Source of the DNA: a bacterium
GTDB lineage: Bacteria; Actinomycetota; Acidimicrobiia; Acidimicrobiales; CATQHL01
NCBI GenBank assembly: GCA_026708055.1
Contig: JAPOVS010000043.1
Location: forward strand, 1-64,000
Length of the DNA stretch: 64,000 nucleotides
Reading direction: 5' to 3'
Part shown: positions 1-64,000 of the stretch, one piece after another
Position numbering within the stretch: the first letter of the stretch is position 1
Layout: every line of letters begins with the position of its first letter
Notes under the pieces: model-generated
The model's input: only the letters and a program-made list of their open reading frames with translations
The model's database searches: none
What the model was told of the DNA's origin: nothing
Made by a program: the position numbers and the translations under genes

Positions 1-266
1 ACGTCGCCGAACCCGAGCCTGCCGGGCGCCAGCCGGTAGCACACCTCGAGCACCAAGCCGACGATCGCCGCGGCGGCGACGGCCCAGCCGAAACGGCCAG
101 GAACCCCGCCGACGCCCGCCGCGGCGCCCAGCAGAGCCGCCACGCCCGTGCCCGCGCTCCAGACGGCGCGCCGCCGGATGATGCCGTAGCGCAGATCGGT
201 CGCCGAGGCATGAACGCCCAGGGCCGCCCACACAGCCACCGCCGCCCAGACGAGGGACTCGGCCAC
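1..266 (-). CDS. Prepilin peptidase (type IV leader peptidase, A24 family), 3' part cut by the window edge
   Basis: This is the first 88 codons of an inner-membrane aspartic protease that cleaves prepilins and pseudopilins. Two catalytic-Asp motifs are readable on the minus strand: ATDLRYGIIRRRAVW near residue 30 (family pattern D-x-R-x4-I) and GFGD at the left edge of the window (family GxGD). The N-terminus is a hydrophobic helix starting AESLVWAAVAVWAA. I chose GTG at 266 because a purine-rich GAGAGGGAGG lies just upstream. It is divergent from the surface protein gene at 389. A Flp-like prepilin at 11694 is a plausible substrate. The family call rests on the two motifs and their spacing; the remaining membrane segments are outside the window. 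Confidence 0.75.
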   Translation of the reverse strand, partial: MAESLVWAAVAVWAALGVHASATDLRYGIIRRRAVWSAGTGVAALLGAAAGVGGVPGRFGWAVAAAAIVGLVLEVCYRLAPGRLGFGD

Positions 267-388
267 TCCTCCCTCTCGCACGAGTATCGGAATATAGTCA
301 ATAAATATAGATTATCTGCTCAAAGTGTGCTAGGAATACCGTGCCGGCCGTGGCCGGCACCCGGGCAGGCGGCGTGGAGGAGCGGGTC
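267..388. promoter_or_regulatory. AT-rich divergent promoter region
   Basis: About 285-330 is strikingly AT-rich for this window (runs such as AATATAGTCAATAAATATAG). It lies between the divergent prepilin peptidase and surface protein genes, so it probably holds promoters for both. GGAGGAG at 377-383 is the ribosome binding site that fixes the start at 389. No specific operator was recognised. Confidence 0.45.
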
Positions 389-3300
389 ATGGGCAGCGTT
401 GGTGTGGGCGGTCGGCGGGCTTTCGTGTGGTGGGTGGTCGCAGTGGCGTTGTTCGCTGGCGCGTTGGGCGGCGCGGTGCTTCCGCCCGCGGCGGCCGCGG
501 AGGTCGCGGCGCCTGCGGCGACCGGGAGCGTGCCGGGTGTGGAGTTGTCCGTGGGCGGCGCGGCGCGCGCCGTCGCCGCGGGGGGCTATTTCACCGGCGC
601 CGTCGCTTCCTACAGCGCCAGCAGCGCCGACGCGGCGGTGGTGTCGGTGTCGGTGTCGGGTTCGGCGGTCACCGTTTCGCCCGTCGGCGCGGGGTCCACG
701 ACTGTCACGGTCACCGCCGCGAACGCCGCGGGCAGCGCCGCGCAGGCTTTCGCCGTGAAGGTGCTGCCGGCGGGCTGCGTGGTGGCGCTGGGGACCCTGG
801 CGGCGGGGTCGGTCGTGGCCAAGTCCGGGTCGTGGGCGCGCGGCGGGGGGTGCCGGTCGGCGCACCGCGCGGGCGCCCTGTCGGCGCGCTACGCGGCGCG
901 GTACTATTCGTTCACGGTCGCCGAGCCGCTGGAGGCGTGGTTCCGGTTGTCGAGTCCCCAGAGCAGGCGCCTGTACCTCCTGGAGGGCGCCGGCACGGGG
1001 GGGCGCGTCCTGGACTCGGCGGGCACCCCCCGGGCGGCGTCGGCGTCGCTGTGGGAGGCCTTGCAGCCCGGCGACTACACCCTGGAGGCGACGACGTACC
1101 ACCCGGGCAGGGAGGGGGGCTTCAGCGTGAGCATCGACTCGATGGCGCTGTCGCCCCCGGCGGCGTGCACGGCCTCGCTGGGGGCCCTCGCCGCGGGGTC
1201 GGTCACCACCCAGGCCGGCTCGTGGGCGCGCGGCGACGGCTGCCGGTCGGTGCACCTCACGAACAGCCAGTCGCAGCGCTACTACGCCCGGTACTACACC
1301 TTCACGGTGGCCGAGGCGCTGGAGGCGCGGTTCCGCCTGTCCGGCGCCGAGGGCAAGTACCTGCACCTCCTCGCCGGCGCCGGGACCGCCGGGCGCGTCA
1401 TCGCCCGCCGGGGCGCCCCCAGCGCGGCCGCGGCGGCGTCGGGGTGGGCGGCGCTGGCGCCGGGCGCCTACACCGTCGCGGCCGCGACGTACTACCCGGG
1501 CCGCGAGGCGGACTTCTCGCTGTCGATCGACTCGATGGCGCTCACCCCGCCCGCGGCGTGCGTGACGTCGCTGGGGACGCTGGCGGCGGGGTCGACCGTC
1601 GCCCGCAGCGGCGCCTGGGCGCGCGGCGACGGCTGCCGGTCCCTGCACGCCACCTCCAGCCGGGCGGTCCGCTACTACGCCGACTACGCGACCTTCACGG
1701 TGCCCGCGGCGGGCGAGGCGCGCATCGCCCTCGCCGGCGGCTCCCCGGCGCGCCTGTACCTGCTGGGCGGCGCCGGGACCGGCGGGCGCCTGCTCGCCTC
1801 GGTGGGCCACGACCGCGCCGCGTCGAACCCCACGATCCGGCAGGTCCTGCAGCCCGGCGCCTACACCGTGGAGACCGCCGCCCGCTCCCCGAGGACCGAA
1901 GCCGACTACACCCTCAGCGTCTCCCTGGCGGTCTCGGCGCCCACGAGGGGCGACGCGCCCGCGCCCCAGCAGATCCCCGCGCGCCGCGCCGCCGCGCGAA
2001 TCGACATGGCCGCGGCGTTCAACGGCAACATCGACACCTACACCGCCGCGAGCAGCGACACGTCGGTGCTGACCGTGACCACGGCGGGTTCGGTCCTCAC
2101 GCTCAACGGCGTGACCGCCGGCACCGCCACCGTCACCGTCACCGCCGCCAACGCCGCCGGCAGCGCCGCCCAGACCTTCGCGGTGACCGTCACCGCCGCC
2201 GCGCCCCGAGCGGCCGGCGCCCCCGCCGCCCAGACCCTCACCGCCGGCGGAACCGCCACCGTCGACGTGGCCGCGGCGTTCACCGGCAACATAGACACCT
2301 ACACCGCCACCAGCAGCGACACCACTGTGGTGTCGGTGTCCACGACGGGTTCGGCCCTCACCCTCACCGGCGTCGCCGCCGGCACCGCCACCGTCACCGT
2401 CACCGCCGCCAACACCGCCGGCAGCGCCGCACAGACCATCGCCGTCACCGTCAACCCGCCCGCGCCCCGAGCGGCCGGCGCCCTCGCCGCGCGGACCCTC
2501 ACCGCCGGCGCCGGCGCCACCGTGGACGTAGCGGGAGCCTTCACCGGCGCCGTCGACTCCTATCTGGTGACCTCCAGCAACGCCGCCGTCCTGGACATCG
2601 CCCTGGCGGGATCCGTGGTGACGCTCACCGGCGTCGCCGCCGGCACCGCCACCGTCACCGTTGCCGCCGCCAACCGGACCGGCAGCGCCACCCAGACCAT
2701 CGCCGTGACCGTGAACCTCCCCCCCGCGCCGACCCTCGGCGCCACACTCGCCGCGCAGACCCTGCAAGTCACCGAGACCCTCGCTGTGGACGTCGCCGCT
2801 GGCTTCAGCGGGCAGATCGACACCTACACCGCCGTCTCCGGAAACACCGACAAACTCACCGTCACCGTCGACGGCTCAGCAGTCTCCCTCCGCGGCGTGG
2901 CGGCGGGATCCACGACGGTCACCGTGACTGCCATCAACGCCGCCGGACGCGCCGCCCGGTCCTTCGCGGTCACGATCAAAGCGCTCGCCGCCCCGCAGAC
3001 CGCCGGCACACCCCTGGCCCGCACCATCGCCGCCGGCGAAGAACTCCCCCTCCACGTCGCCGACGCCTTCACCGGCATCGTCCACACCTACACCGCCACC
3101 AGCAACAACACCGCTGTACTCACCACCGCCGCCGACGGCCCCACCGTCACCCTGGTCGGCACCGCCCCCGGAACCGCCACCGTCACCCTCACCGCCGCCA
3201 ACACCGCCGGGACCGCCACTCAGACCTTCACGGCCACTGTCACCAAGGCGGCCAAGTTCGCCGTGGCGCTCGCCGCGCCCTCCCACTGCTTGGGTTCCGA

Positions 3301-6300
3301 GGGCACACGGGCCCCCGGCGGCGGACGCCGAGGCGTCGGCTACATCGACCTCACCTACCACATCACCGGCGGCGCCGGCCCCTACGCCGTCACCAGCCCC
3401 GACGCCCCCGACACCACCCACACCGAACCCACCGGCACCCTCACCATCCCCTGCGCCCGACGCGGCATCGACCCCGCCACCGCCGACCCCACCACCAACG
3501 TCGTCGAAGCCGGCCCCCGCACCCTCACCCTCACCGCAACCGACAACACCGGCACCACCACCACCGCCGACATCCAAATCGAAATCGCCGAGAACGCCTA
3601 CACCACCGAATACAACGGCGGCCAAATGCATCCCGGCAAGACCTACGTCCTCGGCACGCCGGACCAGTGGGTCCTCGCCACCCTGCCCGAAGGCCTCACC
3701 CTCCAATTCTCTGGCCTCAGCGAACACAACGTGGCCCACTTCACCGAACCCAGCACCGGAACCGAGATCCTCCTAGACTGGACGACCGGCACCGAACTAG
3801 GCCGCACCACCCGCAGCGACACCATCACACCAACAACAAGTACCGAACAGACAAGCACAACCTCTACACTCAGCACTGCGGCGACCCTCAGACGGCTAGC
3901 AATCACCAACTCTCTCGGCCTCACATACGGAGCCGATTCAACAGAATGGCGCCCCTACGCGAACCTCCCTAACTCTTACCGTATTAGGTTCCCGGACGGT
4001 AAGTTTAGGCCGTTTACTCCGCAGGTCGCGGTCCATCAGAGGATGCTCATTGGCGAGCCGATACGAGTCTGCGCCGAGCCTGTCAATTCCGGGAATGCGG
4101 CAGATGACCAGGCGTTCAAGGACAACGTCGAGGCGAGCGCGAAAGCTTGGAACGACAGCATCAAGGATCCCACTGACCCCACTAGAGATTGGAATCCGAG
4201 TTTCGCGAGGGAGCTGTTCAAGTTTCTAGAGGACTGCACTAGTACGACCGATCCCGAACTCAATGCCGACCTCACAGTCCTGAGAGTCGAAGATGAAGAT
4301 GAAGATGGAAACGCAGTTATCAAGCAGGCCAAGTACTGCGGAAACAACGTGGGAGCATGTGCGAGAATCGCCGCGACCGGCACGAACCCGCCGATGATCG
4401 GGGGGTCGGAGATCATCGTCAAGAGCGAGAATGCGAAAAACCGCGGCACGATGATCCACGAACTCGGGCACTTCTTGGGCCTCGGCGACTACTCTGATGC
4501 CAACGAAGACAAGTGCGACAAAGACCCCAGCGACCAAGTCGACCCGCGGCGTCCCTATTTCGCGTCAGTCATGGCGGGCGGAGACTGCTATGAGGGTTCG
4601 GTCCAACCGCGGGACTTGGCTGATCTGCACCTAGTCTATCATCCGTACGCGCGTACGGGCATGCGCTTCGAAGCGGTTGGTGCGAGTGGATGGGAGTTGG
4701 ACCCTGGTGATCCGCCACGGGACATGGGAAGAGAGGTGATCAAAGAAGGGAGATTCAGTGTAAGGGAGTACAGGTATGTGAGTAACGCGGCAGCGTACGT
4801 GGTGTTCCGGCGCGCCTTCGGTTCAACGGGCGCGTATACCCTTGTGGGCAAGTTCGGCCGCTCGGCGTCGAGGGTGTTACCCGTCGGACAGCTCAGTGAA
4901 TTGGGCCCTGATCGTGGTGTGATCGAGGGCCAGGTGTTCTATGTCTTCGGCGTCACCGGTGGCGATATCGAGCAAAGCACCAGCACATACCTGGAAGTGC
5001 ACGCCACTCTGCCGTTTGATCTCGGGTCACTAACTGGTGCACCGGGTACATGTGACTGGACGCTCGGTCATGGCGCGACGGTCTACGGCCCACCGGCGAG
5101 GCCAGTGAGTGTGCGGACAGAGACTAGGAGCCGCGAAGTAGACGTCGTCTGGCCTCATGTTGCAGGCGCGACCGATTACGACGTGTACCGCCACGACACT
5201 GCGAAGATGATCGAGGAGCCGACGACGACGGGCGGGCATCCTGAGAGTTACCGCGAGAAGCGGAACGTTCGAGCGTCGACGCGGACGAGTTGCGGTATGC
5301 GCGTCACGTTCGATGGACTGGAGAATCGCAGCACATACTATTTCCGTGTCCGCGCGAATCGCGATGGCGTCGACCTTGGCAGCCGCCTTTCCGCGGAGGT
5401 GTCGGGGCGACCGTTAGCTGTGGGCCCGCCCGGGTCGTCCGCGGGACACTCTGGGGGAGTGGGTAAGTCGGCGTCGGCGTCATCGGCCGAGTCGGCGGAT
5501 CCGTGCACTCCCCCTGCGGAGGTCGACCCGGTCGAGGGGGATCCCTATTGTCCGAGGGATGATGGTTATTCGTGGGTGTTGCGGGCTGATGTTGGTGGTG
5601 ATTGGTGGTGCGATCGGGCGGAGTCCGCCGATGTGGTGTCGACGACAGTGGAACAGTGTGACGTGGCTGGAGACGTGCTGCATGTCGGGGCTGATGGTGC
5701 GCGGGTGTGCGCGCGGGAGGTGCTGGGGACGTTGCGGTCGCGTCCGGGTCCGCCGAAGTGTGCGGCGGGGTACGCGTGGGTGCCGGCGTCGCGGACGTGT
5801 TCGCGGACCGCCAGCCTGCCGGCGGCGGCGTCGGCGAAGTATTCGTGCTCGGCGGGGTATTCGCTGGTGGTTACGCCGGTGCCGTTCGGCACGCCTTTGC
5901 GCCAGTGCAAGAAGTCGGTGGCGGCGACGTCGACGTTGAAGTATGTGTGCTCGGAGGGGTATTCGTTGGTGAGGATCCCGTTGGGCGGCCGGTACTGCCG
6001 CAAGTCGGTGCCGGCGGCGGCGTCGGCGAAGTATTCGTGCTCGGCGGGGTATTCGCTGGTGGTTACGCCGGTGCCGTTCGGCACGCCTTTGCGCCAGTGC
6101 AAGAAGTCGGTGGCGGCGACGTCGACGTTGAAGTATGTGTGCTCGGAGGGGTATTCGTTGGTGAGGATCCCGTTGGGCGGCCGGTACTGCCGCAAGTCGG
6201 TGCCGGCGTCGGCGACGTATTCGTGCCCGTCGGGTTACACGCGCAGCGCCGCGACCTGTCACAGGTACGTCTACACGAGCCTGACGGGCGCGACGTGCCC

Positions 6301-7042
6301 GGCGGGCTACTCGGTCATCTACAACGGCCTCTACTTTCTGTGCCGCAAGAAGATCACCGCCGCCGCCACGGCCACCTATTCGTGCCGCGCGGGGAGGCTG
6401 TCGGGCTCGCAGTGCGTGTTCACCGCTTCGCCGACGACGGAGACGGTGTATTCGTGCCGCGCGGGGAGGCTGTCGGGCACGAACTGCATCTCTACCGCGA
6501 CGCCGACGACGGAGACGGTGTACTCGTGCCGCGCGGGGAGGTTGTCGGGCTCGCAGTGCGTGTTCACCGCTTCGCCGACGACGGAGACGGTGTATTCGTG
6601 CCGCGCGGGGAGGTTGTCGGGCTCGCAGTGCGTCCTTTCGGTCCCACCCACATCCACGGTCACCTACGACTGCGACGACGCGCCCGCCGGTTACACCCTC
6701 TCGGGCCAGGACTGCGTCAAGAAAACCACGAAATCACCGACGCGGCCGACCATCTACTACTGCGACGCCGGCTACATACTCAACACCGGCGAGGACAACA
6801 CCTGCAGCCGAACAATCACCACAACCCCCACCGAAATCACCGTCGACGGCTGCCCGAGCGTCCCAACAGGCGAACCCCTCTACAAACTCACCACCGCAAC
6901 CACCGCAACGACCACCATCACAACCTGCACACGCACCATCACCATCCCCGCAACCACCCCCCGCAGTTGCCCAGCCGGCTACAAGCCGGTCCTCACCGTC
7001 GGCGAGTACCGGATCGCCCGCACGTCATGTGGGCTGGACTGA
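389..7042 (+). CDS. Giant secreted surface protein: Ig-like repeats, metzincin-type protease, FnIII, Cys-rich repeats
   Basis: This predicted 2,217-residue exported protein starts at ATG 389, preceded by GGAGGAG; ATG 341 is in frame but lacks a site. A signal peptide is evident (residues 9-35, WWVVAVALFAGALGG then Ala-rich). After it come one Ig-like repeat, three Cys-containing beta modules (each with a SWARG.GCRS motif), and about five more Ig-like repeats ending in VTVTAANAAGSAAQ-type strands. A protease domain follows, with HELGHFLGLGD at residues 1357-1367 (metzincin HExxHxxGxxD) and a Met-turn candidate at Met1395. Next is an FnIII-like domain (about 1567-1675), then Cys-rich repeats to the C-terminus. 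The protease part (about 3880-5400) is visibly less GC-rich than the repeats. A role in adhesion or matrix/host-protein cleavage is inferred. No sortase motif or C-terminal anchor was seen. Confidence 0.85.
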   Translation: MGSVGVGGRRAFVWWVVAVALFAGALGGAVLPPAAAAEVAAPAATGSVPGVELSVGGAARAVAAGGYFTGAVASYSASSADAAVVSVSVSGSAVTVSPVGAGSTTVTVTAANAAGSAAQAFAVKVLPAGCVVALGTLAAGSVVAKSGSWARGGGCRSAHRAGALSARYAARYYSFTVAEPLEAWFRLSSPQSRRLYLLEGAGTGGRVLDSAGTPRAASASLWEALQPGDYTLEATTYHPGREGGFSVSIDSMALSPPAACTASLGALAAGSVTTQAGSWARGDGCRSVHLTNSQSQRYYARYYTFTVAEALEARFRLSGAEGKYLHLLAGAGTAGRVIARRGAPSAAAAASGWAALAPGAYTVAAATYYPGREADFSLSIDSMALTPPAACVTSLGTLAAGSTVARSGAWARGDGCRSLHATSSRAVRYYADYATFTVPAAGEARIALAGGSPARLYLLGGAGTGGRLLASVGHDRAASNPTIRQVLQPGAYTVETAARSPRTEADYTLSVSLAVSAPTRGDAPAPQQIPARRAAARIDMAAAFNGNIDTYTAASSDTSVLTVTTAGSVLTLNGVTAGTATVTVTAANAAGSAAQTFAVTVTAAAPRAAGAPAAQTLTAGGTATVDVAAAFTGNIDTYTATSSDTTVVSVSTTGSALTLTGVAAGTATVTVTAANTAGSAAQTIAVTVNPPAPRAAGALAARTLTAGAGATVDVAGAFTGAVDSYLVTSSNAAVLDIALAGSVVTLTGVAAGTATVTVAAANRTGSATQTIAVTVNLPPAPTLGATLAAQTLQVTETLAVDVAAGFSGQIDTYTAVSGNTDKLTVTVDGSAVSLRGVAAGSTTVTVTAINAAGRAARSFAVTIKALAAPQTAGTPLARTIAAGEELPLHVADAFTGIVHTYTATSNNTAVLTTAADGPTVTLVGTAPGTATVTLTAANTAGTATQTFTATVTKAAKFAVALAAPSHCLGSEGTRAPGGGRRGVGYIDLTYHITGGAGPYAVTSPDAPDTTHTEPTGTLTIPCARRGIDPATADPTTNVVEAGPRTLTLTATDNTGTTTTADIQIEIAENAYTTEYNGGQMHPGKTYVLGTPDQWVLATLPEGLTLQFSGLSEHNVAHFTEPSTGTEILLDWTTGTELGRTTRSDTITPTTSTEQTSTTSTLSTAATLRRLAITNSLGLTYGADSTEWRPYANLPNSYRIRFPDGKFRPFTPQVAVHQRMLIGEPIRVCAEPVNSGNAADDQAFKDNVEASAKAWNDSIKDPTDPTRDWNPSFARELFKFLEDCTSTTDPELNADLTVLRVEDEDEDGNAVIKQAKYCGNNVGACARIAATGTNPPMIGGSEIIVKSENAKNRGTMIHELGHFLGLGDYSDANEDKCDKDPSDQVDPRRPYFASVMAGGDCYEGSVQPRDLADLHLVYHPYARTGMRFEAVGASGWELDPGDPPRDMGREVIKEGRFSVREYRYVSNAAAYVVFRRAFGSTGAYTLVGKFGRSASRVLPVGQLSELGPDRGVIEGQVFYVFGVTGGDIEQSTSTYLEVHATLPFDLGSLTGAPGTCDWTLGHGATVYGPPARPVSVRTETRSREVDVVWPHVAGATDYDVYRHDTAKMIEEPTTTGGHPESYREKRNVRASTRTSCGMRVTFDGLENRSTYYFRVRANRDGVDLGSRLSAEVSGRPLAVGPPGSSAGHSGGVGKSASASSAESADPCTPPAEVDPVEGDPYCPRDDGYSWVLRADVGGDWWCDRAESADVVSTTVEQCDVAGDVLHVGADGARVCAREVLGTLRSRPGPPKCAAGYAWVPASRTCSRTASLPAAASAKYSCSAGYSLVVTPVPFGTPLRQCKKSVAATSTLKYVCSEGYSLVRIPLGGRYCRKSVPAAASAKYSCSAGYSLVVTPVPFGTPLRQCKKSVAATSTLKYVCSEGYSLVRIPLGGRYCRKSVPASATYSCPSGYTRSAATCHRYVYTSLTGATCPAGYSVIYNGLYFLCRKKITAAATATYSCRAGRLSGSQCVFTASPTTETVYSCRAGRLSGTNCISTATPTTETVYSCRAGRLSGSQCVFTASPTTETVYSCRAGRLSGSQCVLSVPPTSTVTYDCDDAPAGYTLSGQDCVKKTTKSPTRPTIYYCDAGYILNTGEDNTCSRTITTTPTEITVDGCPSVPTGEPLYKLTTATTATTTITTCTRTITIPATTPRSCPAGYKPVLTVGEYRIARTSCGLD
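5819..6202 (+). repeat. Two tandem 192-bp copies inside the surface protein gene
   Basis: Units 5819-6010 and 6011-6202 read as identical by eye. Each encodes 64 residues containing the Cys-rich modules YSCSAGYSLV and YVCSEGYSLV. The absence of differences points to a recent in-frame duplication or gene conversion. Confidence 0.9.
6377..6664 (+). repeat. Four tandem 72-bp Cys-rich repeats
   Basis: Units start at 6377, 6449, 6521 and 6593. Each encodes 24 residues built on YSCRAGRLSGSQC followed by a Thr/Pro-rich linker. A related array occurs in the decayed paralogue at 9650-9930. Confidence 0.9.
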
Positions 7043-7070
7043 GACGCAACCACCAACCGACTGGACCCGT
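7026..7070 (+). repeat. Spacer repeat, copy 1 (3' end of the surface protein gene)
   Basis: About 45 bp spanning the stop codon of the surface protein gene matches 10386-10430 at roughly four positions in five (shared core AACCACCAACC.ACTGGACCC). In both places an RCC1-like gene follows, so the pair marks the edge of a duplicated block. Confidence 0.7.
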
Positions 7071-7171
7071 GACCGGGTCTGTCAGGGATCCTAGGATCAT
7101 CTGGCGGTCCGGCTTCGGGTCAGGAGAACGGTCGGGGGGTTCGTGATGCGGCGTGCGGGTCGGTTGGGGTG

Positions 7172-9058
7172 ATGGTTCGGCGGTCCGACTCGAACGGCGC
7201 GCCGGCGCTCGGCGCGGCGGCGCGCCGTGGCGGTGTGGGTGTGGTGGTCGGGGTGTTGGCGGCGGCGGTCGGGGTGGCGGTCGCGCTGTGGCCCGGCGCC
7301 GAGAGTCCGCCGCCGGTCGTGGTGGCCGAGAGTCCGCCGCCGGGCGCGGCCCCCGCGGTGCCGTCGCCGCCGGTGGTGTCCCTTGAGGTTCCGTCGCTGC
7401 CGGTGCTGGCCGCGGGGCCGGTCGATTACGTGTTCGTTGCGGTTTCTGTGGGCAACTCGCATGCGTGCGGGTTGCTGAGCGACGCCGCCATCACGTGTTG
7501 GGGACAGAACCGCTACGGCCAGGCCCAACCGCCGGGCGGGCCTTTCGCGGCCGTCTCGGGCGGCAGCTTGTATTCGTGCGGGTTGCGCAGCGACGCCACC
7601 GTGGTGTGCTGGGGGTACAACGAGAACGGCGAAGCCGACGCGCCCGCGGGCTCCTTCGCGGCGGTGTCCGCCGGCGGTTCGCATTCGTGCGGGTTGCGCA
7701 GCGACGCCACCGTCGCCTGCTGGGGAGGGTACGGGGCCAGCCAGGCGGACGCGCCCGCGGGCTCCTTCGCGGCGGTGTCCGCCGGCGGTTCGCATTCGTG
7801 CGGGTTGCGCAGCGACGCCACCGTCGCCTGCTGGGGTTACAACGGAGACGGCCAGGCGGACGCGCCCCCCGGCACCTTCGCGGCGGTGTCTGCCGGCAGG
7901 TCGCATTCGTGTGGGTTGCGCAGCGACGCCGCCGTGGTGTGCTGGGGCGACAACGAGCACGGCCAGACCGATGCGCCGGCGGGCACCTTCACGGCCGTCT
8001 CCGCGAGCTTCCGGCATTCGTGCGGGTTGCGCAGCGACGCCACCGTTTCCTGCTGGGGCGACGACGGCCAAGCCGAGCGGGACGCGCCGGCGGGCGAGTT
8101 CGTCGCCGTCTCCACCGGCACCGAGGAGTCGTGTGGGTTGCGCAGCGACGCCACCGTTTCCTGCTGGGGCCAGCCCCATCACGGCAAGACGATTGGGTGG
8201 TCCGTGCCGCCGAGCGACTCCTACGTCGCCATCTCCGTACGGAGGTACCCGTGTCTGGTGCGCAGCGACGGCACCGCCTCCTGTGGCGGCATGACCCTGC
8301 CGGGGAGAACGTCCGCCTCGGCGGGCACCTTCTTAGCCGTCTCCGCCGGCGGCGAGCACGTGTGCGGGCTGCGCAGCGACGCCACCGTTGCCTGCTGGGG
8401 CAGCACAGAGCAATTCCTAAGCGCGGAAATCCGAATCGACGCGCCGGGCGGCACCTTCGTCGCCGTCTCCGCCGGCTGGGATCACTCGTGCGGGCTGCGC
8501 AGTGACGCCGCCGTGGTGTGCTGGGGCGCCAACGAGCACGGCCAAACCGGCGCGCCCGCCGGGACCTTCACAGCCGTCGCCGCCGGCTGGGATCACTCGT
8601 GCGGGCTGCGCAGCGACGCCGCCGTGGTGTGCTGGGGCGCCAACGAGCACGGCCAAACCGGCGCGCCCGCCGGGACCTTCACAGCCGTCGCCGCCGGCTG
8701 GGATCACTCGTGCGGGCTGCGCAGCGACGCCACCGTGGTGTGCTGGGGCGCCGACTACGGCCAAGCCGCCGCGCCGGGCGCCGCCTTCGGCCCGGGCGCC
8801 ACCTACGGCCCGGGCGGCACATTCGGCCCGGGCGGCGCCTTCACAGCCATCTCCGCCGGCGCTAACCATGCGTGCGGGCTGCGCAGCGACGGCACCGTTT
8901 CGTGCTGGGGCGCCAACGAGTACGGTCAAGCCGACGCGCCGGGCGGCACCTTCGTCGCCGTCGCCGCCAGCCTGGGGCATTCGGAAGCGTTGCGCAGCGA
9001 CGGCACCATCACAGCCTGGGGCGCAACCGCACTCGACCTCCAAAGCAACAACAACTGA
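7172..9058 (+). CDS. Secreted RCC1-like beta-propeller repeat protein (large copy)
   Basis: This 628-residue protein has a hydrophobic N-terminal export segment (GVVVGVLAAAVGVAVAL), a Pro-rich linker and about 13 repeats of roughly 37 residues. Each repeat carries a core like SHSCGLRSDATVACWG, typical of RCC1-type propellers found in bacterial surface proteins. The start is ATG 7172; GTG 7169 is adjacent and in frame. It follows the surface protein gene by 130 bases on the same strand. The second-last repeat is stretched by a Gly/Pro-rich insertion around 8780-8835. Export is supported, but the partner is unknown. RCC1-like folds usually bind proteins, so adhesion or host interaction is an inference only. 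Confidence 0.8.
   Translation: MVRRSDSNGAPALGAAARRGGVGVVVGVLAAAVGVAVALWPGAESPPPVVVAESPPPGAAPAVPSPPVVSLEVPSLPVLAAGPVDYVFVAVSVGNSHACGLLSDAAITCWGQNRYGQAQPPGGPFAAVSGGSLYSCGLRSDATVVCWGYNENGEADAPAGSFAAVSAGGSHSCGLRSDATVACWGGYGASQADAPAGSFAAVSAGGSHSCGLRSDATVACWGYNGDGQADAPPGTFAAVSAGRSHSCGLRSDAAVVCWGDNEHGQTDAPAGTFTAVSASFRHSCGLRSDATVSCWGDDGQAERDAPAGEFVAVSTGTEESCGLRSDATVSCWGQPHHGKTIGWSVPPSDSYVAISVRRYPCLVRSDGTASCGGMTLPGRTSASAGTFLAVSAGGEHVCGLRSDATVACWGSTEQFLSAEIRIDAPGGTFVAVSAGWDHSCGLRSDAAVVCWGANEHGQTGAPAGTFTAVAAGWDHSCGLRSDAAVVCWGANEHGQTGAPAGTFTAVAAGWDHSCGLRSDATVVCWGADYGQAAAPGAAFGPGATYGPGGTFGPGGAFTAISAGANHACGLRSDGTVSCWGANEYGQADAPGGTFVAVAASLGHSEALRSDGTITAWGATALDLQSNNN
8471..8803 (+). repeat. Three nearly identical 111-bp RCC1 repeats
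   Basis: Copies begin at 8471, 8582 and 8693 (period 111 bp, 37 residues). A second close pair with the same period begins at 7661 and 7772. Such near-identity suggests recent expansion by slippage or unequal exchange. Confidence 0.85.
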
Positions 9059-9123
9059 CCCTCGCCTCGCCATGCTGCGCCGCGGTGAGCCTCCGACCCC
9101 GACCGAGAGGCGGCGACCGCGAC

Positions 9124-10349
9124 GCCTTCGTGCTCGGCGGATTATGTCGGCGAGGCTCTACGTGCAGCCGGGCGTGGCCGGGCATCAGCGTGAGAAGTCG
9201 GTGCCGGCGACGGCGAAGACGACGTATTCGTGTTCGGGGGATTATTCGCTGGTGACGATCCCGATGCGTGGTCAGGAGTGCCGCAAGTCGGTGCCGGCGA
9301 CGGCGAAGACGAAGCGTTCGTGTTCGGGGGATTATTCGCTGAAGACGTTCTTCGTGCAGCCGGGCGTGGTGGGGTATCGGTGTGAGAAGTCGGTGCTGGC
9401 GACGGCGAAGACGACGTATTCGTGTTCGGAGGATTATTCGCTGGTGACGATCCCAATGGGTGGCCAGTACTGCCGCAAGTCAACGGCGGCGACGGCGACG
9501 TATTCGTGCCCGACGGGTTACACGCGCAGCGGCGCGACCTGTCACAAGTACACCTACACCAGCCCGAGCGGGCGCAGTTGTCCGGCGGGCTACTCGCCGA
9601 TCTACACCGGACTGGTTGTGACGTGCCGCAAGAAACTCACCACCGCCGCCACGGTCACCTACTCGTGCAGTTCGGGGACCCTGTCCGGTTCGAACTGCAT
9701 CCTCACAGCCACGCCGACGTCGATGACGACGTATTCGTGCAGTTCGGGGACACTGTCGGGTTCGAACTGTGTGGTGACAGCGACACCGACGTCGACGACG
9801 ACGTATTCGTGCACCTCGGGAACCCTGTCGGTCTCAAGCTGCATCTTCACGGCGACGCCGACACCGGAGACGATGTATTCGTGCACCTCGGGGCGCCTGT
9901 CGGGCTCGAACTGCATCCTCACCAACACGCCCACCGTCACCTACGACTGCGACGACGCGCCCGACGGCTACAGGCTCTCAGACCAGAACTGCACCAGGGT
10001 CACCATCAAAATCGCCACCCGGCCCACGATCTACACCTGTCCCGCCACCTACACCCGCAACGAGCCAACCGACCCCACTAACCCGCCCACCTGTACAAAG
10101 ATCGACATCATCAACGCCACCGTCACCACGACACCGGCCAGTTGTCCAAAAGTCGAACCCCCATTCCGACTCTACGAAGACCGCGTCGCCGGCAGGACCA
10201 AACACACCTGCGAGCGCACCATCACCACCGCCGCCCTCATCACCAGAACTTATTCGTGTCCCACAGACTATAGGCTCGAAAAGACAATCAACGGTCAAGA
10301 AACCGAGTACATCTGCAGACTGAAACAGACCACCACACCCAACACCTAA
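9124..10349 (+). pseudogene. Decayed paralogue of the C-terminal Cys-rich region of the surface protein
   Basis: From about 9200 the frame ending at 10349 encodes the same modules as the C-terminus of the 389-7042 protein: YSCSGDYSLVTIP, YSCPTGYTRSGATCHKY, 24-residue YSCSSGTLSGSNC repeats, then YDCDDAP.GY. There is no signal peptide or credible ribosome binding site. At 9124-9200 the DNA is homologous to an internal repeat (compare about 9308-9395) but carries a 2-nt length difference that breaks the frame. In-frame ATGs at 9072 and 9144 lie in or before this broken part. The likely reading is a 5'-truncated remnant of a second large surface gene. Expression as a short protein cannot be excluded. 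Confidence 0.7.
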
Positions 10350-10385
10350 CACCGCGCCAAAGTTTGCGCGATCCTCGGAGAGCTT

Positions 10386-10430
10386 CATGCAGACTGGGCT
10401 GACACACAACCACCAACCCACTGGACCCAT
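10386..10430 (+). repeat. Spacer repeat, copy 2 (before the second RCC1-like gene)
   Basis: This matches 7026-7070 and sits at the same place relative to an upstream Cys-repeat tail and a downstream RCC1-like gene. It supports block duplication of tail, spacer and RCC1 gene. Confidence 0.7.
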
Positions 10431-11373
10431 GTCTGGGGGTTGCGCGTCTGGAATTGTCAGTCGGGTGGCGCGTCGGCTGTTCTGCGGTAGCGGCGGGCGG
10501 GCCGTGTGGGTGGCGACCTTTGTAACGGTGTTCGTGGCGGGGGCGTGTGGGGGTGGCGAACCGACGCAACCGGTCGGGCGTGTGGTGGATGTGCCGGGGG
10601 TCTTCGTGGAGGTCTCGGCGGGTTTTCGCCATTCCTGTGGGCTGCGCGATGACGCGACGATCGCCTGTTGGGGCGACAACAGTCAAGGCCAACTCGACGC
10701 CCCGCCGGGGCGCTACAGCGCCGTCTCGGTGGGCAACTATTTCAGTTGCGCGGTCCGCGAGGACGCGTCGATCGCCTGCTGGGGCAGCAACTTCAGGGGC
10801 GAGAGCGACCCGCCGGAGGGCCGGTACAGCGCCGTCGCCGGCGGGGTGGCCCATGCGTGCGCGCTGCGACCCGACGGATACGTCGACTGCTGGGGCGAAG
10901 ACAGCTTCGGAAGCATCGAGCCGCCTCCGTGGCGGTTTGCCGCGATCGATCTCGGCGCCGCCCACTCGTGCGGCGTGCGCGCCGACGGCATCATCAAGTG
11001 CTGGGGCGTTCAGGGCCGTACATCCGTGGAGACGCCGCCAGTTGGGCGTTTCGACACACTGGGTGCCGGCGGTTCGGCAGCGTGTGGTTTCCGCGCCGAC
11101 GGCACCGCCATGTGTACCGGCTACTTCGTGAACGTACTGAGACCGGGACGGTTCACCGACGTGTCCATCGGCTGGGACCACGCTTGTGGGGTGCGCTTGG
11201 ACGGTTCGCTGCGGTGTTGGGGGGACAACTCGTATGGCCAAGGCGACCCCCCTGGTGGCCGGTTCGAGGCCGTGGCAGCTGGCGGAGAGCACTCGTGTGG
11301 CCTGCGCGGCGACGGCACCGTCACCTGCTGGGGCGCCGTCGGGTCCGCGCAACGGCACGGCCTCGCACGCTGA
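10387..11373 (+). CDS. Exported RCC1-like repeat protein (small copy), possible lipoprotein
   Basis: This 328-residue protein has about eight RCC1-like repeats (cores such as RHSCGLRDDATIACWG). The N-terminal hydrophobic stretch VWVATFVTVFVAGAC ends in a lipobox-like VAGAC followed by a Gly-rich linker, so lipid anchoring is possible. ATG 10387 has GGAGAG just upstream, but gives an unusually long polar leader. ATG 10429 and GTG 10465 are alternatives that would give a more normal signal peptide. It is the second RCC1-like gene of the duplicated block and shares spacer sequence with the first. Function beyond a predicted surface propeller is unknown. Confidence 0.75.
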   Translation: MQTGLTHNHQPTGPMSGGCASGIVSRVARRLFCGSGGRAVWVATFVTVFVAGACGGGEPTQPVGRVVDVPGVFVEVSAGFRHSCGLRDDATIACWGDNSQGQLDAPPGRYSAVSVGNYFSCAVREDASIACWGSNFRGESDPPEGRYSAVAGGVAHACALRPDGYVDCWGEDSFGSIEPPPWRFAAIDLGAAHSCGVRADGIIKCWGVQGRTSVETPPVGRFDTLGAGGSAACGFRADGTAMCTGYFVNVLRPGRFTDVSIGWDHACGVRLDGSLRCWGDNSYGQGDPPGGRFEAVAAGGEHSCGLRGDGTVTCWGAVGSAQRHGLAR

Positions 11374-11693
11374 CACGAGTCTGAGATGGCCTGCCCCGCA
11401 TGCTTCGCGGTCTGGTTTGTGCCGGGTCTCGCGCTGTCTGCTTGCTCTGGAGATCGTCCAGATCAGTGATCGAGGAAAGCGCGTTGTTGGGTCGGAGCAC
11501 GCGGCGGTTCAGGGCGATGTTCAAGGCCGCCGCGGTCGCGTTGCTCGTCGGCAGGCACCCGCCATGCCGCGAAGCGAACAGGTCAGGCCAGCCGGGGACC
11601 CTTGAGCCATCAGTGGCGGCAGAACTACGATATATTCTTATAGGAAATGGGTAGTACGTTCGGGGGTTGCTGCGGGTCGGCTTGCGGATCGAG
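11374..11693. other. Gap with no convincing gene; AT-rich promoter near its end
   Basis: No reading frame here has a recognisable product. Near 11628-11652 a short AT-rich stretch (ATATATTCTTATAGG-like) resembles a -10 region and probably drives the prepilin-like gene that follows. Confidence 0.4.
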
Positions 11694-12464
11694 ATGAGGG
11701 CGCGGCGTGGGGGTCGCGCCGGCGAGGCGGGGTTGGTGGCGTTGGAGTGGCTGCTGGTTGTGGCGGCTCTGGGGGGCCTCGCGGCGTTGGCGGTGGTTCT
11801 GGTGCAGCGTGTCGCCGACGACACCGCCGAGCAGGTCAGCGCCTCGCCGGCGCGGCGGACCGCGGCTGCGGTGGCGGCTCTGGAGGTCGAGCGCCAGGCC
11901 CGTGCGGCGACTGCGGCGAGTCCGCGCACAGCGACGTGGGCGGACTGGGAGAGCTACTTCTCCGCGCGGTGCGCGCGGCTGGCGATCCTCTACGCCGACG
12001 TCGCCGTGGAGGTGGACGCGGCGTTCGCGTGGCCGACGGCGGCCGTGGGGGCCGATCCGATCAGCGAGGCGGGCCTCGTCTCGGCAACCGAGGCGCCCCC
12101 CACGGGGTCCGTGCCGCAGGTGCGGTGCAACGTCGATGAACCCGACGGAGCGGTCGTAGTCGAAGCGCCGCCCCCTCTGCCGAGCATCGAGGACTTCCGC
12201 CTCGCCGCGCGGGCGATCGCCGACGCGGCGGCGAGGTTGCGACCAGGCGACACGTGGGCGACTTGGAAGGCGCACTTCGAGCCGCTGTGCAGCGACCTCG
12301 CCGCCGAATACGCGCACCTCGGCATCAACGTCCTGTCGCACTTCAACAAGCCGGCCGATCAGCCCGACCCCGGCGCCGCGGTCACACAGGACCTCCTCGA
12401 CGCCGCCACGACCGCGGCGCCCGGGAACGGCCGACCCCAAATCAAGTGTGAAGCCGACCGATGA
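11694..12464 (+). CDS. Flp-like prepilin / pseudopilin-type secreted protein
   Basis: This 256-residue protein begins with a short basic leader, then GLVALEWLLVVAALGGLAAL. The segment G-LVAL-E-W fits the Flp/Tad prepilin pattern (Gly, four residues, Glu, aromatic) followed by a hydrophobic helix. Family knowledge predicts cleavage after that Gly by a prepilin peptidase, and one is encoded at the left edge of the window. The rest is polar, with two similar segments (TWADWESYFSARC and TWATWKAHFEPLC) that suggest an internal duplication. It is longer than classical Flp pilins, so it may be a minor pilin or TadE-like protein. ATG 11694 gives the expected leader length; TTG 11667 is possible. Confidence 0.55.
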   Translation: MRARRGGRAGEAGLVALEWLLVVAALGGLAALAVVLVQRVADDTAEQVSASPARRTAAAVAALEVERQARAATAASPRTATWADWESYFSARCARLAILYADVAVEVDAAFAWPTAAVGADPISEAGLVSATEAPPTGSVPQVRCNVDEPDGAVVVEAPPPLPSIEDFRLAARAIADAAARLRPGDTWATWKAHFEPLCSDLAAEYAHLGINVLSHFNKPADQPDPGAAVTQDLLDAATTAAPGNGRPQIKCEADR

Positions 12465-12506
12465 ACCGCCGGCCACATCCGGAGAAGCCCGTGGGGCGCC
12501 GAGCGA

Positions 12507-12660
12507 TCAGGTGTAGTCGGCGTACTTCTCGAGGTGGCGGACTGGGCGGCTGAGGGCGTCCTTGCGGAACGGGTCGCCCAGCTCCTTGGTGCACATGACT
12601 TCCAGCACGGTGGTGCGGCCGGCGTTCATCTGGGCGTCGATCGCTGCGGTCAGCGCCAGT
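12507..12660 (-). pseudogene. Duplicated 3' fragment of xsc (about 50 codons)
   Basis: This encodes the C-terminal tail of sulfoacetaldehyde acetyltransferase, ending in SRPVRHLEKYADYT with a stop codon. It aligns with 14189-14340 at about nine bases in ten by eye. Homology stops abruptly at about 12657. It has no 5' part and no start, so it is a remnant. The two copies bracket the HTH/nucleotidyltransferase pair at 12715-14156. Confidence 0.85.
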
Positions 12661-12668
12661 TGCCCCTG

Positions 12669-12680
12669 ATCACGCGTGAT
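12669..12680. promoter_or_regulatory. Perfect 12-bp palindrome, possible operator
   Basis: ATCACGCGTGAT lies 35 bp upstream of the predicted start of the HTH gene, inside the short promoter region. This suits autoregulation by the HTH protein, but there is no direct evidence. Confidence 0.35.
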
Positions 12681-12714
12681 ACTGAACTCTTCCGTTATCA
12701 GTAGACTTCTGATT

Positions 12715-13380
12715 GTGGGCTTGAGGAGCGTGGAACAGGCGGCCGAGGAACTCGAGGTGACCTCTCGGCGCGTCCGGCAGATGCTTGCGGACGGGACACT
12801 CGAGGGACAGCGGGTCGGTGCTGTCTGGGTGATCGATGAGCGGGCGCTGCGGCTCGCTGCTCAGCGGCGACGCGCTGCGCACAGACCGTGGAGCCCCTCG
12901 TCTTCGTGGGCGGTTCTAGCTCTGGCGGATGGCGTCGAGCCCGCATGCACGCCCGCGCAGCGCTCGCGCGCGCGCCGGCGTCTGGCCGCTGGATTGGAGA
13001 ACCTCGTCGGGCCTCTCGCCTCCCGGGCGCACAGTCGATGGTTCTACGCGCACCCGTCGGCGGTCTCGCGCTTGGCGGCGCGTTCGGGCGTTGTCCGGAC
13101 GGCGGCGAGCGCATCGCCTGAATTCCACCTCGGCCTCGTCGGCTCCTGGCCACTGGAGGCCTACCTCCGACAGAGTGACCTCGAAGTGATCCTCGATGAG
13201 GAAGCGATGGAAGAGCGAACAGAACGGTTCAACCTGCTCCTGCGCGTCGTTGAGGATCGGATCTGGCCCTTCGGCCAAGGTGCTGAGGTAGCGCCTCGCC
13301 CGGCCGTGGCGGTCGACTTGTTGGAGTCCGACGACGAGCGCGCGCGCCGCGCCGGCGCCGAACTGTTGGTACGCCCGTGA
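12715..13380 (+). CDS. Excisionase-like helix-turn-helix protein, probable antitoxin partner
   Basis: This protein has about 221 residues. Its N-terminus (SVEQAAEELEVTSRRVRQML, about residues 4-23, then DGTLEGQRVGAVWVID) is a MerR/excisionase-type winged HTH. The rest is Arg/Ala-rich and not recognised. GTG 12715 is chosen because it directly follows a -10-like AT stretch and leaves a minimal leader; GTG 12676 is in frame but would overlap the palindrome. Its stop overlaps the start of the next gene (GTGA at 13377). In AbiE-like and related modules a DNA-binding protein precedes a nucleotidyltransferase, so an antitoxin/repressor role is inferred. The module sits between the two xsc 3' copies. 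Confidence 0.6.
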   Translation: MGLRSVEQAAEELEVTSRRVRQMLADGTLEGQRVGAVWVIDERALRLAAQRRRAAHRPWSPSSSWAVLALADGVEPACTPAQRSRARRRLAAGLENLVGPLASRAHSRWFYAHPSAVSRLAARSGVVRTAASASPEFHLGLVGSWPLEAYLRQSDLEVILDEEAMEERTERFNLLLRVVEDRIWPFGQGAEVAPRPAVAVDLLESDDERARRAGAELLVRP

Positions 13381-14156
13381 GCGCCCTGCGGCTTGATCGC
13401 CCACCGTTGCAGCTTCCCGATCTCCCCGGTTACGGCGACGAAATCTGGGGGACTCTCCTCGAACTCGCCGACGCGAAGTCTCGAGACTGGACCCTGATCG
13501 GCGGGCAGATGGTCCTCCTGCACGCACTCGAACATGACGCCGAACCGACTCGCCTGTCCACAGACCTTGACATTCTCGTGAACGCCCGCGTTGTCGCCGG
13601 TGCCGTCAGAGACTTCGTGAGAACGCTGGAGTCGCTCGGCTTCAGCCTCGCTGGGTCGTCACCCGACGTCATTGCTCACCGCTACGAGCGGGGCAGGGCG
13701 AGCGTCGATGTGCTGGCTCCTGAAGGACTCGGTCGGCGGGCCGATCTGACGACCACACCACCAGGGCGGACGATCCAAGTCCCCGCAGGTACCCAGGCGC
13801 TGGCCCGCACCGAGCTCCTACCGGTGGAGTACGCCGGCACCAGCGGGTTCGTTCCCCGTCCCTCGTTGCTCGGCGCGATCATCTGCAAGGCTGCCGCTGT
13901 CGCGGTGGACGATGCACCGAACGCGCAGCGGCTTGATCTCGCTGTGCTGTTGAGCCTCGTCACCGATCCAGCGGCGATGGCCCGGCAACTGACGCGCAAG
14001 GATCGCTCGCGCCTCCAGGGGGTGGTCGGAATGACCGATCCTGCCCACGAGGTCTGGTCGCACCTCGAGCCGTCGGTGGCGGACCGGGCGAGACTGGCAA
14101 TGGTCTCCCTGGTCGGTGAACCGTCGCTCGATCAGGATTCGGCAGTCGAGGGATAG
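13377..14156 (+). CDS. Nucleotidyltransferase-fold protein (AbiEii-like toxin candidate)
   Basis: This protein has 259 residues. Residues about 41-66 contain LIGGQMVLLHALEH followed by RLSTDLDILV. This matches the polymerase-beta-like nucleotidyltransferase signature (GG, then S/T-D-x-D) of AbiEii/AbiGii toxins and related proteins. It is co-translated with the upstream HTH protein. Members of this fold in two-gene modules can modify tRNA or proteins and arrest growth; the target here is unknown. It ends 34 bp from the convergent end of xsc. A metabolic nucleotidyltransferase is less likely given the HTH partner and the insertion-like context. Confidence 0.65.
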   Translation: MSALRLDRPPLQLPDLPGYGDEIWGTLLELADAKSRDWTLIGGQMVLLHALEHDAEPTRLSTDLDILVNARVVAGAVRDFVRTLESLGFSLAGSSPDVIAHRYERGRASVDVLAPEGLGRRADLTTTPPGRTIQVPAGTQALARTELLPVEYAGTSGFVPRPSLLGAIICKAAAVAVDDAPNAQRLDLAVLLSLVTDPAAMARQLTRKDRSRLQGVVGMTDPAHEVWSHLEPSVADRARLAMVSLVGEPSLDQDSAVEG

Positions 14157-14190
14157 CACTCGCCGTCCGGCGCGCCCAATCGGAGACCCA

Positions 14191-15957
14191 TCAGGTGAAG
14201 TCGGCGTACTTCTCCAGGTGGCGGACCGGGCGGCTGAGGGCGTCCTTGCGGAACGGGTCGCCGAGTTCCTTGGTGCACATGATCTCCAGGACAGTGGTGC
14301 GGCCGGCGTTCATCTGGGCGTCGATGGCGGCGGTCAGCGCCGGGCCGACGTCCTCGAGGTGGCGGACCCGCATGCCGTCGGCGCCCATGGCGCGGGCCAC
14401 CTCGGACCAGTCCTCGCCGCCGCCGAGCTCGCCGGCCACGAACCGGCGGCCGTAGAAGTCCACCTGGTTCTTCTTCTCCGCGCCCCACTGGCGGTTGTGG
14501 AACACCACCGCGGTGACCGGGATGTTGTGGCGCACTGCGGTCATGGTCTCCACCATGCTCATGGCCCACGCCCCGTCACCGGCGTAGGCCACCGCCGGGC
14601 GATCCGGCGCGGCCTTCTTGGCCCCGATGATGGTGGGCAGCGCATACCCGCAGTTGCCCCAGCTCATGGCGGCGAAGAACGACCGAGGCTCCTCGAAGCG
14701 CAGGTAGCTGTTGGAAACCGAGTTGATGTTGCCGATGTCGGTTGACACCATCACCCGCGCCGGCATGGCCCGCTCGAGTTCACGCAGAACCTGGCGGGGA
14801 TGCATCCAGTCGTCGTGCTCGGCGGCGGCCTGCTTGATCATGTCCACACTGAAGTCGTCGGTCTCCTCGGTCCAATCGTCCAGTTCGGCCTCCCAGTCGG
14901 CCTTGTCGGCGGCGATGCCGGCGGCCCGCTGCGCCTTCGTGGCATCGCAGGCCAGTTCCCGCCCCGCCAACCGCCCCAGAAGCGCCGTCGCCGCCGCGCC
15001 GGCGTCGCCGCAGATGCCCACGTCGATGCGCTTGACCAGGCCGAGCATCTTGGAGTCGGCGTCCACCTGGATGACCTTGGCCTCAGTGGGCCAATAGTCC
15101 AGGCCGTGCTGGGGCAGGGTGCCGAACGGGCCGAGCCGGGTGCCCAGCGCCAGCACCACGTCGGCCCGTGAGATCAGGCGCATCGCCGCCTTGGAGCCCT
15201 GGTAGCCCAGCGGCCCGCACCACAGCGGATGGGACGCGGGGAAGGAATCGTTGTGCAGGTAGCTGTTCACGACCGGGCAGCCGAGCCGCTCGGCCAGCGC
15301 AACCGTCTCGGTCATGGCGTCGCCCATCACCACCCCGCCGCCGGCGATCATCACCGGCAAGGTTGCCCCGGCCAGGAGGTCGGCGGCCGCGTCCAGGCTG
15401 CGGTCGCCTCCCGGGCCGCGGTCGAGGCGCTGCGGCGCCGGGATGGCCACGTCGATGTCGCCGTAGAAGCGGTCGCGGGGAATGTTGAGCTGCGTGGGCC
15501 CCATCTCCGACAGCGCCCGGTCGAAGCAGCGGGCCGTCAGCTCGGCCATGCGGCGCTCGTTGTTGACGTGGCCCTGGTACTTGGTGAACTCCTGGAACAT
15601 CGGCAGCTGGTTGGCCTCCTGGAACCCGCCGAGACCGATGCCCATCGTCCCCGCCTCGGGCGTGACGATCACGACGGGGCTGTGGGCCCAGAACGCCGCG
15701 GCGACGGCGGTCACGCAGTTGGAGATGCCCGGGCCGTTCTGGCCGATCACGACGCCGTGGCGGCCGCTCACGCGGCTGAAGCCGTCTGCCATGTGGGCCG
15801 CGCCCTGCTCGTGCACCACCGGCACCAGCTCGATGCCGGCCGGCTCGAAGATGTCCATGGCGTCCATGAAGGCGCTGCCCATGATGCCGAAGATGGTGTC
15901 GACGCCGTGGGCGACCATCGTCTCCACGAACGCCTCGCTGGGGGTCATGCGGGTCAT
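14191..15957 (-). CDS. xsc: Sulfoacetaldehyde acetyltransferase
   Basis: This TPP enzyme of 588 residues converts sulfoacetaldehyde plus phosphate to acetyl phosphate and sulfite, the desulfonation step of taurine breakdown. The length is normal for Xsc. The N-terminal TPP-enzyme domain carries the expected catalytic-Glu context (VVHEQGAAHMADGFSR), and the C-terminal domain has the TPP/Mg motif GDGAW followed about 25 residues later by VVFHNRQWGAEK. The pattern fits Xsc rather than acetolactate synthase (for example MGSAFMDAMDIF near the N-terminus and KDALSRPVRHLEKY at the end). The start ATG 15957 has GGAGGATGAGGAC directly upstream. It is last in an operon 24 bases after the molybdoprotein gene; pta is in the same cluster. 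Confidence 0.92.
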   Translation of the reverse strand: MTRMTPSEAFVETMVAHGVDTIFGIMGSAFMDAMDIFEPAGIELVPVVHEQGAAHMADGFSRVSGRHGVVIGQNGPGISNCVTAVAAAFWAHSPVVIVTPEAGTMGIGLGGFQEANQLPMFQEFTKYQGHVNNERRMAELTARCFDRALSEMGPTQLNIPRDRFYGDIDVAIPAPQRLDRGPGGDRSLDAAADLLAGATLPVMIAGGGVVMGDAMTETVALAERLGCPVVNSYLHNDSFPASHPLWCGPLGYQGSKAAMRLISRADVVLALGTRLGPFGTLPQHGLDYWPTEAKVIQVDADSKMLGLVKRIDVGICGDAGAAATALLGRLAGRELACDATKAQRAAGIAADKADWEAELDDWTEETDDFSVDMIKQAAAEHDDWMHPRQVLRELERAMPARVMVSTDIGNINSVSNSYLRFEEPRSFFAAMSWGNCGYALPTIIGAKKAAPDRPAVAYAGDGAWAMSMVETMTAVRHNIPVTAVVFHNRQWGAEKKNQVDFYGRRFVAGELGGGEDWSEVARAMGADGMRVRHLEDVGPALTAAIDAQMNAGRTTVLEIMCTKELGDPFRKDALSRPVRHLEKYADFT

Positions 15958-15981
15958 GTCCTCATCCTCCGTTGCACAGAA

Positions 15982-18795
15982 TCACAGCGCGTAGGCGGCG
16001 GGGGCGGGCTTGAGCGGTCGGGCGTACCACAGGGGCCGGCGCAGGCCGCCGGGGCCCGGGGCGGGGCGGGTCATCGCCAGCCACTCCCGGTAGGCCGCCC
16101 TGGCCTCGGCGGTGTCCACGACCACGTCGCCGTAGTCGTCGCCGGGCTGGGCGGGCGAAACCCGCACCCGCTGGTGCCAGCACTGCATGCCCGAGACAGG
16201 GTCGGGCTGCACGCAGAAGGTGAGGTTCTGGTGCACGCCGGTGTCGCTCCACCAGATCCGTTCGGTGTCGTCGTCGGCGCTGGCGTGGCTCTGGGGGCGG
16301 CCCCGGCGCCTCAGCCGCCAGACCGTGCCGTCGTTGCTGATGTCGGCGTCGCCGCCCGCCCAGGACCCGCCGGTCGACGGATCCAGGCGCCAGCGGCCCA
16401 TGTGGTGCGACGCCGCCACCACGCCGGGGCGGATCCCCTCGGTGCGCCAGGCGCCGATCACGAAGTGGCCGATGCGGGTGGTGATCCGCACCAGGCCGCC
16501 CACCTCGATGCCGAGCGCCTCGGCGTCGGAGGGGTGGATCCACAACGGGTGGCGGTGGCTCAGTTCCGACAGCCACTTGCTGTTGGCCGAGCGGGTATGG
16601 ATCAGCGTCGGGATGCGGAACGTCGGCAGCAGGATCCGCTCGTCGCCGGCCAGGTCCAGGTCCTCCCAGTGCACGTGCGACGGGATCCAGGTCGGCGTGG
16701 CGTACTCGGGCCAGCCCCAGTCCGCCAGCGTCTCGGAGTACAACTCCAATTTGCGCGAGGGAGTGGGGAAGCCCTCCCGGGGCGTGCCGTCCACCCGCAC
16801 CGCCGGTGAGCCGTCGCCGAGGCCCGGCACGTGCAAACCGGCCAGGTCCTCCGGTGAGCCCGACCAGGCACCGGGCGTGCCGGAGCGCCGGAAGACGCCG
16901 GCGTCATCGATCTCGCAGTCCTGCAACTCGGACGGATCGACCTGGCGCTCGTGCGGCAGGTACATGTCGCCCTCGAGCGCGTAGGCGCCGCGGTCGCGCA
17001 TGAACTCCAGAGGCGTCTGATCCGCCGCGGCGGCGTCTTCGGCCAGGCCGGGAACGCCCGCGAACATGACTCCGTAGTACTCGTCCACGCTCATCGGCGT
17101 GCCGGGTTCGGAGGGGCTCTCGAACCAGCGCCGGATGCCCATGGAGCCGTCGGGGTCGATGCGCCACGACAGCTCGATCCAGAACTCGTTCTCCTCCCAC
17201 ACCTCGCCGGGGTTGAACTCGTGCGTGCGCGACTCGTGGGTCACGGCGTCGCCGCGGATCTCGGCGTAGCGGCGCAGCACCGGCTGGCGGAAGCCGATCC
17301 AGCGCCCGGCATGCGTCTCGAAGCTGGCCACATCGTGGCGCTCGGCGCCCACTCCCATCGGCAGCACGTAGTCGGCGAAGACGGCGGTCTCCGACCAGGT
17401 GGGTGTGAGGGCCACGTGGCAGGCGACCTTGTCGGGGTCGCTGAGGGCCTCCAGCCAGCTGAACCCGTCGGGGTTGGTCCACACCGGGTTGTAGACCCGG
17501 CTGAAGTACACCTCCAGGCGGCCCCGACCCTCGGCCAGCAAGTGGGGCAGCAGGATCGACATCTCGTGGTACGCCAGCGGGTACTCCGGGGGCCAGTTGA
17601 GTTCGTTCCACTGCTCGACGGGCGGGGCGCCCGGTGGGTGGGGTGCCTTGTACTTGTTCCAGCCGTTGCCGGTGGTGCCCCCGACGGTGCCCACCGAGCC
17701 GGTGAGCACGTTGAGGAAGAAGAGGCATCGGGCCGTCTGCCAGCCACCCAGGTTGCCGGCGCCGGCGGCGCGCCAGTTGTGGGAGGCGAACCTGGTGGGG
17801 TGTGCGCCGATGATCCCCGCGATCTCGGTGATCTGGTCCGCCGCCACACCGCAGACTCGCTCGGCCTCCTCGGGCGTGTACGCCGCGTAGTCCTCCGCCA
17901 GGGCGGGGCCCACCGAGTCGAACTCCACCGGCCTCTGCGGGTGGCGCTGTCGCAGGTAGACCTCCCAATTCGTCCAGCGGCGCACGAAGTCGCGCTCCCA
18001 GGTGCCGTTGAGCACGAGCAGCCGGGCGATGGCCAGCAGCAGGAACGGCTCGGTGCCGGGCCACGCGGGCAGCCAGTGGTCGGCTTTGGCGCCGGTGTTG
18101 GAGAGACGGGGGTCGACGCAGATGACCGTCGCCCCCTTGCCCTGCGCCTCGATGATCCGCTGGGCGTGCGGGTTGAAGTAGTGGCCCGACTCCAGGTGTG
18201 AGGAGATGAGGAATATCACCTCGGCGTTGGCGAAGTCCGACGAGGGGCGGTCGTGGCCCATCCAGCTCTGGTAACCGAGTCGGGCGTTGGAGCTGCAGAT
18301 GTTGGTGTGACTGTTGTGGCCGTCCACACCCCAGCACTGGAGCACCCGCTCGGCGTAACCGTCCTCGCCGGGACGGCCCACGTGGTACATGACCTCGTTG
18401 CGGCGGCCCTCGGCGATGGCGGTGCGGATGCGGCCGCCGATGTCGTTGAGGGCCTCGTCCCAGCTCACGCGTTCCCATTGCCCCGAGCCCCGCTCCCCGG
18501 CCCGCCGCAGGGGGTAGAGGATCCGCTCGTGGTCGTCGATCTGGTTGAGCGTGGCCGGGCCCTTGGCGCAGTTCCGCCCCCGGCTGGCCGGATGCAGGGG
18601 ATTGCCCTCGATGCGGTCGATGCGCCCGGTGGCCTGATTGACGTGGCACAGCAGGCCGCAAGCGGCCTCGCAGTTGAAGCAGGTGGTGGGCACCAGGGTG
18701 TGACGGTTCTCCACCCGGGTGGGCCAGGCCTTGGCGTCGAGCGAGGTGACGTCGTGCCAGGTCTCGTGCGGGGGGTAGCCGGACAACTCGGGCAC
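15982..18795 (-). CDS. Molybdopterin oxidoreductase, probable sulfite dehydrogenase catalytic subunit (SoeA-like)
   Basis: This protein has 937 residues and belongs to the DMSO-reductase superfamily (bis-MGD). It has a [4Fe-4S] motif at C39-x2-C42-x3-C46...C76 and a candidate Mo-ligand Cys in HTNICSSNAR. There is no Tat or Sec signal, so the protein should be cytoplasmic, as known for SoeA and unlike periplasmic PsrA/PhsA. GTG 18795 is chosen because GGAG lies 8 bases upstream and the preceding gene ends 14 bases before it. It is flanked by an FeS-membrane subunit gene and xsc. The sulfite released by Xsc is the logical substrate, so a SoeABC-type enzyme feeding electrons to quinone is the best inference. 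A polysulfide or other oxyanion reductase remains possible. Confidence 0.75.
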   Translation of the reverse strand: MPELSGYPPHETWHDVTSLDAKAWPTRVENRHTLVPTTCFNCEAACGLLCHVNQATGRIDRIEGNPLHPASRGRNCAKGPATLNQIDDHERILYPLRRAGERGSGQWERVSWDEALNDIGGRIRTAIAEGRRNEVMYHVGRPGEDGYAERVLQCWGVDGHNSHTNICSSNARLGYQSWMGHDRPSSDFANAEVIFLISSHLESGHYFNPHAQRIIEAQGKGATVICVDPRLSNTGAKADHWLPAWPGTEPFLLLAIARLLVLNGTWERDFVRRWTNWEVYLRQRHPQRPVEFDSVGPALAEDYAAYTPEEAERVCGVAADQITEIAGIIGAHPTRFASHNWRAAGAGNLGGWQTARCLFFLNVLTGSVGTVGGTTGNGWNKYKAPHPPGAPPVEQWNELNWPPEYPLAYHEMSILLPHLLAEGRGRLEVYFSRVYNPVWTNPDGFSWLEALSDPDKVACHVALTPTWSETAVFADYVLPMGVGAERHDVASFETHAGRWIGFRQPVLRRYAEIRGDAVTHESRTHEFNPGEVWEENEFWIELSWRIDPDGSMGIRRWFESPSEPGTPMSVDEYYGVMFAGVPGLAEDAAAADQTPLEFMRDRGAYALEGDMYLPHERQVDPSELQDCEIDDAGVFRRSGTPGAWSGSPEDLAGLHVPGLGDGSPAVRVDGTPREGFPTPSRKLELYSETLADWGWPEYATPTWIPSHVHWEDLDLAGDERILLPTFRIPTLIHTRSANSKWLSELSHRHPLWIHPSDAEALGIEVGGLVRITTRIGHFVIGAWRTEGIRPGVVAASHHMGRWRLDPSTGGSWAGGDADISNDGTVWRLRRRGRPQSHASADDDTERIWWSDTGVHQNLTFCVQPDPVSGMQCWHQRVRVSPAQPGDDYGDVVVDTAEARAAYREWLAMTRPAPGPGGLRRPLWYARPLKPAPAAYAL

Positions 18796-18809
18796 GGCGC
18801 GATCTCCGT

Positions 18810-20324
18810 CTAGGACAGCGGGACGGACTGGCCCGCCCGCACGAAGCTGTCCTCGTAGAACCACATGCCGGCGACGGCGCAGATCCCGCCGGCGGCGGCC
18901 GGCCAGGGGCCTGTACCGGTTGCAAGGCCGGCAGAAACGAGTGCGGCCGGGACGGCCAGGCCCAGCACGACCCCGCCGGCCCAGAACCGGCGGGCGTAGC
19001 GACCGCGGGTCATCGCCGCCACCGCAGCGGAGACGTGTGCCGTGCGGTGCGGAGCCAGCTCGACCGCCACGAGCACCGCCGTGGCTGCCAACCCCGCCAG
19101 CAGTACCCACTGCACCGTGTCGGGGCTGGGCACCTCCGCGGCCAGGTCCAGCACGGCGTAGCCGGCGCTGCCCGCCACCGCGGCCTGCGCCAGCAGCGTC
19201 GGCAGCACCAGGTGCGACTGCCAGAGGTCGCGACCCTCGCACTGGGCGAACAGGAAGGCGGTGTAGCCCGCCGTGGCCGCGGCCAGCAGCGCAGCCGGGG
19301 CGGCGAGCGCCTGCAGCGCCCCGACCGAGCCGACCACGCCGGCACCGAACCAGGCCGCGCAGACCGCGGCGAAGGCCCCGAGGACCACGGCGCCCTTCAC
19401 CAGCCAGGACCGGCGGTTGGCCCGGGTTATCAGGTAGTAGAAGCGGTCGGGCCGGCGCAGGTCCCACACCAGCAGGACTCCCGTGATCGCCAGGAACACG
19501 CCGGCGACCACCGCCGGCACCACGCCCGCCACGGCCTGCTCGCCGCCGTGGCCGAGCAGCACCAGCAACGCAGCCACGGCCATCGTGCCCGCGGCGACCG
19601 CTTTGGTCACCAAGTAGCCGGCCACCTTCGCCCTCCAGGTCATCTGGTGCGCGGTGGTGTAGGTCGTGCGGGCCTCTACGCCGGCGCTGCGGGCATCGGG
19701 GGTCGGGTGCTGGGGGGTGGTGTCGGCCCAGATCATCCCGTCGCCGGCGATCGCTGTGCGCAGCGGATCCAGCGACGCCGGGTTGGCGCCCAGGTAGTGG
19801 ACCTTGGGCAGGGTCCCCTGCTCGGGAGCCCGCACCGCGGTGTCGCTGCGTGCGATGAGACTGGTGGTCTCGTCATCGGGGTCGTCGAGATCGGCCACCT
19901 TGATGGCGTGCGTGGGGCACACCACGACGCAACTCGGCTCGAGACCTTGCTCGATGCGGTGGTTGCAGAAATTGCACTTGTTGGCGGTGTTCGTGTCCGG
20001 GTTGATGTAGATGGCGTCGTAGGGGCAGGCGTTCATGCAGCCCTTGCAGCCGATGCAATTGTCGTCGTCGAAGTCCACGACGCCGTTGGACGCCCGGAAC
20101 AGGGCGTTGGTGGGGCAGATGCTGATGCAGGGGGCGTCGTCGCAGTGGTTGCACCGCATCACCGAGAAATGCCGGCCGGTGTCTGGGAACGAGCCCGTCT
20201 CGATGTACTTCACCCAGGTGCGGTTCACGCCGAGGGGGATGTCGTGCTCGCTCTTGCACGCCACGGTGCAGGCGTGGCAGCCGATGCAACTCTCGCTGTC
20301 GAGCAGGAACCCGAGCCGGGTCAC
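18810..20324 (-). CDS. Fused [4Fe-4S] ferredoxin - NrfD/DmsC-like membrane subunit (SoeB-SoeC fusion)
   Basis: This is a single 504-residue protein. The N-terminal ~190 residues are a four-cluster ferredoxin subunit, with motifs CIGCHACTVAC, CNHCDDAPC..CP, CIGCKGCMNACP and CNFC..CVVVCP. From about residue 220 to the end come roughly eight hydrophobic helices, as in DmsC/NrfD-type quinone-reactive subunits. In known Soe, Psr and Phs complexes B and C are usually separate polypeptides, so this is a natural fusion. GTG 20324 is chosen because it overlaps the tetR stop (GTGA) and leads straight into TRLGFLLDSESCIGC. It would pass electrons from the molybdoprotein encoded 14 bases downstream to the quinone pool. 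Confidence 0.82.
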   Translation of the reverse strand: MTRLGFLLDSESCIGCHACTVACKSEHDIPLGVNRTWVKYIETGSFPDTGRHFSVMRCNHCDDAPCISICPTNALFRASNGVVDFDDDNCIGCKGCMNACPYDAIYINPDTNTANKCNFCNHRIEQGLEPSCVVVCPTHAIKVADLDDPDDETTSLIARSDTAVRAPEQGTLPKVHYLGANPASLDPLRTAIAGDGMIWADTTPQHPTPDARSAGVEARTTYTTAHQMTWRAKVAGYLVTKAVAAGTMAVAALLVLLGHGGEQAVAGVVPAVVAGVFLAITGVLLVWDLRRPDRFYYLITRANRRSWLVKGAVVLGAFAAVCAAWFGAGVVGSVGALQALAAPAALLAAATAGYTAFLFAQCEGRDLWQSHLVLPTLLAQAAVAGSAGYAVLDLAAEVPSPDTVQWVLLAGLAATAVLVAVELAPHRTAHVSAAVAAMTRGRYARRFWAGGVVLGLAVPAALVSAGLATGTGPWPAAAGGICAVAGMWFYEDSFVRAGQSVPLS

Positions 20325-20944
20325 CGGACGTCTCCGGCGCTCACAGCCGGGTTGGCGGAAAGCCGGTGAATCCCCGCGCACAGCAACTCCACCAGATGCC
20401 CGAACGTGTCCTCGGGGTCGTGGGGCAGCGGATGGCCGTCCCCCGACTCGAGGTGGCTGAAGCCGTGGAAAGCGCTGCGCAGGGTGCGTGCGGCATGGAC
20501 GCGGTCTGTCTCGCTGAGGTCGTAGTCACGCAGCGCTTGGCCCAGAACGGCCAGGACTCGCTCCACCGCGGCCTCGAGTTCGACGTCCCCGGCGCACGGG
20601 TAGCGGTCGGTGGCCGCATAGATGCCGGGGTGGTCGCGAACCATCTGTCGCCAGGCATGGCCCACCGCGGCCACGGCGTCGTCGCCGGACAGTCCGACGG
20701 CGGCGTCGGTCAGACGCTGGGCCAGGATCACGCGACCTCGGAGGCTGAGGCTGCGGAGCAGATCGTCATAACTGCTCACGTGGCGGTAGAGCGCCGGCTG
20801 GCGCACCCCGAGCGCGCCGGCGACCCGGGTCAGCGTCAGCCTGTCGAGGCCGTCGGCATCGGAGATCGCCGCCGCCGCAGAGACCACCCTCTCGCGGTCG
20901 AGTGGCCGCCGTGCCGGTGGCATCCCGTCCGGTGGTCGTGTCAT
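20321..20944 (-). CDS. TetR/AcrR family regulator within the taurine operon
   Basis: This protein has 207 residues. An N-terminal TetR HTH is readable (LTLTRVAGALGVRQPALYRH, about residues 36-55), followed by an all-helical ligand-binding region with the FHGFSHLESG motif common in one TetR C-terminal family. It overlaps the ferredoxin-NrfD gene by 4 bases and lies 73 bases after pta, so it is probably co-transcribed with the operon it may control. The ligand could be a taurine-pathway intermediate, but this is not shown by the sequence. Taurine operons more often use GntR/MocR-type TauR, so TetR here is somewhat unusual. Confidence 0.8.
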   Translation of the reverse strand: MTRPPDGMPPARRPLDRERVVSAAAAISDADGLDRLTLTRVAGALGVRQPALYRHVSSYDDLLRSLSLRGRVILAQRLTDAAVGLSGDDAVAAVGHAWRQMVRDHPGIYAATDRYPCAGDVELEAAVERVLAVLGQALRDYDLSETDRVHAARTLRSAFHGFSHLESGDGHPLPHDPEDTFGHLVELLCAGIHRLSANPAVSAGDVR

Positions 20945-21006
20945 GGCCGCCGCCTCTCACCTCCGCCTCGACCCTGGAGGGCGAACGGCCCCGAAGCTAG
21001 CAGCTA

Positions 21007-21020
21007 TAACCGTTTCGTTA
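21007..21020. promoter_or_regulatory. Possible TetR operator half-site pair
   Basis: TAAC-N6-GTTA forms a short inverted repeat between pta and tetR, overlapping the pta stop codon. Spacing and location suit a TetR autoregulatory site. It is short and could be chance. Confidence 0.25.
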
Positions 21021-21875
21021 GAGTCGCCATTTGGTGGCGCGAGCGGCCTGGCAGGCGGCGATAGCGGCCACGGTGACGATGTCATCCACACCGCAACCGC
21101 GCGACAGGTCGTGCATGACACCTGCGGTGCCCTGCAGCAACGGTCCGTATGCCCGGGCACCTCCCAGCCGTTCGGTGATCTTGTAGGCGATATTCCCCGA
21201 ATCCAGATCCGGGAAGACGAACACGTTGGCCTGGCCCGCCACCTCCGAGCCCGGCGCCTTCGACTGCGCCACGGCGGGAGCCCAGGCCGCGTCGAACTGC
21301 AACTCGCCGTCCACGGCGAGCGACGGTGCCCGGCGTCGCACGATCTCGGTGGCGCGACGGACCCGCTCCACCCGGGGGCCCGTCGCGCTGCCCTTGGTCG
21401 AGTACGACAGCATGGCCACCCGTGCCCTGGTGCCAAGGAGTGACTCGTGCGTGGCCGCGCTCGCCACGGCGATCGAGGCGAGTTGAGCAGGATCGGGTTC
21501 GGGGACCACGCCGCAGTCAGCGAAGGTGATCGGCGTCCCGTCGGGCAGGACAAGCACGAAGCAACTGCTGATGGTCTTCACACCGGGAGCCGGCCCGATG
21601 CAGTAGAGGGCCGCTCTCACCACATCGGCACTCGGCCGGGTCGCCCCGCCCACGCAGGCGTCAGCCTCGCCGGCGGCCACCATGAGCGCCGCCACGTGGA
21701 GCGGGTCACCCAGATCGATGCTCGCGTGATTCGGCGAGGTCTCGGCCGCTTGTTGCGCCGCCGGCGAGACGTGGGCGACCGGGTCATCAAGCAGGATCGC
21801 GGTCGCCAGTCCTTCGGCGTCCAGCCGTCGCGCGGCTGCGACAGCCCGCTTGTCGTCGCCGTCGGCCAGCACCAC
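21018..21875 (-). CDS. pta: Phosphate acetyltransferase
   Basis: This enzyme converts acetyl phosphate from Xsc to acetyl-CoA. The 285 readable residues carry hallmark Pta segments: [37 protein letters not shown] and [10 protein letters not shown]. This is the short single-domain PTA/PTB form, without the N-terminal DRTGG/BioD-like region of long Pta proteins. The start is uncertain. GTG 21875 is the first canonical codon, but about 15 in-frame codons upstream ([14 protein letters not shown]) also look like Pta N-terminus with no ATG/GTG/TTG, so a CTG start near 21947 is possible. It lies about 100 bases after tpa. Confidence 0.88.
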
Positions 21876-21975
21876 TCGCCGGCGCTCAGCACGCGCCTGA
21901 CGCCGCCACGACTCGATGACCGGGATGCGGCCCGCTGTCGACGAAGGGCCCGTCAGAACACATCCCCCGGGAACT

Positions 21976-23346
21976 TCAGCGTCGTCTCAGCCAATCGTCA
22001 ACGCCGTCGAGCACCTGGTCGATCCGGTTCAGGAGGTCGTCGATCACGCCGGTATCGGCGACGAGCGGTGGCGACACCGAGAGCATCACGCCGCCCCGGC
22101 CGTCGGGTCGCACCAGCACGCGCGCCTCGCGCGCCAGCCGGTCCAGCACACCGCCCGGCAGCAGCTCGGCGACCTCGGCGTCGCTGAGATCGGTCCCCGA
22201 GTCGCGGTCGCGCATCAACTCCAGGGCGTAGAAGTAGCCGGTACCCCTGACGTCCTTCACGCAGGGGTGGGCCTGCATCAGCGTCCGCAGGCCGTCGCCG
22301 AGCCTGGCCTCGTTGCGCAGCACGTTCGCGAACACGTCCTCGTCACGCAGGGCCGTCATGTTGGCGACCGCCACCGCGGTGGCCACCGGATGGCCGCCGA
22401 AGGTGGACCCGTGCAGGAACATGCCTGCCGGCGAGTCCCACACCCGCTCGAGCAGAGGGCCGCGGACGACCAGGCCGGCGAGGGGCTGGTAGGCGCTGGT
22501 GACACCCTTGGCGAAGGTGATCATGTCGGGCCGGGCGCCGAAGCGCTCGCTGCCGAACCAGTGGCCCAGGCGGCCGAAGGCGTTGATCACCTCGTCGGCG
22601 CACAGCAGCACCCCGTGGTCGTCGCAGATGCGGCGCAACTCCAGCCAGTAGCCCTCCGGCGGCACGAGCGCGCCGCGGCCGTTCTGGACCGGCTCGGCGA
22701 TCACCATGGCGACGTTCTCGGGACCCTCGGCGGTGATCGCCTCCTCCACGGCGGCCACGCAGGGCAGGTCCCGAGCAGTCCGGCCCGGCTCGAGGTCGTC
22801 GCCCAAGGTGTTCGGCACGTGCCGCACGCTGCCGGCGAGCATCGGCAGGTAGGGGTCTCGCAGGTTCGGGATCCCCGTCAGCGCGAGGGCGCCGAGCGTG
22901 GTGCCGTGGTATGCCCAGTGCCGGGCGATCACCTTGTGGCGCTGCTCGTCGCCGTTGGCGAGGTGGTAGCTGCGGGCGAACTTGAGCGCCGACTCCACCG
23001 CCTCGGAACCGGAACTGACGAAGAAGACCCGGTCCAGTCCACCCGGCGCGACCGCCGCGATCATCGAGGCGGCCTCGACGGACGAAGGGTGCGCGAACCC
23101 CCAGGTCGGGAAGAAGGCCAGCTTGTCCATCTGCTTCGCCGCGGCTGCGGCCAGATCGCTACGGCCGTGGCCGATGTTGGTGCAGAACAAGCCTGCGAGA
23201 CCGTCGAGATACTTGTCGCCGCCGGTGTCCCAGACGTAGCAGCCCTCGCCGCGTTCGATTACCAGGAGGTCGTCCGCCCTCCAAGCGTCACCCCGAGTGA
23301 AATGAGGTGACAGATGACGGTGTGCCGGGTCCCGGTAATCCGGCAT
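21976..23346 (-). CDS. tpa: Class III aminotransferase, probable taurine-pyruvate aminotransferase
   Basis: This PLP enzyme has 456 residues. The PLP Lys lies in [15 protein letters not shown] (about residue 290), with the usual [11 protein letters not shown] and [14 protein letters not shown] segments of class III omega-aminotransferases. In a gene cluster with pta and xsc, the expected reaction is taurine plus pyruvate to sulfoacetaldehyde plus alanine. Substrate cannot be read from sequence alone, since other omega-amino acid aminotransferases look alike; the context decides the call. ATG 23346 is preceded by GGAGG with 7-base spacing. GTG 23364 is in frame but poorer. It is the first gene of the minus-strand operon that runs to xsc. 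Confidence 0.8.
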
Positions 23347-23533
23347 CAGAGCCTCCAGGGTCACCCGGGCGCTGTTCAGCCCGGCCAGTTAGAGGCTAGT
23401 GCATCATTGCAAGCTTGTATAACCGCTCGCCGATCGCGCTACGGCGCCGGCCCCCGGCGTCTCCCGCCCTCGGTTGTGGCTCGGGCCAGGATCTCGGCGG
23501 AATCCGCCTGTGTTGCGGGGCAGACTTGGCCTC

Positions 23534-24571
23534 ATGAGCGGATCGGCGCCCGGCCAGTTCGTCGGCGTGGGGTTGTCCTTGTCGAATGAGGAGCCGGCGG
23601 CTGTCACGCTGGCGCAGGGTGTGCAGGCCGATGCGCTGGGCTACGACGAGGTGTCGATTCCCGAGAGCCGGTTGCACCGCTCCACGACATCGGTTGCGGC
23701 GGCGATCCTGGCGCGGACGCGGCGCGTGACGGTGCGCGTCGGGGTGGCCAACCCCGTGACCCGCCATCCGCTGTTGCTCGCCCTGGAGGCCGCCACGCTC
23801 GCTGACATCGGACCGGGTCGAGTGCGGTTCGGTGTGGGAGCCTGCGAATGGACGATGCGGGCCTTCGGGTGCGATCCGGAGGGTTGGCTGCCGTACAGCA
23901 ACACCGTCGAGGCCGTGCGGGCCATGCGGTCGTTGCTGGCAGGCGAGCCGCTGGGGTTCCGGCCGGCGACCTTCGCCGCCGACGCCGACCTGTCTCTCGA
24001 TCTGGCATCGCCCGCGCCGGTGCCGGTGGATGTGGGTGCCGTCAACGCCCGGATGCTCGAGGCGGCCGGGTGCTGGGCCGACGGCGTGCAGTTGGGCGCC
24101 CTCACGAGCCCCGCCTATGTGGCGTGGGCCGCCGAGCGGATCGCCGATGGCGCCCGTGCGGCGGGGCGCGATCCGAGCGAGGTGCTGATCTCGGGCAACG
24201 TGCTCACCAGCCTGGACCGCGACCGGGGTGCCGCCCGCCGGGAGGTGCGCGAGGTCCTGGCGTACTACCTGGCTCGGGTGGAGGGCGTGGTCGTCGACCG
24301 CTCCGGTGCCGATCCCGAAGCGGTCGCGGTGGTCCGGGCCGCGGTGCGCCGGGACGGGCTTGCCGCCGGCACCGCAACGGTGAGCGCGCAACTCATCGAC
24401 ACGTTCGCCGTGACGGGCGACACTGATGAGGTGATCGAGCGTCTGGTGCCCTTCGGTGCCGCCGGGATGGCGATGCCGCTGTTCTGGTACACCCTGGGGC
24501 CCGATCCCACCTGGGCGGTGGAGGTGCTGGCGGCCGACGTGCTGCCGGCCGTGAGGGCCGAACCGTCATGA
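23534..24571 (+). CDS. F420-type luciferase-like (LLM class) oxidoreductase
   Basis: This 345-residue TIM-barrel protein of the bacterial luciferase-like family has typical segments: VGVGLSLSNEE at the N-terminus, ALGYDEVSIPE, GRVRFGVGACEW, and a C-terminal VTGDTDEVIERL. Such proteins use F420 or FMN. In actinobacteria with this architecture (mer/methylene-H4MPT reductase-like) F420 is more likely. ATG 23534 is chosen over the upstream GTG/ATG positions because homology begins there. It overlaps the sulfurtransferase gene by 4 bases. The substrate is unknown. Alkanesulfonate monooxygenases belong to the same superfamily, so a role near the taurine genes is conceivable but unproven. Confidence 0.75.
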   Translation: MSGSAPGQFVGVGLSLSNEEPAAVTLAQGVQADALGYDEVSIPESRLHRSTTSVAAAILARTRRVTVRVGVANPVTRHPLLLALEAATLADIGPGRVRFGVGACEWTMRAFGCDPEGWLPYSNTVEAVRAMRSLLAGEPLGFRPATFAADADLSLDLASPAPVPVDVGAVNARMLEAAGCWADGVQLGALTSPAYVAWAAERIADGARAAGRDPSEVLISGNVLTSLDRDRGAARREVREVLAYYLARVEGVVVDRSGADPEAVAVVRAAVRRDGLAAGTATVSAQLIDTFAVTGDTDEVIERLVPFGAAGMAMPLFWYTLGPDPTWAVEVLAADVLPAVRAEPS

Positions 24572-25416
24572 GGGCGGACTCGCCCGGCGGCGTCGGCCCG
24601 CTCGTCAGCACCGCCTGGCTGGCGGAGCGCCTGGCCGATCCGGGAGCGGAGGTGCGGGTGGTGGACTGCCGCTGGTACCTGAAGCCGTTCGACATGCGTG
24701 ATCCAGACGTCGAGTACGCCCGCGGCCACATCCCGGGCGCCGTGCACCTGCGTTGGGACACGCACTGGGCGGATGCCGGCCATCCCATCCCGGGGATGCT
24801 GGCCCAGCCGGAGGAGTTCGCCGAGGTGATGGCCGCCGCCGGCATCGGGGAGCGGACGACCATCGTCGCCTACGACGACGGACATGTCACGGTGGCCGCC
24901 CGGCTCTGGTGGGCGCTGCGGGTTTACGGCCACCGCAGCGTGGCGGTCCTCGACGGGGGCATCGGCCGCTGGGTCGCCGAGGGTCGCCCGCTGGCGACGG
25001 AGGTGCCGCGGTGGCCCCGGGGTGATTTCGCCGCTCGGCCGCGCTCGGCTGCCTACGCCACACACACCGACGTTGCCGAGGCCCTCGACGACCCGTCGGC
25101 CGGCCTCGTGGATTGCCGCATGGAGCCGGCCCGCCTCGAGGACGGGGCGATGATTCCCGGTAGCGCCTACCTGCCCGGCATCGAATTCCTCGACGATGAG
25201 GGCCTGATGCGCCCGCCGGAGGGCTGCCGGGAGGCGATCCTGGCGGCAACCGAGCAGGCGCCCCGCACGATCCTCTACTGCCGGGGCGGGGTGGGTGCCT
25301 GCGGCACCGCCCTCGCCTACGAGGTAGCCGGCCTCGGCGACGGCGTGTCGGTCTACGACGGCTCCTGGAGCGAGTGGATCACCGTTGCCGACGACGCCCA
25401 GCAGGAGCCCCTCTAG
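24568..25416 (+). CDS. Thiosulfate/3-mercaptopyruvate-type sulfurtransferase (two rhodanese domains)
   Basis: This protein has 282 residues. The N-terminal inactive rhodanese domain has LVSTAWLAERL and RGHIPGAVHLRWDTHW; the C-terminal active domain has the persulfide-forming Cys in YCRGGVGACGTA. The size matches cytoplasmic TST/MST enzymes. It transfers sulfane sulfur to cyanide or another thiophile; the physiological acceptor is not visible. The start ATG overlaps the upstream LLM gene stop (ATGA), so the two are translationally coupled. It is divergent from the taurine operon, and sulfite can be a sulfur acceptor, which links it loosely to the neighbouring sulfur metabolism. Confidence 0.85.
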   Translation: MRADSPGGVGPLVSTAWLAERLADPGAEVRVVDCRWYLKPFDMRDPDVEYARGHIPGAVHLRWDTHWADAGHPIPGMLAQPEEFAEVMAAAGIGERTTIVAYDDGHVTVAARLWWALRVYGHRSVAVLDGGIGRWVAEGRPLATEVPRWPRGDFAARPRSAAYATHTDVAEALDDPSAGLVDCRMEPARLEDGAMIPGSAYLPGIEFLDDEGLMRPPEGCREAILAATEQAPRTILYCRGGVGACGTALAYEVAGLGDGVSVYDGSWSEWITVADDAQQEPL

Positions 25417-25419
25417 CGG

Positions 25420-26507
25420 TCAGTCCAGGAACTCCTCGGCGCCGAGATCGATGGCGTGGGTGGTGTGCCGGCGCGCCATCGTGGCGAGCAGCTTGTCGCC
25501 GCGCTCGGTGCGCTCGACTCCCATCGAGGCGAAGACGACGGTTGCCAGGCCGAAGAAGGATGCCCGGCGGTACGCCTCCCAGCACTCGGACCAACCGAGG
25601 CCCGCCGCACCGAAGCCGCAGAGCGCTTCGTAGTAGTCGCGCACGATGCGCTCCTCGGCAGCGCGGCGGTGCTCGATCCGCAGGTTGCCCCCCAGGAAGT
25701 ACGAGACGTCGGCGAGGGGGTGGCCGACCGCCAGGGACTGCCAGTCCACGGCGCTGACCGCTGCCGGTGTTCGCGTCGTGTCCAGGAGCAGGTTGTCGAG
25801 CCGGTAGTCCTGGTGGATGGCGCAGAACACCTCGCCGACAGGTGGGCTGATGGGGAATCCCGAGGTGTAGGCGAGGCGCTGGAACAGATCCCTCTGCTCA
25901 GCGGAGAGTTCGTCGTGGTGCCTGTCGAGGAATTCGGGGAGGACGCTCTGGAAGAACGCTGGATTGCGTTGTGCAGCTCCACAGGGTCGTCGTAGTTCAG
26001 CCAGTCGGCGTCGGCGAGCGAGGCGTCGCGCCAGGTCGGGCCATGGAGCCCCACCAGAGCCAGCACGATCTGTCGGGCCAGCGACGGGTCGCAGCCGGCG
26101 ATCTGGTCACCCTGGACAGCGGGGTGCATGTCCTCCAGCAGCAGCACGAATTCCGGGCCGTGGCCCCGGACGGCCGCGTGATAGCAGCGCGGCGTCGGGA
26201 TCTGCAGCCGCGACCGCAGACGGTTGTAGAAGCCGACCTCTCGGGAGTAGGCGCGCACCACGACGGCCATGTTCCGGGTCATCTTGTCGCTGGACGGGAA
26301 CTTCCCGACGATCGTGGCCGGGTACTCGGGCCGTGGCCGGGCGTAGGTGAGCACGAAACGCACACTGGTGCCGAACTGGCCGGTACCGACGGGGGCATGG
26401 CTGAAGCCGAGTACCTCGGCGTCGGCGTGGCCGGCGCCGCGCAGCACCTCGCTCAGCCACTCGGCCGACACCTCGTCGAGGGTGGGGATGGATTCGTGGC
26501 CGGTCAC
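25420..26507 (-). pseudogene. Aminoglycoside/ecdysteroid-type phosphotransferase with a frameshift
   Basis: Two adjacent frames together encode one protein-kinase-like phosphotransferase. The first (from GTG 26507) runs through VGTGQFGTSVRFVL and EFVLLLEDMHP to DDPVELHNAIQ. Near 25955-25965 the frame is lost, and the second frame continues with the catalytic loop FCAIHQDYRLDNLLLD (Brenner-type HxD...N) and VDWQSLAVGHPLADVSY (D of the DFG-like site), ending at 25420. One missing base explains the break. The start overlaps the upstream LLM stop (GTGA), so the reading unit is otherwise well kept. It is either a recent pseudogene or a sequencing/assembly error. Likely substrates in the family are acyl-CoA-linked or small alcohols. 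Confidence 0.75.
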
Positions 26508-27550
26508 AGTCCGCTGCGGCGGTAGGCGTCCACGACCGGTGCGAGTTCGGCCGGGGTGGCGCCGTGCATGATGACGCCGTCGCACCCCAGGTCGAGTTGG
26601 TGGCGGACAGCCGCGGCGCACTGTGCGGGCGACCCCGTTGCGCTGGCGGCGAACCACTCGTCGGGAATGATCGTGGCGATGTGTTCGAGCACCTCGGTCG
26701 AGCCGGCGGCGTCGAGCGCGGTCCAGCGGTGCTCGGCAACCACCTCGTCGGCTTCGAACCTCTCCAACACGGCAGGATCCCAGCGGTTCGTCCGCACCAG
26801 GAGCTCGCCGTAGGCCTGCAGGTAGCTCGCCAGCCGTCCGATGGTTCCCCTCAGGCGCTTCTCATAGGGGATCAGGTCGGAGATCGTGGCCAGACACGAC
26901 CAGACGCGGACATCGCCGGGGTCTCGGCCGGCTTGCTCCGCGGCTGACTTGACCGTCTCCACGCATCGGATCACGGTCTCATCCGCGAAGTACGTGTGCA
27001 GGATCACCTCGTCGAAGCAGCGGCCGCCGAGGCGCAGGCTGTTCTCGCCGAAGCATGCGATGTTCATCGGCAGGTGCTCGTCGAGGGTCGGATCGAGGAG
27101 GAGGAGCGGGAAACGCCCGGCCGGACCGTCGTGGTTCTGGACCATCTCACCCCGGAAGAGCCGCCGCATGATGCCGGCGAAGTCCTCCATCTCGGCCGTG
27201 GTGATCTCCGGGATGCCCATCAGCTGCTGCAGGGTGGGGATCCCCCTGCCGATGCCCAGCACGAACCGCCCGCCGCTGAGGCTCTGCATCGTGTAGGCGA
27301 AGCCGGCGGTCAACAGGGGATGGCGGGTGTTGTTGTGCGTGGCGCCGGTGGCGACGGTGATCGACTCCGAGACCGCCGCGGCCGCACCGCACAGCACGCC
27401 CGCCTCCTTCTTGTTGTAGCGCTCGGAGATGAACACGGTGCCGAGCCCCAGCGCCTCGCCAGCCCTCACCTCCTCCAGCAGGTCACGCGAACTGGCCGGC
27501 TGGCCGGCCAACCCGTAGAAGCCAAGCTCAGGAAATTCTGGCGTGGTCAT
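26504..27550 (-). CDS. F420-type luciferase-like (LLM class) oxidoreductase, second copy
   Basis: This protein has 348 residues. It has family segments LGFYGLAGQPASS, ALGLGTVFISERYN, LSGGRFVLGIGRG and a C-terminal GSPAQCAAAVRHQ, typical of TIGR-type F420-dependent LLM enzymes in actinobacteria. ATG 27550 is preceded by GAGGCGACC. It overlaps the phosphotransferase gene by 4 bases, an arrangement seen for coenzyme or lipid-modifying modules, but the substrate is unknown. Similarity to the 23534-24571 protein is only at family level. The upstream region carries an unusual 24-bp palindrome. Confidence 0.78.
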   Translation of the reverse strand: MTTPEFPELGFYGLAGQPASSRDLLEEVRAGEALGLGTVFISERYNKKEAGVLCGAAAAVSESITVATGATHNNTRHPLLTAGFAYTMQSLSGGRFVLGIGRGIPTLQQLMGIPEITTAEMEDFAGIMRRLFRGEMVQNHDGPAGRFPLLLLDPTLDEHLPMNIACFGENSLRLGGRCFDEVILHTYFADETVIRCVETVKSAAEQAGRDPGDVRVWSCLATISDLIPYEKRLRGTIGRLASYLQAYGELLVRTNRWDPAVLERFEADEVVAEHRWTALDAAGSTEVLEHIATIIPDEWFAASATGSPAQCAAAVRHQLDLGCDGVIMHGATPAELAPVVDAYRRSGL

Positions 27551-27714
27551 GGCCGGTCGCCTCTGTTCTCGCCCGCCGGTGGGGTGCGGCAATCGTGCAC
27601 GGGTACGGGCCGGGCGACTTGCCCGGATGCCGCCCCCAACGCCGCGAAAGCTACTGCGGCCGTCGCGGCACCGCTCAGGGATTCGCCATTCGTCGCACCT
27701 CGCGGGAGTTCTGA

Positions 27715-27738
27715 AAGACTAGAACTAGTTCTAGTCTT
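27715..27738. promoter_or_regulatory. Perfect 24-bp palindrome rich in CTAG
   Basis: The arms AAGACTAGAACT / AGTTCTAGTCTT meet with no spacer. The surrounding 27551-27860 gap is AT-rich and has further CTAG tetramers and a repeated AGAACCGTGC. CTAG is normally rare in bacterial DNA. The site lies 165 bp upstream of the LLM gene start and downstream of the AlbA-type regulator gene, so it could be an operator or a terminator stem. It lacks a following T-run on either strand, which favours a protein-binding site. Confidence 0.5.
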
Positions 27739-27860
27739 AGTCGTAATATTCCTAACACTAAAACTAGAGAACTGTGAACTAGAACCAGAACCGTGCGCTG
27801 GAACCACAGAACCGTGCACGCATACTCCGGGTACTCCGAGCCACTGCCGGGTCGTTCGAG

Positions 27861-29576
27861 TCAGTTGCCACCGACGGAATCTCGGTCAGGTGCGAGAGGT
27901 CCGGGCCCGTACTCGACGGCGGGGCCCCGATCGGATTCGCTGATCCGCTCGAGGATCTGCCGCTCCACAAGTTCGCGAAGGACCACAGACGCCCGTGGTG
28001 AGCCGACCCGGAACAGACCTCGCACGTCCCGGTTCGTGATTCGACCGTGCTCGAGAAGATGCGCTATCACCGCTGCCTCGATCTCGCTGCTTGAGTGCCT
28101 CCGATGCGCGACGGCAATCCCGAGTCCGGCAGCGGCGACCCGCGAGAGGCGATAGCGAGCGAGTGCCCCGTTGGCCGAGGCGCCGACGGATTCGATCAGC
28201 GGGGCGGACGAGGTGGCAATCCGCTCGAGGGCACGGGCGGTCTCCAACGGTGAGCGTTGGAGTATGGGCGCGATGTCGGCAGGCGTTGCGCTGCTGGTGG
28301 CGCAGAGGTGTCGAAGGACGAGCAGCACCTCCACGTCGCCACGGCTCGACACGTCGAGCGACGAGACGAAGCGAGCGAACGCCATGTCGGCCGGCCCGCC
28401 CGCGAGTGACACTCGTACGCAGTCGGCCGAGGCTCCGAAAGTGGGTGGCTCCTTGCCGAGTCGCAGCATCGAGCGGTACATCCGGGCCACGCCGGTGCCG
28501 AGTTCCTCAATCAGCCCCAGGCTTCGGAATGCCCGAGCCAGCAGCCGGTTCCGGGGCCTGGATGGCGTCGTCAGGATGTTGTCGACCGTCACACCGCTGA
28601 CCAGCGGGCCCATCGAGGTAATCGACAGAGAGTCGTCGAAGTGCTCGACGTGTATCGGATCGGTGAGGTCCAATCGGCGGTGAACAAAGGCGTTGGCCAG
28701 CGCCTCTCGGACGGCGTCCTCGGGATAGCGCAGGAGTTGGAGTTGTTGACCGCCCGGCAGCAGCAGAGGATCCGACAGATTCCTGGCGGCAATGTGCTCC
28801 AGGGTGCGGTCCAAGGCGGCGAGCAGAGGAGGGTTGAATCGCGCGCTCGCATCGGGTGGGCTCCCCCCAGTGCGGCGATGCTGATAGCTGACGATCTCTC
28901 CGCCGGCCGCGCAGAAGAGTTGTTCGCCGGCCACGAGCAGTTCGCCGTCGGGCAGAGCGACGCCCATCGCCTGGCAGAGTGCTGAGCCGGAGAGTTCGGC
29001 CCAACGCGCGCGATCATCAGTGAGTTGTCGCAGGTGGCGACGCGCCAGGTCCACCGCCACCGGATCGAGTTCGTCCACCGATCGGCCGCTGCGGCCTTCG
29101 GACGGGTCCTGCCCGCTGCGTTCGGAATGGAGCGCCGCGACCTGATCGGGAGCGAGCGGGAGACAACTGCGCCCGATGCGCCGTGTGACTCTCCCCGCCA
29201 CTGCGTGCACGGCTGCACCGAGCGGAACTCCGATGAGCAGGAGTCGCGCCCCCCGATGCGTGTGCTCGGCCACCGACACCGTCAACCCCGGATCAGCGGT
29301 GTCGAAGATGCAACGACGAACTTCGAGTGGATCGAGGCTCGTTCCCGAGTACGCGCCGGGGCCGCCCACGGAGTTCTCCACGCCCACCACCACAGTCCCG
29401 CCCTGACCGTTCGCCAGACAGGTCGCGGCGTTGACAAGGTCGCCGAGAGTCCTCTTGGGGTGGCCGTGATCCGACTTGAACTCGAGCGTCTCCGCCTCGA
29501 GGCTCTCCGGAGAGTCGCCACGGTCTATTCGAGCGAGCGCGTGGGTTACCTCGTGCGCGATCGGGAAGGTCGCCAT
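27861..29576 (-). CDS. AlbA_2 / Schlafen-AAA-type transcriptional regulator with GHKL-like and winged-helix parts
   Basis: This protein has 571 residues. The N-terminal AlbA_2-type domain contains LEFKSDHGHPKRTLGDLVNAATCLAN and GTVVVGVEN. The central part has YPEDAVREALANAFVHRR, IHVEHFDDSLSITSMGPL and NRLLARAFRSLGLIEELGTG, the COG2865 pattern (RecG-related C-terminal, ATP-binding regulator). The C-terminus carries wHTH segments (HGRITNRDVRGLFRV, SPRASVVLRELVERQIL). Such proteins are DNA-binding regulators, often in accessory regions. ATG 29576 is preceded by AT-rich promoter-like DNA. The regulated target is unknown; the CTAG palindrome just downstream is a candidate site. Confidence 0.82.
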   Translation of the reverse strand: MATFPIAHEVTHALARIDRGDSPESLEAETLEFKSDHGHPKRTLGDLVNAATCLANGQGGTVVVGVENSVGGPGAYSGTSLDPLEVRRCIFDTADPGLTVSVAEHTHRGARLLLIGVPLGAAVHAVAGRVTRRIGRSCLPLAPDQVAALHSERSGQDPSEGRSGRSVDELDPVAVDLARRHLRQLTDDRARWAELSGSALCQAMGVALPDGELLVAGEQLFCAAGGEIVSYQHRRTGGSPPDASARFNPPLLAALDRTLEHIAARNLSDPLLLPGGQQLQLLRYPEDAVREALANAFVHRRLDLTDPIHVEHFDDSLSITSMGPLVSGVTVDNILTTPSRPRNRLLARAFRSLGLIEELGTGVARMYRSMLRLGKEPPTFGASADCVRVSLAGGPADMAFARFVSSLDVSSRGDVEVLLVLRHLCATSSATPADIAPILQRSPLETARALERIATSSAPLIESVGASANGALARYRLSRVAAAGLGIAVAHRRHSSSEIEAAVIAHLLEHGRITNRDVRGLFRVGSPRASVVLRELVERQILERISESDRGPAVEYGPGPLAPDRDSVGGN

Positions 29577-29700
29577 CAGTTTTAGCCTAGTACATGACGG
29601 AATCGAAGGCTAGAATTACTTGAGTTGCCCTCGCGGGTTGACACGATTAACAGTTAGAAGTGTGAATGTGTTCGCCCGCGCCCGGGTACCACCGCTAAGG

Positions 29701-29883
29701 ATGGTTCCACCTGTTCACAGCGGGAGCGCCCGGCCTTCGATTCAACGCTCCGTGCCCGGTCAGGGGGATCCTCGCCTGACCGACGAGCAGAAGGTGCAAC
29801 TTGCGGCCATCGGCGGGAGCGACGCGTTGCAGGAGGCGCTCGACGAGGTGGGGCGGCAGTACCCGGAACTGAGCAACGAGTAG
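29701..29883 (+). CDS. Small hypothetical protein
   Basis: This 60-residue reading frame ends in a well-formed acidic helix (LTDEQKVQLAAIGGSDALQEALDEVGRQYP). A TTGACA box lies at 29638-29643. CTAAGG just precedes ATG 29701; GTG 29662 is an alternative start. No family was recognised. The tail could be a remnant of a longer gene. It is kept because the C-terminal part looks more protein-like than chance high-GC frames. Confidence 0.3.
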   Translation: MVPPVHSGSARPSIQRSVPGQGDPRLTDEQKVQLAAIGGSDALQEALDEVGRQYPELSNE

Positions 29884-29929
29884 CGCCCCCGGCGGAGCGC
29901 GCGGCCGTCGCGGGTGTCCCAAGAGCGTA

Positions 29930-29995
29930 GAATCAATTAAAGATAATGAACAATATCTAAATATCTCAGATAGCTATGTTGATATAGACAAGGAG
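29930..29995. promoter_or_regulatory. AT-rich promoter/operator of the VapBC pair
   Basis: An AT-rich stretch ends in AGGAG at 29991-29995 ahead of the antitoxin start. It contains TATCT-C-AGATA at 29962-29972, a small inverted repeat of the kind bound by RHH antitoxins. Confidence 0.5.
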
Positions 29996-30013
29996 TTTGG
30001 TATTGTCGGTGTC

Positions 30014-30235
30014 GTGGCCACCGAACGTCTCGCTGTGTCGCTCGATTCCGAGTTGGTGGCGGCCGTGCGCCGGGCTGCGGAGGAGGACGGCCAAAGCCTG
30101 TCCGCCTGGCTCGGGGTTGCCGCCCGTCATCAACTCGCGTCACGGGGTCTTCGTCAGGTCGTGGACGACTGGGAGGAAATCCACGGGCCGTTCACCGACG
30201 AGGAACTCGAGGCCGTCCGTCAGCGATTCGGATGA
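30014..30235 (+). CDS. Ribbon-helix-helix antitoxin (VapB-like)
   Basis: This protein has 73 residues. The N-terminal ERLAVSLDSELVAAVRRAA strand-helix followed by SLSAWLGVAARHQL fits an RHH/CopG-type DNA-binding domain; the acidic C-terminus (PFTDEELEAVRQRFG) would wrap the toxin. GTG 30014 is the only credible in-frame start. Its stop overlaps the toxin start (ATGA at 30232). It should neutralise the PIN toxin and repress its own promoter. Type II module stability or stress functions apply, but none is specific here. Confidence 0.75.
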   Translation: MATERLAVSLDSELVAAVRRAAEEDGQSLSAWLGVAARHQLASRGLRQVVDDWEEIHGPFTDEELEAVRQRFG

Positions 30236-30627
30236 CGGCGTACGTTCTCGACGCCGGAGCGCTGATCGCCCTCGATCGCGACGAGCGGGATGTCTGGGGG
30301 ATGCTCCGTCGGGCCGTGAACCAGGGAGATCGTTTGCGTGTCCCCGCAGGCGTCATCGGGCAGGCCTGGCGCGACGGTCGGCGGCAAGTGCTGCTTGCCC
30401 GGGCTCTTGCCCATTGCGACGAAGTGTCGCTCGATGGAGCCGCCGCTCGCGCTGCAGGGACATTGTGCGGACGTACGGGACAATCTGACGTGATCGACGC
30501 GTCCGTCGCGGTGACGGCGGCAGGGCTCGCCGGGGTCCAGGATGTTGCGGTCGTCACCTCGGATCCGGACGACATCAGGAGGCTCCTCTCCGTGCTGCTC
30601 GCGCCGGTGCGGGTCGTCGAAGTCTGA
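30232..30627 (+). CDS. PIN-domain ribonuclease toxin (VapC-like)
   Basis: This protein has 131 residues. PIN-domain acidic residues are visible: Asp7 in YVLDAGALIALDRDE, the central DVIDASVAVTAA and the C-terminal VTSDPDDIRRLL. VapC toxins cleave tRNA or rRNA in a Mg-dependent manner; the target here is unknown. It is translationally coupled to the RHH antitoxin. The length and acidic pattern match the family, and no key residue seems missing. Confidence 0.8.
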   Translation: MTAYVLDAGALIALDRDERDVWGMLRRAVNQGDRLRVPAGVIGQAWRDGRRQVLLARALAHCDEVSLDGAAARAAGTLCGRTGQSDVIDASVAVTAAGLAGVQDVAVVTSDPDDIRRLLSVLLAPVRVVEV

Positions 30628-30695
30628 ATCGCTCGAGCGAGCCGACCGCCGCGGACAGTCGCCCGGGCGGATCGGGATCTGGGAAGCGCCTCCGA

Positions 30696-31853
30696 TCAGA
30701 CGCAGAGGCCGTCGGTTGTGACACCGCGGTGGCTGTAGCAGAGGATGGTGCGCTCCACGGCGCGGAGCGTGAACGGCCCGGGATCCTCCGACATCCAGTC
30801 GCCGGCAGGGGTGGCGAAGATGTGCAGCCGGTAGCCCCGCAGTGAGTCGTCGCCGAGGTTCAGCACGTCCACCGTCATCTCGCCGAGCGCCTCGAAGATG
30901 CTGGGCCCCACCGTCACGACGACACGCGACGGGGGTTCCCCGGAGGCGAACACCTCGCCGACGATCAGGGCCAACTCGGTCAGGGTGCGGGCCTCCGGCC
31001 GCTCGCCGAGACGATCGATGAGATGTGCGGTGATGTCGTCGGTCAACCCGATCGGGGCGAGGTAGGCGCCGCTCGCCCAGCCCGTCACCCCGGCCACCTG
31101 CACCTCGTGCCACACGGTCGTGGGCAGCTTCCGGGTGCGGCCGGTGGCCACGATCGCCCCGTCCCACGACTCGAAGTGGGCGATGGGCTCGCCGGAGGGC
31201 ATCTCCCGGACCTCCAGCAGGTAGGCGATGGGGTTCCCGAGGCCCAGGGTGGCGATGATCGCACCGAACGGCACGTCCCGGACATTCAGCACGTCGTCGT
31301 GATCCACCCCCACGACTGCCAGCGACGTGCCCTTGTCAGGCCCGTACTCGTAGGGCTCGCCGGGCAGGTCCTCGTCGCCGGATGGAGCCTTGGCGGCAGC
31401 CGTTGCGGTGGTGGGTGTCGACGCCTCGTCGGCGGTCGTTGCGGTCGTGGGTGTCGTGTCGCCGGCTGTTGCGGTCGCCTCCGTGTCCCCGGCCTCGACC
31501 GTCGATCCGCCCGCCGGATCCGCCGGCGCCGGGCCGCTCACCACGGGGTCGGTTGTCGCTGTCGGCGGCGGGTTGATCAGGATCACGGGTGATTCGTCGC
31601 CACGGTCCGGCACCCGGACCGCCGGCGCCGCGTCGCGTGCCGCCGTGGAGGTTCCGGATCCGCTGCTACCGGATCCGGCGGCGTTGGGGCCGAGGACGGA
31701 ATCCTGGAGCCCGCCGGTCGAGCCATCCGTCCCGTCACCCGAGTCGAGATCGATGCCAGGATCGACGTCGATGTTCACCGTGCACGCCCCGGCGACCAGT
31801 ACGAGCAGGATCAGTCCTGTCGCGGCTCTCGTTGCAGCCGTCCTCGCCATCAT
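30696..31853 (-). CDS. Exported lipoprotein-like protein with Thr/Pro-rich stalk and SH3-like domain
   Basis: The N-terminus TGLILLVLVAGAC looks like a lipoprotein signal with Cys acceptor. A long low-complexity Ser/Gly/Thr/Ala-rich region follows (31300-31780), then an SH3b-like part (DVLNVRDVPFGAII ... VAGVTGWASGAYLAPIG), then a C-terminal beta-rich part with two Cys. The fold suggests a cell-wall-facing envelope protein. ATG 31853 gives a normal signal length; ATG 31877 and 31952 are upstream alternatives. It is about 190 bases downstream of the ABC permease gene on the same strand, but no direct tie to it is visible. The exact function is unknown. Confidence 0.65.
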   Translation of the reverse strand: MMARTAATRAATGLILLVLVAGACTVNIDVDPGIDLDSGDGTDGSTGGLQDSVLGPNAAGSGSSGSGTSTAARDAAPAVRVPDRGDESPVILINPPPTATTDPVVSGPAPADPAGGSTVEAGDTEATATAGDTTPTTATTADEASTPTTATAAAKAPSGDEDLPGEPYEYGPDKGTSLAVVGVDHDDVLNVRDVPFGAIIATLGLGNPIAYLLEVREMPSGEPIAHFESWDGAIVATGRTRKLPTTVWHEVQVAGVTGWASGAYLAPIGLTDDITAHLIDRLGERPEARTLTELALIVGEVFASGEPPSRVVVTVGPSIFEALGEMTVDVLNLGDDSLRGYRLHIFATPAGDWMSEDPGPFTLRAVERTILCYSHRGVTTDGLCV

Positions 31854-32043
31854 CAGTCCGATCCCAACTCGACTCATCGACCGGGGACACACCCGGCGCC
31901 GCTCGCCGCCGGGGGCGGTGGCCCCGGTACGGACGTCGCGGATCGCCGCCACGCCTTGGGGGTTCCGGTCCGGCAGCGGCGCGGCACGGTCGCCCCGAGG
32001 CCCGCCGGGCGCCCCGGCCGCCGGCGGGAACCGGGACTCTCGC

Positions 32044-32952
32044 TCAGACGCCTGCCTCGTCGGCGGAGGCGTGCCAGCGCTGGGTGCTGATTCGTCCGAG
32101 CCAGCTGAAGCCCCAGAAGACCACGATCCCCAGCAGTGAGGAAACCAGGAGGGCGGCGATCAACTCCTTGATCGCCGCCTGGCCGCGGTACTTGTCGATC
32201 AGCACCCCGACGCCCTTCTCACCCCGGCCGAAGAAGAACTCGCCGACGATGGCGCCGATCACCGACAGCCCGGCCGCGATGCGCAGGCCGGTGAACGTGG
32301 CCGGCAGCGAGGCCGGGAATTCCAGCTTCCAGAAGCGGGTGGCGCGGGAGGCTTTGTGCAGGGTCAGCAGTTCGTGCAGGTTGTGCTCTGCGGACTGCAG
32401 GCCGAACAGGGTGTTGGTGATGATCGGGAACAGGGCGATGAGAACCGTGACGATCACCCTGGCCTGGAAATCGAATCCGAACAGCCCGCCGATGAGCGGC
32501 ACGAGCGCCAGGATGGGGATCGTCTGCAGGACCACCGCCCAGGGGAAGAACGAGCGCTCGACCCAGCGTCTGAAGTTCATCGCCACCGCGAAGAGCATCC
32601 CGGCCGCCGTGGCTATGGCCAGCCCCGTGAACGACTCCTTGGCGGTGACCCCCAGGCCGTCGAGCAATTCGCCGCGCACGTCGGCGTCGGAGACCGCCGC
32701 GGTCCACACCTGATGCAGCGGCGGGAGCAGGAACCGGCGATCGTCGGCCAGCATCACGTACGACAGCAGGTACCAGAGACCCACCATCGCCAGGCTGAAT
32801 GCGACCGGCAGGCCGAACCTGGTGGCCAGCCCTCGGATTCGCGTCCGGAGCGCCTCGGCGGGCCGCCGCGCCGGTGCAGGCCCAGCCGAGTCGGAACGGG
32901 CACGGCCCGGCCCCTGAGTCTCCCCAGGGACCGGGCCGTCGTCCCGCGGCAT
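32044..32952 (-). CDS. ABC transporter permease (nitrate/sulfonate/taurine type)
   Basis: This protein has 302 residues and about six membrane helices. The EAA-type loop appears as SLPATFTGLRIAAGLSVIGAIVGEFFFG, and LPPLHQVW near the N-terminus is typical of SsuC/TauC/ThiX-like permeases. The first 40 residues are a polar leader, so a shorter start is possible. It follows the binding protein gene by 31 bases. A paralogous permease lies on the other side of the binding protein. The transported compound is not identifiable; sulfonates, pyrimidine precursors and amines are all used by this family. Confidence 0.85.
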   Translation of the reverse strand: MPRDDGPVPGETQGPGRARSDSAGPAPARRPAEALRTRIRGLATRFGLPVAFSLAMVGLWYLLSYVMLADDRRFLLPPLHQVWTAAVSDADVRGELLDGLGVTAKESFTGLAIATAAGMLFAVAMNFRRWVERSFFPWAVVLQTIPILALVPLIGGLFGFDFQARVIVTVLIALFPIITNTLFGLQSAEHNLHELLTLHKASRATRFWKLEFPASLPATFTGLRIAAGLSVIGAIVGEFFFGRGEKGVGVLIDKYRGQAAIKELIAALLVSSLLGIVVFWGFSWLGRISTQRWHASADEAGV

Positions 32953-32983
32953 GTGTTTGCGGAAACCTCCTCGGCGCCTTCGG

Positions 32984-34624
32984 CTAGAAGCCGAGGCCGA
33001 CGGACGGATCCAGGAACTCGTTGGTGTAGAGATCCCCCGGCGTGACGTTCGGGTCGAAGCCCTCGACGCCCTGCTCGGTGAAGATCGGCGTCAGGATGTC
33101 GATCAGACCCTGGATGCGGTCGCCGTTCATGTCGCCGATGAAGCCGTTGCCTCCGTCGGTCACCAGCCCGAGGTCTCGCATGGCCACGGTGGCCGCGGCG
33201 TGCCCCGCCTTCGACGAGGTCCAGAAGCTGTCCAACTCCTTGACGATGTCGTCCAGCCTGTCGTTGATCGGCTGCGGGTCGTTGAAGTAGTCGACCAGGT
33301 CCTGCTGCATGATCGGCACGATCAGCTCCAGGCACTCCCGGTAGCGCTCGATGTCGCCGGAGCGCACCGAGACCGCCGACTGGTAGAGCTCGACACCGGC
33401 GTCGTGGATCAGCAGGAAGTCCACCGGCTTCAGCCAGCCCTCGATCTCGTTCTCGTAGCGATACGGCTCGTTGGTGGCGAAGCCCTGCTGCACGAGGCCG
33501 TCCTCGGCGATGAACCGGGTCGGCGAGCCGTCGTAGGAGCCGTCGACGTTCGCCGCGTCGAGGACGTCGTTGGCGACCAGGAAGTCCATGTACGTGGCGC
33601 CCTGGAAGTACAGCACGGTGGCCCCGGAGTCGCCGATGTCCTCGAACGTCTCGAAGTCGTAGTCGTCCGGATCCCACATGAGGATCTGCGGGCCCACCTC
33701 GAAGCTGGTGAACACGGCGGTGACCGGGGTCAAGCCCCAGCTCCGGATGGCGGCGGCCGTGTCGACGTAGGCCATGAAGATGTCGTCGTCGGCGTAGAAC
33801 TGCGCCGTCGGCGGCGAGAAGCCGATGTACGGACCGCCGGCGCGGATCTCGACGGTGAGGCCCGTGTCACCCAGCTCGCCGGAGTAGGTGCCGTTCTCGG
33901 CGTCCACGACCCCGTCGGTGCCGATCATCTGGTAGGTGTGCGCGTGCTCGGGCTCGGGGAACCAGTCCGTCTGGATCACGAGCGGGTTCGGGCACACGTC
34001 GGTGAGCTGGACACCTGCCATGGCGGCCTCGGCCTCGGCCTGGGCCTCGGCACGAGCCTCCTCGGCTTGGGCTTGTGCGGCCTGCGCCGCCTCGGCGGCG
34101 GCTCGGGCATCGTCGGCTTCGGCCTGGGCGGCTGCCGCTTCTTGCTGGGCGGCTGCCGCTTCTTGCTGCGCGGCTGCTGCCTCCGACAGCGCTTCGTCGG
34201 CCGCCGCTTGGGCGCTTGCCAGGGCGTCCTCGGCTGCGGCCATGGCTTCCTCGTTGCCTTCGGCGGTGGCTTGCGCCAGGTCGGCCCCGGCCTGTGCGGC
34301 CTCGGCTGCGGCAAGTGCCGCGTCGGCTGCGGCGCCGGCGGCTGCGGCGTCGGCTGCGGCTGCGGTGGCCTCGGCTGCGGCGGCTGCGGCGTCGGCGCCG
34401 GCCACTGCGGCGTCAGAGATGCCGGTGTCGGCGTCCGCCTGGGCGCCTTGTGCGGCTGCGGCGGCAGCGCCAGCCTCCGACATCGCCGCGGAGGCGTCCG
34501 CCTGGGCGGCCTGCGCTGCGGCAAGCGCCGCGTCGGCGGCTTCCGAGGCCGAGTCATCCGCGGCGCAAGCGACTGCCACGACAGCCAGCGCCGCGACAAG
34601 TGCGATCAGGACACGTTTGTTCAT
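32984..34624 (-). CDS. ABC substrate-binding lipoprotein with long Ala-rich coiled-coil stalk
   Basis: This protein has 546 residues. The signal ends in VVAVACAADD, a lipobox-like site. Residues about 25-200 are almost pure Ala/Glu/Gln/Asp heptad-like sequence (for example AAAQQEAAAAQAEADDARAA), a predicted coiled-coil stalk. The C-terminal ~340 residues are an NMT1/THI5-like periplasmic binding domain beginning near PLVIQTDWFPEPEHAH and including GVVDAENGTYSGELGDTGL. Most relatives have no stalk. ATG 34624 is preceded by ACGGAGGAGAC. It lies between two permease genes; no ATPase gene is present in the cluster. The ligand is unknown. Confidence 0.8.
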   Translation of the reverse strand: MNKRVLIALVAALAVVAVACAADDSASEAADAALAAAQAAQADASAAMSEAGAAAAAAQGAQADADTGISDAAVAGADAAAAAAEATAAAADAAAAGAAADAALAAAEAAQAGADLAQATAEGNEEAMAAAEDALASAQAAADEALSEAAAAQQEAAAAQQEAAAAQAEADDARAAAEAAQAAQAQAEEARAEAQAEAEAAMAGVQLTDVCPNPLVIQTDWFPEPEHAHTYQMIGTDGVVDAENGTYSGELGDTGLTVEIRAGGPYIGFSPPTAQFYADDDIFMAYVDTAAAIRSWGLTPVTAVFTSFEVGPQILMWDPDDYDFETFEDIGDSGATVLYFQGATYMDFLVANDVLDAANVDGSYDGSPTRFIAEDGLVQQGFATNEPYRYENEIEGWLKPVDFLLIHDAGVELYQSAVSVRSGDIERYRECLELIVPIMQQDLVDYFNDPQPINDRLDDIVKELDSFWTSSKAGHAAATVAMRDLGLVTDGGNGFIGDMNGDRIQGLIDILTPIFTEQGVEGFDPNVTPGDLYTNEFLDPSVGLGF

Positions 34625-34637
34625 CGGTTTGTCTCCT

Positions 34638-34700
34638 CCGTTTCGACTGCCTGAGAGATCTACCCTCCGGTGCGGTCGGACGGGGCCTCAGGGTAGTCAA
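34638..34700 (-). promoter_or_regulatory. Leader with hairpin and glycine-riboswitch-like 3' motif (weak)
   Basis: On the minus strand the leader of the binding protein gene contains CTACCCT...AGGGTAG (34696-34690 / 34666-34660), a 7-bp stem. It is followed by GATCTCTCAGGC and then GGAGGAG. CTCTCAGGC just before the gene resembles the 3' side of glycine riboswitch aptamers, but the matching 5' GGAGAG strand was not convincingly found. A simple regulatory hairpin is equally possible. Confidence 0.25.
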
Positions 34701-34849
34701 ATCCGAACCGGTTGGTGGCTCGCCGCTCTGTCGTGCTCGCCGGCGATCGGCGGGACCGCGGGGTGCCAGTCGATTGCTTGTCAGGACCGGGCTCGGCAAC
34801 GGCTCGCGGACGAACTGGTTTGCGTCTCAGGCCCCGGGCGCCTCGTGCT

Positions 34850-35728
34850 TCAGGCGGAGTACCAGTGGCTGGTGAGGCGCCGGCCGGCCCAACCGAAGAA
34901 CCAGAACAGCACCACGCCGAGCAGCGAGCTGAAGATGATGCCGGCCACCAGCTTCGACCCGGAGAGCTGGTTCTGGAACAGGAACAGCAGCTGCCCGAGC
35001 CCCTCGGTTCCGTAGGTGCCGCCCTTGAAGAAGAATTCGCCCACGATGGCGCCCACCACGGCCAGGCCCGCGGAGATGCGGAACCCGGTGAAGATGGCGG
35101 GCAGGGCATGGGGCAATTGGAGCTTGCGGAAGCGGGTCCAGCGACCTACCCGGTGGAGTGTGAGCAGGTCGTGCATGCTGGGCTCAACCGAGCGCAGCCC
35201 GAACAGGGTGTTGGTGATGATCGGGAAGATCGAGATGATGATCGTCACCACCACCTGGCTCTGGAAGTCCCATCCCCACCACAGGCCGATGAGCGGGCTG
35301 ATCGCCACGATGGGCACGGCCTGCACCGCCACGGCGTAGGGGAAGACGCTCCGCTCGATCCAGCGGGCCTGGCTCATGACCACGGCGATGGCCATGCCGC
35401 CCACGATTGCCAGGGCCAGACCGACCAGGGTGACCTGCGTCGTGCGCCACAGACCGAGCAGGACCTGCTCGAGGTTGTCCCAGGTCAGGAACCCCACATC
35501 CACGACCCGATGCAGCGGGGGCAGGAAGAACTGCTGGTCCCGATCCAGCACGAAGTAGGTGAACAGGTACCAGATGCCGATGACGCCTGCGGCCACGGCG
35601 GCCGGGGGTCCCAGCAATCGGGCCCGCTGTGCGGCTCGCTCTGCCGTGGAGTGGTACGCCTCGTCGCCCGCGGCGACGGCGACCGATTCCGTGGGCTCAG
35701 ATGTCTGCGTCGTCGTTCCTGCGTCCAT
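34850..35728 (-). CDS. ABC transporter permease, second copy
   Basis: This protein has 292 residues and about six membrane helices. LPPLHRVVDVG near the N-terminus and an EAA loop (ALPAIFTGFRISAGLAVVGA then IVGEFFFKGG) closely parallel the 32044-32952 permease. ATG 35728 is chosen over upstream frames because the upstream extension is Arg-rich, non-homologous and overlaps the divergent promoter. It is first in the three-gene importer operon. Two permeases suggest a heterodimeric channel. Confidence 0.87.
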   Translation of the reverse strand: MDAGTTTQTSEPTESVAVAAGDEAYHSTAERAAQRARLLGPPAAVAAGVIGIWYLFTYFVLDRDQQFFLPPLHRVVDVGFLTWDNLEQVLLGLWRTTQVTLVGLALAIVGGMAIAVVMSQARWIERSVFPYAVAVQAVPIVAISPLIGLWWGWDFQSQVVVTIIISIFPIITNTLFGLRSVEPSMHDLLTLHRVGRWTRFRKLQLPHALPAIFTGFRISAGLAVVGAIVGEFFFKGGTYGTEGLGQLLFLFQNQLSGSKLVAGIIFSSLLGVVLFWFFGWAGRRLTSHWYSA

Positions 35729-35952
35729 CGACTCGTACCGGCGCTGCCTGGACCGTCCGCAGCCTAGGCGTTGGGGCGTCGCATGTCGCCACCGGGAGCG
35801 GGCCGATCGCCGGCGGTTCACGCCAGGCGCGGTTCGGCCGATTGATGTGGCCGCATCTGTCGGCGGCTCGCCGACATCGGGTCCGCGAACAGGCCGGTCG
35901 GGTTTGCCCCCGCGCATCGGTGACGGGTTCCGGCCTGTCAGAATGTCGCCCT
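35729..35952. promoter_or_regulatory. Divergent intergenic region between importer and demethylase genes
   Basis: This 224-bp GC-rich spacer between divergent starts must hold promoters for both clusters. No clear operator, riboswitch or inverted repeat was seen. Confidence 0.35.
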
Positions 35953-38391
35953 GTGAGTGCCACACCACAGCTTCCCGACCGCGCCCAGGTCGTCATCGTC
36001 GGCGGAGGCGTGATCGGCTGCAGCACGGCTTACCACCTCACGCGCCGCGGCATCAGCGACGTTCTGGTCCTCGAGCAGGGCAGTCTCACCTGCGGCACCA
36101 CCTGGCATGCCGCGGGGCTGGTGACCCAACTGCGCTCGACGTACAGCCTCACGCAGCTGGCCACCTACTCGGCCCGCCTGTTCGAGCAGCTGGAGGAGGA
36201 GACCGGCCAGTCGCCCGGCTACCGCACCGAGGGGTCGATCACTGTCGCCGACAACGCCGAGCGCTGGGAGGAGGTGCGGCGCGGCGCCTCCATGGGAACC
36301 ATGGTGGGTGTCGAGACCCGCATCCTGGACCTCGACGAGTTGAAGGAGCGCTGGCCGCTCATCCGCACCGACGACCTGGTGGGTGCGCTGCTGGTGGTCC
36401 GCGACGGCCAACTCTCGCCGGTGGATGTGACCATGGGCCTGGCGAAGGGGGCCCGCGACCGGGGCGCCACCGTTCGCGAGGGTGTCGCCGTCACGGGCCT
36501 GCGCACCCGCGACGGTCGGATCGTCGCCGCGCGGACCGACCGGGGCGACATCGAGACCGAGACGGTCGTGCTGGCCACGGGCATGTGGACCCGTCAACTG
36601 GCCGCCACCATCGGCGTGAACGTGCCGCTCCAGGCCTGCGAGCACTTCTACGTCGTGACCGAGCCGCTGGAGGGGGTGGATGCCACCACGCCCGTGCTGC
36701 GCGACCCCGGCAACTACACCTACTTCAAGGAGGAGACCGGCAAGGTCATGGCCGGCTTCTTCGAGCCCCGCGGCAAGATCTGGCACCTCGAAGGCGTGCC
36801 CCCCGGCAGCTCGTTCGTGCAGTTGCCCGAGGACTGGGAGCACATCGGCCCCATCTTCGAGCGCTCCATCCACCGCGTTCCGGCGCTGGGCGAGTGCGGG
36901 ATCCAGCTCTTCTTCAACGGACCCGAGGCCTTCACACCCGACGGCGTCTTCTACATGGGTGAGGCGCCCGAGGTGGACGGCTGCTTCGTGGCGGCCGGAT
37001 TCAACTCCATCGGGGTGCAGACCTCCGGCGGCGTGGGTTGGGTGCTGGCCGACTGGGTCGCCGACCGCAATCCGCCGATCGACCTGACGTCGGTGGACAT
37101 CAGCCGGGCATTTCCCTTCCAGGCCGACCCCGAGTATCTGCGCGCCCGCATCGGCGAGAGCCTCGGCCTGCTCTACGCCATGCACTGGCCGCATCGCCAG
37201 TACGAGAGCGCCCGAAACCGGCGCCTGTCGCCGCTGCACGACCGTCTCGACGCCGCCCGCGCTGTCTTCGGCGAGACGGCCGGCTGGGAGCGCCCCAACT
37301 GGTACGCCGCGGACGGCCAGGAGAGGGCCTACGTCTACAGCTACGGCAAGCAGAACTGGTGGGCCAACGCCGGTGCCGAGTGCCGGGCGGTTCGCGAGCG
37401 CGTGGGTCTGTTCGACCAGACGTCGTTCGTGAAGTTCAGCGTCACCGGGCCCGACGCCCTCATTGTGCTGAACAGGCTGAGTGCCGCCGAGGTCGACGTG
37501 GCACCGGGGCAGGCCGTCTACACGCAGTGGTGCAACGACCGGGGCGGTATCGAGGCCGATCTCACCGTCACGCGACTCGGCGAGGAGTCGTTCCTCGTGG
37601 TCACCGCCGCGGCCAGCCAGACTCGTGACTGGGCCCGGCTGCGCCGGGGCTGCCGGGGGTTCGACGTGGACATCCGGGACATCACCGAGGACCAGGCCAT
37701 GCTGGGGCTCATGGGTCCGCGGGCGAGGGACGTGCTGGAGCCGCTCACCGGCGCCTCGCTGGCGGACGAGGACTTCCCGTTCTCCGCCGCCCGGTTCATC
37801 GACGTGGCCGGCGTCGAGGTGCTGGCGATCCGCATGAGCTACGTGGGCGAGTTGGGTTGGGAGCTGTACGTCGCCAACGCCGAGGCGGGGGCTGTCCACG
37901 ACGCCCTCGTGGCCGCCGGCGAGCCGCACGGGTTGGCGCTCGCGGGCTACCACGCCATGAACACGCTGCGCCTCGAGTCCGGATACCGCCACTGGGGCCA
38001 CGACATCTCCCCGGCGGACACCCCTCCGGAGGCCGGGCTGGGGTTCGCGGTGGGCTGGGACAAGCAGGCGGACTTCTGCGGCCGGGCCGCGCTGGAAGCC
38101 CAGCGCGGGCTACCCCGCACGAAGCGCCTCGTGCAGTTCCGGCTCGAGGATCCCGAGCTGCTCGTCTACCACGACGAGCCGGTCCTGCGAGACGGCGCGG
38201 TGGTGGGGTGCACGACCTCGGGCGCCTGGAGCTACCTCGAGGACCGCTGCCTCGCCATGGGTTACGTGCACCACACCGACCAGGTGACTGCCGACTGGCT
38301 GGCGGCGGCCGCCTTCGAGATCGACGTGGGCGGGCGGCGGGTCCCGGCCACGGCGCAGCTGCGGAGTTTCTACCGCCCGCGCCGGAGGTGA
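35953..38391 (+). CDS. FAD/GcvT demethylating dehydrogenase (dimethylglycine/sarcosine dehydrogenase family), copy 1
   Basis: This protein has 812 residues. An N-terminal DAO-type FAD domain has VVIVGGGVIGCSTAYHL and the FAD-linking His52 in CGTTWHAAGL. An FAO_M-type linker follows, then a C-terminal GcvT-like tetrahydrofolate-binding domain (about residues 430-812) with GLMGPRARDVL, SYVGELGWELYV and MNTLRLESGYRHWGHDI. Family enzymes oxidise N-methyl groups of dimethylglycine or sarcosine and pass the C1 unit to folate. The start GTG 35953 fits the family N-terminus; no strong ribosome site is visible. One base separates it from the paralogue downstream. The substrate is inferred as an N-methylated amine. 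Confidence 0.85.
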   Translation: MSATPQLPDRAQVVIVGGGVIGCSTAYHLTRRGISDVLVLEQGSLTCGTTWHAAGLVTQLRSTYSLTQLATYSARLFEQLEEETGQSPGYRTEGSITVADNAERWEEVRRGASMGTMVGVETRILDLDELKERWPLIRTDDLVGALLVVRDGQLSPVDVTMGLAKGARDRGATVREGVAVTGLRTRDGRIVAARTDRGDIETETVVLATGMWTRQLAATIGVNVPLQACEHFYVVTEPLEGVDATTPVLRDPGNYTYFKEETGKVMAGFFEPRGKIWHLEGVPPGSSFVQLPEDWEHIGPIFERSIHRVPALGECGIQLFFNGPEAFTPDGVFYMGEAPEVDGCFVAAGFNSIGVQTSGGVGWVLADWVADRNPPIDLTSVDISRAFPFQADPEYLRARIGESLGLLYAMHWPHRQYESARNRRLSPLHDRLDAARAVFGETAGWERPNWYAADGQERAYVYSYGKQNWWANAGAECRAVRERVGLFDQTSFVKFSVTGPDALIVLNRLSAAEVDVAPGQAVYTQWCNDRGGIEADLTVTRLGEESFLVVTAAASQTRDWARLRRGCRGFDVDIRDITEDQAMLGLMGPRARDVLEPLTGASLADEDFPFSAARFIDVAGVEVLAIRMSYVGELGWELYVANAEAGAVHDALVAAGEPHGLALAGYHAMNTLRLESGYRHWGHDISPADTPPEAGLGFAVGWDKQADFCGRAALEAQRGLPRTKRLVQFRLEDPELLVYHDEPVLRDGAVVGCTTSGAWSYLEDRCLAMGYVHHTDQVTADWLAAAAFEIDVGGRRVPATAQLRSFYRPRRR

Positions 38392-38392
38392 G

Positions 38393-40828
38393 ATGACTAC
38401 CGAGATCCGGGTCGTGATCGTCGGCGGCGGCGCCATGGGCGCGGCCCTGCTGTACTTCCTGGCGCACGAGGGCTGGACCGACACCATCCTCGTGGAGAAG
38501 GGCGAGCTGAACTCGGGCTCCACCTGGCACGCAGCCGGGATGATCCCCAACTTCACCAGTGACTTCAACCTGGCCAAGGTGCACGAGGTGGGGGTGTCGC
38601 TGTACCGCAGCATCGAGGCCGAGACGGGCCTTGCCACAGGCTGGCACGAGCCCGGCACCGTCCGTCTCTGCCGCAAGGGACGGCCCGAGGAGGCGGACTG
38701 GCATCGCTACACCCAGGGGCTGCTGCACCAAGCCGGCGTGGAGTGCCACATCATCGGTCCCTCCGAGATCGCCGAGCTGCACCCGCTGCTGAACCTGGAC
38801 GACGTGGTCTCCGGCGCCTACACCCCCAACGACGGCTGGGCCGACCCGTCGAGCTGCACCAACTCCATGGCCCGCGGCGCCCGCCGGCTCGGCGCGGAGA
38901 TCCGCCGCCACACCCGCGTCACCGACATGAACCAGCTGCCCGACGGCCGCTGGGAGGTGATCTGCGACAACGACCGCATCATCTGCGAGCACGTCGTGAA
39001 CGCCGCCGGCCACTACGCCCCGCAACTCGGCGCCATGGTGGGCCTCGACGTGCCGATCGTCTCGGTGATCCATCAGTACCTGGTGACCGAGCGCATCCAG
39101 CCCCTGGTGGACCTGGGCTACGAACCCCCCACGATACGCGATCCCCGGGCGTCGATGTACGTGCGCAGCGAGCTGGACGGGATGCTCGTGGGGCCGTACG
39201 AGATGTCGGACTCGCAGCCCTACGGCGTCGACGGCGTGGACTGGGACCTGCACTTCTACCTCACGCCCCCCGACCTGGACCGCCTCGAGGAGTGCCTGGA
39301 GTGGGCGGCGGTGCGCATCCCCGCCTTCGGCGATGCCGGCATCCGCAAGGTCGTATCGGGCCCGATCACCCATACCCCTGACGCCGGCTACCTGATGGGG
39401 CCGGCGCCGGGCCTGCGGAACTACTGGCACTGCAACGGCGCCTCCATCGGGGTGACCCAGGGGCCTGGCGCCGGCAAGTACCTGGCGCAGTGGATGGTGC
39501 ACGGCCAGACCGAGATCAACGTGCGGGGCATGGATCCGCGCCGCTACGGCGACTACGCCGGGGCGCGCACCCACTACACCATCGACAGGTCCCTGGACGA
39601 GTATCACGAGATGTACCAGCCGCGCCCACCGGGCGAGTACCGGGCGGCGGGCCGGCCACAGAAGACGACCCCGATCTACAAGCACTTCGACGCCCTGGGT
39701 GCGCAGTGGCAGGAGGTCTACGGCTGGGAGCGCCCGCAGTACTTCTCGCCCGACGGCAGCCCCGAGGTGCACTCCTACCGCCGCTCGAACGCCTTCGAGC
39801 CCGTCGGCGCGGAGGTGCGCGGCGTGCGGGAGCGCGTGGGAATCGCCGACCTCACAGCCTTCGCCAAGTTCGAGGTCACCGGCGCCGACGCCGGCGCCCT
39901 GCTGGACCGCCTGTCAGCCAACCGCCTGCCGCGCCAAGGCGGTATCCGGCTCGTGCACATGCTCACCGAGCTCGGCGGCATCGAGTGCGAGATGACCATC
40001 ACCGGGTTGGGCCCTGAGCGCTTCTACCTCTCCTCGGCCATCATGGGCCAGAGCCACGACCGGGACTGGCTGACCCAACACGTCGCGGCGGGCGAGGATG
40101 TGACGGTCAACGACGTCACCGACGAGACGGCGTTGCTCGGCCTCTCCGGCCCGCGGGCCCGGGACGTCCTGGCGCCCCTCACCGCGGCCGATCTCGGCAA
40201 CGAGTCGTTCCGCTGGCTGACCGCCCAGGAGATCGAGGTGGCGGGGGTTCCCGTCAAGGCGCTGCGGGTGTCCTACGTGGGGGAGTTGGGCTGGGAGTTG
40301 CACTGTCCCATCGATCGGATGGCCGAGGTCTACGAGGCGCTCCTGGAGGCGGGCGAAGGTCACGGCATGGTCCACTACGGCAGCTACGCCATGAACGTGA
40401 TGCGCATCGAGAAGGCCTACAAGGCCTGGGGCGCGGAGCTCACCACCGAGATCACGCCCATCGAGGCGCGCATCGAGCGCTTTGTGGACTTCTCCAAGGA
40501 CTTCATCGGCAAGCGGGCCACGCTGGCGCGCCGCGACGGGCCCGAGCCGCTGCAGTGGGCGCTCGTCTACTGCACCGTCGGCGAGGGCGACAACGACGTC
40601 TGGGGCAACGAGCCCGCCTACGCCCCCGGGAGCGACGAGATCATGGGCATCGCCACCAGCGGCGCCTACGGGCACTCCGTGGGCACCAGCCTGGCCTTCA
40701 TCTATGTGGCCCCGGAGTTCGAGACGCCAGGGTCCAGCTTCGAGTTGGAGATGCTGGGCGAGCGCCGCACCGCCACCGTGCTGGGGGCCGCCGCCTACGA
40801 CCCCGAGAACAGGGCACCACGATCTTGA
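38393..40828 (+). CDS. FAD/GcvT demethylating dehydrogenase, copy 2
   Basis: This protein has 811 residues with the same architecture as its upstream paralogue: VVIVGGGAMGAALLYFL, FAD-linking His46 in SGSTWHAAGM, FAO_M linker, then a GcvT fold with GLSGPRARDVLAPL, SYVGELGWELHC and MNVMRIEKAYKAWGAEL. The ATG at 38393 is preceded by CCGGAGGTGAG. The two copies are clearly divergent, so they may act on successive methylation states (for example dimethyl then monomethyl amine) or form a heteromer. They precede MttB and corrinoid genes, which suits stepwise demethylation of a betaine. The exact substrate cannot be read from sequence. Confidence 0.85.
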   Translation: MTTEIRVVIVGGGAMGAALLYFLAHEGWTDTILVEKGELNSGSTWHAAGMIPNFTSDFNLAKVHEVGVSLYRSIEAETGLATGWHEPGTVRLCRKGRPEEADWHRYTQGLLHQAGVECHIIGPSEIAELHPLLNLDDVVSGAYTPNDGWADPSSCTNSMARGARRLGAEIRRHTRVTDMNQLPDGRWEVICDNDRIICEHVVNAAGHYAPQLGAMVGLDVPIVSVIHQYLVTERIQPLVDLGYEPPTIRDPRASMYVRSELDGMLVGPYEMSDSQPYGVDGVDWDLHFYLTPPDLDRLEECLEWAAVRIPAFGDAGIRKVVSGPITHTPDAGYLMGPAPGLRNYWHCNGASIGVTQGPGAGKYLAQWMVHGQTEINVRGMDPRRYGDYAGARTHYTIDRSLDEYHEMYQPRPPGEYRAAGRPQKTTPIYKHFDALGAQWQEVYGWERPQYFSPDGSPEVHSYRRSNAFEPVGAEVRGVRERVGIADLTAFAKFEVTGADAGALLDRLSANRLPRQGGIRLVHMLTELGGIECEMTITGLGPERFYLSSAIMGQSHDRDWLTQHVAAGEDVTVNDVTDETALLGLSGPRARDVLAPLTAADLGNESFRWLTAQEIEVAGVPVKALRVSYVGELGWELHCPIDRMAEVYEALLEAGEGHGMVHYGSYAMNVMRIEKAYKAWGAELTTEITPIEARIERFVDFSKDFIGKRATLARRDGPEPLQWALVYCTVGEGDNDVWGNEPAYAPGSDEIMGIATSGAYGHSVGTSLAFIYVAPEFETPGSSFELEMLGERRTATVLGAAAYDPENRAPRS

Positions 40829-40889
40829 GGGTGAGAGCCGCGACGTAGTCGTCACGCCGAGAGGCTCGAGAGCCTCGAAAGGAGGCCGG

Positions 40890-42446
40890 ATGGCCGAACA
40901 GCCTCGGGAAGCTCCCCGCCGCCGGAGCGGCGGTCGAGCCGGGCGAATCGCCGAGCGCCAGGCGGCGCCGGCGGCGGACGCCCGCCCGGTGCGCCCAGGG
41001 CTGCCGGGTGGCCGCTACGCGCCGCTCAGCGACAGTGACATGCAGCAGATCTACGACACGGCGCTGGGGCTGCTGGAAGATGTGGGGATGGGGACGCCGA
41101 TTCCGGAGTTCACCGAGGTCGTGACCGGTGCGGGAGGTTGGCTGGACGCCGACGGTCGCCTGCACTACCCGCGGTCCTTGATCGAGGAAGGCATCCGGCG
41201 GTCCGCCAAGGAGTGGATCTGGCACGGCTTCGACGACGACAAGTCGATCCACGTCGGCGGCAACCGGGTGCACTACGGGACTGCGGGCGCGGCGGTGCTG
41301 ATCCACGACTACGAGACCAACCGGTTCCGCCCCTCGACCATCAGCGACGTCTATGACTGCGCCCGCCTGGTGGACTCCTTCGATCACGTCCACTTCTTCG
41401 GGCGCACCTGCGTGGCGCGCGATCTGGAGGATCCCCGTGACCTCGACCTCTCCACGGCTTATGCGGTCCTGATCGGGACGTCCAAACCCTCCGGGTCGGC
41501 ATGGTTCGACCCGCAGCACGTGCACGAGTCCGTCGAGATGTTCGACCTTGCGCTGGGTGGGCCGGGCGAGTTCGCCAAGCGCCCGTTCGTCGTTGGCTAC
41601 AACACGTTCGTGGTCCCTCCCATGCGCTTCGCCGAGGAGGCCAACCGGTGCATGGTGGCTCAGGTCGAGACGGGGATGCCCGTGCTGCTGCTGTCGGCGG
41701 GCCAGGCGGGCGCCACCGCGCCGGCCGCCCTGGCCGGCGCGCTCGTGCAGGCCCTCGCCGAGTGCCTCGCCGGGCTGTGCAACGTCAACCTCATGCGGCC
41801 GGGCCATCCCTGCATCATGGGCATGTGGCCCTTCGTCTCGGACCTGCGTACGGGCGCCATGAGCGGCGGTTCGGGTGAGGAGGCGGTGGTGAACGCGGCC
41901 GCCGCGCAGTTGGTCAACTGGATGGGCCTGCCGTCGGGAGTGCCGGCCGGCATGACCGACTCGAAACTGCCCGACGCCCAGTCCGGCTATGAGAAGGGCC
42001 TGACCGTCGGGCTGGCCGGAAACGCCGGCGCCAATCTGATCTTCGAGTCGGCCGGCATGCTGGCCAGCCTGCTGGCGTGTTCGCCCGAGCAACTGGTCAT
42101 CGACAACGACATGCTGGGCTCCATCAACCGCACGGTCCGCGGCATCGAGGTGGACGAGGGAACGCTGTCGGCCGGCGTCATCGCCGAGGTGATCGCGGGA
42201 CCCGGGCACTTTCTGGGCTCGGCGCAGACCCTGGCGCTGATGCAGACCGAGTACGTCTACCCGATCATCGGCGACCGCGAGTCGCCCGAGAACTGGAGCG
42301 ACGCCGGCGGGCTGAGCGCGCTGCAGGTTGCCCACGACCGCGCCCGGCAGGTGCTCGCCGAGCACTACCCCGACCATGTGAGTGCCGAGACGGACATCCG
42401 CATTCGCGAGGTCTTCCCCATCCGCCTGCCCTCGCGTTTCACCTGA
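40890..42446 (+). CDS. MttB-family methyltransferase without pyrrolysine (glycine betaine MtgB-like), copy 1
   Basis: This protein has 518 residues. ATG 40890 follows a strong GAAAGGAGG. After a basic ~35-residue leader it matches trimethylamine methyltransferase (MttB) superfamily proteins (LGLLEDVGMGTPIPEF, HYGTAGAAVLIHDYET, ACSPEQLVIDNDMLGSINR, GPGHFLGSAQTLA). No in-frame amber codon occurs in the body, so it belongs to the non-Pyl group, whose characterised members demethylate glycine betaine or other quaternary amines and methylate a corrinoid protein. The corrinoid protein is encoded 282 bases downstream. Substrate specificity is inferred from family only. Confidence 0.85.
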   Translation: MAEQPREAPRRRSGGRAGRIAERQAAPAADARPVRPGLPGGRYAPLSDSDMQQIYDTALGLLEDVGMGTPIPEFTEVVTGAGGWLDADGRLHYPRSLIEEGIRRSAKEWIWHGFDDDKSIHVGGNRVHYGTAGAAVLIHDYETNRFRPSTISDVYDCARLVDSFDHVHFFGRTCVARDLEDPRDLDLSTAYAVLIGTSKPSGSAWFDPQHVHESVEMFDLALGGPGEFAKRPFVVGYNTFVVPPMRFAEEANRCMVAQVETGMPVLLLSAGQAGATAPAALAGALVQALAECLAGLCNVNLMRPGHPCIMGMWPFVSDLRTGAMSGGSGEEAVVNAAAAQLVNWMGLPSGVPAGMTDSKLPDAQSGYEKGLTVGLAGNAGANLIFESAGMLASLLACSPEQLVIDNDMLGSINRTVRGIEVDEGTLSAGVIAEVIAGPGHFLGSAQTLALMQTEYVYPIIGDRESPENWSDAGGLSALQVAHDRARQVLAEHYPDHVSAETDIRIREVFPIRLPSRFT

Positions 42447-42553
42447 GCGACGCCCTTTCCCGATTCCGTCGCCCGCGCTCGGAGGTCGTCCGAGGGCCTC
42501 GTGGGGACCCCTGCCGTTGCCGTGGTACCAACTGGAATCCTGTGCTAGATTTG

Positions 42554-42586
42554 TTCCGCATTACGGTTCCGGTCCACGATGCGGAA
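42554..42586. promoter_or_regulatory. Inverted repeat, probable operator/promoter region of the corrinoid gene
   Basis: TTCCGCAT (42554-42561) and ATGCGGAA (42579-42586) are perfect inverted arms 17 bases apart, in the 282-bp gap before the corrinoid protein gene. The spacer contains CCACGATGCGG-type sequence shared with the site at 63361-63399 near an IclR gene, so IclR-type binding is a reasonable guess. Confidence 0.45.
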
Positions 42587-42728
42587 TCAAGACGGCTCGT
42601 GCCGAAGTGGCGCGGCACCGCAAGTTGGGCCGGACGAAGGGTGGAACCTGCAGTGGCTCCTCGCCGGCGGGACCGATTGCCGGGAGCGTCGCAGCGGGTG
42701 CCGCGGTTGGCTCTGAAAGGACACGCTC

Positions 42729-43448
42729 ATGAGTGATGTGCCCGCGAACGCCGACTTCGACGACGCCGACGACCTGGACCTGTCAGCGCTGGGTGACGAG
42801 GAACTCTGCGCCCAGATGCACGACGACCTCTACGACGGCTTGGCCGACGAGATCGCCGAGGGCACGAACATCCTGCTCGAACGCGGCTGGTCGGCGGACA
42901 AGGTCCTGAACGACGCCCTCGTGGAGGGGATGCGCATCGTCGGCATCGATTTCCGTGACGGCATCCTCTTCGTGCCCGAGGTGCTGCTGGCTGCCAACGC
43001 CATGAAGGCCGGCATGGCCATCCTGCGGCCGCTGTTGGCCGAGACCGGGGCAGAGCCAATCGGCAGCGTCGTCATCGGCACGGTCAAGGGGGACATCCAC
43101 GACATCGGCAAGAACCTCGTAGCCATGATGCTGGAAGGTGCCGGATTCGAGGTGTTCAACCTGGGCATCAACACCGACGTGGAGGAGTTCCTGGCTGCGC
43201 TCGACGAGCACAAGCCCGACATCCTGGGCATGTCGGCCCTGCTCACGACGACCATGCCGTACATGAAGGTCGTCATCGACACGCTCGTCGAGAAAGGTCG
43301 GCGGGACGAGGTCATCGTCCTCGTGGGCGGGGCGCCCCTCAACGAGGAGTTCGGCGCGGCCATCGGGGCCGACGCCTACTGCCGCGATGCGGCCATCGCC
43401 GCGGAGACGGCCACGAACCTCGTGACGGCGCGCCGCGCCGCCGGGTGA
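42729..43448 (+). CDS. Methyl-accepting corrinoid protein (MtbC/MtgC-like)
   Basis: This protein has 239 residues. The N-terminal helical cap (EGTNILLERGWSADKVL ... GIDFRDGILFVPEVLLAA) is followed by the B12-binding Rossmann domain with GDIHDIGKNLV (DxHxxG, lower-axial His124). Later segments are MSALLTTTMPYMK and VGGAPLNEEFG.AIGADAY. Family members carry the methyl group between an MttB-type enzyme and a folate methyltransferase. Three divergent neighbours (two MttB, one methyl transferase) suit this role. ATG 42729 follows GAAAGGACACGCTC. The N-terminal ~25 residues are unusually acidic. Confidence 0.92.
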   Translation: MSDVPANADFDDADDLDLSALGDEELCAQMHDDLYDGLADEIAEGTNILLERGWSADKVLNDALVEGMRIVGIDFRDGILFVPEVLLAANAMKAGMAILRPLLAETGAEPIGSVVIGTVKGDIHDIGKNLVAMMLEGAGFEVFNLGINTDVEEFLAALDEHKPDILGMSALLTTTMPYMKVVIDTLVEKGRRDEVIVLVGGAPLNEEFGAAIGADAYCRDAAIAAETATNLVTARRAAG

Positions 43449-43458
43449 CGGAGCGACG

Positions 43459-44088
43459 ATGACCCGGCTCGGGGCACCGGCCCCGGCGAGGGATCGGGTC
43501 CTGGTCATCGCCTGCGGGGCACTGGCCCGCGAACTCGCGGCGGTCACGGCCGAACTGGACGGGTTGGACTTCGAGTGCCTGCCCGCCCGCCTGCACAACC
43601 GCCCCGAGCAGATTCCCGAGGCCGTGCGCCGGCGGGTGCGGGCGGCCCGTGGCGCATACGACACGATCCTCGTGGGCTACATGGACTGCGGGACCGGCGG
43701 CCTCCTGGACCGGGTCTGTACCGAGGAGGGGGTTGAACGGCTCCCCGGCGCCCATTGCTACGAACTGTACGCGGGCTCGGAGACCTTCGCCGCCCTGCAG
43801 GAGGCGGAGCCCGGCACCTTCTACCTGACGGACTACCTGGTGCGGCACTTCGACCGCCTGATCCTGGAGGGACTCGGCATTGCGGACCACCCCGAACTGC
43901 GCGACATCTACTTCGGCCACTACACGCGGGCAGTGCATCTCGTGCAGGACACCGACGCCGCCCTGGATGCCGCGGCGCGCAATGCCGCGGCAAGCCTTGG
44001 TCTGCGCTACGAGCGGATCGTGGTGGGCTGTGACGGACTGGCCGCGCCGCTACGGTCCGGGCACAGTCTCGCCGTCCGGGCAGCCTGA
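43459..44088 (+). CDS. DUF1638 protein of the corrinoid methyltransferase operon
   Basis: This protein has 209 residues. VLVIACGALARELAAV, LHNRPEQIPEAVR, YMDCGTGGLLD and GAHCYELYAG match DUF1638, a family often found with MttB-type methyltransferases. It carries conserved Cys residues (CGAL, DCGTGG, HCYE) that may bind metal or a cofactor. The biochemical role is unknown; a part in corrinoid handling is suggested only by context. It is 10 bases after the corrinoid gene and 2 before the next, so it is clearly in the operon. Confidence 0.75.
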   Translation: MTRLGAPAPARDRVLVIACGALARELAAVTAELDGLDFECLPARLHNRPEQIPEAVRRRVRAARGAYDTILVGYMDCGTGGLLDRVCTEEGVERLPGAHCYELYAGSETFAALQEAEPGTFYLTDYLVRHFDRLILEGLGIADHPELRDIYFGHYTRAVHLVQDTDAALDAAARNAAASLGLRYERIVVGCDGLAAPLRSGHSLAVRAA

Positions 44089-44090
44089 TC

Positions 44091-44513
44091 GTGGTGGCCC
44101 AGGGTGAGCGGGCCGCCGGCCGCCGCCGGCGTCGGCGCGACGGTGCCGGCGACCTCGTCGTCATCAGCTGGCGCGACATACCCGCCCAGGTGAACGCGGG
44201 CTCGGGTGAGCAGAGGGTCCAGCGCATCCTGCCTCGCCGCTTCCAGCGGGCCATCGACAACGCCGCAATGGTGGCGGGGATGTCCTCGGCGTCGCAATAC
44301 ATCGGTGAGTGGCGGCGGAGCTCCCGCTCGGTCGACGGCGACGATCCCGAGGGTGCGGCCCTGCGTGTGGCCGCGGAGTTGGAGGCGGCCTTCCCCCGCG
44401 AGCGCCTCGAGACCTTCGTGGCGACCGGCGGGTGGGACCCCGAGCGCGCCGAGCCTCCGGCCGGCGGCGCCGAACCGGCCCCAGGAATGCAGCACCAGGA
44501 GGAAGTGACGTGA
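44091..44513 (+). CDS. Small Virulence_fact-like domain protein
   Basis: This protein has 140 residues. DLVVISWRDIPAQVNAG, RVQRILPRRFQRAIDNAAM and SASQYIGEWRRSS match a small domain annotated as Virulence_fact, frequently next to methyltetrahydrofolate-type methyltransferases. The name is historical; no virulence role is implied. GTG 44091 is tightly after DUF1638. Its stop overlaps the next start (GTGA at 44510), so it is co-translated with the methyltransferase and may assist it. Confidence 0.65.
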   Translation: MVAQGERAAGRRRRRRDGAGDLVVISWRDIPAQVNAGSGEQRVQRILPRRFQRAIDNAAMVAGMSSASQYIGEWRRSSRSVDGDDPEGAALRVAAELEAAFPRERLETFVATGGWDPERAEPPAGGAEPAPGMQHQEEVT

Positions 44514-45412
44514 CCGAGACTGTGATCAGTTCCCGCACCAGAGAAGTCGTGATCGGGTTCGAACGTCCCTTCGTGATGATCGGCGAGCGGATCAATCCCA
44601 CCGGGCGCAAGCTGCTGACCGAGGAGATGAAGGCCGGCGACTTCAGTCGCGTGGAGGCCGACGCCGTCGCCCAGGTGGTTGCCGGTGCCCACGTGCTGGA
44701 CGTCAACGCCGGGATCCCGCTGGCCGACGAGCCGGCACTACTGACGCGGGCCATCAAGCTGGTGCAGGAGGTGACCGACGTGCCGCTCTCCATCGACTCC
44801 TCGATCGTGGAGGCACTGGAGGCGGCCATCACCGTGTACGACGGCAAGCCGCTCATCAACTCGGTCACCGGCGAGGAGGAGGTGATGGAGCGGGTCTTGC
44901 CCCTGGTGCAACGGCACGGCGCCGCCGTCGTGGCGATCTCCAACGACGAGACCGGCATCAGCGAGGACCCCGACGTTCGCTTCGAGGTGGCCCGGCGGAT
45001 CGTCGAGCGGGCCGCCGACCATGGCATTCACCACTCCGACGTGGTGGTGGATCCGCTCGTCATGCCGATCGGCGCCGTCGGGACGGCGGGCCGGCAGGTG
45101 CTGCACCTCGTGCGACGTCTCCGGGAAGAGCTGCGGGTCAACACCACCTGCGGAGCCAGCAACGTCAGCTTCGGGCTGCCCAACCGCCACGTGATCACCG
45201 GCACCTTCCTCTCCATGGCGATCGGCGCGGGGATGACATCGGCGATCATGAACCCGCTCCACCCCGAGGTGAAGAACGCCGTCATGGCGGCCGACGTGCT
45301 GGCCGGTCACGACCGCGACTGCATGGCCTGGATCGGCGCGCACCGGGAGATGGGCGCGCTCGGCGCGGGGATCTCCCGGCGCCGGGGCGGGCGGCGGCGC
45401 AGCGCGGCCTGA
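44510..45412 (+). CDS. Pterin-dependent methyltransferase (methyl-corrinoid:tetrahydrofolate, MtgA-like)
   Basis: This protein has 300 residues with a dihydropteroate-synthase-like TIM barrel: MIGERINPTGRKLL, AHVLDVNAGIPLADE, PLSIDSS, PLINSVTGEEE and NTTCGASNVSFGLPNR. Such proteins move the methyl group from the corrinoid protein to tetrahydrofolate. GTG 44510 has AGGAGG upstream and overlaps the previous gene. The length is that of the stand-alone enzyme, not MetH. It completes the set MttB, corrinoid, methyltransferase needed for betaine demethylation. Confidence 0.88.
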   Translation: MTETVISSRTREVVIGFERPFVMIGERINPTGRKLLTEEMKAGDFSRVEADAVAQVVAGAHVLDVNAGIPLADEPALLTRAIKLVQEVTDVPLSIDSSIVEALEAAITVYDGKPLINSVTGEEEVMERVLPLVQRHGAAVVAISNDETGISEDPDVRFEVARRIVERAADHGIHHSDVVVDPLVMPIGAVGTAGRQVLHLVRRLREELRVNTTCGASNVSFGLPNRHVITGTFLSMAIGAGMTSAIMNPLHPEVKNAVMAADVLAGHDRDCMAWIGAHREMGALGAGISRRRGGRRRSAA

Positions 45413-45468
45413 GCTTCCCGCTCCGGTGGCGGAGACGATGATCCGGGACATCCGGCGGTCTCCCGACC

Positions 45469-45757
45469 CGTCATTCCGGCGAAGAGCCTGCCCCGGACTT
45501 GCTCCGGTACTGGAATCGAGGGTTGGGCATGTCCGGCTGTCTGCTCACTCGTCATTCCGGCGAAGAGCCTGTCCCGGACTTGCTCCGGGACCGGAATCGA
45601 GGGTCGGGCATGTCCGGCTGTCTGCTCACTCGTCATTCCGGCGGAGGCCGGAATCCACCGCGACGGCGCCTTCTGTGGCCGGGCCGGCTTCGTGCGCCTC
45701 TCCTACGTCATTCCGGCGGAGAGCCTGCCCCGGACTTGATCCGGGGGCGGAATCCAC
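45469..45757. repeat. Cluster of dispersed palindromic repeats
   Basis: Units at about 45469-45517, 45551-45600, 45631-45658 (short) and 45706-45757 start with GTCATTCCGGCG and end with CCGGAATC. Long units carry an inner AGAGCCTG.CCCGGACTTG stem arm. An 80-bp step containing the flanking GGGCATGTCCGGCTGTCTGC is also duplicated. They fill the gap before the RACE gene. Such repeats are common intergenic palindromes with no coding role. Confidence 0.85.
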
Positions 45758-45799
45758 TGCCGGAGAGCACAGGCGCGCCTTCCAGCGACCGAACGTCCT

Positions 45800-47863
45800 G
45801 TGACGGGCGGACGTAGCACCGGCGAGCACCGCGTGGTGTTCACCCCGTCGGGCATCGAGGTTCCGGCGGCGGCGGGCACCAGCGTGCTGGACGCCGCCCG
45901 TGCCGGCGGTGTGGATCTGGACTCGGTGTGCGGGGGGCGCGGCCTGTGCGGCCGCTGCCAGGTGGTGCCGGCACTCGGCCACCACGCCAAGTGGGGGATC
46001 TCCGTCAGCGCGGGGGCGCTGTCGCCGCCCGGCAGCGTCGAAGCCGACTATCGAGGGCGCAGACCGCTGACGGGGGACAACCGGCTGGGCTGCCAGGCTC
46101 TCGTGAACGCGGACGTGGTCATAGACGTTCCCGCCGCCAGCGCCGTGCGGCGGCCCGTCGTACGCAAGGCCATAGACCTGGGCGACGTGGTGCTGGACCC
46201 GGTGGTCACTCTGCACTACCTGGAGTTGCCGCCGCCGGTCCTCGGCGAGGAGGTGAGCGACGCCGAGCGGGTCGTCGCAGGACTCGGGGACGACTGGGGA
46301 CTGCACGACGTGGCCGTGCCGCCGGTCGTGCTGGCGGACCTGCAGGCGACCGTCCGCGCCGGCGACGGGGCGGTCACCGCGGTCGTCGCCGACCGCAAGA
46401 CGCTGCTGGCGGTTCGCCCCGGATATTCCGACGAGGCGCGGGGCATCGCCATCGACGTGGGGTCCACGACCTTGGCCGGCTATCTCCTGGATCTGACCAC
46501 CGGGGAGGTCGTTACCACCGCCGGTCGCATGAACCCGCAGATCCGCTTCGGCGAGGACCTGATGAGCCGGGTGTCCTACGTCATGATGAACCCCGGCGGG
46601 GCGGCGGCGCTGACCGAGGCGGTCCGGGGCGCGCTCGACGAGTTGGTCGGCGAGTTGTGCGAGCAGGCGGCGGCGTCCCCCGACCATGTCCACGACACGG
46701 TCGTCGTCGGGAATCCGATCATGCACCACCTCGTCCTGGGGCTCGATCCGACGCCGCTCGGCACCGCCCCGTTCACCTTGGCCGAGCGCCGCAGCGTGCG
46801 CGCCGCCGCGGCCGATGTCGGGCTGGGGCTGCGGTACGCGTCGCTCTACGTGGCTCCGTGCATCGCCGGCCACGTGGGAGCCGATTCGGCTGCCGCCACG
46901 CTCGCCGAGGGTCCGCACAGGGTTGCGCACCCGCAGTTGCTCGTGGACGTGGGCACCAACGCAGAGATCGTGCTCGGTGACGGGGAGCGGGTCTTCGCCG
47001 CCTCCAGTCCCACCGGGCCGGCCTTCGAGGGCGCCCAGATCAGCTGCGGTCAGCGCGCTGTCGCCGGCGCCATCGAGCGGGTCCGCATCGACCCGGTCAG
47101 CCTCGAACCCCGTTTCAAGGTGATCGGTTGCGACGTCTGGTCCGACGACGCGGGTTTCGCCGAGGCACTGGGATCGCTGCAGGTCTCGGGACTGTGCGGC
47201 TCGGGCATCATCGACGCCGTCGCCGAGATGTTCCTGGCCGGCATCATCGATCGCCACGGTGTCGTACAGGGGCGCCTGGCCGAGCGCACCCGCCGGATCA
47301 TCGCCGACGGGCGCACCTTCGCCTACGAGCTGCAGAGCGAGCCCGTGTCCCTGCGGATCACCCAGAACGACGTGCGGGCGATCCAGTTGGCCAAGGCGGC
47401 TCTGCGGGCCGGCATCGACCTCCTCACCGAGCACGCCGGAGTGGCCGAGGTGCACGACATCCGCCTGGCGGGTGCCTTCGGAGCGCACATCGATCCGGTT
47501 CGCGCGCTGGTTCTGGGCCTGGTCCCCGACGCGCCGGTGGCCGGAGTGCGCTCGGTGGGAAACGCCTCCGGCGCGGGTGCGGCGCGGCTGCTGCTGTCCC
47601 GCTCCCAGCGCGGCGAGATCGAACAGCTCAGCGAGCGCATCGTCAAGATCGAGACCGCCACCGAGCCGCGCTTCCAGGAACTGTTCGTGGCGGCGATGGC
47701 CTTCCCGCACGAGACGGCGCCGACGACGCATCTGGAGCAGGTGGTCGACCTCCCGCCGGCCGGCGACGCCGAACCGGCCGGAGTGACCGGAGCGCGCCGC
47801 CGCCCCCGCCGTCATTCCGGCGAAGAGCCTGCCCCGGACTTGATCCGGGGCCGGAATCCGTGA
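45800..47863 (+). CDS. RACE-type corrinoid reductive activator (ferredoxin + ASKHA/DUF4445, RamA/RamQ-like)
   Basis: This protein has 687 residues. An N-terminal [2Fe-2S] ferredoxin domain has Cys44, Cys50, Cys53 and Cys98 (CGGRGLCGRC ... LGCQA). A linker and an ATPase-like ASKHA/DUF4445 domain follow (AIDVGSTTLAGYLLD, DTVVVGNPIMHHL, LVDVGTNAEIVLG, SGLCGSGIIDA, LAGAFGAHIDP). RACE proteins use ATP and an electron donor to re-reduce Co(II) in corrinoid proteins. GTG 45800 lies right after repeat-rich DNA with no strong site. The last ~20 residues are read from a palindromic repeat, so they are likely non-functional. It serves the corrinoid protein encoded at 42729. Confidence 0.85.
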   Translation: MTGGRSTGEHRVVFTPSGIEVPAAAGTSVLDAARAGGVDLDSVCGGRGLCGRCQVVPALGHHAKWGISVSAGALSPPGSVEADYRGRRPLTGDNRLGCQALVNADVVIDVPAASAVRRPVVRKAIDLGDVVLDPVVTLHYLELPPPVLGEEVSDAERVVAGLGDDWGLHDVAVPPVVLADLQATVRAGDGAVTAVVADRKTLLAVRPGYSDEARGIAIDVGSTTLAGYLLDLTTGEVVTTAGRMNPQIRFGEDLMSRVSYVMMNPGGAAALTEAVRGALDELVGELCEQAAASPDHVHDTVVVGNPIMHHLVLGLDPTPLGTAPFTLAERRSVRAAAADVGLGLRYASLYVAPCIAGHVGADSAAATLAEGPHRVAHPQLLVDVGTNAEIVLGDGERVFAASSPTGPAFEGAQISCGQRAVAGAIERVRIDPVSLEPRFKVIGCDVWSDDAGFAEALGSLQVSGLCGSGIIDAVAEMFLAGIIDRHGVVQGRLAERTRRIIADGRTFAYELQSEPVSLRITQNDVRAIQLAKAALRAGIDLLTEHAGVAEVHDIRLAGAFGAHIDPVRALVLGLVPDAPVAGVRSVGNASGAGAARLLLSRSQRGEIEQLSERIVKIETATEPRFQELFVAAMAFPHETAPTTHLEQVVDLPPAGDAEPAGVTGARRRPRRHSGEEPAPDLIRGRNP

Positions 47864-47899
47864 GCGTTGCCGTCATTCCGGCGTAGGCCGGAATCCAGT
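47810..47899. repeat. Palindromic repeats, second cluster
   Basis: A long unit (47810-47862) and a short unit (47870-47899) of the same family as 45469-45757. The long one overlaps the end of the RACE reading frame. The gene is thus bracketed by repeats on both sides. Confidence 0.85.
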
Positions 47900-47972
47900 G
47901 CCCCGCTGTGGGACTGCGCTGCGGGAATCGGACAGCAATCTCCTCACGTCAGACAGCGAGACAGGTGAACCC

Positions 47973-49508
47973 ATGAGCGAACCACGAAGACGCAGGGGCG
48001 GCGGGCGGGCCGCCCGACAGGCGACGCAGGCCGCCACAGCGCAGGTGACGGTGCCCTACCTCGAACGCACCGGGCCGCCGGTGGAGATCCTCGACGAAGA
48101 GGGCCTCGTACGCATCGAGGAGGCGGCGGAGACCCTGCTGGGGGAGGTGGGCATCGCCTTCCAGGAGTTCCCCCTGGCGCTGGAGCTGTGGCGAGAGGCC
48201 GGCGCGGACGTCGACGGAGAGTTGGTGCGCTTCCCGCACGGGCTCTGCCGGCGGATCGTGCAGGAGAACGCTCCGGCCGTCTACGTCCAGCACGCCCGCA
48301 ACCCGGCCCGAAACGTGCGCATCGGCGGCAACACCACCGTCTTCGTCCCCAACTACGGCTCCCCCTTCGTGACCGACCTGGACCGGGGCCGGCGCTACGC
48401 CACGCTCGAGGACTTCGAGAACACCGTGAAGCTCACCTATGCCCTGCCGCACCTGCACCACAGCGGCGGCACCGTGTGCGAGCCAGTGGACGTGCCGGTC
48501 AACAAGCGGCACCTCGACATGATCTACGCCCACCTGCGTCACAGCGACAAGCCGTTCATGGGCTCGGTGACCGCCGCCGAGCGGGCCGCCGACTCCGTCG
48601 AGATGGCTCGGATCGCCTTCGGCGGCGACCTCGCCGACCGCACGGTCATGACCTCGCTGATCAACGCCTCCTCGCCGATGCGCTGGGACGCCACGATGCT
48701 GGGCGCGGCAACCGAATACGCCCGGGCCAACCAGGCCTGCGTGATCAGCCCGTTCATCCTGGCCGGGGCGATGTCGCCGGTGACCGTGGCGGGCCTCTCC
48801 GCCCAGGCCCTGGCCGAGGCCCTGTCGGGGATGGCCTACCTGCAGCTGGTGCGCCCCGGCGCCCCGGTCGTCTTCGGCACCTTCGCCTCCACCATGTCGA
48901 TGGCCAGCGGTGCGCCCACCTTCGGCACGCCCGAGGCCGGCCAGGCCATCTACGTGATGGCCGCGCTGGCCCGGAGGGTGGGAGTGCCGTTCCGCTCGGG
49001 TGGTCAGTTCACCTCCTCCAAGGCGCCCGACGCCCAGGCCGCCTACGAGTCGGCGCACACGCTGCTGCCCACGCTGCAGGCGGGCGTGAACTTCGTGCTG
49101 CACGCCGCCGGCTGGTTGGAGGGCGGGCTGGCGCTGTCCTACGAGAAGCTGATCATGGACGCCGATCAGCTCGGGGCCATGTCCGTGCTCGCCCGCGGCG
49201 TGGACACGTCCGACAATGGCCTGGCCCTCGAGGCGTTCCGCAGCAACACGCACGGCGACCACTTCCTGGGCAACCCGCACACGCTGGCCAACTTCGAGAC
49301 GGCCTTCTGGCGCTCCGAACTGGCGGACCACAACAGCTACGAGCAGTGGGCCGAGGAGGGCTCCCTGAGCGCCGCCCAACGGGCCAACACCCGCTGGAAG
49401 CAGATGCTGGCCGACTACGAGCCGCCCCCCATCGACGACGCCATCGACGCCGAACTACGCGACTACGTCGCTCGCCGCAAAGCCGAAATGCCAGACGAGA
49501 TCGGCTGA
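47973..49508 (+). CDS. MttB-family methyltransferase without pyrrolysine, copy 2
   Basis: This protein has 511 residues. It shows MttB superfamily features: TLLGEVGIAFQEF, VFVPNYGSPFVTDLDRGRRY, HHSGGTVCEPVDVPV, ILAGAMSPVTVAGLSAQAL and GDHFLGNPHTLANF. No amber codon interrupts the frame, so it is of the non-Pyl type. It is only distantly similar to the 40890-42446 copy, which suggests a different methylated substrate sharing one corrinoid protein and RACE. ATG 47973 follows ACAGGTGAACC. It lies right after the second palindromic repeat cluster. Confidence 0.85.
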   Translation: MSEPRRRRGGGRAARQATQAATAQVTVPYLERTGPPVEILDEEGLVRIEEAAETLLGEVGIAFQEFPLALELWREAGADVDGELVRFPHGLCRRIVQENAPAVYVQHARNPARNVRIGGNTTVFVPNYGSPFVTDLDRGRRYATLEDFENTVKLTYALPHLHHSGGTVCEPVDVPVNKRHLDMIYAHLRHSDKPFMGSVTAAERAADSVEMARIAFGGDLADRTVMTSLINASSPMRWDATMLGAATEYARANQACVISPFILAGAMSPVTVAGLSAQALAEALSGMAYLQLVRPGAPVVFGTFASTMSMASGAPTFGTPEAGQAIYVMAALARRVGVPFRSGGQFTSSKAPDAQAAYESAHTLLPTLQAGVNFVLHAAGWLEGGLALSYEKLIMDADQLGAMSVLARGVDTSDNGLALEAFRSNTHGDHFLGNPHTLANFETAFWRSELADHNSYEQWAEEGSLSAAQRANTRWKQMLADYEPPPIDDAIDAELRDYVARRKAEMPDEIG

Positions 49509-49715
49509 CCGCCCTCGGCGCCAGCCGATTTGTGGGGCAGCGAGCGATGTGAGCACAAACCTGGTAGTGATAACTAAACAAAAAATGAGAACTTGTGATA
49601 GGCTGTCGAGTGTGGTTCAAGCGAGAGCAGAGGCGGGGGTCTGAATGGCGAACGCACCCGTGCCCTTTCGCGATGCGCCCAGCGCCCGCCCGCCGAGCGG
49701 CGTCTACCCGCCGTC

Positions 49716-50846
49716 ATGAACGGCGAGGGGGCCGCCGAGGCTGCGGGCAACCCGTTCCTGCCGACGTTCGGGACCTCGCCGCCGATGCTGGCCGGCCGCG
49801 ACGACGTCGTCGCCCGATTCGGGCGTGCCTTCGAGCGGGGGCCGACACACCCGGACTACACCATGCTGATCACCGGGGTGCGCGGCTCGGGCAAGACGGT
49901 GCTGCTCAACGAGGCCGAGGACGCGGCGCTGCGGTTGGGATGGCGTGTGATCTCGATGTCGGCGTCGGTTCGCGGCCTGTGCCGCCTGATCACCAACGCG
50001 GCCTTGCAGCATCTCGCGCACGCTGGCGAGGCCACTCCGCCGCTGCGGATCTCGTCGGTCTCGCTGATGGGCATCGGCGTCGAGTGGGCGCCGCAACCCC
50101 CCGGCCCGCAGGCGGACGTCGACCTGCGCTCCGCGCTCACATCGCTGGCCGCCTTGGCCGCCGACAGCGACACGGGGCTGCTGGTGACCGTCGACGAGCT
50201 GCAGGCCGTCGCGCTCGAGGAGGCCACTGACCTTGCCGTCACTGTGCAGCACGTCACCCGCCGCGAGCTGCTGCCGGTCGCGTTCATCGGCGCTGCCCTG
50301 CCCGAGGTCGATGAGACGCTGCTCGCCGACCGCGGCATGACCTTCTTCCAGCGCTGCGCCCGCGCCCGGCTCACTCCGCTGCGCCCCGACCACACGGCGG
50401 CAGCGCTCAGCTGGCCGATCCGCCGCGCCGGCGGGCACATCGACGACGACGCACTCGAACACCTCGTCAGCGCCTCGGGCGGCCACCCCTTCACCATCCA
50501 GCTCCTCGGTTACCACAGCTGGGAAATGGCGGCCCCCGCCGCCCACATCAACGCCATCCACGCAGCAGCCGGCGCTCTCGAAGCCGATCACGCACTGCTC
50601 GAGCAGATCGTCAAGCCGATCTGGAGCGGCCTGTCGGACATGGACCGCGCCTTCCTGTCGGCCATGTCGCTCGACGAGACCGACTCAGAGACCAACCGCG
50701 TCGCGCGGCGCATCGGAAGATCGCCCAACTACGCGCAGACCTACCGGCGCCGCCTCATCGACGCCGGGGCCATCGAACCTGCCGGCCGCGGCAAGATCCG
50801 GTTCAGCTACCTGCAGATGCGTCCCTGGCTGCGCTCCCAGCAATAA
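49716..50846 (+). CDS. AAA ATPase (archaeal-ATPase/STAND-like) with C-terminal wHTH
   Basis: This protein has 376 residues. Walker A GVRGSGKTVLLNEAE lies near residue 50 and a Walker B-like LLVTVDELQAV near 160. Later parts (FFQRCARARLTPLRPDHTAAAL, ASGGHPFTIQLLGYH) match the P-loop ATPase family that includes Orc1/Cdc6-like and STAND-type proteins. The C-terminal ~70 residues carry a wHTH-like RRIGRSPNYAQTYRRRLIDAG. Upstream DNA at 49555-49600 is AT-rich and promoter-like. Such single ATPases are common in accessory regions with unknown targets; it opens the defence-like island here. Confidence 0.72.
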   Translation: MNGEGAAEAAGNPFLPTFGTSPPMLAGRDDVVARFGRAFERGPTHPDYTMLITGVRGSGKTVLLNEAEDAALRLGWRVISMSASVRGLCRLITNAALQHLAHAGEATPPLRISSVSLMGIGVEWAPQPPGPQADVDLRSALTSLAALAADSDTGLLVTVDELQAVALEEATDLAVTVQHVTRRELLPVAFIGAALPEVDETLLADRGMTFFQRCARARLTPLRPDHTAAALSWPIRRAGGHIDDDALEHLVSASGGHPFTIQLLGYHSWEMAAPAAHINAIHAAAGALEADHALLEQIVKPIWSGLSDMDRAFLSAMSLDETDSETNRVARRIGRSPNYAQTYRRRLIDAGAIEPAGRGKIRFSYLQMRPWLRSQQ

Positions 50847-51583
50847 CACCCGCCTAAGGCGGCCGGACGAGCCGTTCTTCGACGGTTTACCGTGCCGACG
50901 GCAGTGGCCGCCCTCGGGGTGACAGGCGAGCGAAGATGTAGTCGCCGGCCTCGCAGCGTCCGCGTCGCAGCTGTCGTGGATTGCTCCACAACCGGCACGG
51001 CTGGTCCGATCCAGCCAAGCAAGTCGTCCTTCTGCGCATCCAGCGCCCAAGAGTTCACCGCTGTTGAGAGTTCGTGACAGGCGCTACTGAGTGGTGCGAC
51101 GGATCCTGTCGAACTGGTTCGACCCAGATGCTCGTCGGCCAGGGTCAGCCAACCTCGGAGGTCGGAACCGGCGAATGGCCCCGATTCCCTTTCACGGTGG
51201 GCGACGAGTTGATGGAACACCGCCGATGCGGTGTAGAACCGCAGGTGGAACAAGAGATGGCTGTTCAGGTCAAGCCCCCTGCTCTCGGCACAGCGGATCA
51301 GTTCCTTGATCTGCTCCAGTCGAACTCTCGCCTGCGCCGCGTCCACTGGCGGTGGCTCCTGAATGAGTTCGATGAGGCCGGTCAGCACGCTGGCCAGTCG
51401 CCACAAGGAAGGCGGTCCGTCGGCCTTGTCGCTGAGATAGATCTCTCTGACGTCATATGCCTTGGCGGGCCGATTGGGAACGCGCCGGGCGCGCGGGCGT
51501 CGCTCGCGCCTCGCCACGAGACCTTCCCCAATGTCGATGCCCTCGCTCGGCGCCGGAGCGTCGTACCGCGCCAAGAGATCCAT
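50807..51583 (-). CDS. Hypothetical protein, partly plausible coding
   Basis: A 258-codon minus-strand frame with protein-like segments (AYDVREIYLSDKADG, QARVRLEQIKELIRCAE, LLFHLRFYTASAVFHQLVAH). No family was recognised. The last ~40 codons are Arg-rich and overlap the ATPase gene end, so the true stop may be a frame artefact or the gene may be degraded. The opposite-strand frame at 51074-51757 is less convincing. It is kept at low confidence. Confidence 0.4.
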   Translation of the reverse strand: MDLLARYDAPAPSEGIDIGEGLVARRERRPRARRVPNRPAKAYDVREIYLSDKADGPPSLWRLASVLTGLIELIQEPPPVDAAQARVRLEQIKELIRCAESRGLDLNSHLLFHLRFYTASAVFHQLVAHRERESGPFAGSDLRGWLTLADEHLGRTSSTGSVAPLSSACHELSTAVNSWALDAQKDDLLGWIGPAVPVVEQSTTAATRTLRGRRLHLRSPVTPRAATAVGTVNRRRTARPAALGGCYCWERSQGRICR

Positions 51584-51747
51584 GCACTCTTCTCCACAAC
51601 CCCACTCGCCGGACCTGATCCGCGTCGATTACGGGCAGTCAGGGGTGAGTTCGCGTGGCTCGCAGTTCTCGCTGTACTCGCGCAGCGCCCGCAGAAAGAT
51701 CGCCCGCTCGCGCGGGTCTTGTGGGAGATCGGCGAACTCCGGGTGCA

Positions 51748-51990
51748 TCAGCGGTAGGCGTCCCGTCTGTGCGCGATCGTGTGGACGATCACGGAGCCTC
51801 CGGCTGCGCTGTAGATGATGCGATGAGATCTGCCGAGTCGGGCCGAGCGTTTGCCCTGCATGGGGCCGAGTAGCTTGTGCCCCAGGCTCGGCTCGTCGTC
51901 GAGCCGTCGGATGATTTCTTGCGCCTTGCTGCTCAGCGCCGGCGGGAGGCCTTCGAGGTCCTTCCTGGCGCGCCGCGTCAGCTGGGGCAC
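51748..51990 (-). CDS. RelE/ParE-family toxin
   Basis: This protein has 80 residues. LTRRARKDLEGLPPALSSKAQEIIRRL followed by KLLGPMQGKRSARLGRSHRIIYSA and HTIAHRRDAYR is the standard RelE/YafQ-like pattern with the basic catalytic strand. RelE toxins cleave mRNA on the ribosome. It lies 7 bases after its antitoxin gene and starts with GTG. Confidence 0.82.
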   Translation of the reverse strand: MPQLTRRARKDLEGLPPALSSKAQEIIRRLDDEPSLGHKLLGPMQGKRSARLGRSHRIIYSAAGGSVIVHTIAHRRDAYR

Positions 51991-51997
51991 GGCGAAC

Positions 51998-52234
51998 TCA
52001 GTCCAGCGGGGTCACGTCGCCGGCGGCGATGTCGCGCTCGGCCTCGGCGAGGGCTGCCATCGTTCCCTCATCCGCGAGGATATTAAGCGTCTCGACCAGC
52101 GATTCGTACTCCTCGTGGCCGAGGATCACCGCGGTGGGCCGTCCGTGGCGGGAGATCACGAACGTCGAACCTGTGGAGGTCACGTCATCAACGATCTCGC
52201 TGAGGCGGCTGCGGGCTTCGGTGAGTGGGGTCAT
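51998..52234 (-). CDS. Phd/YefM-family antitoxin
   Basis: This protein has 78 residues. TPLTEARSRLSEIVDDV and TFVISRHGRPTAVILGHEEY are the Phd/YefM N-terminal signature; the C-terminus is acidic (LAEAERDIAAGDVTPLD). ATG 52234 has GGAG eight bases upstream; ATG 52267 is a longer alternative. It neutralises the RelE-like toxin and should repress the shared promoter. Confidence 0.85.
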   Translation of the reverse strand: MTPLTEARSRLSEIVDDVTSTGSTFVISRHGRPTAVILGHEEYESLVETLNILADEGTMAALAEAERDIAAGDVTPLD

Positions 52235-52239
52235 CGGGC

Positions 52240-52763
52240 CGCTCCCGGGCGTCGGTCGATTCGGCAACTGTACTGTACAGAATCAAGTACAGACCTTCAA
52301 CCGGGTGCCAGGGCTGCCCCGCCTGCGCGCGGCGGTCTGACCAGTGATCGGCGGGCACAGACAGGAACTTGTGGGCTGCCCCGCCTGCGCGCGGCGGTCT
52401 GTCTGGCCGTTGCCTGCTGGGCTTGCTGGACCGACGCGAGCGCTGGAGTTGTCCCGCTGGCTGCGGGTCGGATAGTCGGAGCCTGGGGCTTGCAGGGCGC
52501 CTCGGCGCTCGGCCGTCTGCCGGGGGAGTGTGAGGGCGAGGCGGGCGTTTGGCGATGCGTTGTCCGCCGCCCCGACCTCCCTGGTTGTATTGCCGCGTTC
52601 TCGGTCGCGAGTCGGGGAATAATCGAGTTGTGATGCTGTCAGCTGCCGCGCGGGCCGGTCGCTACTTGAGCCCGCCCGAGCTCCGTTGGTTGTCAAGGCA
52701 AGTTCAGCTCGTTACAGTATATGTCAGCTTCTCCCAGATCTTGTCTGTCTTGGAGGGGAAAGC
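52240..52763. other. Gap with TA operator, a 29-bp direct repeat pair and promoter-like DNA
   Basis: The gap holds CTGTAC-T-GTACAG (52268-52280), a good operator candidate 34 bp upstream of the antitoxin start. It also holds two identical 29-bp copies (52311-52339, 52373-52401) 33 bases apart, and AT-rich promoter-like DNA near 52700-52760 before the methyltransferase remnant. No gene was seen. Confidence 0.55.
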
Positions 52764-54917
52764 ATGTCTGCGGTTGCGGCGGTTGGTCGGCGGCGGGTCA
52801 GGTTCCGGGCTGTGAACGCTGCTGAACTGCTCGAGCGGCTGGTGGCGTACGGGGTCGGCCGGGAGGCTCCGGTGCCCTCGGGGGTCAGCCGCGCGGTCGC
52901 CGTCAACCGGATCGAGGTGGCCATCGCCGTCGACGGCCGCGAGCGGAGCCTGCGGGCGCGCTGGCGGGAACGTGCCGAGAACAAGGGCCTTGCGTACCTG
53001 CTCGTCGTCGACGACCACGAACACACGGGCAGCGTCCGCACTCTCGGCCCGCGGACCCATAACGAGCCGATCAGGTCGGTGGACTGCGCCGGGCTGGCGG
53101 CTGTCATCGAGGCGACCGCGGGAATGACGGCCTTGGGGGCCGTCCGCCATCTCGCCGGCGAGGTCGTTCGCCTGGCAGGCAGAGGCTTGGTCACCTCGGG
53201 GCTCCTGACACGCCACAGCCTGGAGGACCGCTTCGGCAGGGACGCGCACCGCTGGCCGGCGGCGCAGCGGGCGGTGGCCTCGTTGCAGATCAAGGGGGAC
53301 TGGCGTTCGGTTCTCGCGGGGCTCGGCTACGAGGTCGAGCGCCTCCCGCAGCGCGGCTGGCTGGCCCACCACGACGGCCGGCCGGTGGCGGTGGTGCACC
53401 CCTGGGCCAACCCGGAGGATTTCGTGCGCCTCGACGAGATCGGCCGGCCGGCCGAGGGTGTTCTGGCGGGGGACTGCCGCCGGCACGGCGTGCGCTACGG
53501 CGTCATGGCCTGCCGGAACCGCTACCGGCTGTTCGACTGCGACCCGTCGGCCACGACCGCCGAGTGGCTGGACCTCGACGCCGCGCTGCTGGGGGAGGAC
53601 CGGCGGCCCTACCTGGCGCTGCTGGCCCCCGCCTACCTGGCCGACGGCGGCTTCGGCGAGCTGCAGGCCGAGGCCCGGACCTTCGGCGCCCGCCTCCACC
53701 GCCGCCTCGACGAGACCATCCGCACCGATGCGCTGCCTGCCCTCGCCGCCGGCCTGGAACGGTGGGCGAGCCGCAACGGCGTCGACGTGCGCGACGACGC
53801 CCAGCGGGTCGAACTGGAGCGAGCCTCACTGACTCTGCTGTTCCGCCTCCTGTTCACCCTGTACGCCGAGAGTTCGCTCTTCCTGCCGGTGGACAACGAG
53901 ACCTACCGCCGTCGGTCGCTCTCGACTCTCATCGATGAGGCGCACAGCACTCGTCACAAGTTGAGCGAGGAGTCGACTGCGCTCTGATCCAATTTCGCCA
54001 CCTTGGTCCGGGCGCTGCGATTCGGGAACCCGGCCTGGGGGGTGCCCGCCTACAACGGGGCGCTGTTCTCCGCCGACGACTTCGAGGGGGCGGCGCTGCT
54101 GGAGCGCCTGGAGTTCAACGACCAGGACTTCGCCGGGGTGCTGCTGGCGGTGGGGCGCGACGCGACCGAAGGGAGCGGCTTGGACTACGCCTCCTTGGAG
54201 ATCGGCCACCTCGGCCACATCTACGAGGTGCTGCTGAGCCTGCGGCTCTCGGTGGCGGACCGCCCGCTCAACTACGACGCTGGCGCGGATCGATACGTGC
54301 CGGCGACAGCCGAGGCGCCGTCCGGCGAGGTGCCCTCCCACGGGACCCCGACCGGGCAGGCGGCCCCGGACGTCTCGGAGGGTTCGCTCCTCTGGCAGAC
54401 CAACGAGGGCGGCCGCAAGGCGGGCGGCGTCTACTACACCCCGGTATCCCTGGTGCGCCACCTCGTGGACCGAGCCGTCGTGCCCGCCTACGAGAGGCAT
54501 CTGGAGGCGGTGCGCGAGACGGCGCGCACCGATCCTCGGCGCGCCGCCGCCGAGCTGCTCGACTTCTCGGTGCTCGACCCGGCGTGCGGCAGCGCCCACT
54601 TCTTGGTGCAGGTGACCGAGGCGCTGGCCGACCGCGCCGTGGCGTTCCTGGGGGAGACGCCCCTGCCGGCCATCCGGGAGGCCCTCGACCGCCTCCGGGC
54701 GCAGGCCCGGGGCGGCGCGGCGGTCACCGACGTGGCGCTGTTGCGACGGTTGGTCCTCAAGCACTGCGTGTTCGGCGTGGACCTCAGCCCCATGGGCGCC
54801 GAGATCGCCACGATGTCGCTCTGGTTGGCGTCTTTCGTTCCCGGCCTCTCGCTGGCCTACCTCGGCCGCAACGTGGTAGTCGGCAACTCCCTGATCGGCG
54901 TGGGCTCGGCGGGTTCT
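52764..54917 (+). pseudogene. Broken Eco57I/PglX-type DNA adenine methyltransferase
   Basis: ATG 52764 (site GGAGGGG) opens a frame typical of large defence-associated N6-adenine methyltransferases. At 53985-53987 a TGA replaces what should be an in-frame Trp (family context TAL-W-SNFATL); the same frame then continues with LVRALRFGNPAWGVPAYNGALF. SAM motif I DPACGSAHF lies at about 54571-54600. The catalytic NPPY motif is missing because homology stops near 54917, where the sequence changes to an unrelated tail. It therefore has a nonsense mutation and a 3' truncation. Related full-length proteins belong to restriction-modification, BREX or DISARM systems. Confidence 0.8.
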
Positions 54918-54921
54918 GTAG

Positions 54922-55773
54922 CTGATACTCCGACTCGAGATCGCCATCCGCCGCAAGATCACCGCCGCCCGCCCCTACGGGATGGAAGTCGAAGTGATCG
55001 CGGGCGACGTGGAGGAGGAGATCCGCACCTACGCCGCCCGCCTCGCCGGGGCTGACGCGTCCCTGCTCGACGACATCGACCCGTCCTCCGACGGCCGGGT
55101 TCTCAGCGCCGAAGTACTGCGGGCCGAGTTGCAGCGCGCCGCCTCCGAGGGCGAGATCGACCGCGCCGCCGCGCTCCCATGGGGCGTGGGTGCCGCTTTC
55201 GCGCAAGGGCCGGGAGTGCCGTCGGTCGGTCCGTCAGGGATCTTCTTCGCCTGCCGGACGCGCCACGGGGAGCGCTACTGGCGCTACGTCGCCGACGACG
55301 GCGACATCACGTCTGCCGAGGCGGCGATCCTGCGCCGCATCGATCCGGGGTTCGCCCCCGGCACCGACTCACCGGTGATCCGCTTGGAGGAGGCCTGGTC
55401 GGCGGCGGCGGCGTCGATCCTCGAGGAACACAACGCACCTCCGACCGGGCAAGGCGGGGCCTCACTGGGGGCCGTTCAGGGCTGGGCGCTGGGACTGCTT
55501 GCCGACCCCGACGCGGCGACCTTCTTGCCGGGCGCCGAGGCCTACGAGGCGCTCAGCATCGAGCGCAGCGGCGCCGTCCGTCAGGCCCTCGGAGCGATCA
55601 AGCGGGAACTCGACGCCAAGGCCATCGACCCCATGGAGGCGGCCCGGCGAATCATCGACGCGGTCGCCTTCTACGGGCTCACCAAGGTCGACCTCCCCGA
55701 ACCTCGCCAACCGATCACCGAAGAGGACATCGGAGTCGTCTGCTGGATGGCTGTTCTCCCCGGCGGGCCTTAG
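54922..55773 (+). pseudogene. C-terminal fragment of a helicase-like defence protein
   Basis: After a TAG at 54919 the frame reads LEIAIRRKITAARPYGMEV, EEEIRTYAARLA, GVGAAFAQGPGVP and later AKAIDPMEAARRIID. It looks like the C-terminal part of a large SNF2-type protein such as those encoded beside methyltransferases in DISARM-like clusters, but the family is not certain. No start codon or N-terminal domain exists, and the fragment is fused out of frame to the methyltransferase remnant. A large internal deletion joining two neighbouring genes explains this. Confidence 0.55.
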
Positions 55774-55785
55774 GCGCGACACCTG

Positions 55786-56262
55786 CTATCGAGGCCATTG
55801 CTGGACCGGAGACTGCCACGGATCCGGGTTGGCGAACAGATAAGCGCTATCGGCCCAGCGCCCAAGGTTGTTGTAGCCGTCATCGGTGCTCCAGTTGTAG
55901 AAGTTGTAACCGCAGGGAATCGGCCCACAGCAAGAAGTTGTGTATCCGTACTGGTCCTGGAGCATGCTGATGTCGATCCCCAGTAGTCCATTGCCCTTCG
56001 CCTTGCTCGCCTCGATCTCGTAATTCACCCACCTGCTTGCACAGGTGTACGCGCCGACGAGGACGACGGTGACCGAAGTTCCGTGCAGTTGCTGATCGAT
56101 CCATCGCGCGATGGCAGCGTCCCCCTGCTTCTCGATGGACTCGAATTCGGCCTTGTCCAGGAAGCCAGCTGACTCGATCCCTCGAGTCGCCCAGCTATTG
56201 CGGACTTGGTTGACCCGCCAGACGTCGCTGTACTCGAAGCTGAAGAAGACTCTCCGGGCCAT
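55786..56262 (-). CDS. TIR-like (MTH538-type) domain protein
   Basis: This protein has 158 residues. RRVFFSFEYSDVWRVNQVRN, DKAEFESIEKQGDAAIARWI and TSVTVVLVGAYTCASRWVNY match the TIR-like MTH538 (DUF1863) fold, with an extended tail. Relatives act in anti-phage or signalling contexts, either as NAD-linked enzymes or as sensors; catalytic activity cannot be judged here. ATG 56262 is 3 bases after the stop of the upstream membrane protein gene, so the two are strongly coupled. The low-GC tail and codon use differ from the surrounding genes, which suggests transfer. Confidence 0.72.
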   Translation of the reverse strand: MARRVFFSFEYSDVWRVNQVRNSWATRGIESAGFLDKAEFESIEKQGDAAIARWIDQQLHGTSVTVVLVGAYTCASRWVNYEIEASKAKGNGLLGIDISMLQDQYGYTTSCCGPIPCGYNFYNWSTDDGYNNLGRWADSAYLFANPDPWQSPVQQWPR

Positions 56263-56265
56263 GGC

Positions 56266-56673
56266 TCAGCCTTGCGTGAACGCGATGACGGTGACGATCA
56301 CGACTGCCGCGACGAGCGTGCCGTGGAAGGCCGAGAGCGTGCGGGAGACGACGACGCTCCGCCACTTCACCTCGGCTTGGAAGGGGCCCGTGTCCATGTC
56401 ATAGTCGATGTCGGCGTCGTCGGCTTGGCGGGCGTGGTCGTAGAGCCTCCGGAAGAGCCTCTCCTGGCGGAGGTAATACCCGTCGAGACCCCAGAATGCC
56501 ACTGCCGGCAGGAACGCCACGGACAGGATCCAGTCCTCGGAACTGCTGGCTGCGACGGCCAGTAGAGCGGAAATCAGCAGGACGCTCCATCCCTTCAGCA
56601 AGAACGAGTTCTGCGCAAGGCGGTTGATGACCCCTTGGATCATCGCCAGGTGGGCCTCGCGCTTGTCCGCCAT
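56266..56673 (-). CDS. Two-TM membrane protein paired with the TIR-like protein
   Basis: This protein has 135 residues. HLAMIQGVINRLAQNSFLLK is followed by a hydrophobic hairpin (about residues 29-64: VLLISALLAVAA and LSVAFLPAVAFWGLDGYYL). An acidic stretch and a second hydrophobic segment lie at the C-terminus (SAFHGTLVAAVVIVTVIAF). Similar small membrane proteins occur next to TIR-like genes in defence neighbourhoods and resemble S-2TM/SLATT-type effectors. ATG 56673 follows AGGATT. A pore-forming effector role is inferred, not shown. Confidence 0.7.
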   Translation of the reverse strand: MADKREAHLAMIQGVINRLAQNSFLLKGWSVLLISALLAVAASSSEDWILSVAFLPAVAFWGLDGYYLRQERLFRRLYDHARQADDADIDYDMDTGPFQAEVKWRSVVVSRTLSAFHGTLVAAVVIVTVIAFTQG

Positions 56674-56720
56674 GGCGGAATCCTACCGAGTGTGGCTGTG
56701 CGGGGCCTTCGGGGCGAGGC

Positions 56721-57067
56721 TCAGGGTCTCGGGAGATCGAGCAGATCGGTGGCGGCGAACCAGTGGGGGGGCCGGGTTCTTCCGGGGTGCCCGGCGGGCA
56801 CGCTGGCGAGGGGTGTGAGAATGCCGCGGTCGGCGAGGGCCCTGAGCGCGGTGCGTCCGCTGCGCTCGCTGACACCGAGCAGCGAGGACACGTTGGTTGC
56901 GCTGAGGATCGGCGTCGCGGGCAGGTGCTCGATCAGGACCCGCGCGGTGTGGTCGCTTCGCAGGTCCGCCACCTGTTCGCCCCATTGGTCCAGCAGGTGG
57001 GAAGCCTGCTCGACGAGATGCTCGGTGGTGGCCGCGGCCCCGAACCCTTCGATCTCGGCGTCTGCCC
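56721..57067 (-). pseudogene. Fragment of a Fic-family protein (C-terminal wHTH region)
   Basis: The frame encodes EHLVEQASHLLDQWGEQVADL, ATPILSATNVSSLLGVSER and RTALRALADRGILTPLASV, typical of the C-terminal helical and wHTH part of Fic proteins. The catalytic HxFxxGNGR core is absent. The 5' side joins other remnant DNA near 57067, so it is a truncated leftover. Confidence 0.6.
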
Positions 57068-57157
57068 CACGGGGCCTCTGGTGCGGTGAGCTTGGGAGCT
57101 GCGGGAGAACGTCATCGGCCGCAGACGGGTTGGTTCTCGCGACGGCCGTTGCTCCGG

Positions 57158-58291
57158 TCAGGTGTCGAGGAGCCAAGCGAGCATTGAGGTGGGCACGGCG
57201 GTGACGTCGGGGTGGTCGAGGTTCAGTTCGCTGCGGGTGGCGATGATGCCCTGCCAGCGGGAGGCCCGCAGGGTCTTGGCCGATCCGAACCAGCGGCCGT
57301 CCATGTATTTCGATTCGATGGCGGCTTCGCCGAAGTCCCGCCCCACGAAGTCGATCTCGCTGCCTGTGCGGCTGCGGTGGTGCAGCACACGGTCGAAGCC
57401 GAGATGGCCGCCGGGCGTTACGGCCTCCAGGTTCCGGAGGAGGGCGAGGCCGAGTTGCTGCTCGGAGAGGACGGTTGCGTCGGGTTCGGCGCCCGGCGCG
57501 AGCTGCGTGTAGATCGGGTCGGAGAAGTACAGCTTCGACTGTGCGCGCAACTTCGGGCGCAGGTCCTGCTCCCGGTGGCACGGCCAGAGGGCGAACGCCT
57601 CCTGCAGGTCGACCAGACGGCGCCGCACCTGTTCAGCGGAGGTGTCCGTGTCCTCTGAGGCCGCGGACCGGTTGGTCTGCGAACCCAGGTTGCGGCTCAG
57701 CCGCCGCAGCAGCGCGAAGGTCTGCGGGCGTGACCAGTCCCCCCGGTCGAAGATGTCGTGTTCGACGACCTCGAGCAGGCTCTGCTGCAGGTCGGGATCG
57801 GAGTCTCGGATCGTCAGATGGGCCGTCACCGCCTGCGGGAAGCCGCCCACCCGGAGGTAGTCGTCCCAGGCGGACACGAGGAGGTTCAGCCAGGGAGCGA
57901 GTTCGTACGTCGATTCGGCCAGGGAGTTCGGGTTCAGGTCGGCGATCCGGAGCGAACCGATCTGGCTCGGAAGCGGCTCGCGCGCCGTCAGACCGGCGAA
58001 GCTGCGGAATCCCATCGGAAGGAGCACGCGATCCGAGCTGCCGCGGCCGGCTCGTCGTCCGGCCAGGATGCCGACGGCCTCGGTCAGGTCGCTCGCCGAC
58101 GAGCCGGTGAGGATCACCGTGTCTGTGCTGAACCTGGTGTCGTTGTCCCGTAACCACTTGACGCGGTGGGGCCAGCCGTTGCGGACCGAGGTGATCTCGT
58201 CGATGAACCAGCAGCGACGGCCCTCGGGTGCCGTCAAGCGTCCGGCGGCGTCGACGAGCCGCCCCAGATCGTCGGCCCGCCAGCCATCCAC
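57158..58291 (-). pseudogene. AAA/DUF4143 ATPase lacking its Walker A part
   Basis: The 377 codons carry Walker B CWFIDEIT, a sensor-like VILTGSSASDL, the DUF4143 region (YLRVGGFPQAV, RRLSRNLGSQTN, LYFSDPIYTQL) and the nuclease-like HHRSRTGSEIDFVGRDFGEAAIESKYMDG. The frame is open a few codons further up (RLIVYASVDGW), but the P-loop GxxGxGKS is not there; the DNA instead meets the end of the MFS remnant at 58328. It is therefore a 5'-truncated gene. It may still be translated but should not bind ATP normally. Confidence 0.65.
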
Positions 58292-58327
58292 GGACGCGTA
58301 GACGATGAGGCGCGGGGCCGGCGAGGT

Positions 58328-59051
58328 TCAGCGGGTCTGCGGCGTTCCCGGTTGCGGGGCGGCGCCGATCGGGCCGGCGGGTGCGTCGGGGTCGGGGGCG
58401 GCGGGGGGCAGCGGGGCCGCCTCGACGGCGTCGGGGTGGAGGTTGGCGGTGACCGCGGTGCCGCGGGCGGGTAGGGCGACGTAGTCGCTCTGCTCGTCCA
58501 CCGGGATGGCGGGGTGGGTCACGACCCGGTAGAGCACGTAGACGGCGATGATGGCGTGGACGGCGGCCAGCACCACGAAGAAGGTGCTGGGCCCGGTGGC
58601 GCCCATGATCGCTCCCGCAACTGCCGGAAAGATCGCCGCGCCGGTGCTGGTGATGCGCGCCAGGGTCGCGCTCGCGGAGGTGATCTGGCTCGAGGACGCG
58701 GTCGACGGTGAGAGCCACCGCGAGGGAGTGAAGCGGGAACGTGAGCCCGCCGAAGAGGAACATGAGCAGCAGCAGCGCCCAGACGGCGGGGTTGACCCAC
58801 ACGGCGTGCAGGATCGCGGCACTCGAGGCTGTCGAGGCCAGCGCGGCGAACCCCCTGATGTGGCCGACCGCCGCCACGAACCGCACCGCGATCGCGGTGC
58901 CGAACAGGAAGCCCAGGAAGTAGGTCGCCATGACCGCGCCGGTGACGGCGAAGCCGAACCCCTCGAGTTCGGCCCGGACGCCCAGCACCGAGCCCTGCAG
59001 GCCGTTGCCGACCATGAGGAACACCATGCCGAGGGGGTGGGGGCGAGGCAC
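58328..59051 (-). pseudogene. MFS transporter remnant with internal deletion and frameshift
   Basis: The N-terminal ~85 residues (FLMVGNGLQGSVLGVRAELE, GFLFGTAIAVRFVAAVGH) jump directly to the C-terminal third (LMFLFGGLTFPLHSLAVAL); more than 200 residues present in the intact paralogue at 61954-63324 are missing. A frameshift near 58690 breaks the remainder. The 58235-58642 part differs at only two of about 408 bases from 61861-62268. Confidence 0.85.
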
Positions 59052-59059
59052 GGCCTACG

Positions 59060-60292
59060 ATGTCGGCCATGACCGACGATGTCGGATACCTGCCACGGCT
59101 GGCGAAACGCAGCGAGTTCGTCGACTATCTGGAGGGCCATCCCGTGCTGGCCGCGGCGGACATCGAACATCCCGACGCGGGCCGCAAGCTGGTCAAGACC
59201 TACATGCTCGAGACCGCGGGCCGCGACCGGCACATGCCCGACCTGGCCAGCAGGTTCGCCGGGCGTGTTCATCTTCACCGTCTCGACGACACGCTGTTCC
59301 GCGTCGAGGACGCCGACCACGGGGGCCAAGTGGTCGGCCTGATCGAGGAACTCGACGACAGGCATCCCGTCTTCTACACGAAGATGGCCGTGGAGCACAG
59401 CGACCGGTGGGTCCGCCAGACGGTCGAGACAAGCCCGTGGCTCGACCGGCTCTGGCTGTCGTCGCCGATCCTGTTCGAGTTGTGGCGTCAGGTGAAGGCC
59501 ACGACGCCGCCCCAGCGCTACGCGCGGCTCGGCTTCGAGCACGAGGCACGCTATGAGCCGATCGACGGCCTTGATGCGGGCACCGAGGACGACGGCGCCG
59601 ACGATGCCGACTACGAGACGCCGCACGCCCTTGTAGAGCGCCGACGTTCGGTGGTGACGCTCACCGAGAGCCTGTCGGTGCTGGGGAAGAAGCTGCAGCG
59701 GCTCATTGATTCCTATGATCCGCTGCGCTCGCTGGTGCACCTACAGATGCCAGCGGCCGGCCGTGGTGGCCACCGCCTCAACTACGACGGTCGCGCCACG
59801 AATCGGAGCGACTCGTTCGCCGACCACCGGGCGACGGTACGGCGCGTGCTCGCGCTCTACCGCCGCGTAACCGAGTATGCCGAAGAGCGCCTCTGGATCG
59901 ACACCACCGACGTCGGCGAAGACGGGTTCAAGATCCGCGGCAGCCCTCTCGTCATCGATTTCGACGAGCCCCTGAGCGAGCCGCTGTTCAACCGCTTTGT
60001 GGAGCTTGCTCTCGAACGACGGACTAGCCGCTTCCGTATCGGTGGCTTCGTCACGCGTCGCGGGCCCACCAAGGCACATGTCGTTGCCGTGGATCGGCAT
60101 CTGTGGCAACCCTTCTTGCTGGAGGTCACCAGCCGGCATCTTCTCGCTGTGCTGCCCCATGGCACCTGCGGGAACACAGTCCACCGACTTGTCGCCAACG
60201 TGCAGCGGGAGCTGGCTCCGACCGCAACAGCCTGGCTCGGCAGCGAGCCCTATGAGAAGGCGGTGGCCGATGCCGCCGGCGTCGTCGCATGA
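59060..60292 (+). CDS. Unrecognised protein, first gene of a two-gene unit
   Basis: This protein has 410 residues. No family or catalytic motif was recognised. Visible features are an Asp-rich N-terminal half (ADIEHPDAGRKLVKTYMLE, DDTLFRVEDADHGGQVVG), an acidic loop near residue 178 (GTEDDGADDADYE) and a basic, beta-rich C-terminal third (RIGGFVTRRGPTKAHVVAVD, FLLEVTSRHLLAVL). There is no signal peptide or TM helix, so it should be cytoplasmic. ATG 59060 or ATG 59069 could be used. Its stop overlaps the next start (ATGA), so the two proteins are made together. The unit lies between two near-identical repeats. The function cannot be named from sequence. Confidence 0.7.
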   Translation: MSAMTDDVGYLPRLAKRSEFVDYLEGHPVLAAADIEHPDAGRKLVKTYMLETAGRDRHMPDLASRFAGRVHLHRLDDTLFRVEDADHGGQVVGLIEELDDRHPVFYTKMAVEHSDRWVRQTVETSPWLDRLWLSSPILFELWRQVKATTPPQRYARLGFEHEARYEPIDGLDAGTEDDGADDADYETPHALVERRRSVVTLTESLSVLGKKLQRLIDSYDPLRSLVHLQMPAAGRGGHRLNYDGRATNRSDSFADHRATVRRVLALYRRVTEYAEERLWIDTTDVGEDGFKIRGSPLVIDFDEPLSEPLFNRFVELALERRTSRFRIGGFVTRRGPTKAHVVAVDRHLWQPFLLEVTSRHLLAVLPHGTCGNTVHRLVANVQRELAPTATAWLGSEPYEKAVADAAGVVA

Positions 60293-61353
60293 CCTCCGAC
60301 GCCATTCTCGTCTCCGATCCCGTATTCCAACTCAACGTCCTGCTGTGGGCGCTCGAGGATCTCCCCGAGGTCACCTCCGTGCGGCCGGTCCTGCGCACGG
60401 CCGGATACGAGTTGGAGTCGCTTGGCAGACGACTGCTCGTCCCGGCCGACGAGCCGACCATCGCAGCCCTTCGCGACATCGCGGGCTCTGCCGACCGATC
60501 GCCATGCCATCCGGACTTGTGCATTGACAATCAGGACGACCCGGTGACGCTGGTCGTTGAACTCAAGTCCCACGGGTTCTCCCAGGACTCCTCGAACGTG
60601 CGGCAAGCCGCGAAGCTGATCGTTGCTTCCCATGACTTGTCGGAGTCGTACGCCGAGAAACAGCCCCGACCGGGCCATGTGGTGTACGGAACTGTCGAGA
60701 GCGACGCCGCCCTCCTCGCGGAGACGCTTCAGGGGTTGAACGAGTCCCTGGCCTCCCGGGGCGTACCCGCGGCCCCAACCGGCACAGTAGGCATCTCCAT
60801 CGATGACGAGGGGGTGAGGCTCTCAACCTCCCACCTCTCCGATCTGCCTGCGCGCGCCCAACGAGCGCTTGAGACCCCTGTGACTGTGGTGCGTCGTCAC
60901 GGCGAAGACGACATCCGACCTCTCTACGTGATTCCGTGGATTCCCGGCATACAGGGAACCCAGGATCCAGAACTTCAAGCGGATGGCTACAGGGAGTTGA
61001 CGGCCCGCATAGTCGTTGAAGCGATGGCCATCGTAGGTCAAGCTATCGTGCCGACGACCCTCAACATCACAGGGACAATGCTGCCGAGCCGGGCAACCTA
61101 TGGCGTATTCGACCGATGGCTGGATGCTGATCGACAACAATTCGCTGTGGCGGCGACGAGTGTGGTGACCACGAACCTGCAGAGTCTCAGCTGCTTCCAG
61201 AGGCCGAGCAGAGACACATTCTCCCTAGCGCTCTCAAGCCACGATGAACGAGCGGAAGTCATACGGCTCCTGGAACAGGCCAAACCAGCCGACAACAGAA
61301 CAAACGTGGAAGCTGCGGTCAACGAAGCCCCAAAGCTCTTTGATGATTTCTGA
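60289..61353 (+). CDS. Unrecognised protein with PD-(D/E)xK-like motif, second gene of the unit
   Basis: This protein has 354 residues. Residues 75-93 read PDLCIDNQDDPVTLVVELK, with Asp76 and Glu91-x-Lys93 placed as in PD-(D/E)xK nucleases; the following GFSQDSSNVRQAAKLIVAS helix also suits that fold. The rest is not recognised (a beta-rich middle, GTVGISIDDEGVRLSTSH, and a C-terminal VAATSVVTTNLQSLS). It overlaps the upstream gene by 4 bases and ends just before IS1380 remnant DNA. A restriction-like or DNA-processing role in a defence module is plausible but unproven. Confidence 0.68.
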   Translation: MTSDAILVSDPVFQLNVLLWALEDLPEVTSVRPVLRTAGYELESLGRRLLVPADEPTIAALRDIAGSADRSPCHPDLCIDNQDDPVTLVVELKSHGFSQDSSNVRQAAKLIVASHDLSESYAEKQPRPGHVVYGTVESDAALLAETLQGLNESLASRGVPAAPTGTVGISIDDEGVRLSTSHLSDLPARAQRALETPVTVVRRHGEDDIRPLYVIPWIPGIQGTQDPELQADGYRELTARIVVEAMAIVGQAIVPTTLNITGTMLPSRATYGVFDRWLDADRQQFAVAATSVVTTNLQSLSCFQRPSRDTFSLALSSHDERAEVIRLLEQAKPADNRTNVEAAVNEAPKLFDDF

Positions 61354-61429
61354 GCGCTGAATCTACCGTTTGGGATCAGTGGGGATTGTCGGGTGGGTGG
61401 TTTTGGGGGGTCGGTGGTCATTTCGGGGC

Positions 61430-61780
61430 AGTGGGGCGGCTGTTTCGGCGCGGGTCGCCACGAGCGGGTGATAGCCGAGTTGTTTGGTGTGGCCGTAGGC
61501 GGTGCCCGCCTTGTCCGTGCAGGACACCCCGCAGACCATGGAGTCCACGTCGATGGTCATCGGCCCGCCGCCGGGGCCCCGCCGCCCTGCCACGCCCGAC
61601 TGAGGACCTCGCCGGTGGCCCGTTCCGACTGGTGGAGGTGGCTCCAGGTGAACGAGGCAGGAACGTCCCCACCGCGACGGCGCCGCCGGACCGAACCCCA
61701 GCACCGCAGAGGCAGAGCCCGCCCGCAGCCCCCCACGTGGTCGATATGGGTCGCTCCGACTGCCATCACCGCCGCCAACA
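61430..61780 (-). mobile_element. Remnant of an IS1380-family transposase
   Basis: Minus-strand pieces in different frames read VLAAVMAVGATHIDHV, AVLGFGPAAPSRWG, SFTWSHLHQSERATGEVL, then TIDVDSMVCGVS and GTAYGHTKQLGYHPLVATRA, in the order of an IS1380 transposase N-terminal half. At least two frameshifts and loss of the C-terminal part make it inactive. No terminal inverted repeat was identified. It abuts the 61781-62268 repeat copy. Confidence 0.75.
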
Positions 61781-62268
61781 CGGGGCCTCTGCTGCGGTGA
61801 GCTTGGGAGCTGCGGGAGAACGTCACCGGCCGCAGACGGGTTGATTCTCGCGACGGCCGTCAAGCGTCCGGCGGCGTCGACGAGCGGCCCCAGATCGTCG
61901 GCCCGCCAGCCATCCACGGACGCGTAGACGGTGAGGCGCGGGGCCGGCGAGGTTCAGCGGGTCTGCGGCGTTCCCGGTTGCGGGGCGGCGCCGATCGGGC
62001 CGGCGGGTGCGTCGGGGTCGGGGGCGGCGGGGGGCAGCGGGGCCGCCTCGACGGCGTCGGGGTGGAGGTTGGCGGTGACCGCGGTGCCGCGGGCGGGTAG
62101 GGCGACGTAGTCGCTCTGCTCGTCCACCGGGATGGCGGGGTGGGTCACGACCCGGTAGAGCACGTAGACGGCGATGATGGCGTGGACGGCGGCCAGCACC
62201 ACGAAGAAGGTGCTGGGCCCGGTGGCGCCCATGATCGCTCCCGCAACTGCCGGAAAGATCGCCGCGCC
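61781..62268. repeat. Second copy of the 57070-57149 plus 58235-58642 segment
   Basis: 61781-61860 matches 57070-57149 and 61861-62268 matches 58235-58642, with 2 differences seen in the latter. The copy-1 interval 57150-58234 is absent here. GCCGT occurs at both ends of the missing interval (57145-57149, 58230-58234) and once at the join (61856-61860), the mark of a short-homology deletion. Confidence 0.9.
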
Positions 62269-63324
62269 CACGCCGGTGAGGCGGACCAGGGTGGCGGTGG
62301 CGGAGGTGATCTGCGCCGGTGCGACCCGGTCGGCGGTGATGGCCACGGCCAGGGAGTGCAGTGGGAAGGTGAAGCCGCCGAACAGGAACATGAGCACCAG
62401 GGACGGAGCCGAGCCGGGTTCGGTCAGCAACGCACCCGCAGCCGCCAGTGCCGCCGCCACGGCGGTCGCGCCGATCACGGCCCGTCTGGAGACCCGGTCG
62501 GAGAGCCAGCCGATGGGCCACTGGAACACCACACATCCCAGGGGCGCCGCGGCGGTGAAGACCGCGATCCGGCCGTCGGAGAGTCCCTCGGAGGAGGCGT
62601 AGATGGCGGCGAGGCCCAGCAGGGTGCCGTGCCCGGCGCCGGTCCAGAAGGCGGTGACCGCGCCGGTCGGGATCACCGACACCAGCCGGCGCAGCGACAG
62701 GGGCTCGGGCACGGACACCGGGGGAGCGGTGGTGGCCGACAGGGTGATGGGCACCAGGGCGAGGGAGACCAGCACCGAGGCCAGCACGAACAGTTCGAAC
62801 CCGGCCGGGTCGCCGCCGGCCAAGAGGAGTTGCCCTCCCGCCAGGCCGCCCATCATGACGACCATGTAGCCGCCCAGGATCCGCCCCCGGTCGGCGTTGG
62901 TGGCCATGTCGTTGAGCCAGGACTCCACCACCACGTAGAGGCCGGCGAGGCACAGCCCGAACACCAAGCGCAACAGCGCCCACGTGGCAGGGTTGACCCA
63001 CACGGCGTGCAGGATTGCAGCACTCGACGCTGTCGAGGCCAGCGCGGCGAACACCCTGATGTGGCCGACCGCCGCCAGGAACCGCTCGGCGACCGCGGTG
63101 CCGAAGAGGAAGCCCACGAAGTAGGCGGCCATGACGGCGCCGGCGACGGCGAAGCCGAACCCCTCGATCTCGGCCCGGACGCCCAGGACCGAGGCCTGCA
63201 AGCCGTTGCCGACCATGAGGAACGCCATGCCGACCAGCAGGGTCCGGACGGCCTTGCCGCTGCGAATCGTTGGACCGTTCACGTTTGCCCGTCCCGACTC
63301 TCCGGCCGGAGCGATCGCCTCCAC
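61954..63324 (-). CDS. MFS transporter (YcaD/DHA-like)
   Basis: This protein has 456 residues and about 12 membrane helices. MFS signatures include FLFGTAVAERFLAAVGHIRVF and WPIGWLSDRVSRRAVIGATA, plus VVESWLNDMATNADRGRILG. The C-terminus is a Pro-rich soluble tail encoded by the near-identical repeat. The substrate is unknown; relatives export small molecules. GTG 63324 is used; GTG 63282 (start of VNGPTIRSGK) is an alternative. It is divergent from the GFA gene, with an operator-like repeat between them. It is the intact parent-type copy of the 58328-59051 remnant. Confidence 0.8.
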   Translation of the reverse strand: MEAIAPAGESGRANVNGPTIRSGKAVRTLLVGMAFLMVGNGLQASVLGVRAEIEGFGFAVAGAVMAAYFVGFLFGTAVAERFLAAVGHIRVFAALASTASSAAILHAVWVNPATWALLRLVFGLCLAGLYVVVESWLNDMATNADRGRILGGYMVVMMGGLAGGQLLLAGGDPAGFELFVLASVLVSLALVPITLSATTAPPVSVPEPLSLRRLVSVIPTGAVTAFWTGAGHGTLLGLAAIYASSEGLSDGRIAVFTAAAPLGCVVFQWPIGWLSDRVSRRAVIGATAVAAALAAAGALLTEPGSAPSLVLMFLFGGFTFPLHSLAVAITADRVAPAQITSATATLVRLTGVGAAIFPAVAGAIMGATGPSTFFVVLAAVHAIIAVYVLYRVVTHPAIPVDEQSDYVALPARGTAVTANLHPDAVEAAPLPPAAPDPDAPAGPIGAAPQPGTPQTR

Positions 63325-63360
63325 CCCGGCTACAACGCTCGAATCAACACAAACTACCGG

Positions 63361-63399
63361 CCCGCGATTCCGGATCGTGGTACCGTTCCACGATGCGGG
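63361..63399. promoter_or_regulatory. Nested inverted repeat between MFS and GFA genes
   Basis: ATCGTGG (63374-63380) and CCACGAT (63388-63394) are inverted arms 7 bases apart, framed by CCCGC/GCGGG. The CCACGATGCGG segment also occurs at 42574-42584. An IclR regulator begins at 63955, so it may bind here. Confidence 0.45.
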
Positions 63400-63463
63400 T
63401 CAGATGTCACACCGGTCATCGGTCACAGGTCCCAGCCGAGGCGGGGCGTCGAAGGAGCAGATC

Positions 63464-63889
63464 GTGAGCAGGAGACTGAGTGGTCGCTGCGTCTGCGGGG
63501 GTGTGCGCTACGAGATCGGCGGACCGGCGCGGCCGGTCTGGAACTGCCACTGCCACCGGTGCCGGCGCTGGACCGGCCACTTCATGGCCGCCACCAACTG
63601 CGAATACGACGATCTCACGTTGATCGAGGACGGAACCCTCCATTGGCACCACCCCGCCGACGATCCGAACGTGGCGTACGGGTCCTGCCGGGCGTGCGGT
63701 AGCTCGCTGTTCTGGCGGGTGGTGGAGCCGCCACCGGAGGGACCGTATGCCCAGACCCGGTGCATGTGGATCTGCGCTGGGACGCTGGATCCCCCGACCA
63801 GGTTGCGGACCGAGCGGGCCATCTTCTGCGGCCACGCCAGCGATTACCACACGCTGGACCCGAACGTCGAGAACCGGGAATGGGAGTAG
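63464..63889 (+). CDS. GFA-family (glutathione-dependent formaldehyde-activating-like) zinc protein
   Basis: This protein has 141 residues. Zn-binding Cys motifs are CVCGGVRYE, NCHCHRCRRWTG and CRACGSSLFWR, the standard GFA/CENP-V pattern. GTG 63464 follows AAGGAG. Such proteins are annotated as formaldehyde-handling, but their actual reaction is often unknown; a link to C1 release by the demethylases is only suggestive. Confidence 0.85.
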   Translation: MSRRLSGRCVCGGVRYEIGGPARPVWNCHCHRCRRWTGHFMAATNCEYDDLTLIEDGTLHWHHPADDPNVAYGSCRACGSSLFWRVVEPPPEGPYAQTRCMWICAGTLDPPTRLRTERAIFCGHASDYHTLDPNVENREWE

Positions 63890-63954
63890 CCGACCTGCCG
63901 GCGCGACGGCCGGGGCGCGACGAACCGCGCGGCGTGCTGTCGTAGTCTGCGGAC

Positions 63955-64000
63955 ATGGTCGTCCAGTCGATCGAACGTGCCTTCCTGCTGCTGCGCTTCC
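63955..64000 (+). CDS. IclR-family regulator, start only
   Basis: The first 15 codons read MVVQSIERAFLLLRF, matching the usual IclR N-terminus before the wHTH (VQS.ERA..LL). The rest is beyond the window edge. It probably governs the nearby MFS/GFA genes. Confidence 0.55.
   Translation, partial: MVVQSIERAFLLLRF

What the first reader, a model, noticed from the sequence alone, without database searches (positions are those of the whole stretch)
7026..11373. Block duplication: Cys-rich tail, spacer and RCC1-like gene occur twice
The order Cys-repeat tail, 45-bp spacer, RCC1-like gene occurs at 5800-9058 and again at 9124-11373. In the second block the big gene is reduced to a frameshifted tail, so the ancestor had two large surface genes each followed by an RCC1 gene. 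This points to an expanding and decaying surface-protein family.
Basis: seen in the sequence. Interest (0 to 1): 0.55.

Follow-up and report, generated by a model that had tools for sequence, protein, structure and literature searches.

The report
Headless tail-plus-RCC1 blocks behind protease gene
A large, protease-like, probably secreted gene of a bacterium is followed by a partner gene and then by an extra, beheaded copy of a tail with another partner, and relatives carry longer rows of such blocks, which look like the product of repeated duplication and DNA swapping.

Summary
In detail: tail, spacer and RCC1 gene occur twice; the second tail is headless and frameshifted; the 53-bp spacer match (81%, E 1.4e-6) is not chance. 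But block 2 is not a copy of block 1: its tail end is 40% identical to tail 1 and 63-67% to another tail class, and a stub of a tail-1-type end precedes its RCC1 gene. The large gene is a mosaic: conserved head, saturated-divergent metalloprotease-like core, less diverged Cys-rich tail. In a second genus a protease gene is followed by five RCC1 genes (93-99% identical), four of them preceded by a 111-119-bp stub of the protease gene's 3' end; three other arrays there lack stubs. A same-genus genome has one head and two headless tail-RCC1 blocks, one sharing 183-bp and 140-bp exact tracts with the full gene's block around a more diverged core. So headless blocks can form without a second head; a two-head ancestor is not needed here, though tandem full genes exist in a relative. 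Best reading: arrays of orphan 3'-end/RCC1 cassettes made by tandem duplication and recombination. Whether they act as donors is untested.

The parts
389..7042 (+). Large gene (ORF from 341; Met at 389 followed by a signal-peptide-like stretch): repeat/Ig-like head, PKD, metzincin-like core, FN3-like part, Cys-rich tail
   Evidence: signal peptide judged by eye
271..3789 (+). Conserved 5' part including upstream sequence, 86% nt identical to the copies on contigs C28 and C50
   Evidence: codon profile
3790..5720 (+). Divergent core with HELGHFLGLGD (at about 4457) and SVMA; four-fold sites 42% identical to C28 and to C50
   Evidence: metzincin label from motif only
5747..7042 (+). Cys-rich tail 1 with a 192-bp exact tandem duplication 5817-6008/6009-6200
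7025..7077 (+). End of tail 1 and spacer, matched at 10385-10437
7169..9058 (+). RCC1a, 629 aa, beside tail 1
9059..9108 (+). 50-bp junction between RCC1a stop and headless tail 2
9109..10349 (+). Headless, frameshifted tail 2 of the other tail class
10360..10437 (+). Stub of a tail-1-type end plus spacer before and into the start of RCC1b; a matching end with its stop stands before the RCC1b counterpart of G005
10387..11373 (+). RCC1b, lipoprotein-like start, open frame, dN/dS 0.47 against its G005 counterpart
   Evidence: lipobox by eye
11667..12464 (+). Prepilin-like gene (G|LVALEW hydrophobic motif, by eye) that closes the array here, on C28 and in G005
   Evidence: no Pfam or NCBIfam hit

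Best explanation
The window holds one member of a locus type so far seen in one bacterial family: a large mosaic gene (conserved head, variable metzincin-like core, Cys-rich tail), an RCC1-propeller gene that goes with the tail class, and a downstream orphan block made of the 3' end of a large gene plus an RCC1 gene, closed by a prepilin-like gene. Orphan blocks form by tandem duplication whose left end lies inside the 3' end of the large gene (seen as recent copies in a second genus), then diverge, are exchanged between loci or species, and decay. In this window the orphan block is composite: a class II tail without its own partner next to a class I stub with RCC1b. Shown: the architecture, the mosaic, near-identical tandem copies, exact tracts between a full gene's block and an orphan block. 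Inferred: secretion and surface location, pairing of tail and RCC1 protein, protease activity, and that the window's block arose the same way as the recent copies elsewhere.
For: Mosaic by segment among the three copies of this genome: head 80% aa with 80-83% four-fold identity, core 39-50% with 42-57%, tail 54-81% with 73-87%; the C28 core is 73% identical to a copy in G006, 41 and 50% to its own paralogs. Tail 2 belongs to another class than tail 1. Tail and RCC1 similarities agree over 7 pairs, r 0.75, reached in 30 of 5040 permutations. G005 contig C67: head, tail, RCC1, then RCC1b, then two headless tail-RCC1 blocks, then the prepilin-like gene. Its last block and the full gene's block share 183-bp and 140-bp exact tracts around an RCC1 core mostly 47-80% identical in 40-bp bins. 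G001: five tandem RCC1 genes, the four extra ones preceded by 111-119-bp stubs of the protease gene's end; in another array units of 2.4 kb are 92% identical with a third stub behind. Informative sites in the five-gene array cluster by pattern (40 like neighbours, mean 18.0 in shuffles, 0 of 10000 as high).
Against: Three other G001 arrays with two or more RCC1 genes (one behind a truncated core) show no stubs. Tail 2 keeps about 410 codons, far more than the G001 stubs. Tail 1 and tail 2 share no exact run over 28 bp, so no recent exchange of tails inside the window. The orphan RCC1 gene of G005 is about half as long as the full block's (285 against 574 aa), and other alignment registers give 79-82% over 695-947 bp, so the contrast of core and flanks depends partly on register. 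The genomes with this tail class are fragmented, several copies end at contig ends, and C28 and C43 could be strain alleles. No dN/dS is significantly above 1. The 7 pairs include related loci.
Confidence: 0.6

Rival explanations
1. Head deletion: two full genes stood in tandem, each with an RCC1 gene, and the second lost everything up to its tail.
For: Two full protease genes in tandem, each followed by RCC1 genes, exist on the G001 contig (620572-634823). C50 ends and C28 begins inside a tail, which could be one tandem pair. Tail 2 is long.
Against: The junction is only 50 bp, with no head or core match; headless blocks exist as near-identical tandem copies in G001; gaps before the two G005 headless tails are about 100 bp, so equally neat deletions would have to recur.
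Confidence: 0.25
2. Orphan blocks are donor cassettes (an addition to the best explanation, not an alternative): recombination copies orphan tail ends or RCC1 cores into the full locus and so varies a surface complex.
For: Identical flanks with a more diverged core between the full block and an orphan in G005; mosaic patterns in the G001 array.
Against: No exchange tract between the two tails of the window; all five G001 array genes have open frames and may simply be expressed; identical flanks could also come from duplication and repeat loss.
Confidence: 0.2
3. Polymorphic-toxin-like locus: the large gene is an effector and each RCC1 protein its immunity protein; orphans are displaced effector-immunity ends.
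For: Constant head, variable 3' part, partner gene of matching class, orphan 3'-end/partner modules.
Against: No toxin family above cut-off in Pfam or NCBIfam; RCC1 proteins look exported (by eye) and in one array stand in five near-identical copies; in C28 and one G006 copy the HExxH motif reads EELGH. In PMC3482391, of which I saw passages, the only RCC1 string is part of a virus name.
Confidence: 0.1
4. The two blocks are an assembly or binning artefact of strain variants.
For: C43 begins with sequence shared with C28, and both carry the prepilin-like gene followed by an xsc end.
Against: Both blocks lie inside one contig of 122,627 bases, and G005 and G001 show the same architecture; the Tad genes beside the C50 copy have no second full copy.
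Confidence: 0.05

Closest known systems
Orphan C-terminal/immunity cassettes of Rhs, CDI and MafB polymorphic toxins
   Same: Constant 5' part, variable 3' part, adjacent partner gene, orphan 3' modules downstream (Rhs/CDI/MafB details recalled; recombination with standalone cassettes is stated in the abstract of PMC3482391, seen)
   Different: Partner is an exported-looking RCC1 propeller; 3' part is a metzincin-like core and Cys-rich repeats; no toxin family found
Silent-cassette antigenic variation (Neisseria pilS, Borrelia vls), recalled
   Same: Headless segments beside one full gene; near-identical flanks with a more diverged core in one pair
   Different: Orphans carry a complete second gene; no expression switch shown
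RCC1_2 repeat proteins (PF13540)
   Same: 12 and 6 repeat stretches in RCC1a and RCC1b
   Different: Exported-looking, two Cys per repeat, in tandem gene arrays behind a protease-like gene
Metzincin proteases (HExxHxxGxxD with Met-turn; definition recalled)
   Same: HE-GH motif in 5 of 6 and the downstream Met in 5 of 6 aligned copies
   Different: No Pfam or NCBIfam peptidase model above its cut-off; model too poor to test the fold

Membership tests
Polymorphic toxin system | Constant N-terminal part with variable C-terminal part | tested here: met
   but the tail behind the variable core is again less diverged
Polymorphic toxin system | Recognisable toxin domain at the C terminus | tested here: not met
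   no such family above cut-off in the window gene
Polymorphic toxin system | Partner gene confers immunity | not testable with these tools
   needs a growth assay
Polymorphic toxin system | Orphan 3' modules with partner genes | tested here: met
   window tail 2; two in G005; four in one G001 array and one in another; none in three further G001 arrays
Silent-cassette variation system | Recombination between full locus and headless copies | tested here: inconclusive
   exact tracts in G005; none between the window's tails
RCC1 propeller | Tandem RCC1 repeats above Pfam cut-off | tested here: met
Metzincin | HExxHxxGxxD and Met-turn | tested here: met
   window copy; first His replaced in C28 and in L094
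Metzincin | Metzincin fold | tested here: inconclusive
   mean pLDDT 32.7
Tad pilus gene cluster | Tad ATPase and TadE genes next to the locus | tested here: inconclusive
   present beside the C50 copy; beside the window copy only a prepilin-like gene judged by motif

The most novel reading that the evidence does not exclude
A lineage-specific diversity-generating surface system: rows of headless 3'-end/RCC1 cassettes serve as donors, and recombination in the near-identical tail-end and RCC1-end flanks swaps RCC1 cores and tail classes into the single full-length protease locus, so that protease core, tail and RCC1 partner vary semi-independently.
Probability: 0.18. Interest if true: 0.75.

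Novelty: new variant of a known kind. Interest (0 to 1): 0.5.

Why it matters
It shows a constant-head/variable-core gene with orphan 3'-end/partner cassettes, an architecture I know best from toxins (recalled), built here from a metzincin-like core and RCC1 propellers. With the core profile it was found in 5 of 248 genomes sampled from the order, all five in this family (at most 7 candidates scored per genome; other orders were not searched). It gives concrete tests of whether RCC1 propellers are partners of Cys-rich tails and of whether the arrays drive surface variation.

Tried and rejected
Simple tandem duplication of today's block 1 into block 2: rejected on tail class. Positive selection: dN/dS 0.30-1.25 over 24 comparisons; the only value above 1 (tail 1-C50, 1.25) has an interval that includes 1. 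Among 14 pairs of G001 tandem RCC1 genes one pN/pS was 1.37, no interval computed. Fold of the core: model useless. Fold of the tail: beta-rich repeat model, mean pLDDT 71, pTM 0.30; 0 of 137 PDB matches at E <= 0.001. Solved relatives by sequence: core 3 matches, best E 0.33; tail profile 0 at E <= 1. Viral contigs: no relative of a 167-aa piece of the core. The one scan of genome contigs gave two loci. Literature: the terms Acidimicrobi and RCC1 gave one paper, on algae-associated bacteria (listing); the listings show no paper on such arrays, which covers only that open-access library. Isolate names SB0661 and APA_bin gave nothing relevant; that such bins come from sponges is recalled and unchecked. 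PADLOC: two weak hits for the helix-turn-helix protein, none for the other three proteins given.
Full report
CHECK. The window is the start of contig C43 of a 3.9-Mb, 87-contig genome. The large gene runs from about 389 to 7042 and carries Big_2 and PKD domains over their cut-offs, FN3 and metalloprotease matches below theirs, the motif HELGHFLGLGD, and a Cys-rich tail. RCC1a (7169-9058) and RCC1b (10387-11373) are RCC1_2 proteins. The two spacers match over 53 bp at 81% (E 1.4e-6 in the whole genome). Tail 2 (9109-10349) has no head and a 2-bp register loss near its start.

NOT A COPY. The last 120 or so residues of tail 1 and tail 2 are 40% identical. Tail 2 is 63-67% identical to the tail ends of C28 (two), G006 C241 (L093) and the headless tail of G005; tail 1 is 66% identical to a G006 copy (L094) and 58% to the full-gene tail of G005. 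RCC1a is closest to the RCC1 gene beside that same L094 tail (63%), RCC1b to an RCC1 gene of G005 (62%), among the ten RCC1 genes compared. Between tail 2 and RCC1b lies a stub that reads like a tail-1-type end; in G005 such an end with its stop stands before the RCC1b counterpart. Block 2 is therefore composite. RCC1b is open and changes under constraint (dN/dS 0.47, interval 0.33-0.70).

MOSAIC GENE. Three large genes exist in this genome: window, C28 and C50, the last cut by the contig end; a fourth, weak match on C26 (25% identity) was not followed further. In bins of 100 codons, four-fold-site identity between window and C28 is 74-96% up to residue 1101, 25-55% from 1102 to 1793, and 61-82% in the tail. 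Over segments, among the three copies: head 80% aa / 80-83% four-fold; core 39-50 / 42-57; tail 54-81 / 73-87. The C28 core is 73% identical to a G006 copy, more than to either paralog at home (41 and 50%). The HExxH motif reads EELGH in C28 and in L094.

PAIRING. For 7 tail-RCC1 pairs (window 1, C28 two, L093, L094, G005 two), tail and RCC1 similarities correlate (Pearson 0.75, 30 of 5040 permutations as high; Spearman 0.73, 61 of 5040). Left out: tail 2-RCC1b, because a foreign stub separates them; the third G005 block, whose tail is only a short end; L095 and C50, which have no RCC1 gene or no tail end on their contigs. L094's RCC1 gene is cut by the contig end. The loci are related, so this is suggestive only.

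RELATIVES, SAME GENUS. G005 contig C67 carries head (with a frame break), core, tail, RCC1, an RCC1 fragment, an insertion sequence (transposase-like frames, by eye), RCC1b, a headless class II tail with RCC1, a short headless tail end with a shortened RCC1, then the prepilin-like gene. The full gene's block and the last orphan block share an exact 183-bp tract over tail end and spacer and an exact 140-bp tract over the RCC1 end; next to these tracts identity is 78-97% over roughly 200 bp, and in the core 47-80% per 40-bp bin. The orphan RCC1 gene is shorter, and other registers align at 79-82% over longer stretches, so part of the contrast may come from repeat loss. I read it as recent recombination between full and orphan blocks. 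In the window the longest exact match of the two tails is 28 bp. In G003 a head is fused to RCC1 repeats in one frame (L101).

RELATIVES, SECOND GENUS. G001 has 3 contigs and 93% completeness, so assembly breaks matter less. Of 7 genes with the HExxH motif in the stretches read, 6 are directly followed on the same strand by an RCC1 gene and 4 of these by two or more (2, 3, 5 and 2); one has none. An eighth, truncated core without the motif is followed by two RCC1 genes. In the five-gene array the RCC1 genes are 93-99% identical in 10 pairs, and each of the 4 extra genes is preceded by a stub of the protease gene's end, the main piece 111-119 bp at 96-100%. In another array two units 2.4 kb apart are 92% identical and a third stub follows. 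The other three arrays with two or more RCC1 genes show no stubs (two by DNA and protein; the one behind the truncated core by protein only). Site patterns in the five-gene array are clustered (40 like neighbours against 18.0 in shuffles, 0 of 10000 as high), as expected from conversion or unequal exchange.

DISTRIBUTION. With the core profile A5, 5 of 248 genomes sampled from the order matched, all in this family (at most 7 candidates scored per genome). With the Cys-tail profile A2, 2 of 198 matched; G005-G007 do not appear in that listing. With A1, 7 of 9 genomes of the family matched. Orders beyond this one were not searched with these profiles, except by the pattern-based scan (two loci). 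G003 contig C94 has the length of record VXNF01000044.1, an Acidimicrobiia MAG, so the window's genus most likely belongs to Acidimicrobiia.

CONTEXT. The C50 copy lies next to a Tad-type cluster: T2SSE, T2SSF, SAF and TadE over their Pfam cut-offs, the ATPase resembling a TadA-family model below its cut-off; this stretch has no second full copy in the genome. The prepilin-like gene that closes the array has no family hit. Relatives of it match in 7 of 9 family genomes. Of 12 further stretches fetched for such matches, 1 has RCC1 matches and 2 have weak large-gene matches, 4 have TadG-like and 2 TadE-like matches; in two G005 loci it lies between an RCC1 gene and a divergent large gene (L097, L098). 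So it is not a constant companion of the large genes.

MECHANISM. Most likely tandem duplication with one end inside the 3' end of the large gene creates headless blocks; recombination between blocks, loci and species then mixes tails, cores and partners; unused parts decay. The product is probably a secreted protease-like protein on a Cys-rich stalk with an exported RCC1 propeller as partner. Shown: architecture, near-identical tandem copies, exact tracts. Inferred: secretion, pairing, activity, biological use.

Noticed in passing
12501-12657 and 14185-14341: 92% direct repeat of the xsc 3' end flanks a helix-turn-helix gene (12676-13380) and a nucleotidyltransferase-like gene (13377-14156; label by motif, recalled AbiEii-like, no Pfam hit); xsc itself is sulfoacetaldehyde acetyltransferase.
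   Followed up: partly
L036 (C28) 11665-14709: 1015-aa ORF without Pfam hit, divergent from the C28 large gene; relatives in G005 and G006 stretches.
   Followed up: no
L036 (C28) about 6.7-8.0 kb and L094: Metalloprotease motif reads EELGH instead of HELGH, a possible natural inactive version.
   Followed up: partly
L101 (G003 C94) 5977-8760: Head fused in frame to RCC1 repeats, skipping core and tail.
   Followed up: no
own genome, contigs C38, C76, C44, C74, C15: RCC1 matches reach the contig ends, so the number of arrays may be underestimated.
   Followed up: no
5817-6200: 192-bp exact tandem duplication inside tail 1.
   Followed up: no

Follow-up and report, generated by a model that had tools for sequence, protein, structure and literature searches.

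DISARM, which combines DrmA, DrmB and DrmC with DrmD and DrmMI, can dispense with its nuclease DrmC, and which nuclease degrades DNA in this system is open (PMC9142583). NucS uses a C-terminal clamp-binding tail (PMC8228993), the bacterial clamp motif being QL(S/D)LF (PMC9690074). Nuclease-protease pairs of Hachiman and AVAST illustrate the repeated uptake of a two-gene nuclease module by defence systems that are not related, with trees that match (PMC12799240), and Chl4/Iml3, which are the CENP-N/L orthologues in yeast, are similar to RdgC and TBP (PMC4080450). We analysed a two-gene unit within a 64,000-nucleotide stretch of bacterial DNA (hereafter the window), from an assembly of 3.9 Mb in 87 contigs whose near relatives are Acidimicrobiia MAGs; several isolate names among these suggest a sponge-symbiont origin. 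We predict that the pair is most likely a DNA-targeting defence unit.

The gene pair and its island

Both open reading frames are undamaged and lie on the + strand, and an ATGA at 60289-60292 is common to the end of gene 1 and the start of gene 2, bearing out an earlier note on this DNA that had described two coupled, intact genes. The pair and its edges are as follows.

59060-60292, + strand: gene 1, 410 aa, predicted DNA-binding/controller protein of a new family (open reading frame, alignments, no Pfam or PADLOC family, AF2 pLDDT 85)
60289-61353, + strand: gene 2, 354 aa, predicted PD-(D/E)xK nuclease (open reading frame, near-invariant E91, K93 and Q106, AF2 pLDDT 92)
59034-59068, + strand: left cassette edge, with a promoter-like TACGAT at 59056-59061 just 5' of the conserved ATG at 59069 (near-copy and upstream comparison)
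61354, no strand: right cassette edge, where near-copy homology ends at the gene 2 stop

The real start of gene 1 is likely the ATG at 59069 (giving 407 aa) rather than the one at 59060, since relatives align from 59069 and the ATG at 59060 stems from a single substitution in a TACGCT box; the transcript is probably leaderless. Sequence shared with near copies spans 59034 to 61354, that is, to the stop codon of gene 2, and the immediate flanks are unrelated; because of these limits we regard the pair as a sharply bounded cassette. Both genes are under purifying selection, with dN/dS between the window copy and the nearest intact copy (L032) of ~0.11 for gene 1 (dN 0.042, dS 0.396) and ~0.20 for gene 2 (dN 0.068, dS 0.342). 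Recent arrival and selection, which the earlier note had raised, are thus both supported, the one by the bounded cassette relative to near copies and the other by dN/dS.

Homologues across phyla, low dN/dS and correlated distance matrices indicate that gene 1 and gene 2 are real genes. Neither has a family in Pfam, PADLOC or NCBIfam, and neither window protein has a credible PDB match by sequence or by a profile search for PDB relatives. PADLOC profiles (a version dating from 2023) gave no credible match for 33 diverse members of gene 1 or 32 of gene 2. A DUF2470 match of gene 1 (E 0.02, one of 33 members) was taken as chance. No description of the pair was found in the literature searched, the coverage of which was incomplete. 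Judged by the family databases searched here, the pair is a previously uncatalogued two-protein family across bacteria and archaea. INPHARED holds no phage homologues of the pair, and scanning viral contigs with gene 1 yielded two loci.

The earlier note was right to place the pair in a decay-rich, defence-like island, which contains a ThsB-TIR/PDC-M50A pair, an N-terminally truncated DUF4143 ATPase and an MFS region that is duplicated and in part deleted.

55786-56262, - strand: ThsB-like TIR protein, neighbouring defence gene (PADLOC ThsB, E 1.8e-53)
56266-56673, - strand: PDC-M50A, neighbouring candidate defence gene (PADLOC; homologue also near the cassette in L031, L050 and L082)
57158-58291, - strand: remnant of a DUF4143/AAA_14 ATPase (PDC-S01-like), N-terminal part missing (Pfam and PADLOC)

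Near the cassette, the ThsB-TIR/PDC-M50A pair (window 55786-56673) or just M50A is found again at other loci (L031:5721-6615, L050, L082); in L031 it separates drmMI from gene 1. It may be a further accessory module of these islands. Two copies of the MFS region, 90-96% identical, flank the cassette (57068-57149 and 61779-61860, 58230-58772 and 61856-62400, 58769-59032 and 62970-63233). The left copy has an internal deletion and is cut off at the cassette edge, where its N-terminus is missing, whereas the right copy is undamaged; the doubling represents a duplication or an assembly artefact.

Predicted proteins and proposed action

Prediction of gene 2 as a PD-(D/E)xK nuclease is well supported by alignments and by its structural model, the relevant parts of which are listed below.

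60406-60828, + strand: nuclease core, residues 40-180 (conservation, model, weak family matches)
60514-60516 (D76), 60559-60561 (E91), 60565-60567 (K93) and 60604-60606 (Q106), + strand: predicted active-site codons
61054-61275, + strand: predicted winged helix, residues 256-329 (E-H-H-H-E-E in the model; weak Foldseek matches to the Cdt1 winged helix)
61327-61350, + strand: C-terminal tail APKLFDDF, site of a clamp-binding-like motif, which reads QxxLF in many relatives and departs from the canonical form in the window

We found that E91, K93, F97 and Q106 were invariant in a 42-row alignment, while among 32 more diverse rows K93 and Q106 were invariant and E91 was kept in at least 90%. P75-D76 precedes E91/K93, which completes the (P)(D/E)...(D/E)xK signature of the superfamily; the positions of Asp76, Glu91 and Lys93 given earlier hold, and Q106 is additional. 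In the AF2 model (pLDDT 92, pTM 0.89), D76 comes before E91 and K93, which end a beta hairpin, and a helix with Q106 follows (topology by eye). The earlier proposal of a PD-(D/E)xK-like partner therefore gains from the near-invariant residues, from the confidently modelled strand order and from weak family matches among relatives, four to HSDR_N_2 and one to Hjc. A Foldseek check, which the note had proposed, agreed in part: strand order fits the alpha-beta-beta-beta-alpha-beta core and BFVD returned Gp54 of Bacillus phage G (E 1.1e-3) together with weak PD-(D/E)XK entries, but no PDB fold matched at E<0.001. The nuclease would be expected to cut DNA.

QxxLF occurs within the last 25 residues of 13 of 48 gene 2 members, compared to 0.2 in shuffles, and xxxLF in 28 of 48, compared to 4.1, both counts being inflated by relatedness; the tail in the window reads APKLF, not QxxLF. 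QxxLF fits the bacterial clamp motif, and on this ground the tail may dock the gene 2 relatives that carry it on the replication clamp.

Polar invariants of gene 1 in alignments of relatives are K46, E51, R101, D129, D345xH347 and C370xNTxxR376. Its AF2 model (pLDDT 85, pTM 0.87) matched human CENP-L in Foldseek at E 4e-4, with a TM of only ~0.3, and contains two stretches of the same strand and helix order.

59192-59422, + strand: TBP-like repeat 1 of gene 1, residues 45-121, S1-H1-S2-S3-S4-S5-H2 (model, Foldseek to CENP-L, topology by eye)
59948-60211, + strand: TBP-like repeat 2 of gene 1, residues 297-384, same strand/helix order, holding D345xH347 and GTCGNTxHRL

Because hhalign detects no internal repeat at the sequence level, we advance the fold of two TBP/CENP-L-like repeats as a hypothesis drawn from the model. 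Of gene 1, one contig in a viral collection, which also has DNA methyltransferases and a terminase-like ORF, encodes the C-terminal TBP-like repeat alone (L012:297-731, 145 aa), possibly as a fragment or a decoy inhibitor.

We propose, with a probability of roughly 0.55, that the pair is a mobile module against viruses or other mobile elements, in which gene 1 directs and restrains a gene 2 nuclease that is clamp-docked in much of the family. Gene 2 would be a PD-(D/E)xK DNA nuclease with a winged helix, docked on the replication clamp by its C-terminal QxxLF tail where this is present, such that it would cut DNA being copied, and gene 1, as a two-repeat TBP/CENP-L-like protein, would recognise a DNA state. 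The module could act alone or spliced into larger systems, within DISARM or beside Gabija and type I restriction. We infer that gene 1 acts as a controller and that the pair is antiviral, with phage as its target. A functional clamp tail would give a nuclease a simple route to replicating invaders. More tentatively, the pair may define a new class of replication-coupled immunity, with a TBP-like DNA sensor and a clamp-tethered nuclease cutting foreign DNA during copying, which would be portable, could supply the missing nuclease of DISARM and would in Bacilli be accompanied by a repeat RNA as well as a PemK-like gene.

Spread and one-sided loss

The pair is widespread yet rare, ranging from Acidimicrobiia to Bacilli, Methanothrix, Halobacterium and Methanocaldococcus, and it is plasmid-borne in Metabacillus, Lysinibacillus, Halobacterium and an M. 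jannaschii element. Scanning 84,980 genomes with gene 1 gave 63 loci (Acidimicrobiia, Bacilli, Chloroflexi, Acidobacteria, Aminicenantes, Nitrospirae, Methanothrix and others). In the class survey, each of the two genes was present in 12 of 395 genomes; in the Bacillales survey, 5 of 377 genomes had gene 1 and 4 had gene 2, and a divergent gene 2 adjoins gene 1 in the fifth genome (L109). Gene 2 lies directly 3' of gene 1 and adjoins it in 44 loci, with an overlap of 1-20 nt (usually 4, 8, 14 or 17 nt) or a gap of at most 42 nt. Distance matrices of the two genes were strongly correlated (r = 0.91, 32 distant loci; 0 of 2000 permutations), and the genes almost always travel together. One contig holds both an intact pair and a second, broken copy of gene 1 (L043:2754-5116 and 9228-10249), with the upstream gene repeated.

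Gene 2 was cut by differing deletions and frameshifts, with gene 1 kept, at L031, L050, L052, L044, L045, L040 and L056 and in the common ancestor of L041 and L047; gene 1 is full length at these loci except L052, where the contig starts inside it. No intact gene 2 with a broken or absent gene 1 was found in the gene 1-seeded search, which is biased against a lone gene 2 and with which unbiased surveys agree. Among full-length genes in the class survey (gene 1, n = 9; gene 2, n = 7), gene 1 was present with all seven copies of gene 2. The complete loss is one and the same event in L041 and L047, whose downstream sequences align end to end (1260 nt at 96%), and dN/dS of gene 1 since that old loss is 0.13; no gene 2 was found elsewhere in the genome of L047 (G775, a MAG and possibly incomplete). 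Gene 1 appears to be useful even where its nuclease is gone and, since it stayed constrained after the loss, is not merely a gene 2 helper, which weakens a pure antitoxin reading. Repeated nuclease loss with a constrained partner kept is a directly testable puzzle on gene 1.

In Bacilli, a PemK/MazF-like gene lies ~210 nt upstream of gene 1, and two tandem repeats, each of two small hairpins, followed by a terminator, lie between them.

L006:11740-12000, L070:8740-9000 and matching stretches of L071-L074, L077, L078 and L013: conserved structured RNA of Bacilli

The hairpins show covariation: 96.9% of cells are paired and in 18 cells both partners have changed, and neither value was reached in any of 500 shuffles. 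Exact matches to the core motif of the RNA occurred only at the PemK-like/gene 1 locus in the genomes searched, and the repeat RNA has no Rfam family. The layout resembles type III toxin-antitoxin loci (PMC8860590), with a different gene order.

These observations bear on whether the pair is a toxin-antitoxin-like selfish module, with gene 2 as a toxic nuclease and gene 1 as its antidote, kept by addiction and not by immunity. Intolerance of a lone toxin fits the repeated breakage of gene 2 beside an intact gene 1 and the finding of no intact gene 2 lacking gene 1, and the patchy, plasmid-borne spread and the PemK/MazF-like gene in Bacilli point the same way, but an antidote should be dispensable after toxin loss, which does not fit the purifying selection on gene 1 long after gene 2 disappeared from L041/L047. 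Both proteins are also large, which most antitoxins are not, and placement inside DISARM operons would be unexpected for a plain addiction module. We consider addiction unlikely.

Defence neighbours and comparison with known systems

The association of the pair with defence systems is well supported. The same cassette lies inside a DISARM locus in L031, L032, L033 and L050, and PADLOC identified DrmD (E 0), DrmMI (E 0), DrmA (3.5e-264) and DrmC (3.7e-70) around the pair in relatives. The operon reads drmD-drmMI-pair-drmA-drmB-drmC in L031, L032 and L088 and drmMI-pair-drmA-drmB-drmC in L050, with the drmA-drmB-drmC side also in L033 and L052, while the order pair-drmD-drmMI occurs in L049, L045 and an archaeal contig (L089), gene 2 sharing an ATGA with drmD in the first two. 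Gabija-like genes flank the pair in L039, L041 and L047, HsdM is next to it in L036, L038, L043, L047 and others, and a PDC-S28 helicase and an OLD-type nuclease occur at L009 and L007. The view of the pair as a defence module, put forward earlier, stands with regard to its DISARM, Gabija and type I restriction-modification neighbours and is tempered by housekeeping neighbours, which the note had named as grounds for refutation, at L064, L054 and L060, where they occur as isolated insertions; some loci have no recognisable defence neighbour.

HsdM-HsdS-like genes lead straight into the pair at two loci (L061:5069-10212, L062:1203-7352), where no hsdR-like gene was recognised by eye among the nearby listed ORFs, as if the pair stood in place of hsdR. 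A special link to DNA methyltransferases was rejected, as the [DNS]PP[YFW] motif was not enriched near the pair (17 of 289 near vs. 10 of 192 far ORFs).

Embedding at two positions of DISARM operons and the ATGA overlap with drmD raise the alternative that the proteins are accessory nuclease subunits of DISARM or restriction-like systems, giving the cutting that DISARM lacks, with stand-alone copies as relics; a dispensable DrmC and an open route of DNA degradation would accommodate this (PMC9142583). We judge it improbable, as DISARM is absent within about 9 kb at most loci in other phyla and at all Bacilli copies, with both genes intact, and the DISARM genes of L031 are full length despite the loss of gene 2. 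The core genes drmA, drmB and drmC, which are present at L031, L032, L050 and L088, are absent from the window, and its genome has no convincing DrmA, with only a generic helicase match (E 1e-5), which indicates that the module is separable from DISARM. Least probable of all is a DNA repair or recombination factor of NucS/RdgC type placed in genomic islands by chance, since the nuclease with a C-terminal clamp motif (recalling NucS; PMC8228993), the TBP-like fold found also in RdgC-like proteins and the housekeeping neighbours at some loci are set against a rare and patchy occurrence (12/395 and 5/377 genomes), horizontal movement as a cassette and defence neighbours.

A mobile defence module thus remains our preferred reading, and the pair differs from each related system. 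It is co-operonic with DISARM in several relatives and bears on which nuclease degrades DNA there, but neither protein is homologous to any Drm protein model and the pair occurs independently of DISARM in the window genome and most phyla. Gene 2 is like NucS/EndoMS in its predicted combination of a RecB-like nuclease and a putative clamp-binding motif at the C-terminus (QxxLF in the 13 relatives above, APKLF in the window), whereas the pair has two genes, an obligate-looking partner, patchy spread and no detectable sequence relation in family searches, including no match to the NucS profile in Pfam or NCBIfam. Gene 1 as modelled resembles CENP-L/Iml3, RdgC and TBP folds in its weak CENP-L match and its two putative S1-H1-S2-S5-H2 repeats, but lacks sequence similarity to them and has its own invariants, DxH and GTCGNTxHRL. 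The Bacilli branch alone is like the type III toxin-antitoxin system ToxIN, with tandem RNA repeats and a terminator before a protein gene and a ribonuclease-toxin-like gene adjacent, but here the PemK-like gene precedes the RNA, which is followed by two unrelated genes. Hachiman and AVAST pairs likewise are two-gene nuclease modules acquired across unrelated systems, and consist of an MBL-fold nuclease and a protease, whereas this pair is predicted to combine a PD-(D/E)xK nuclease with a TBP-like protein.
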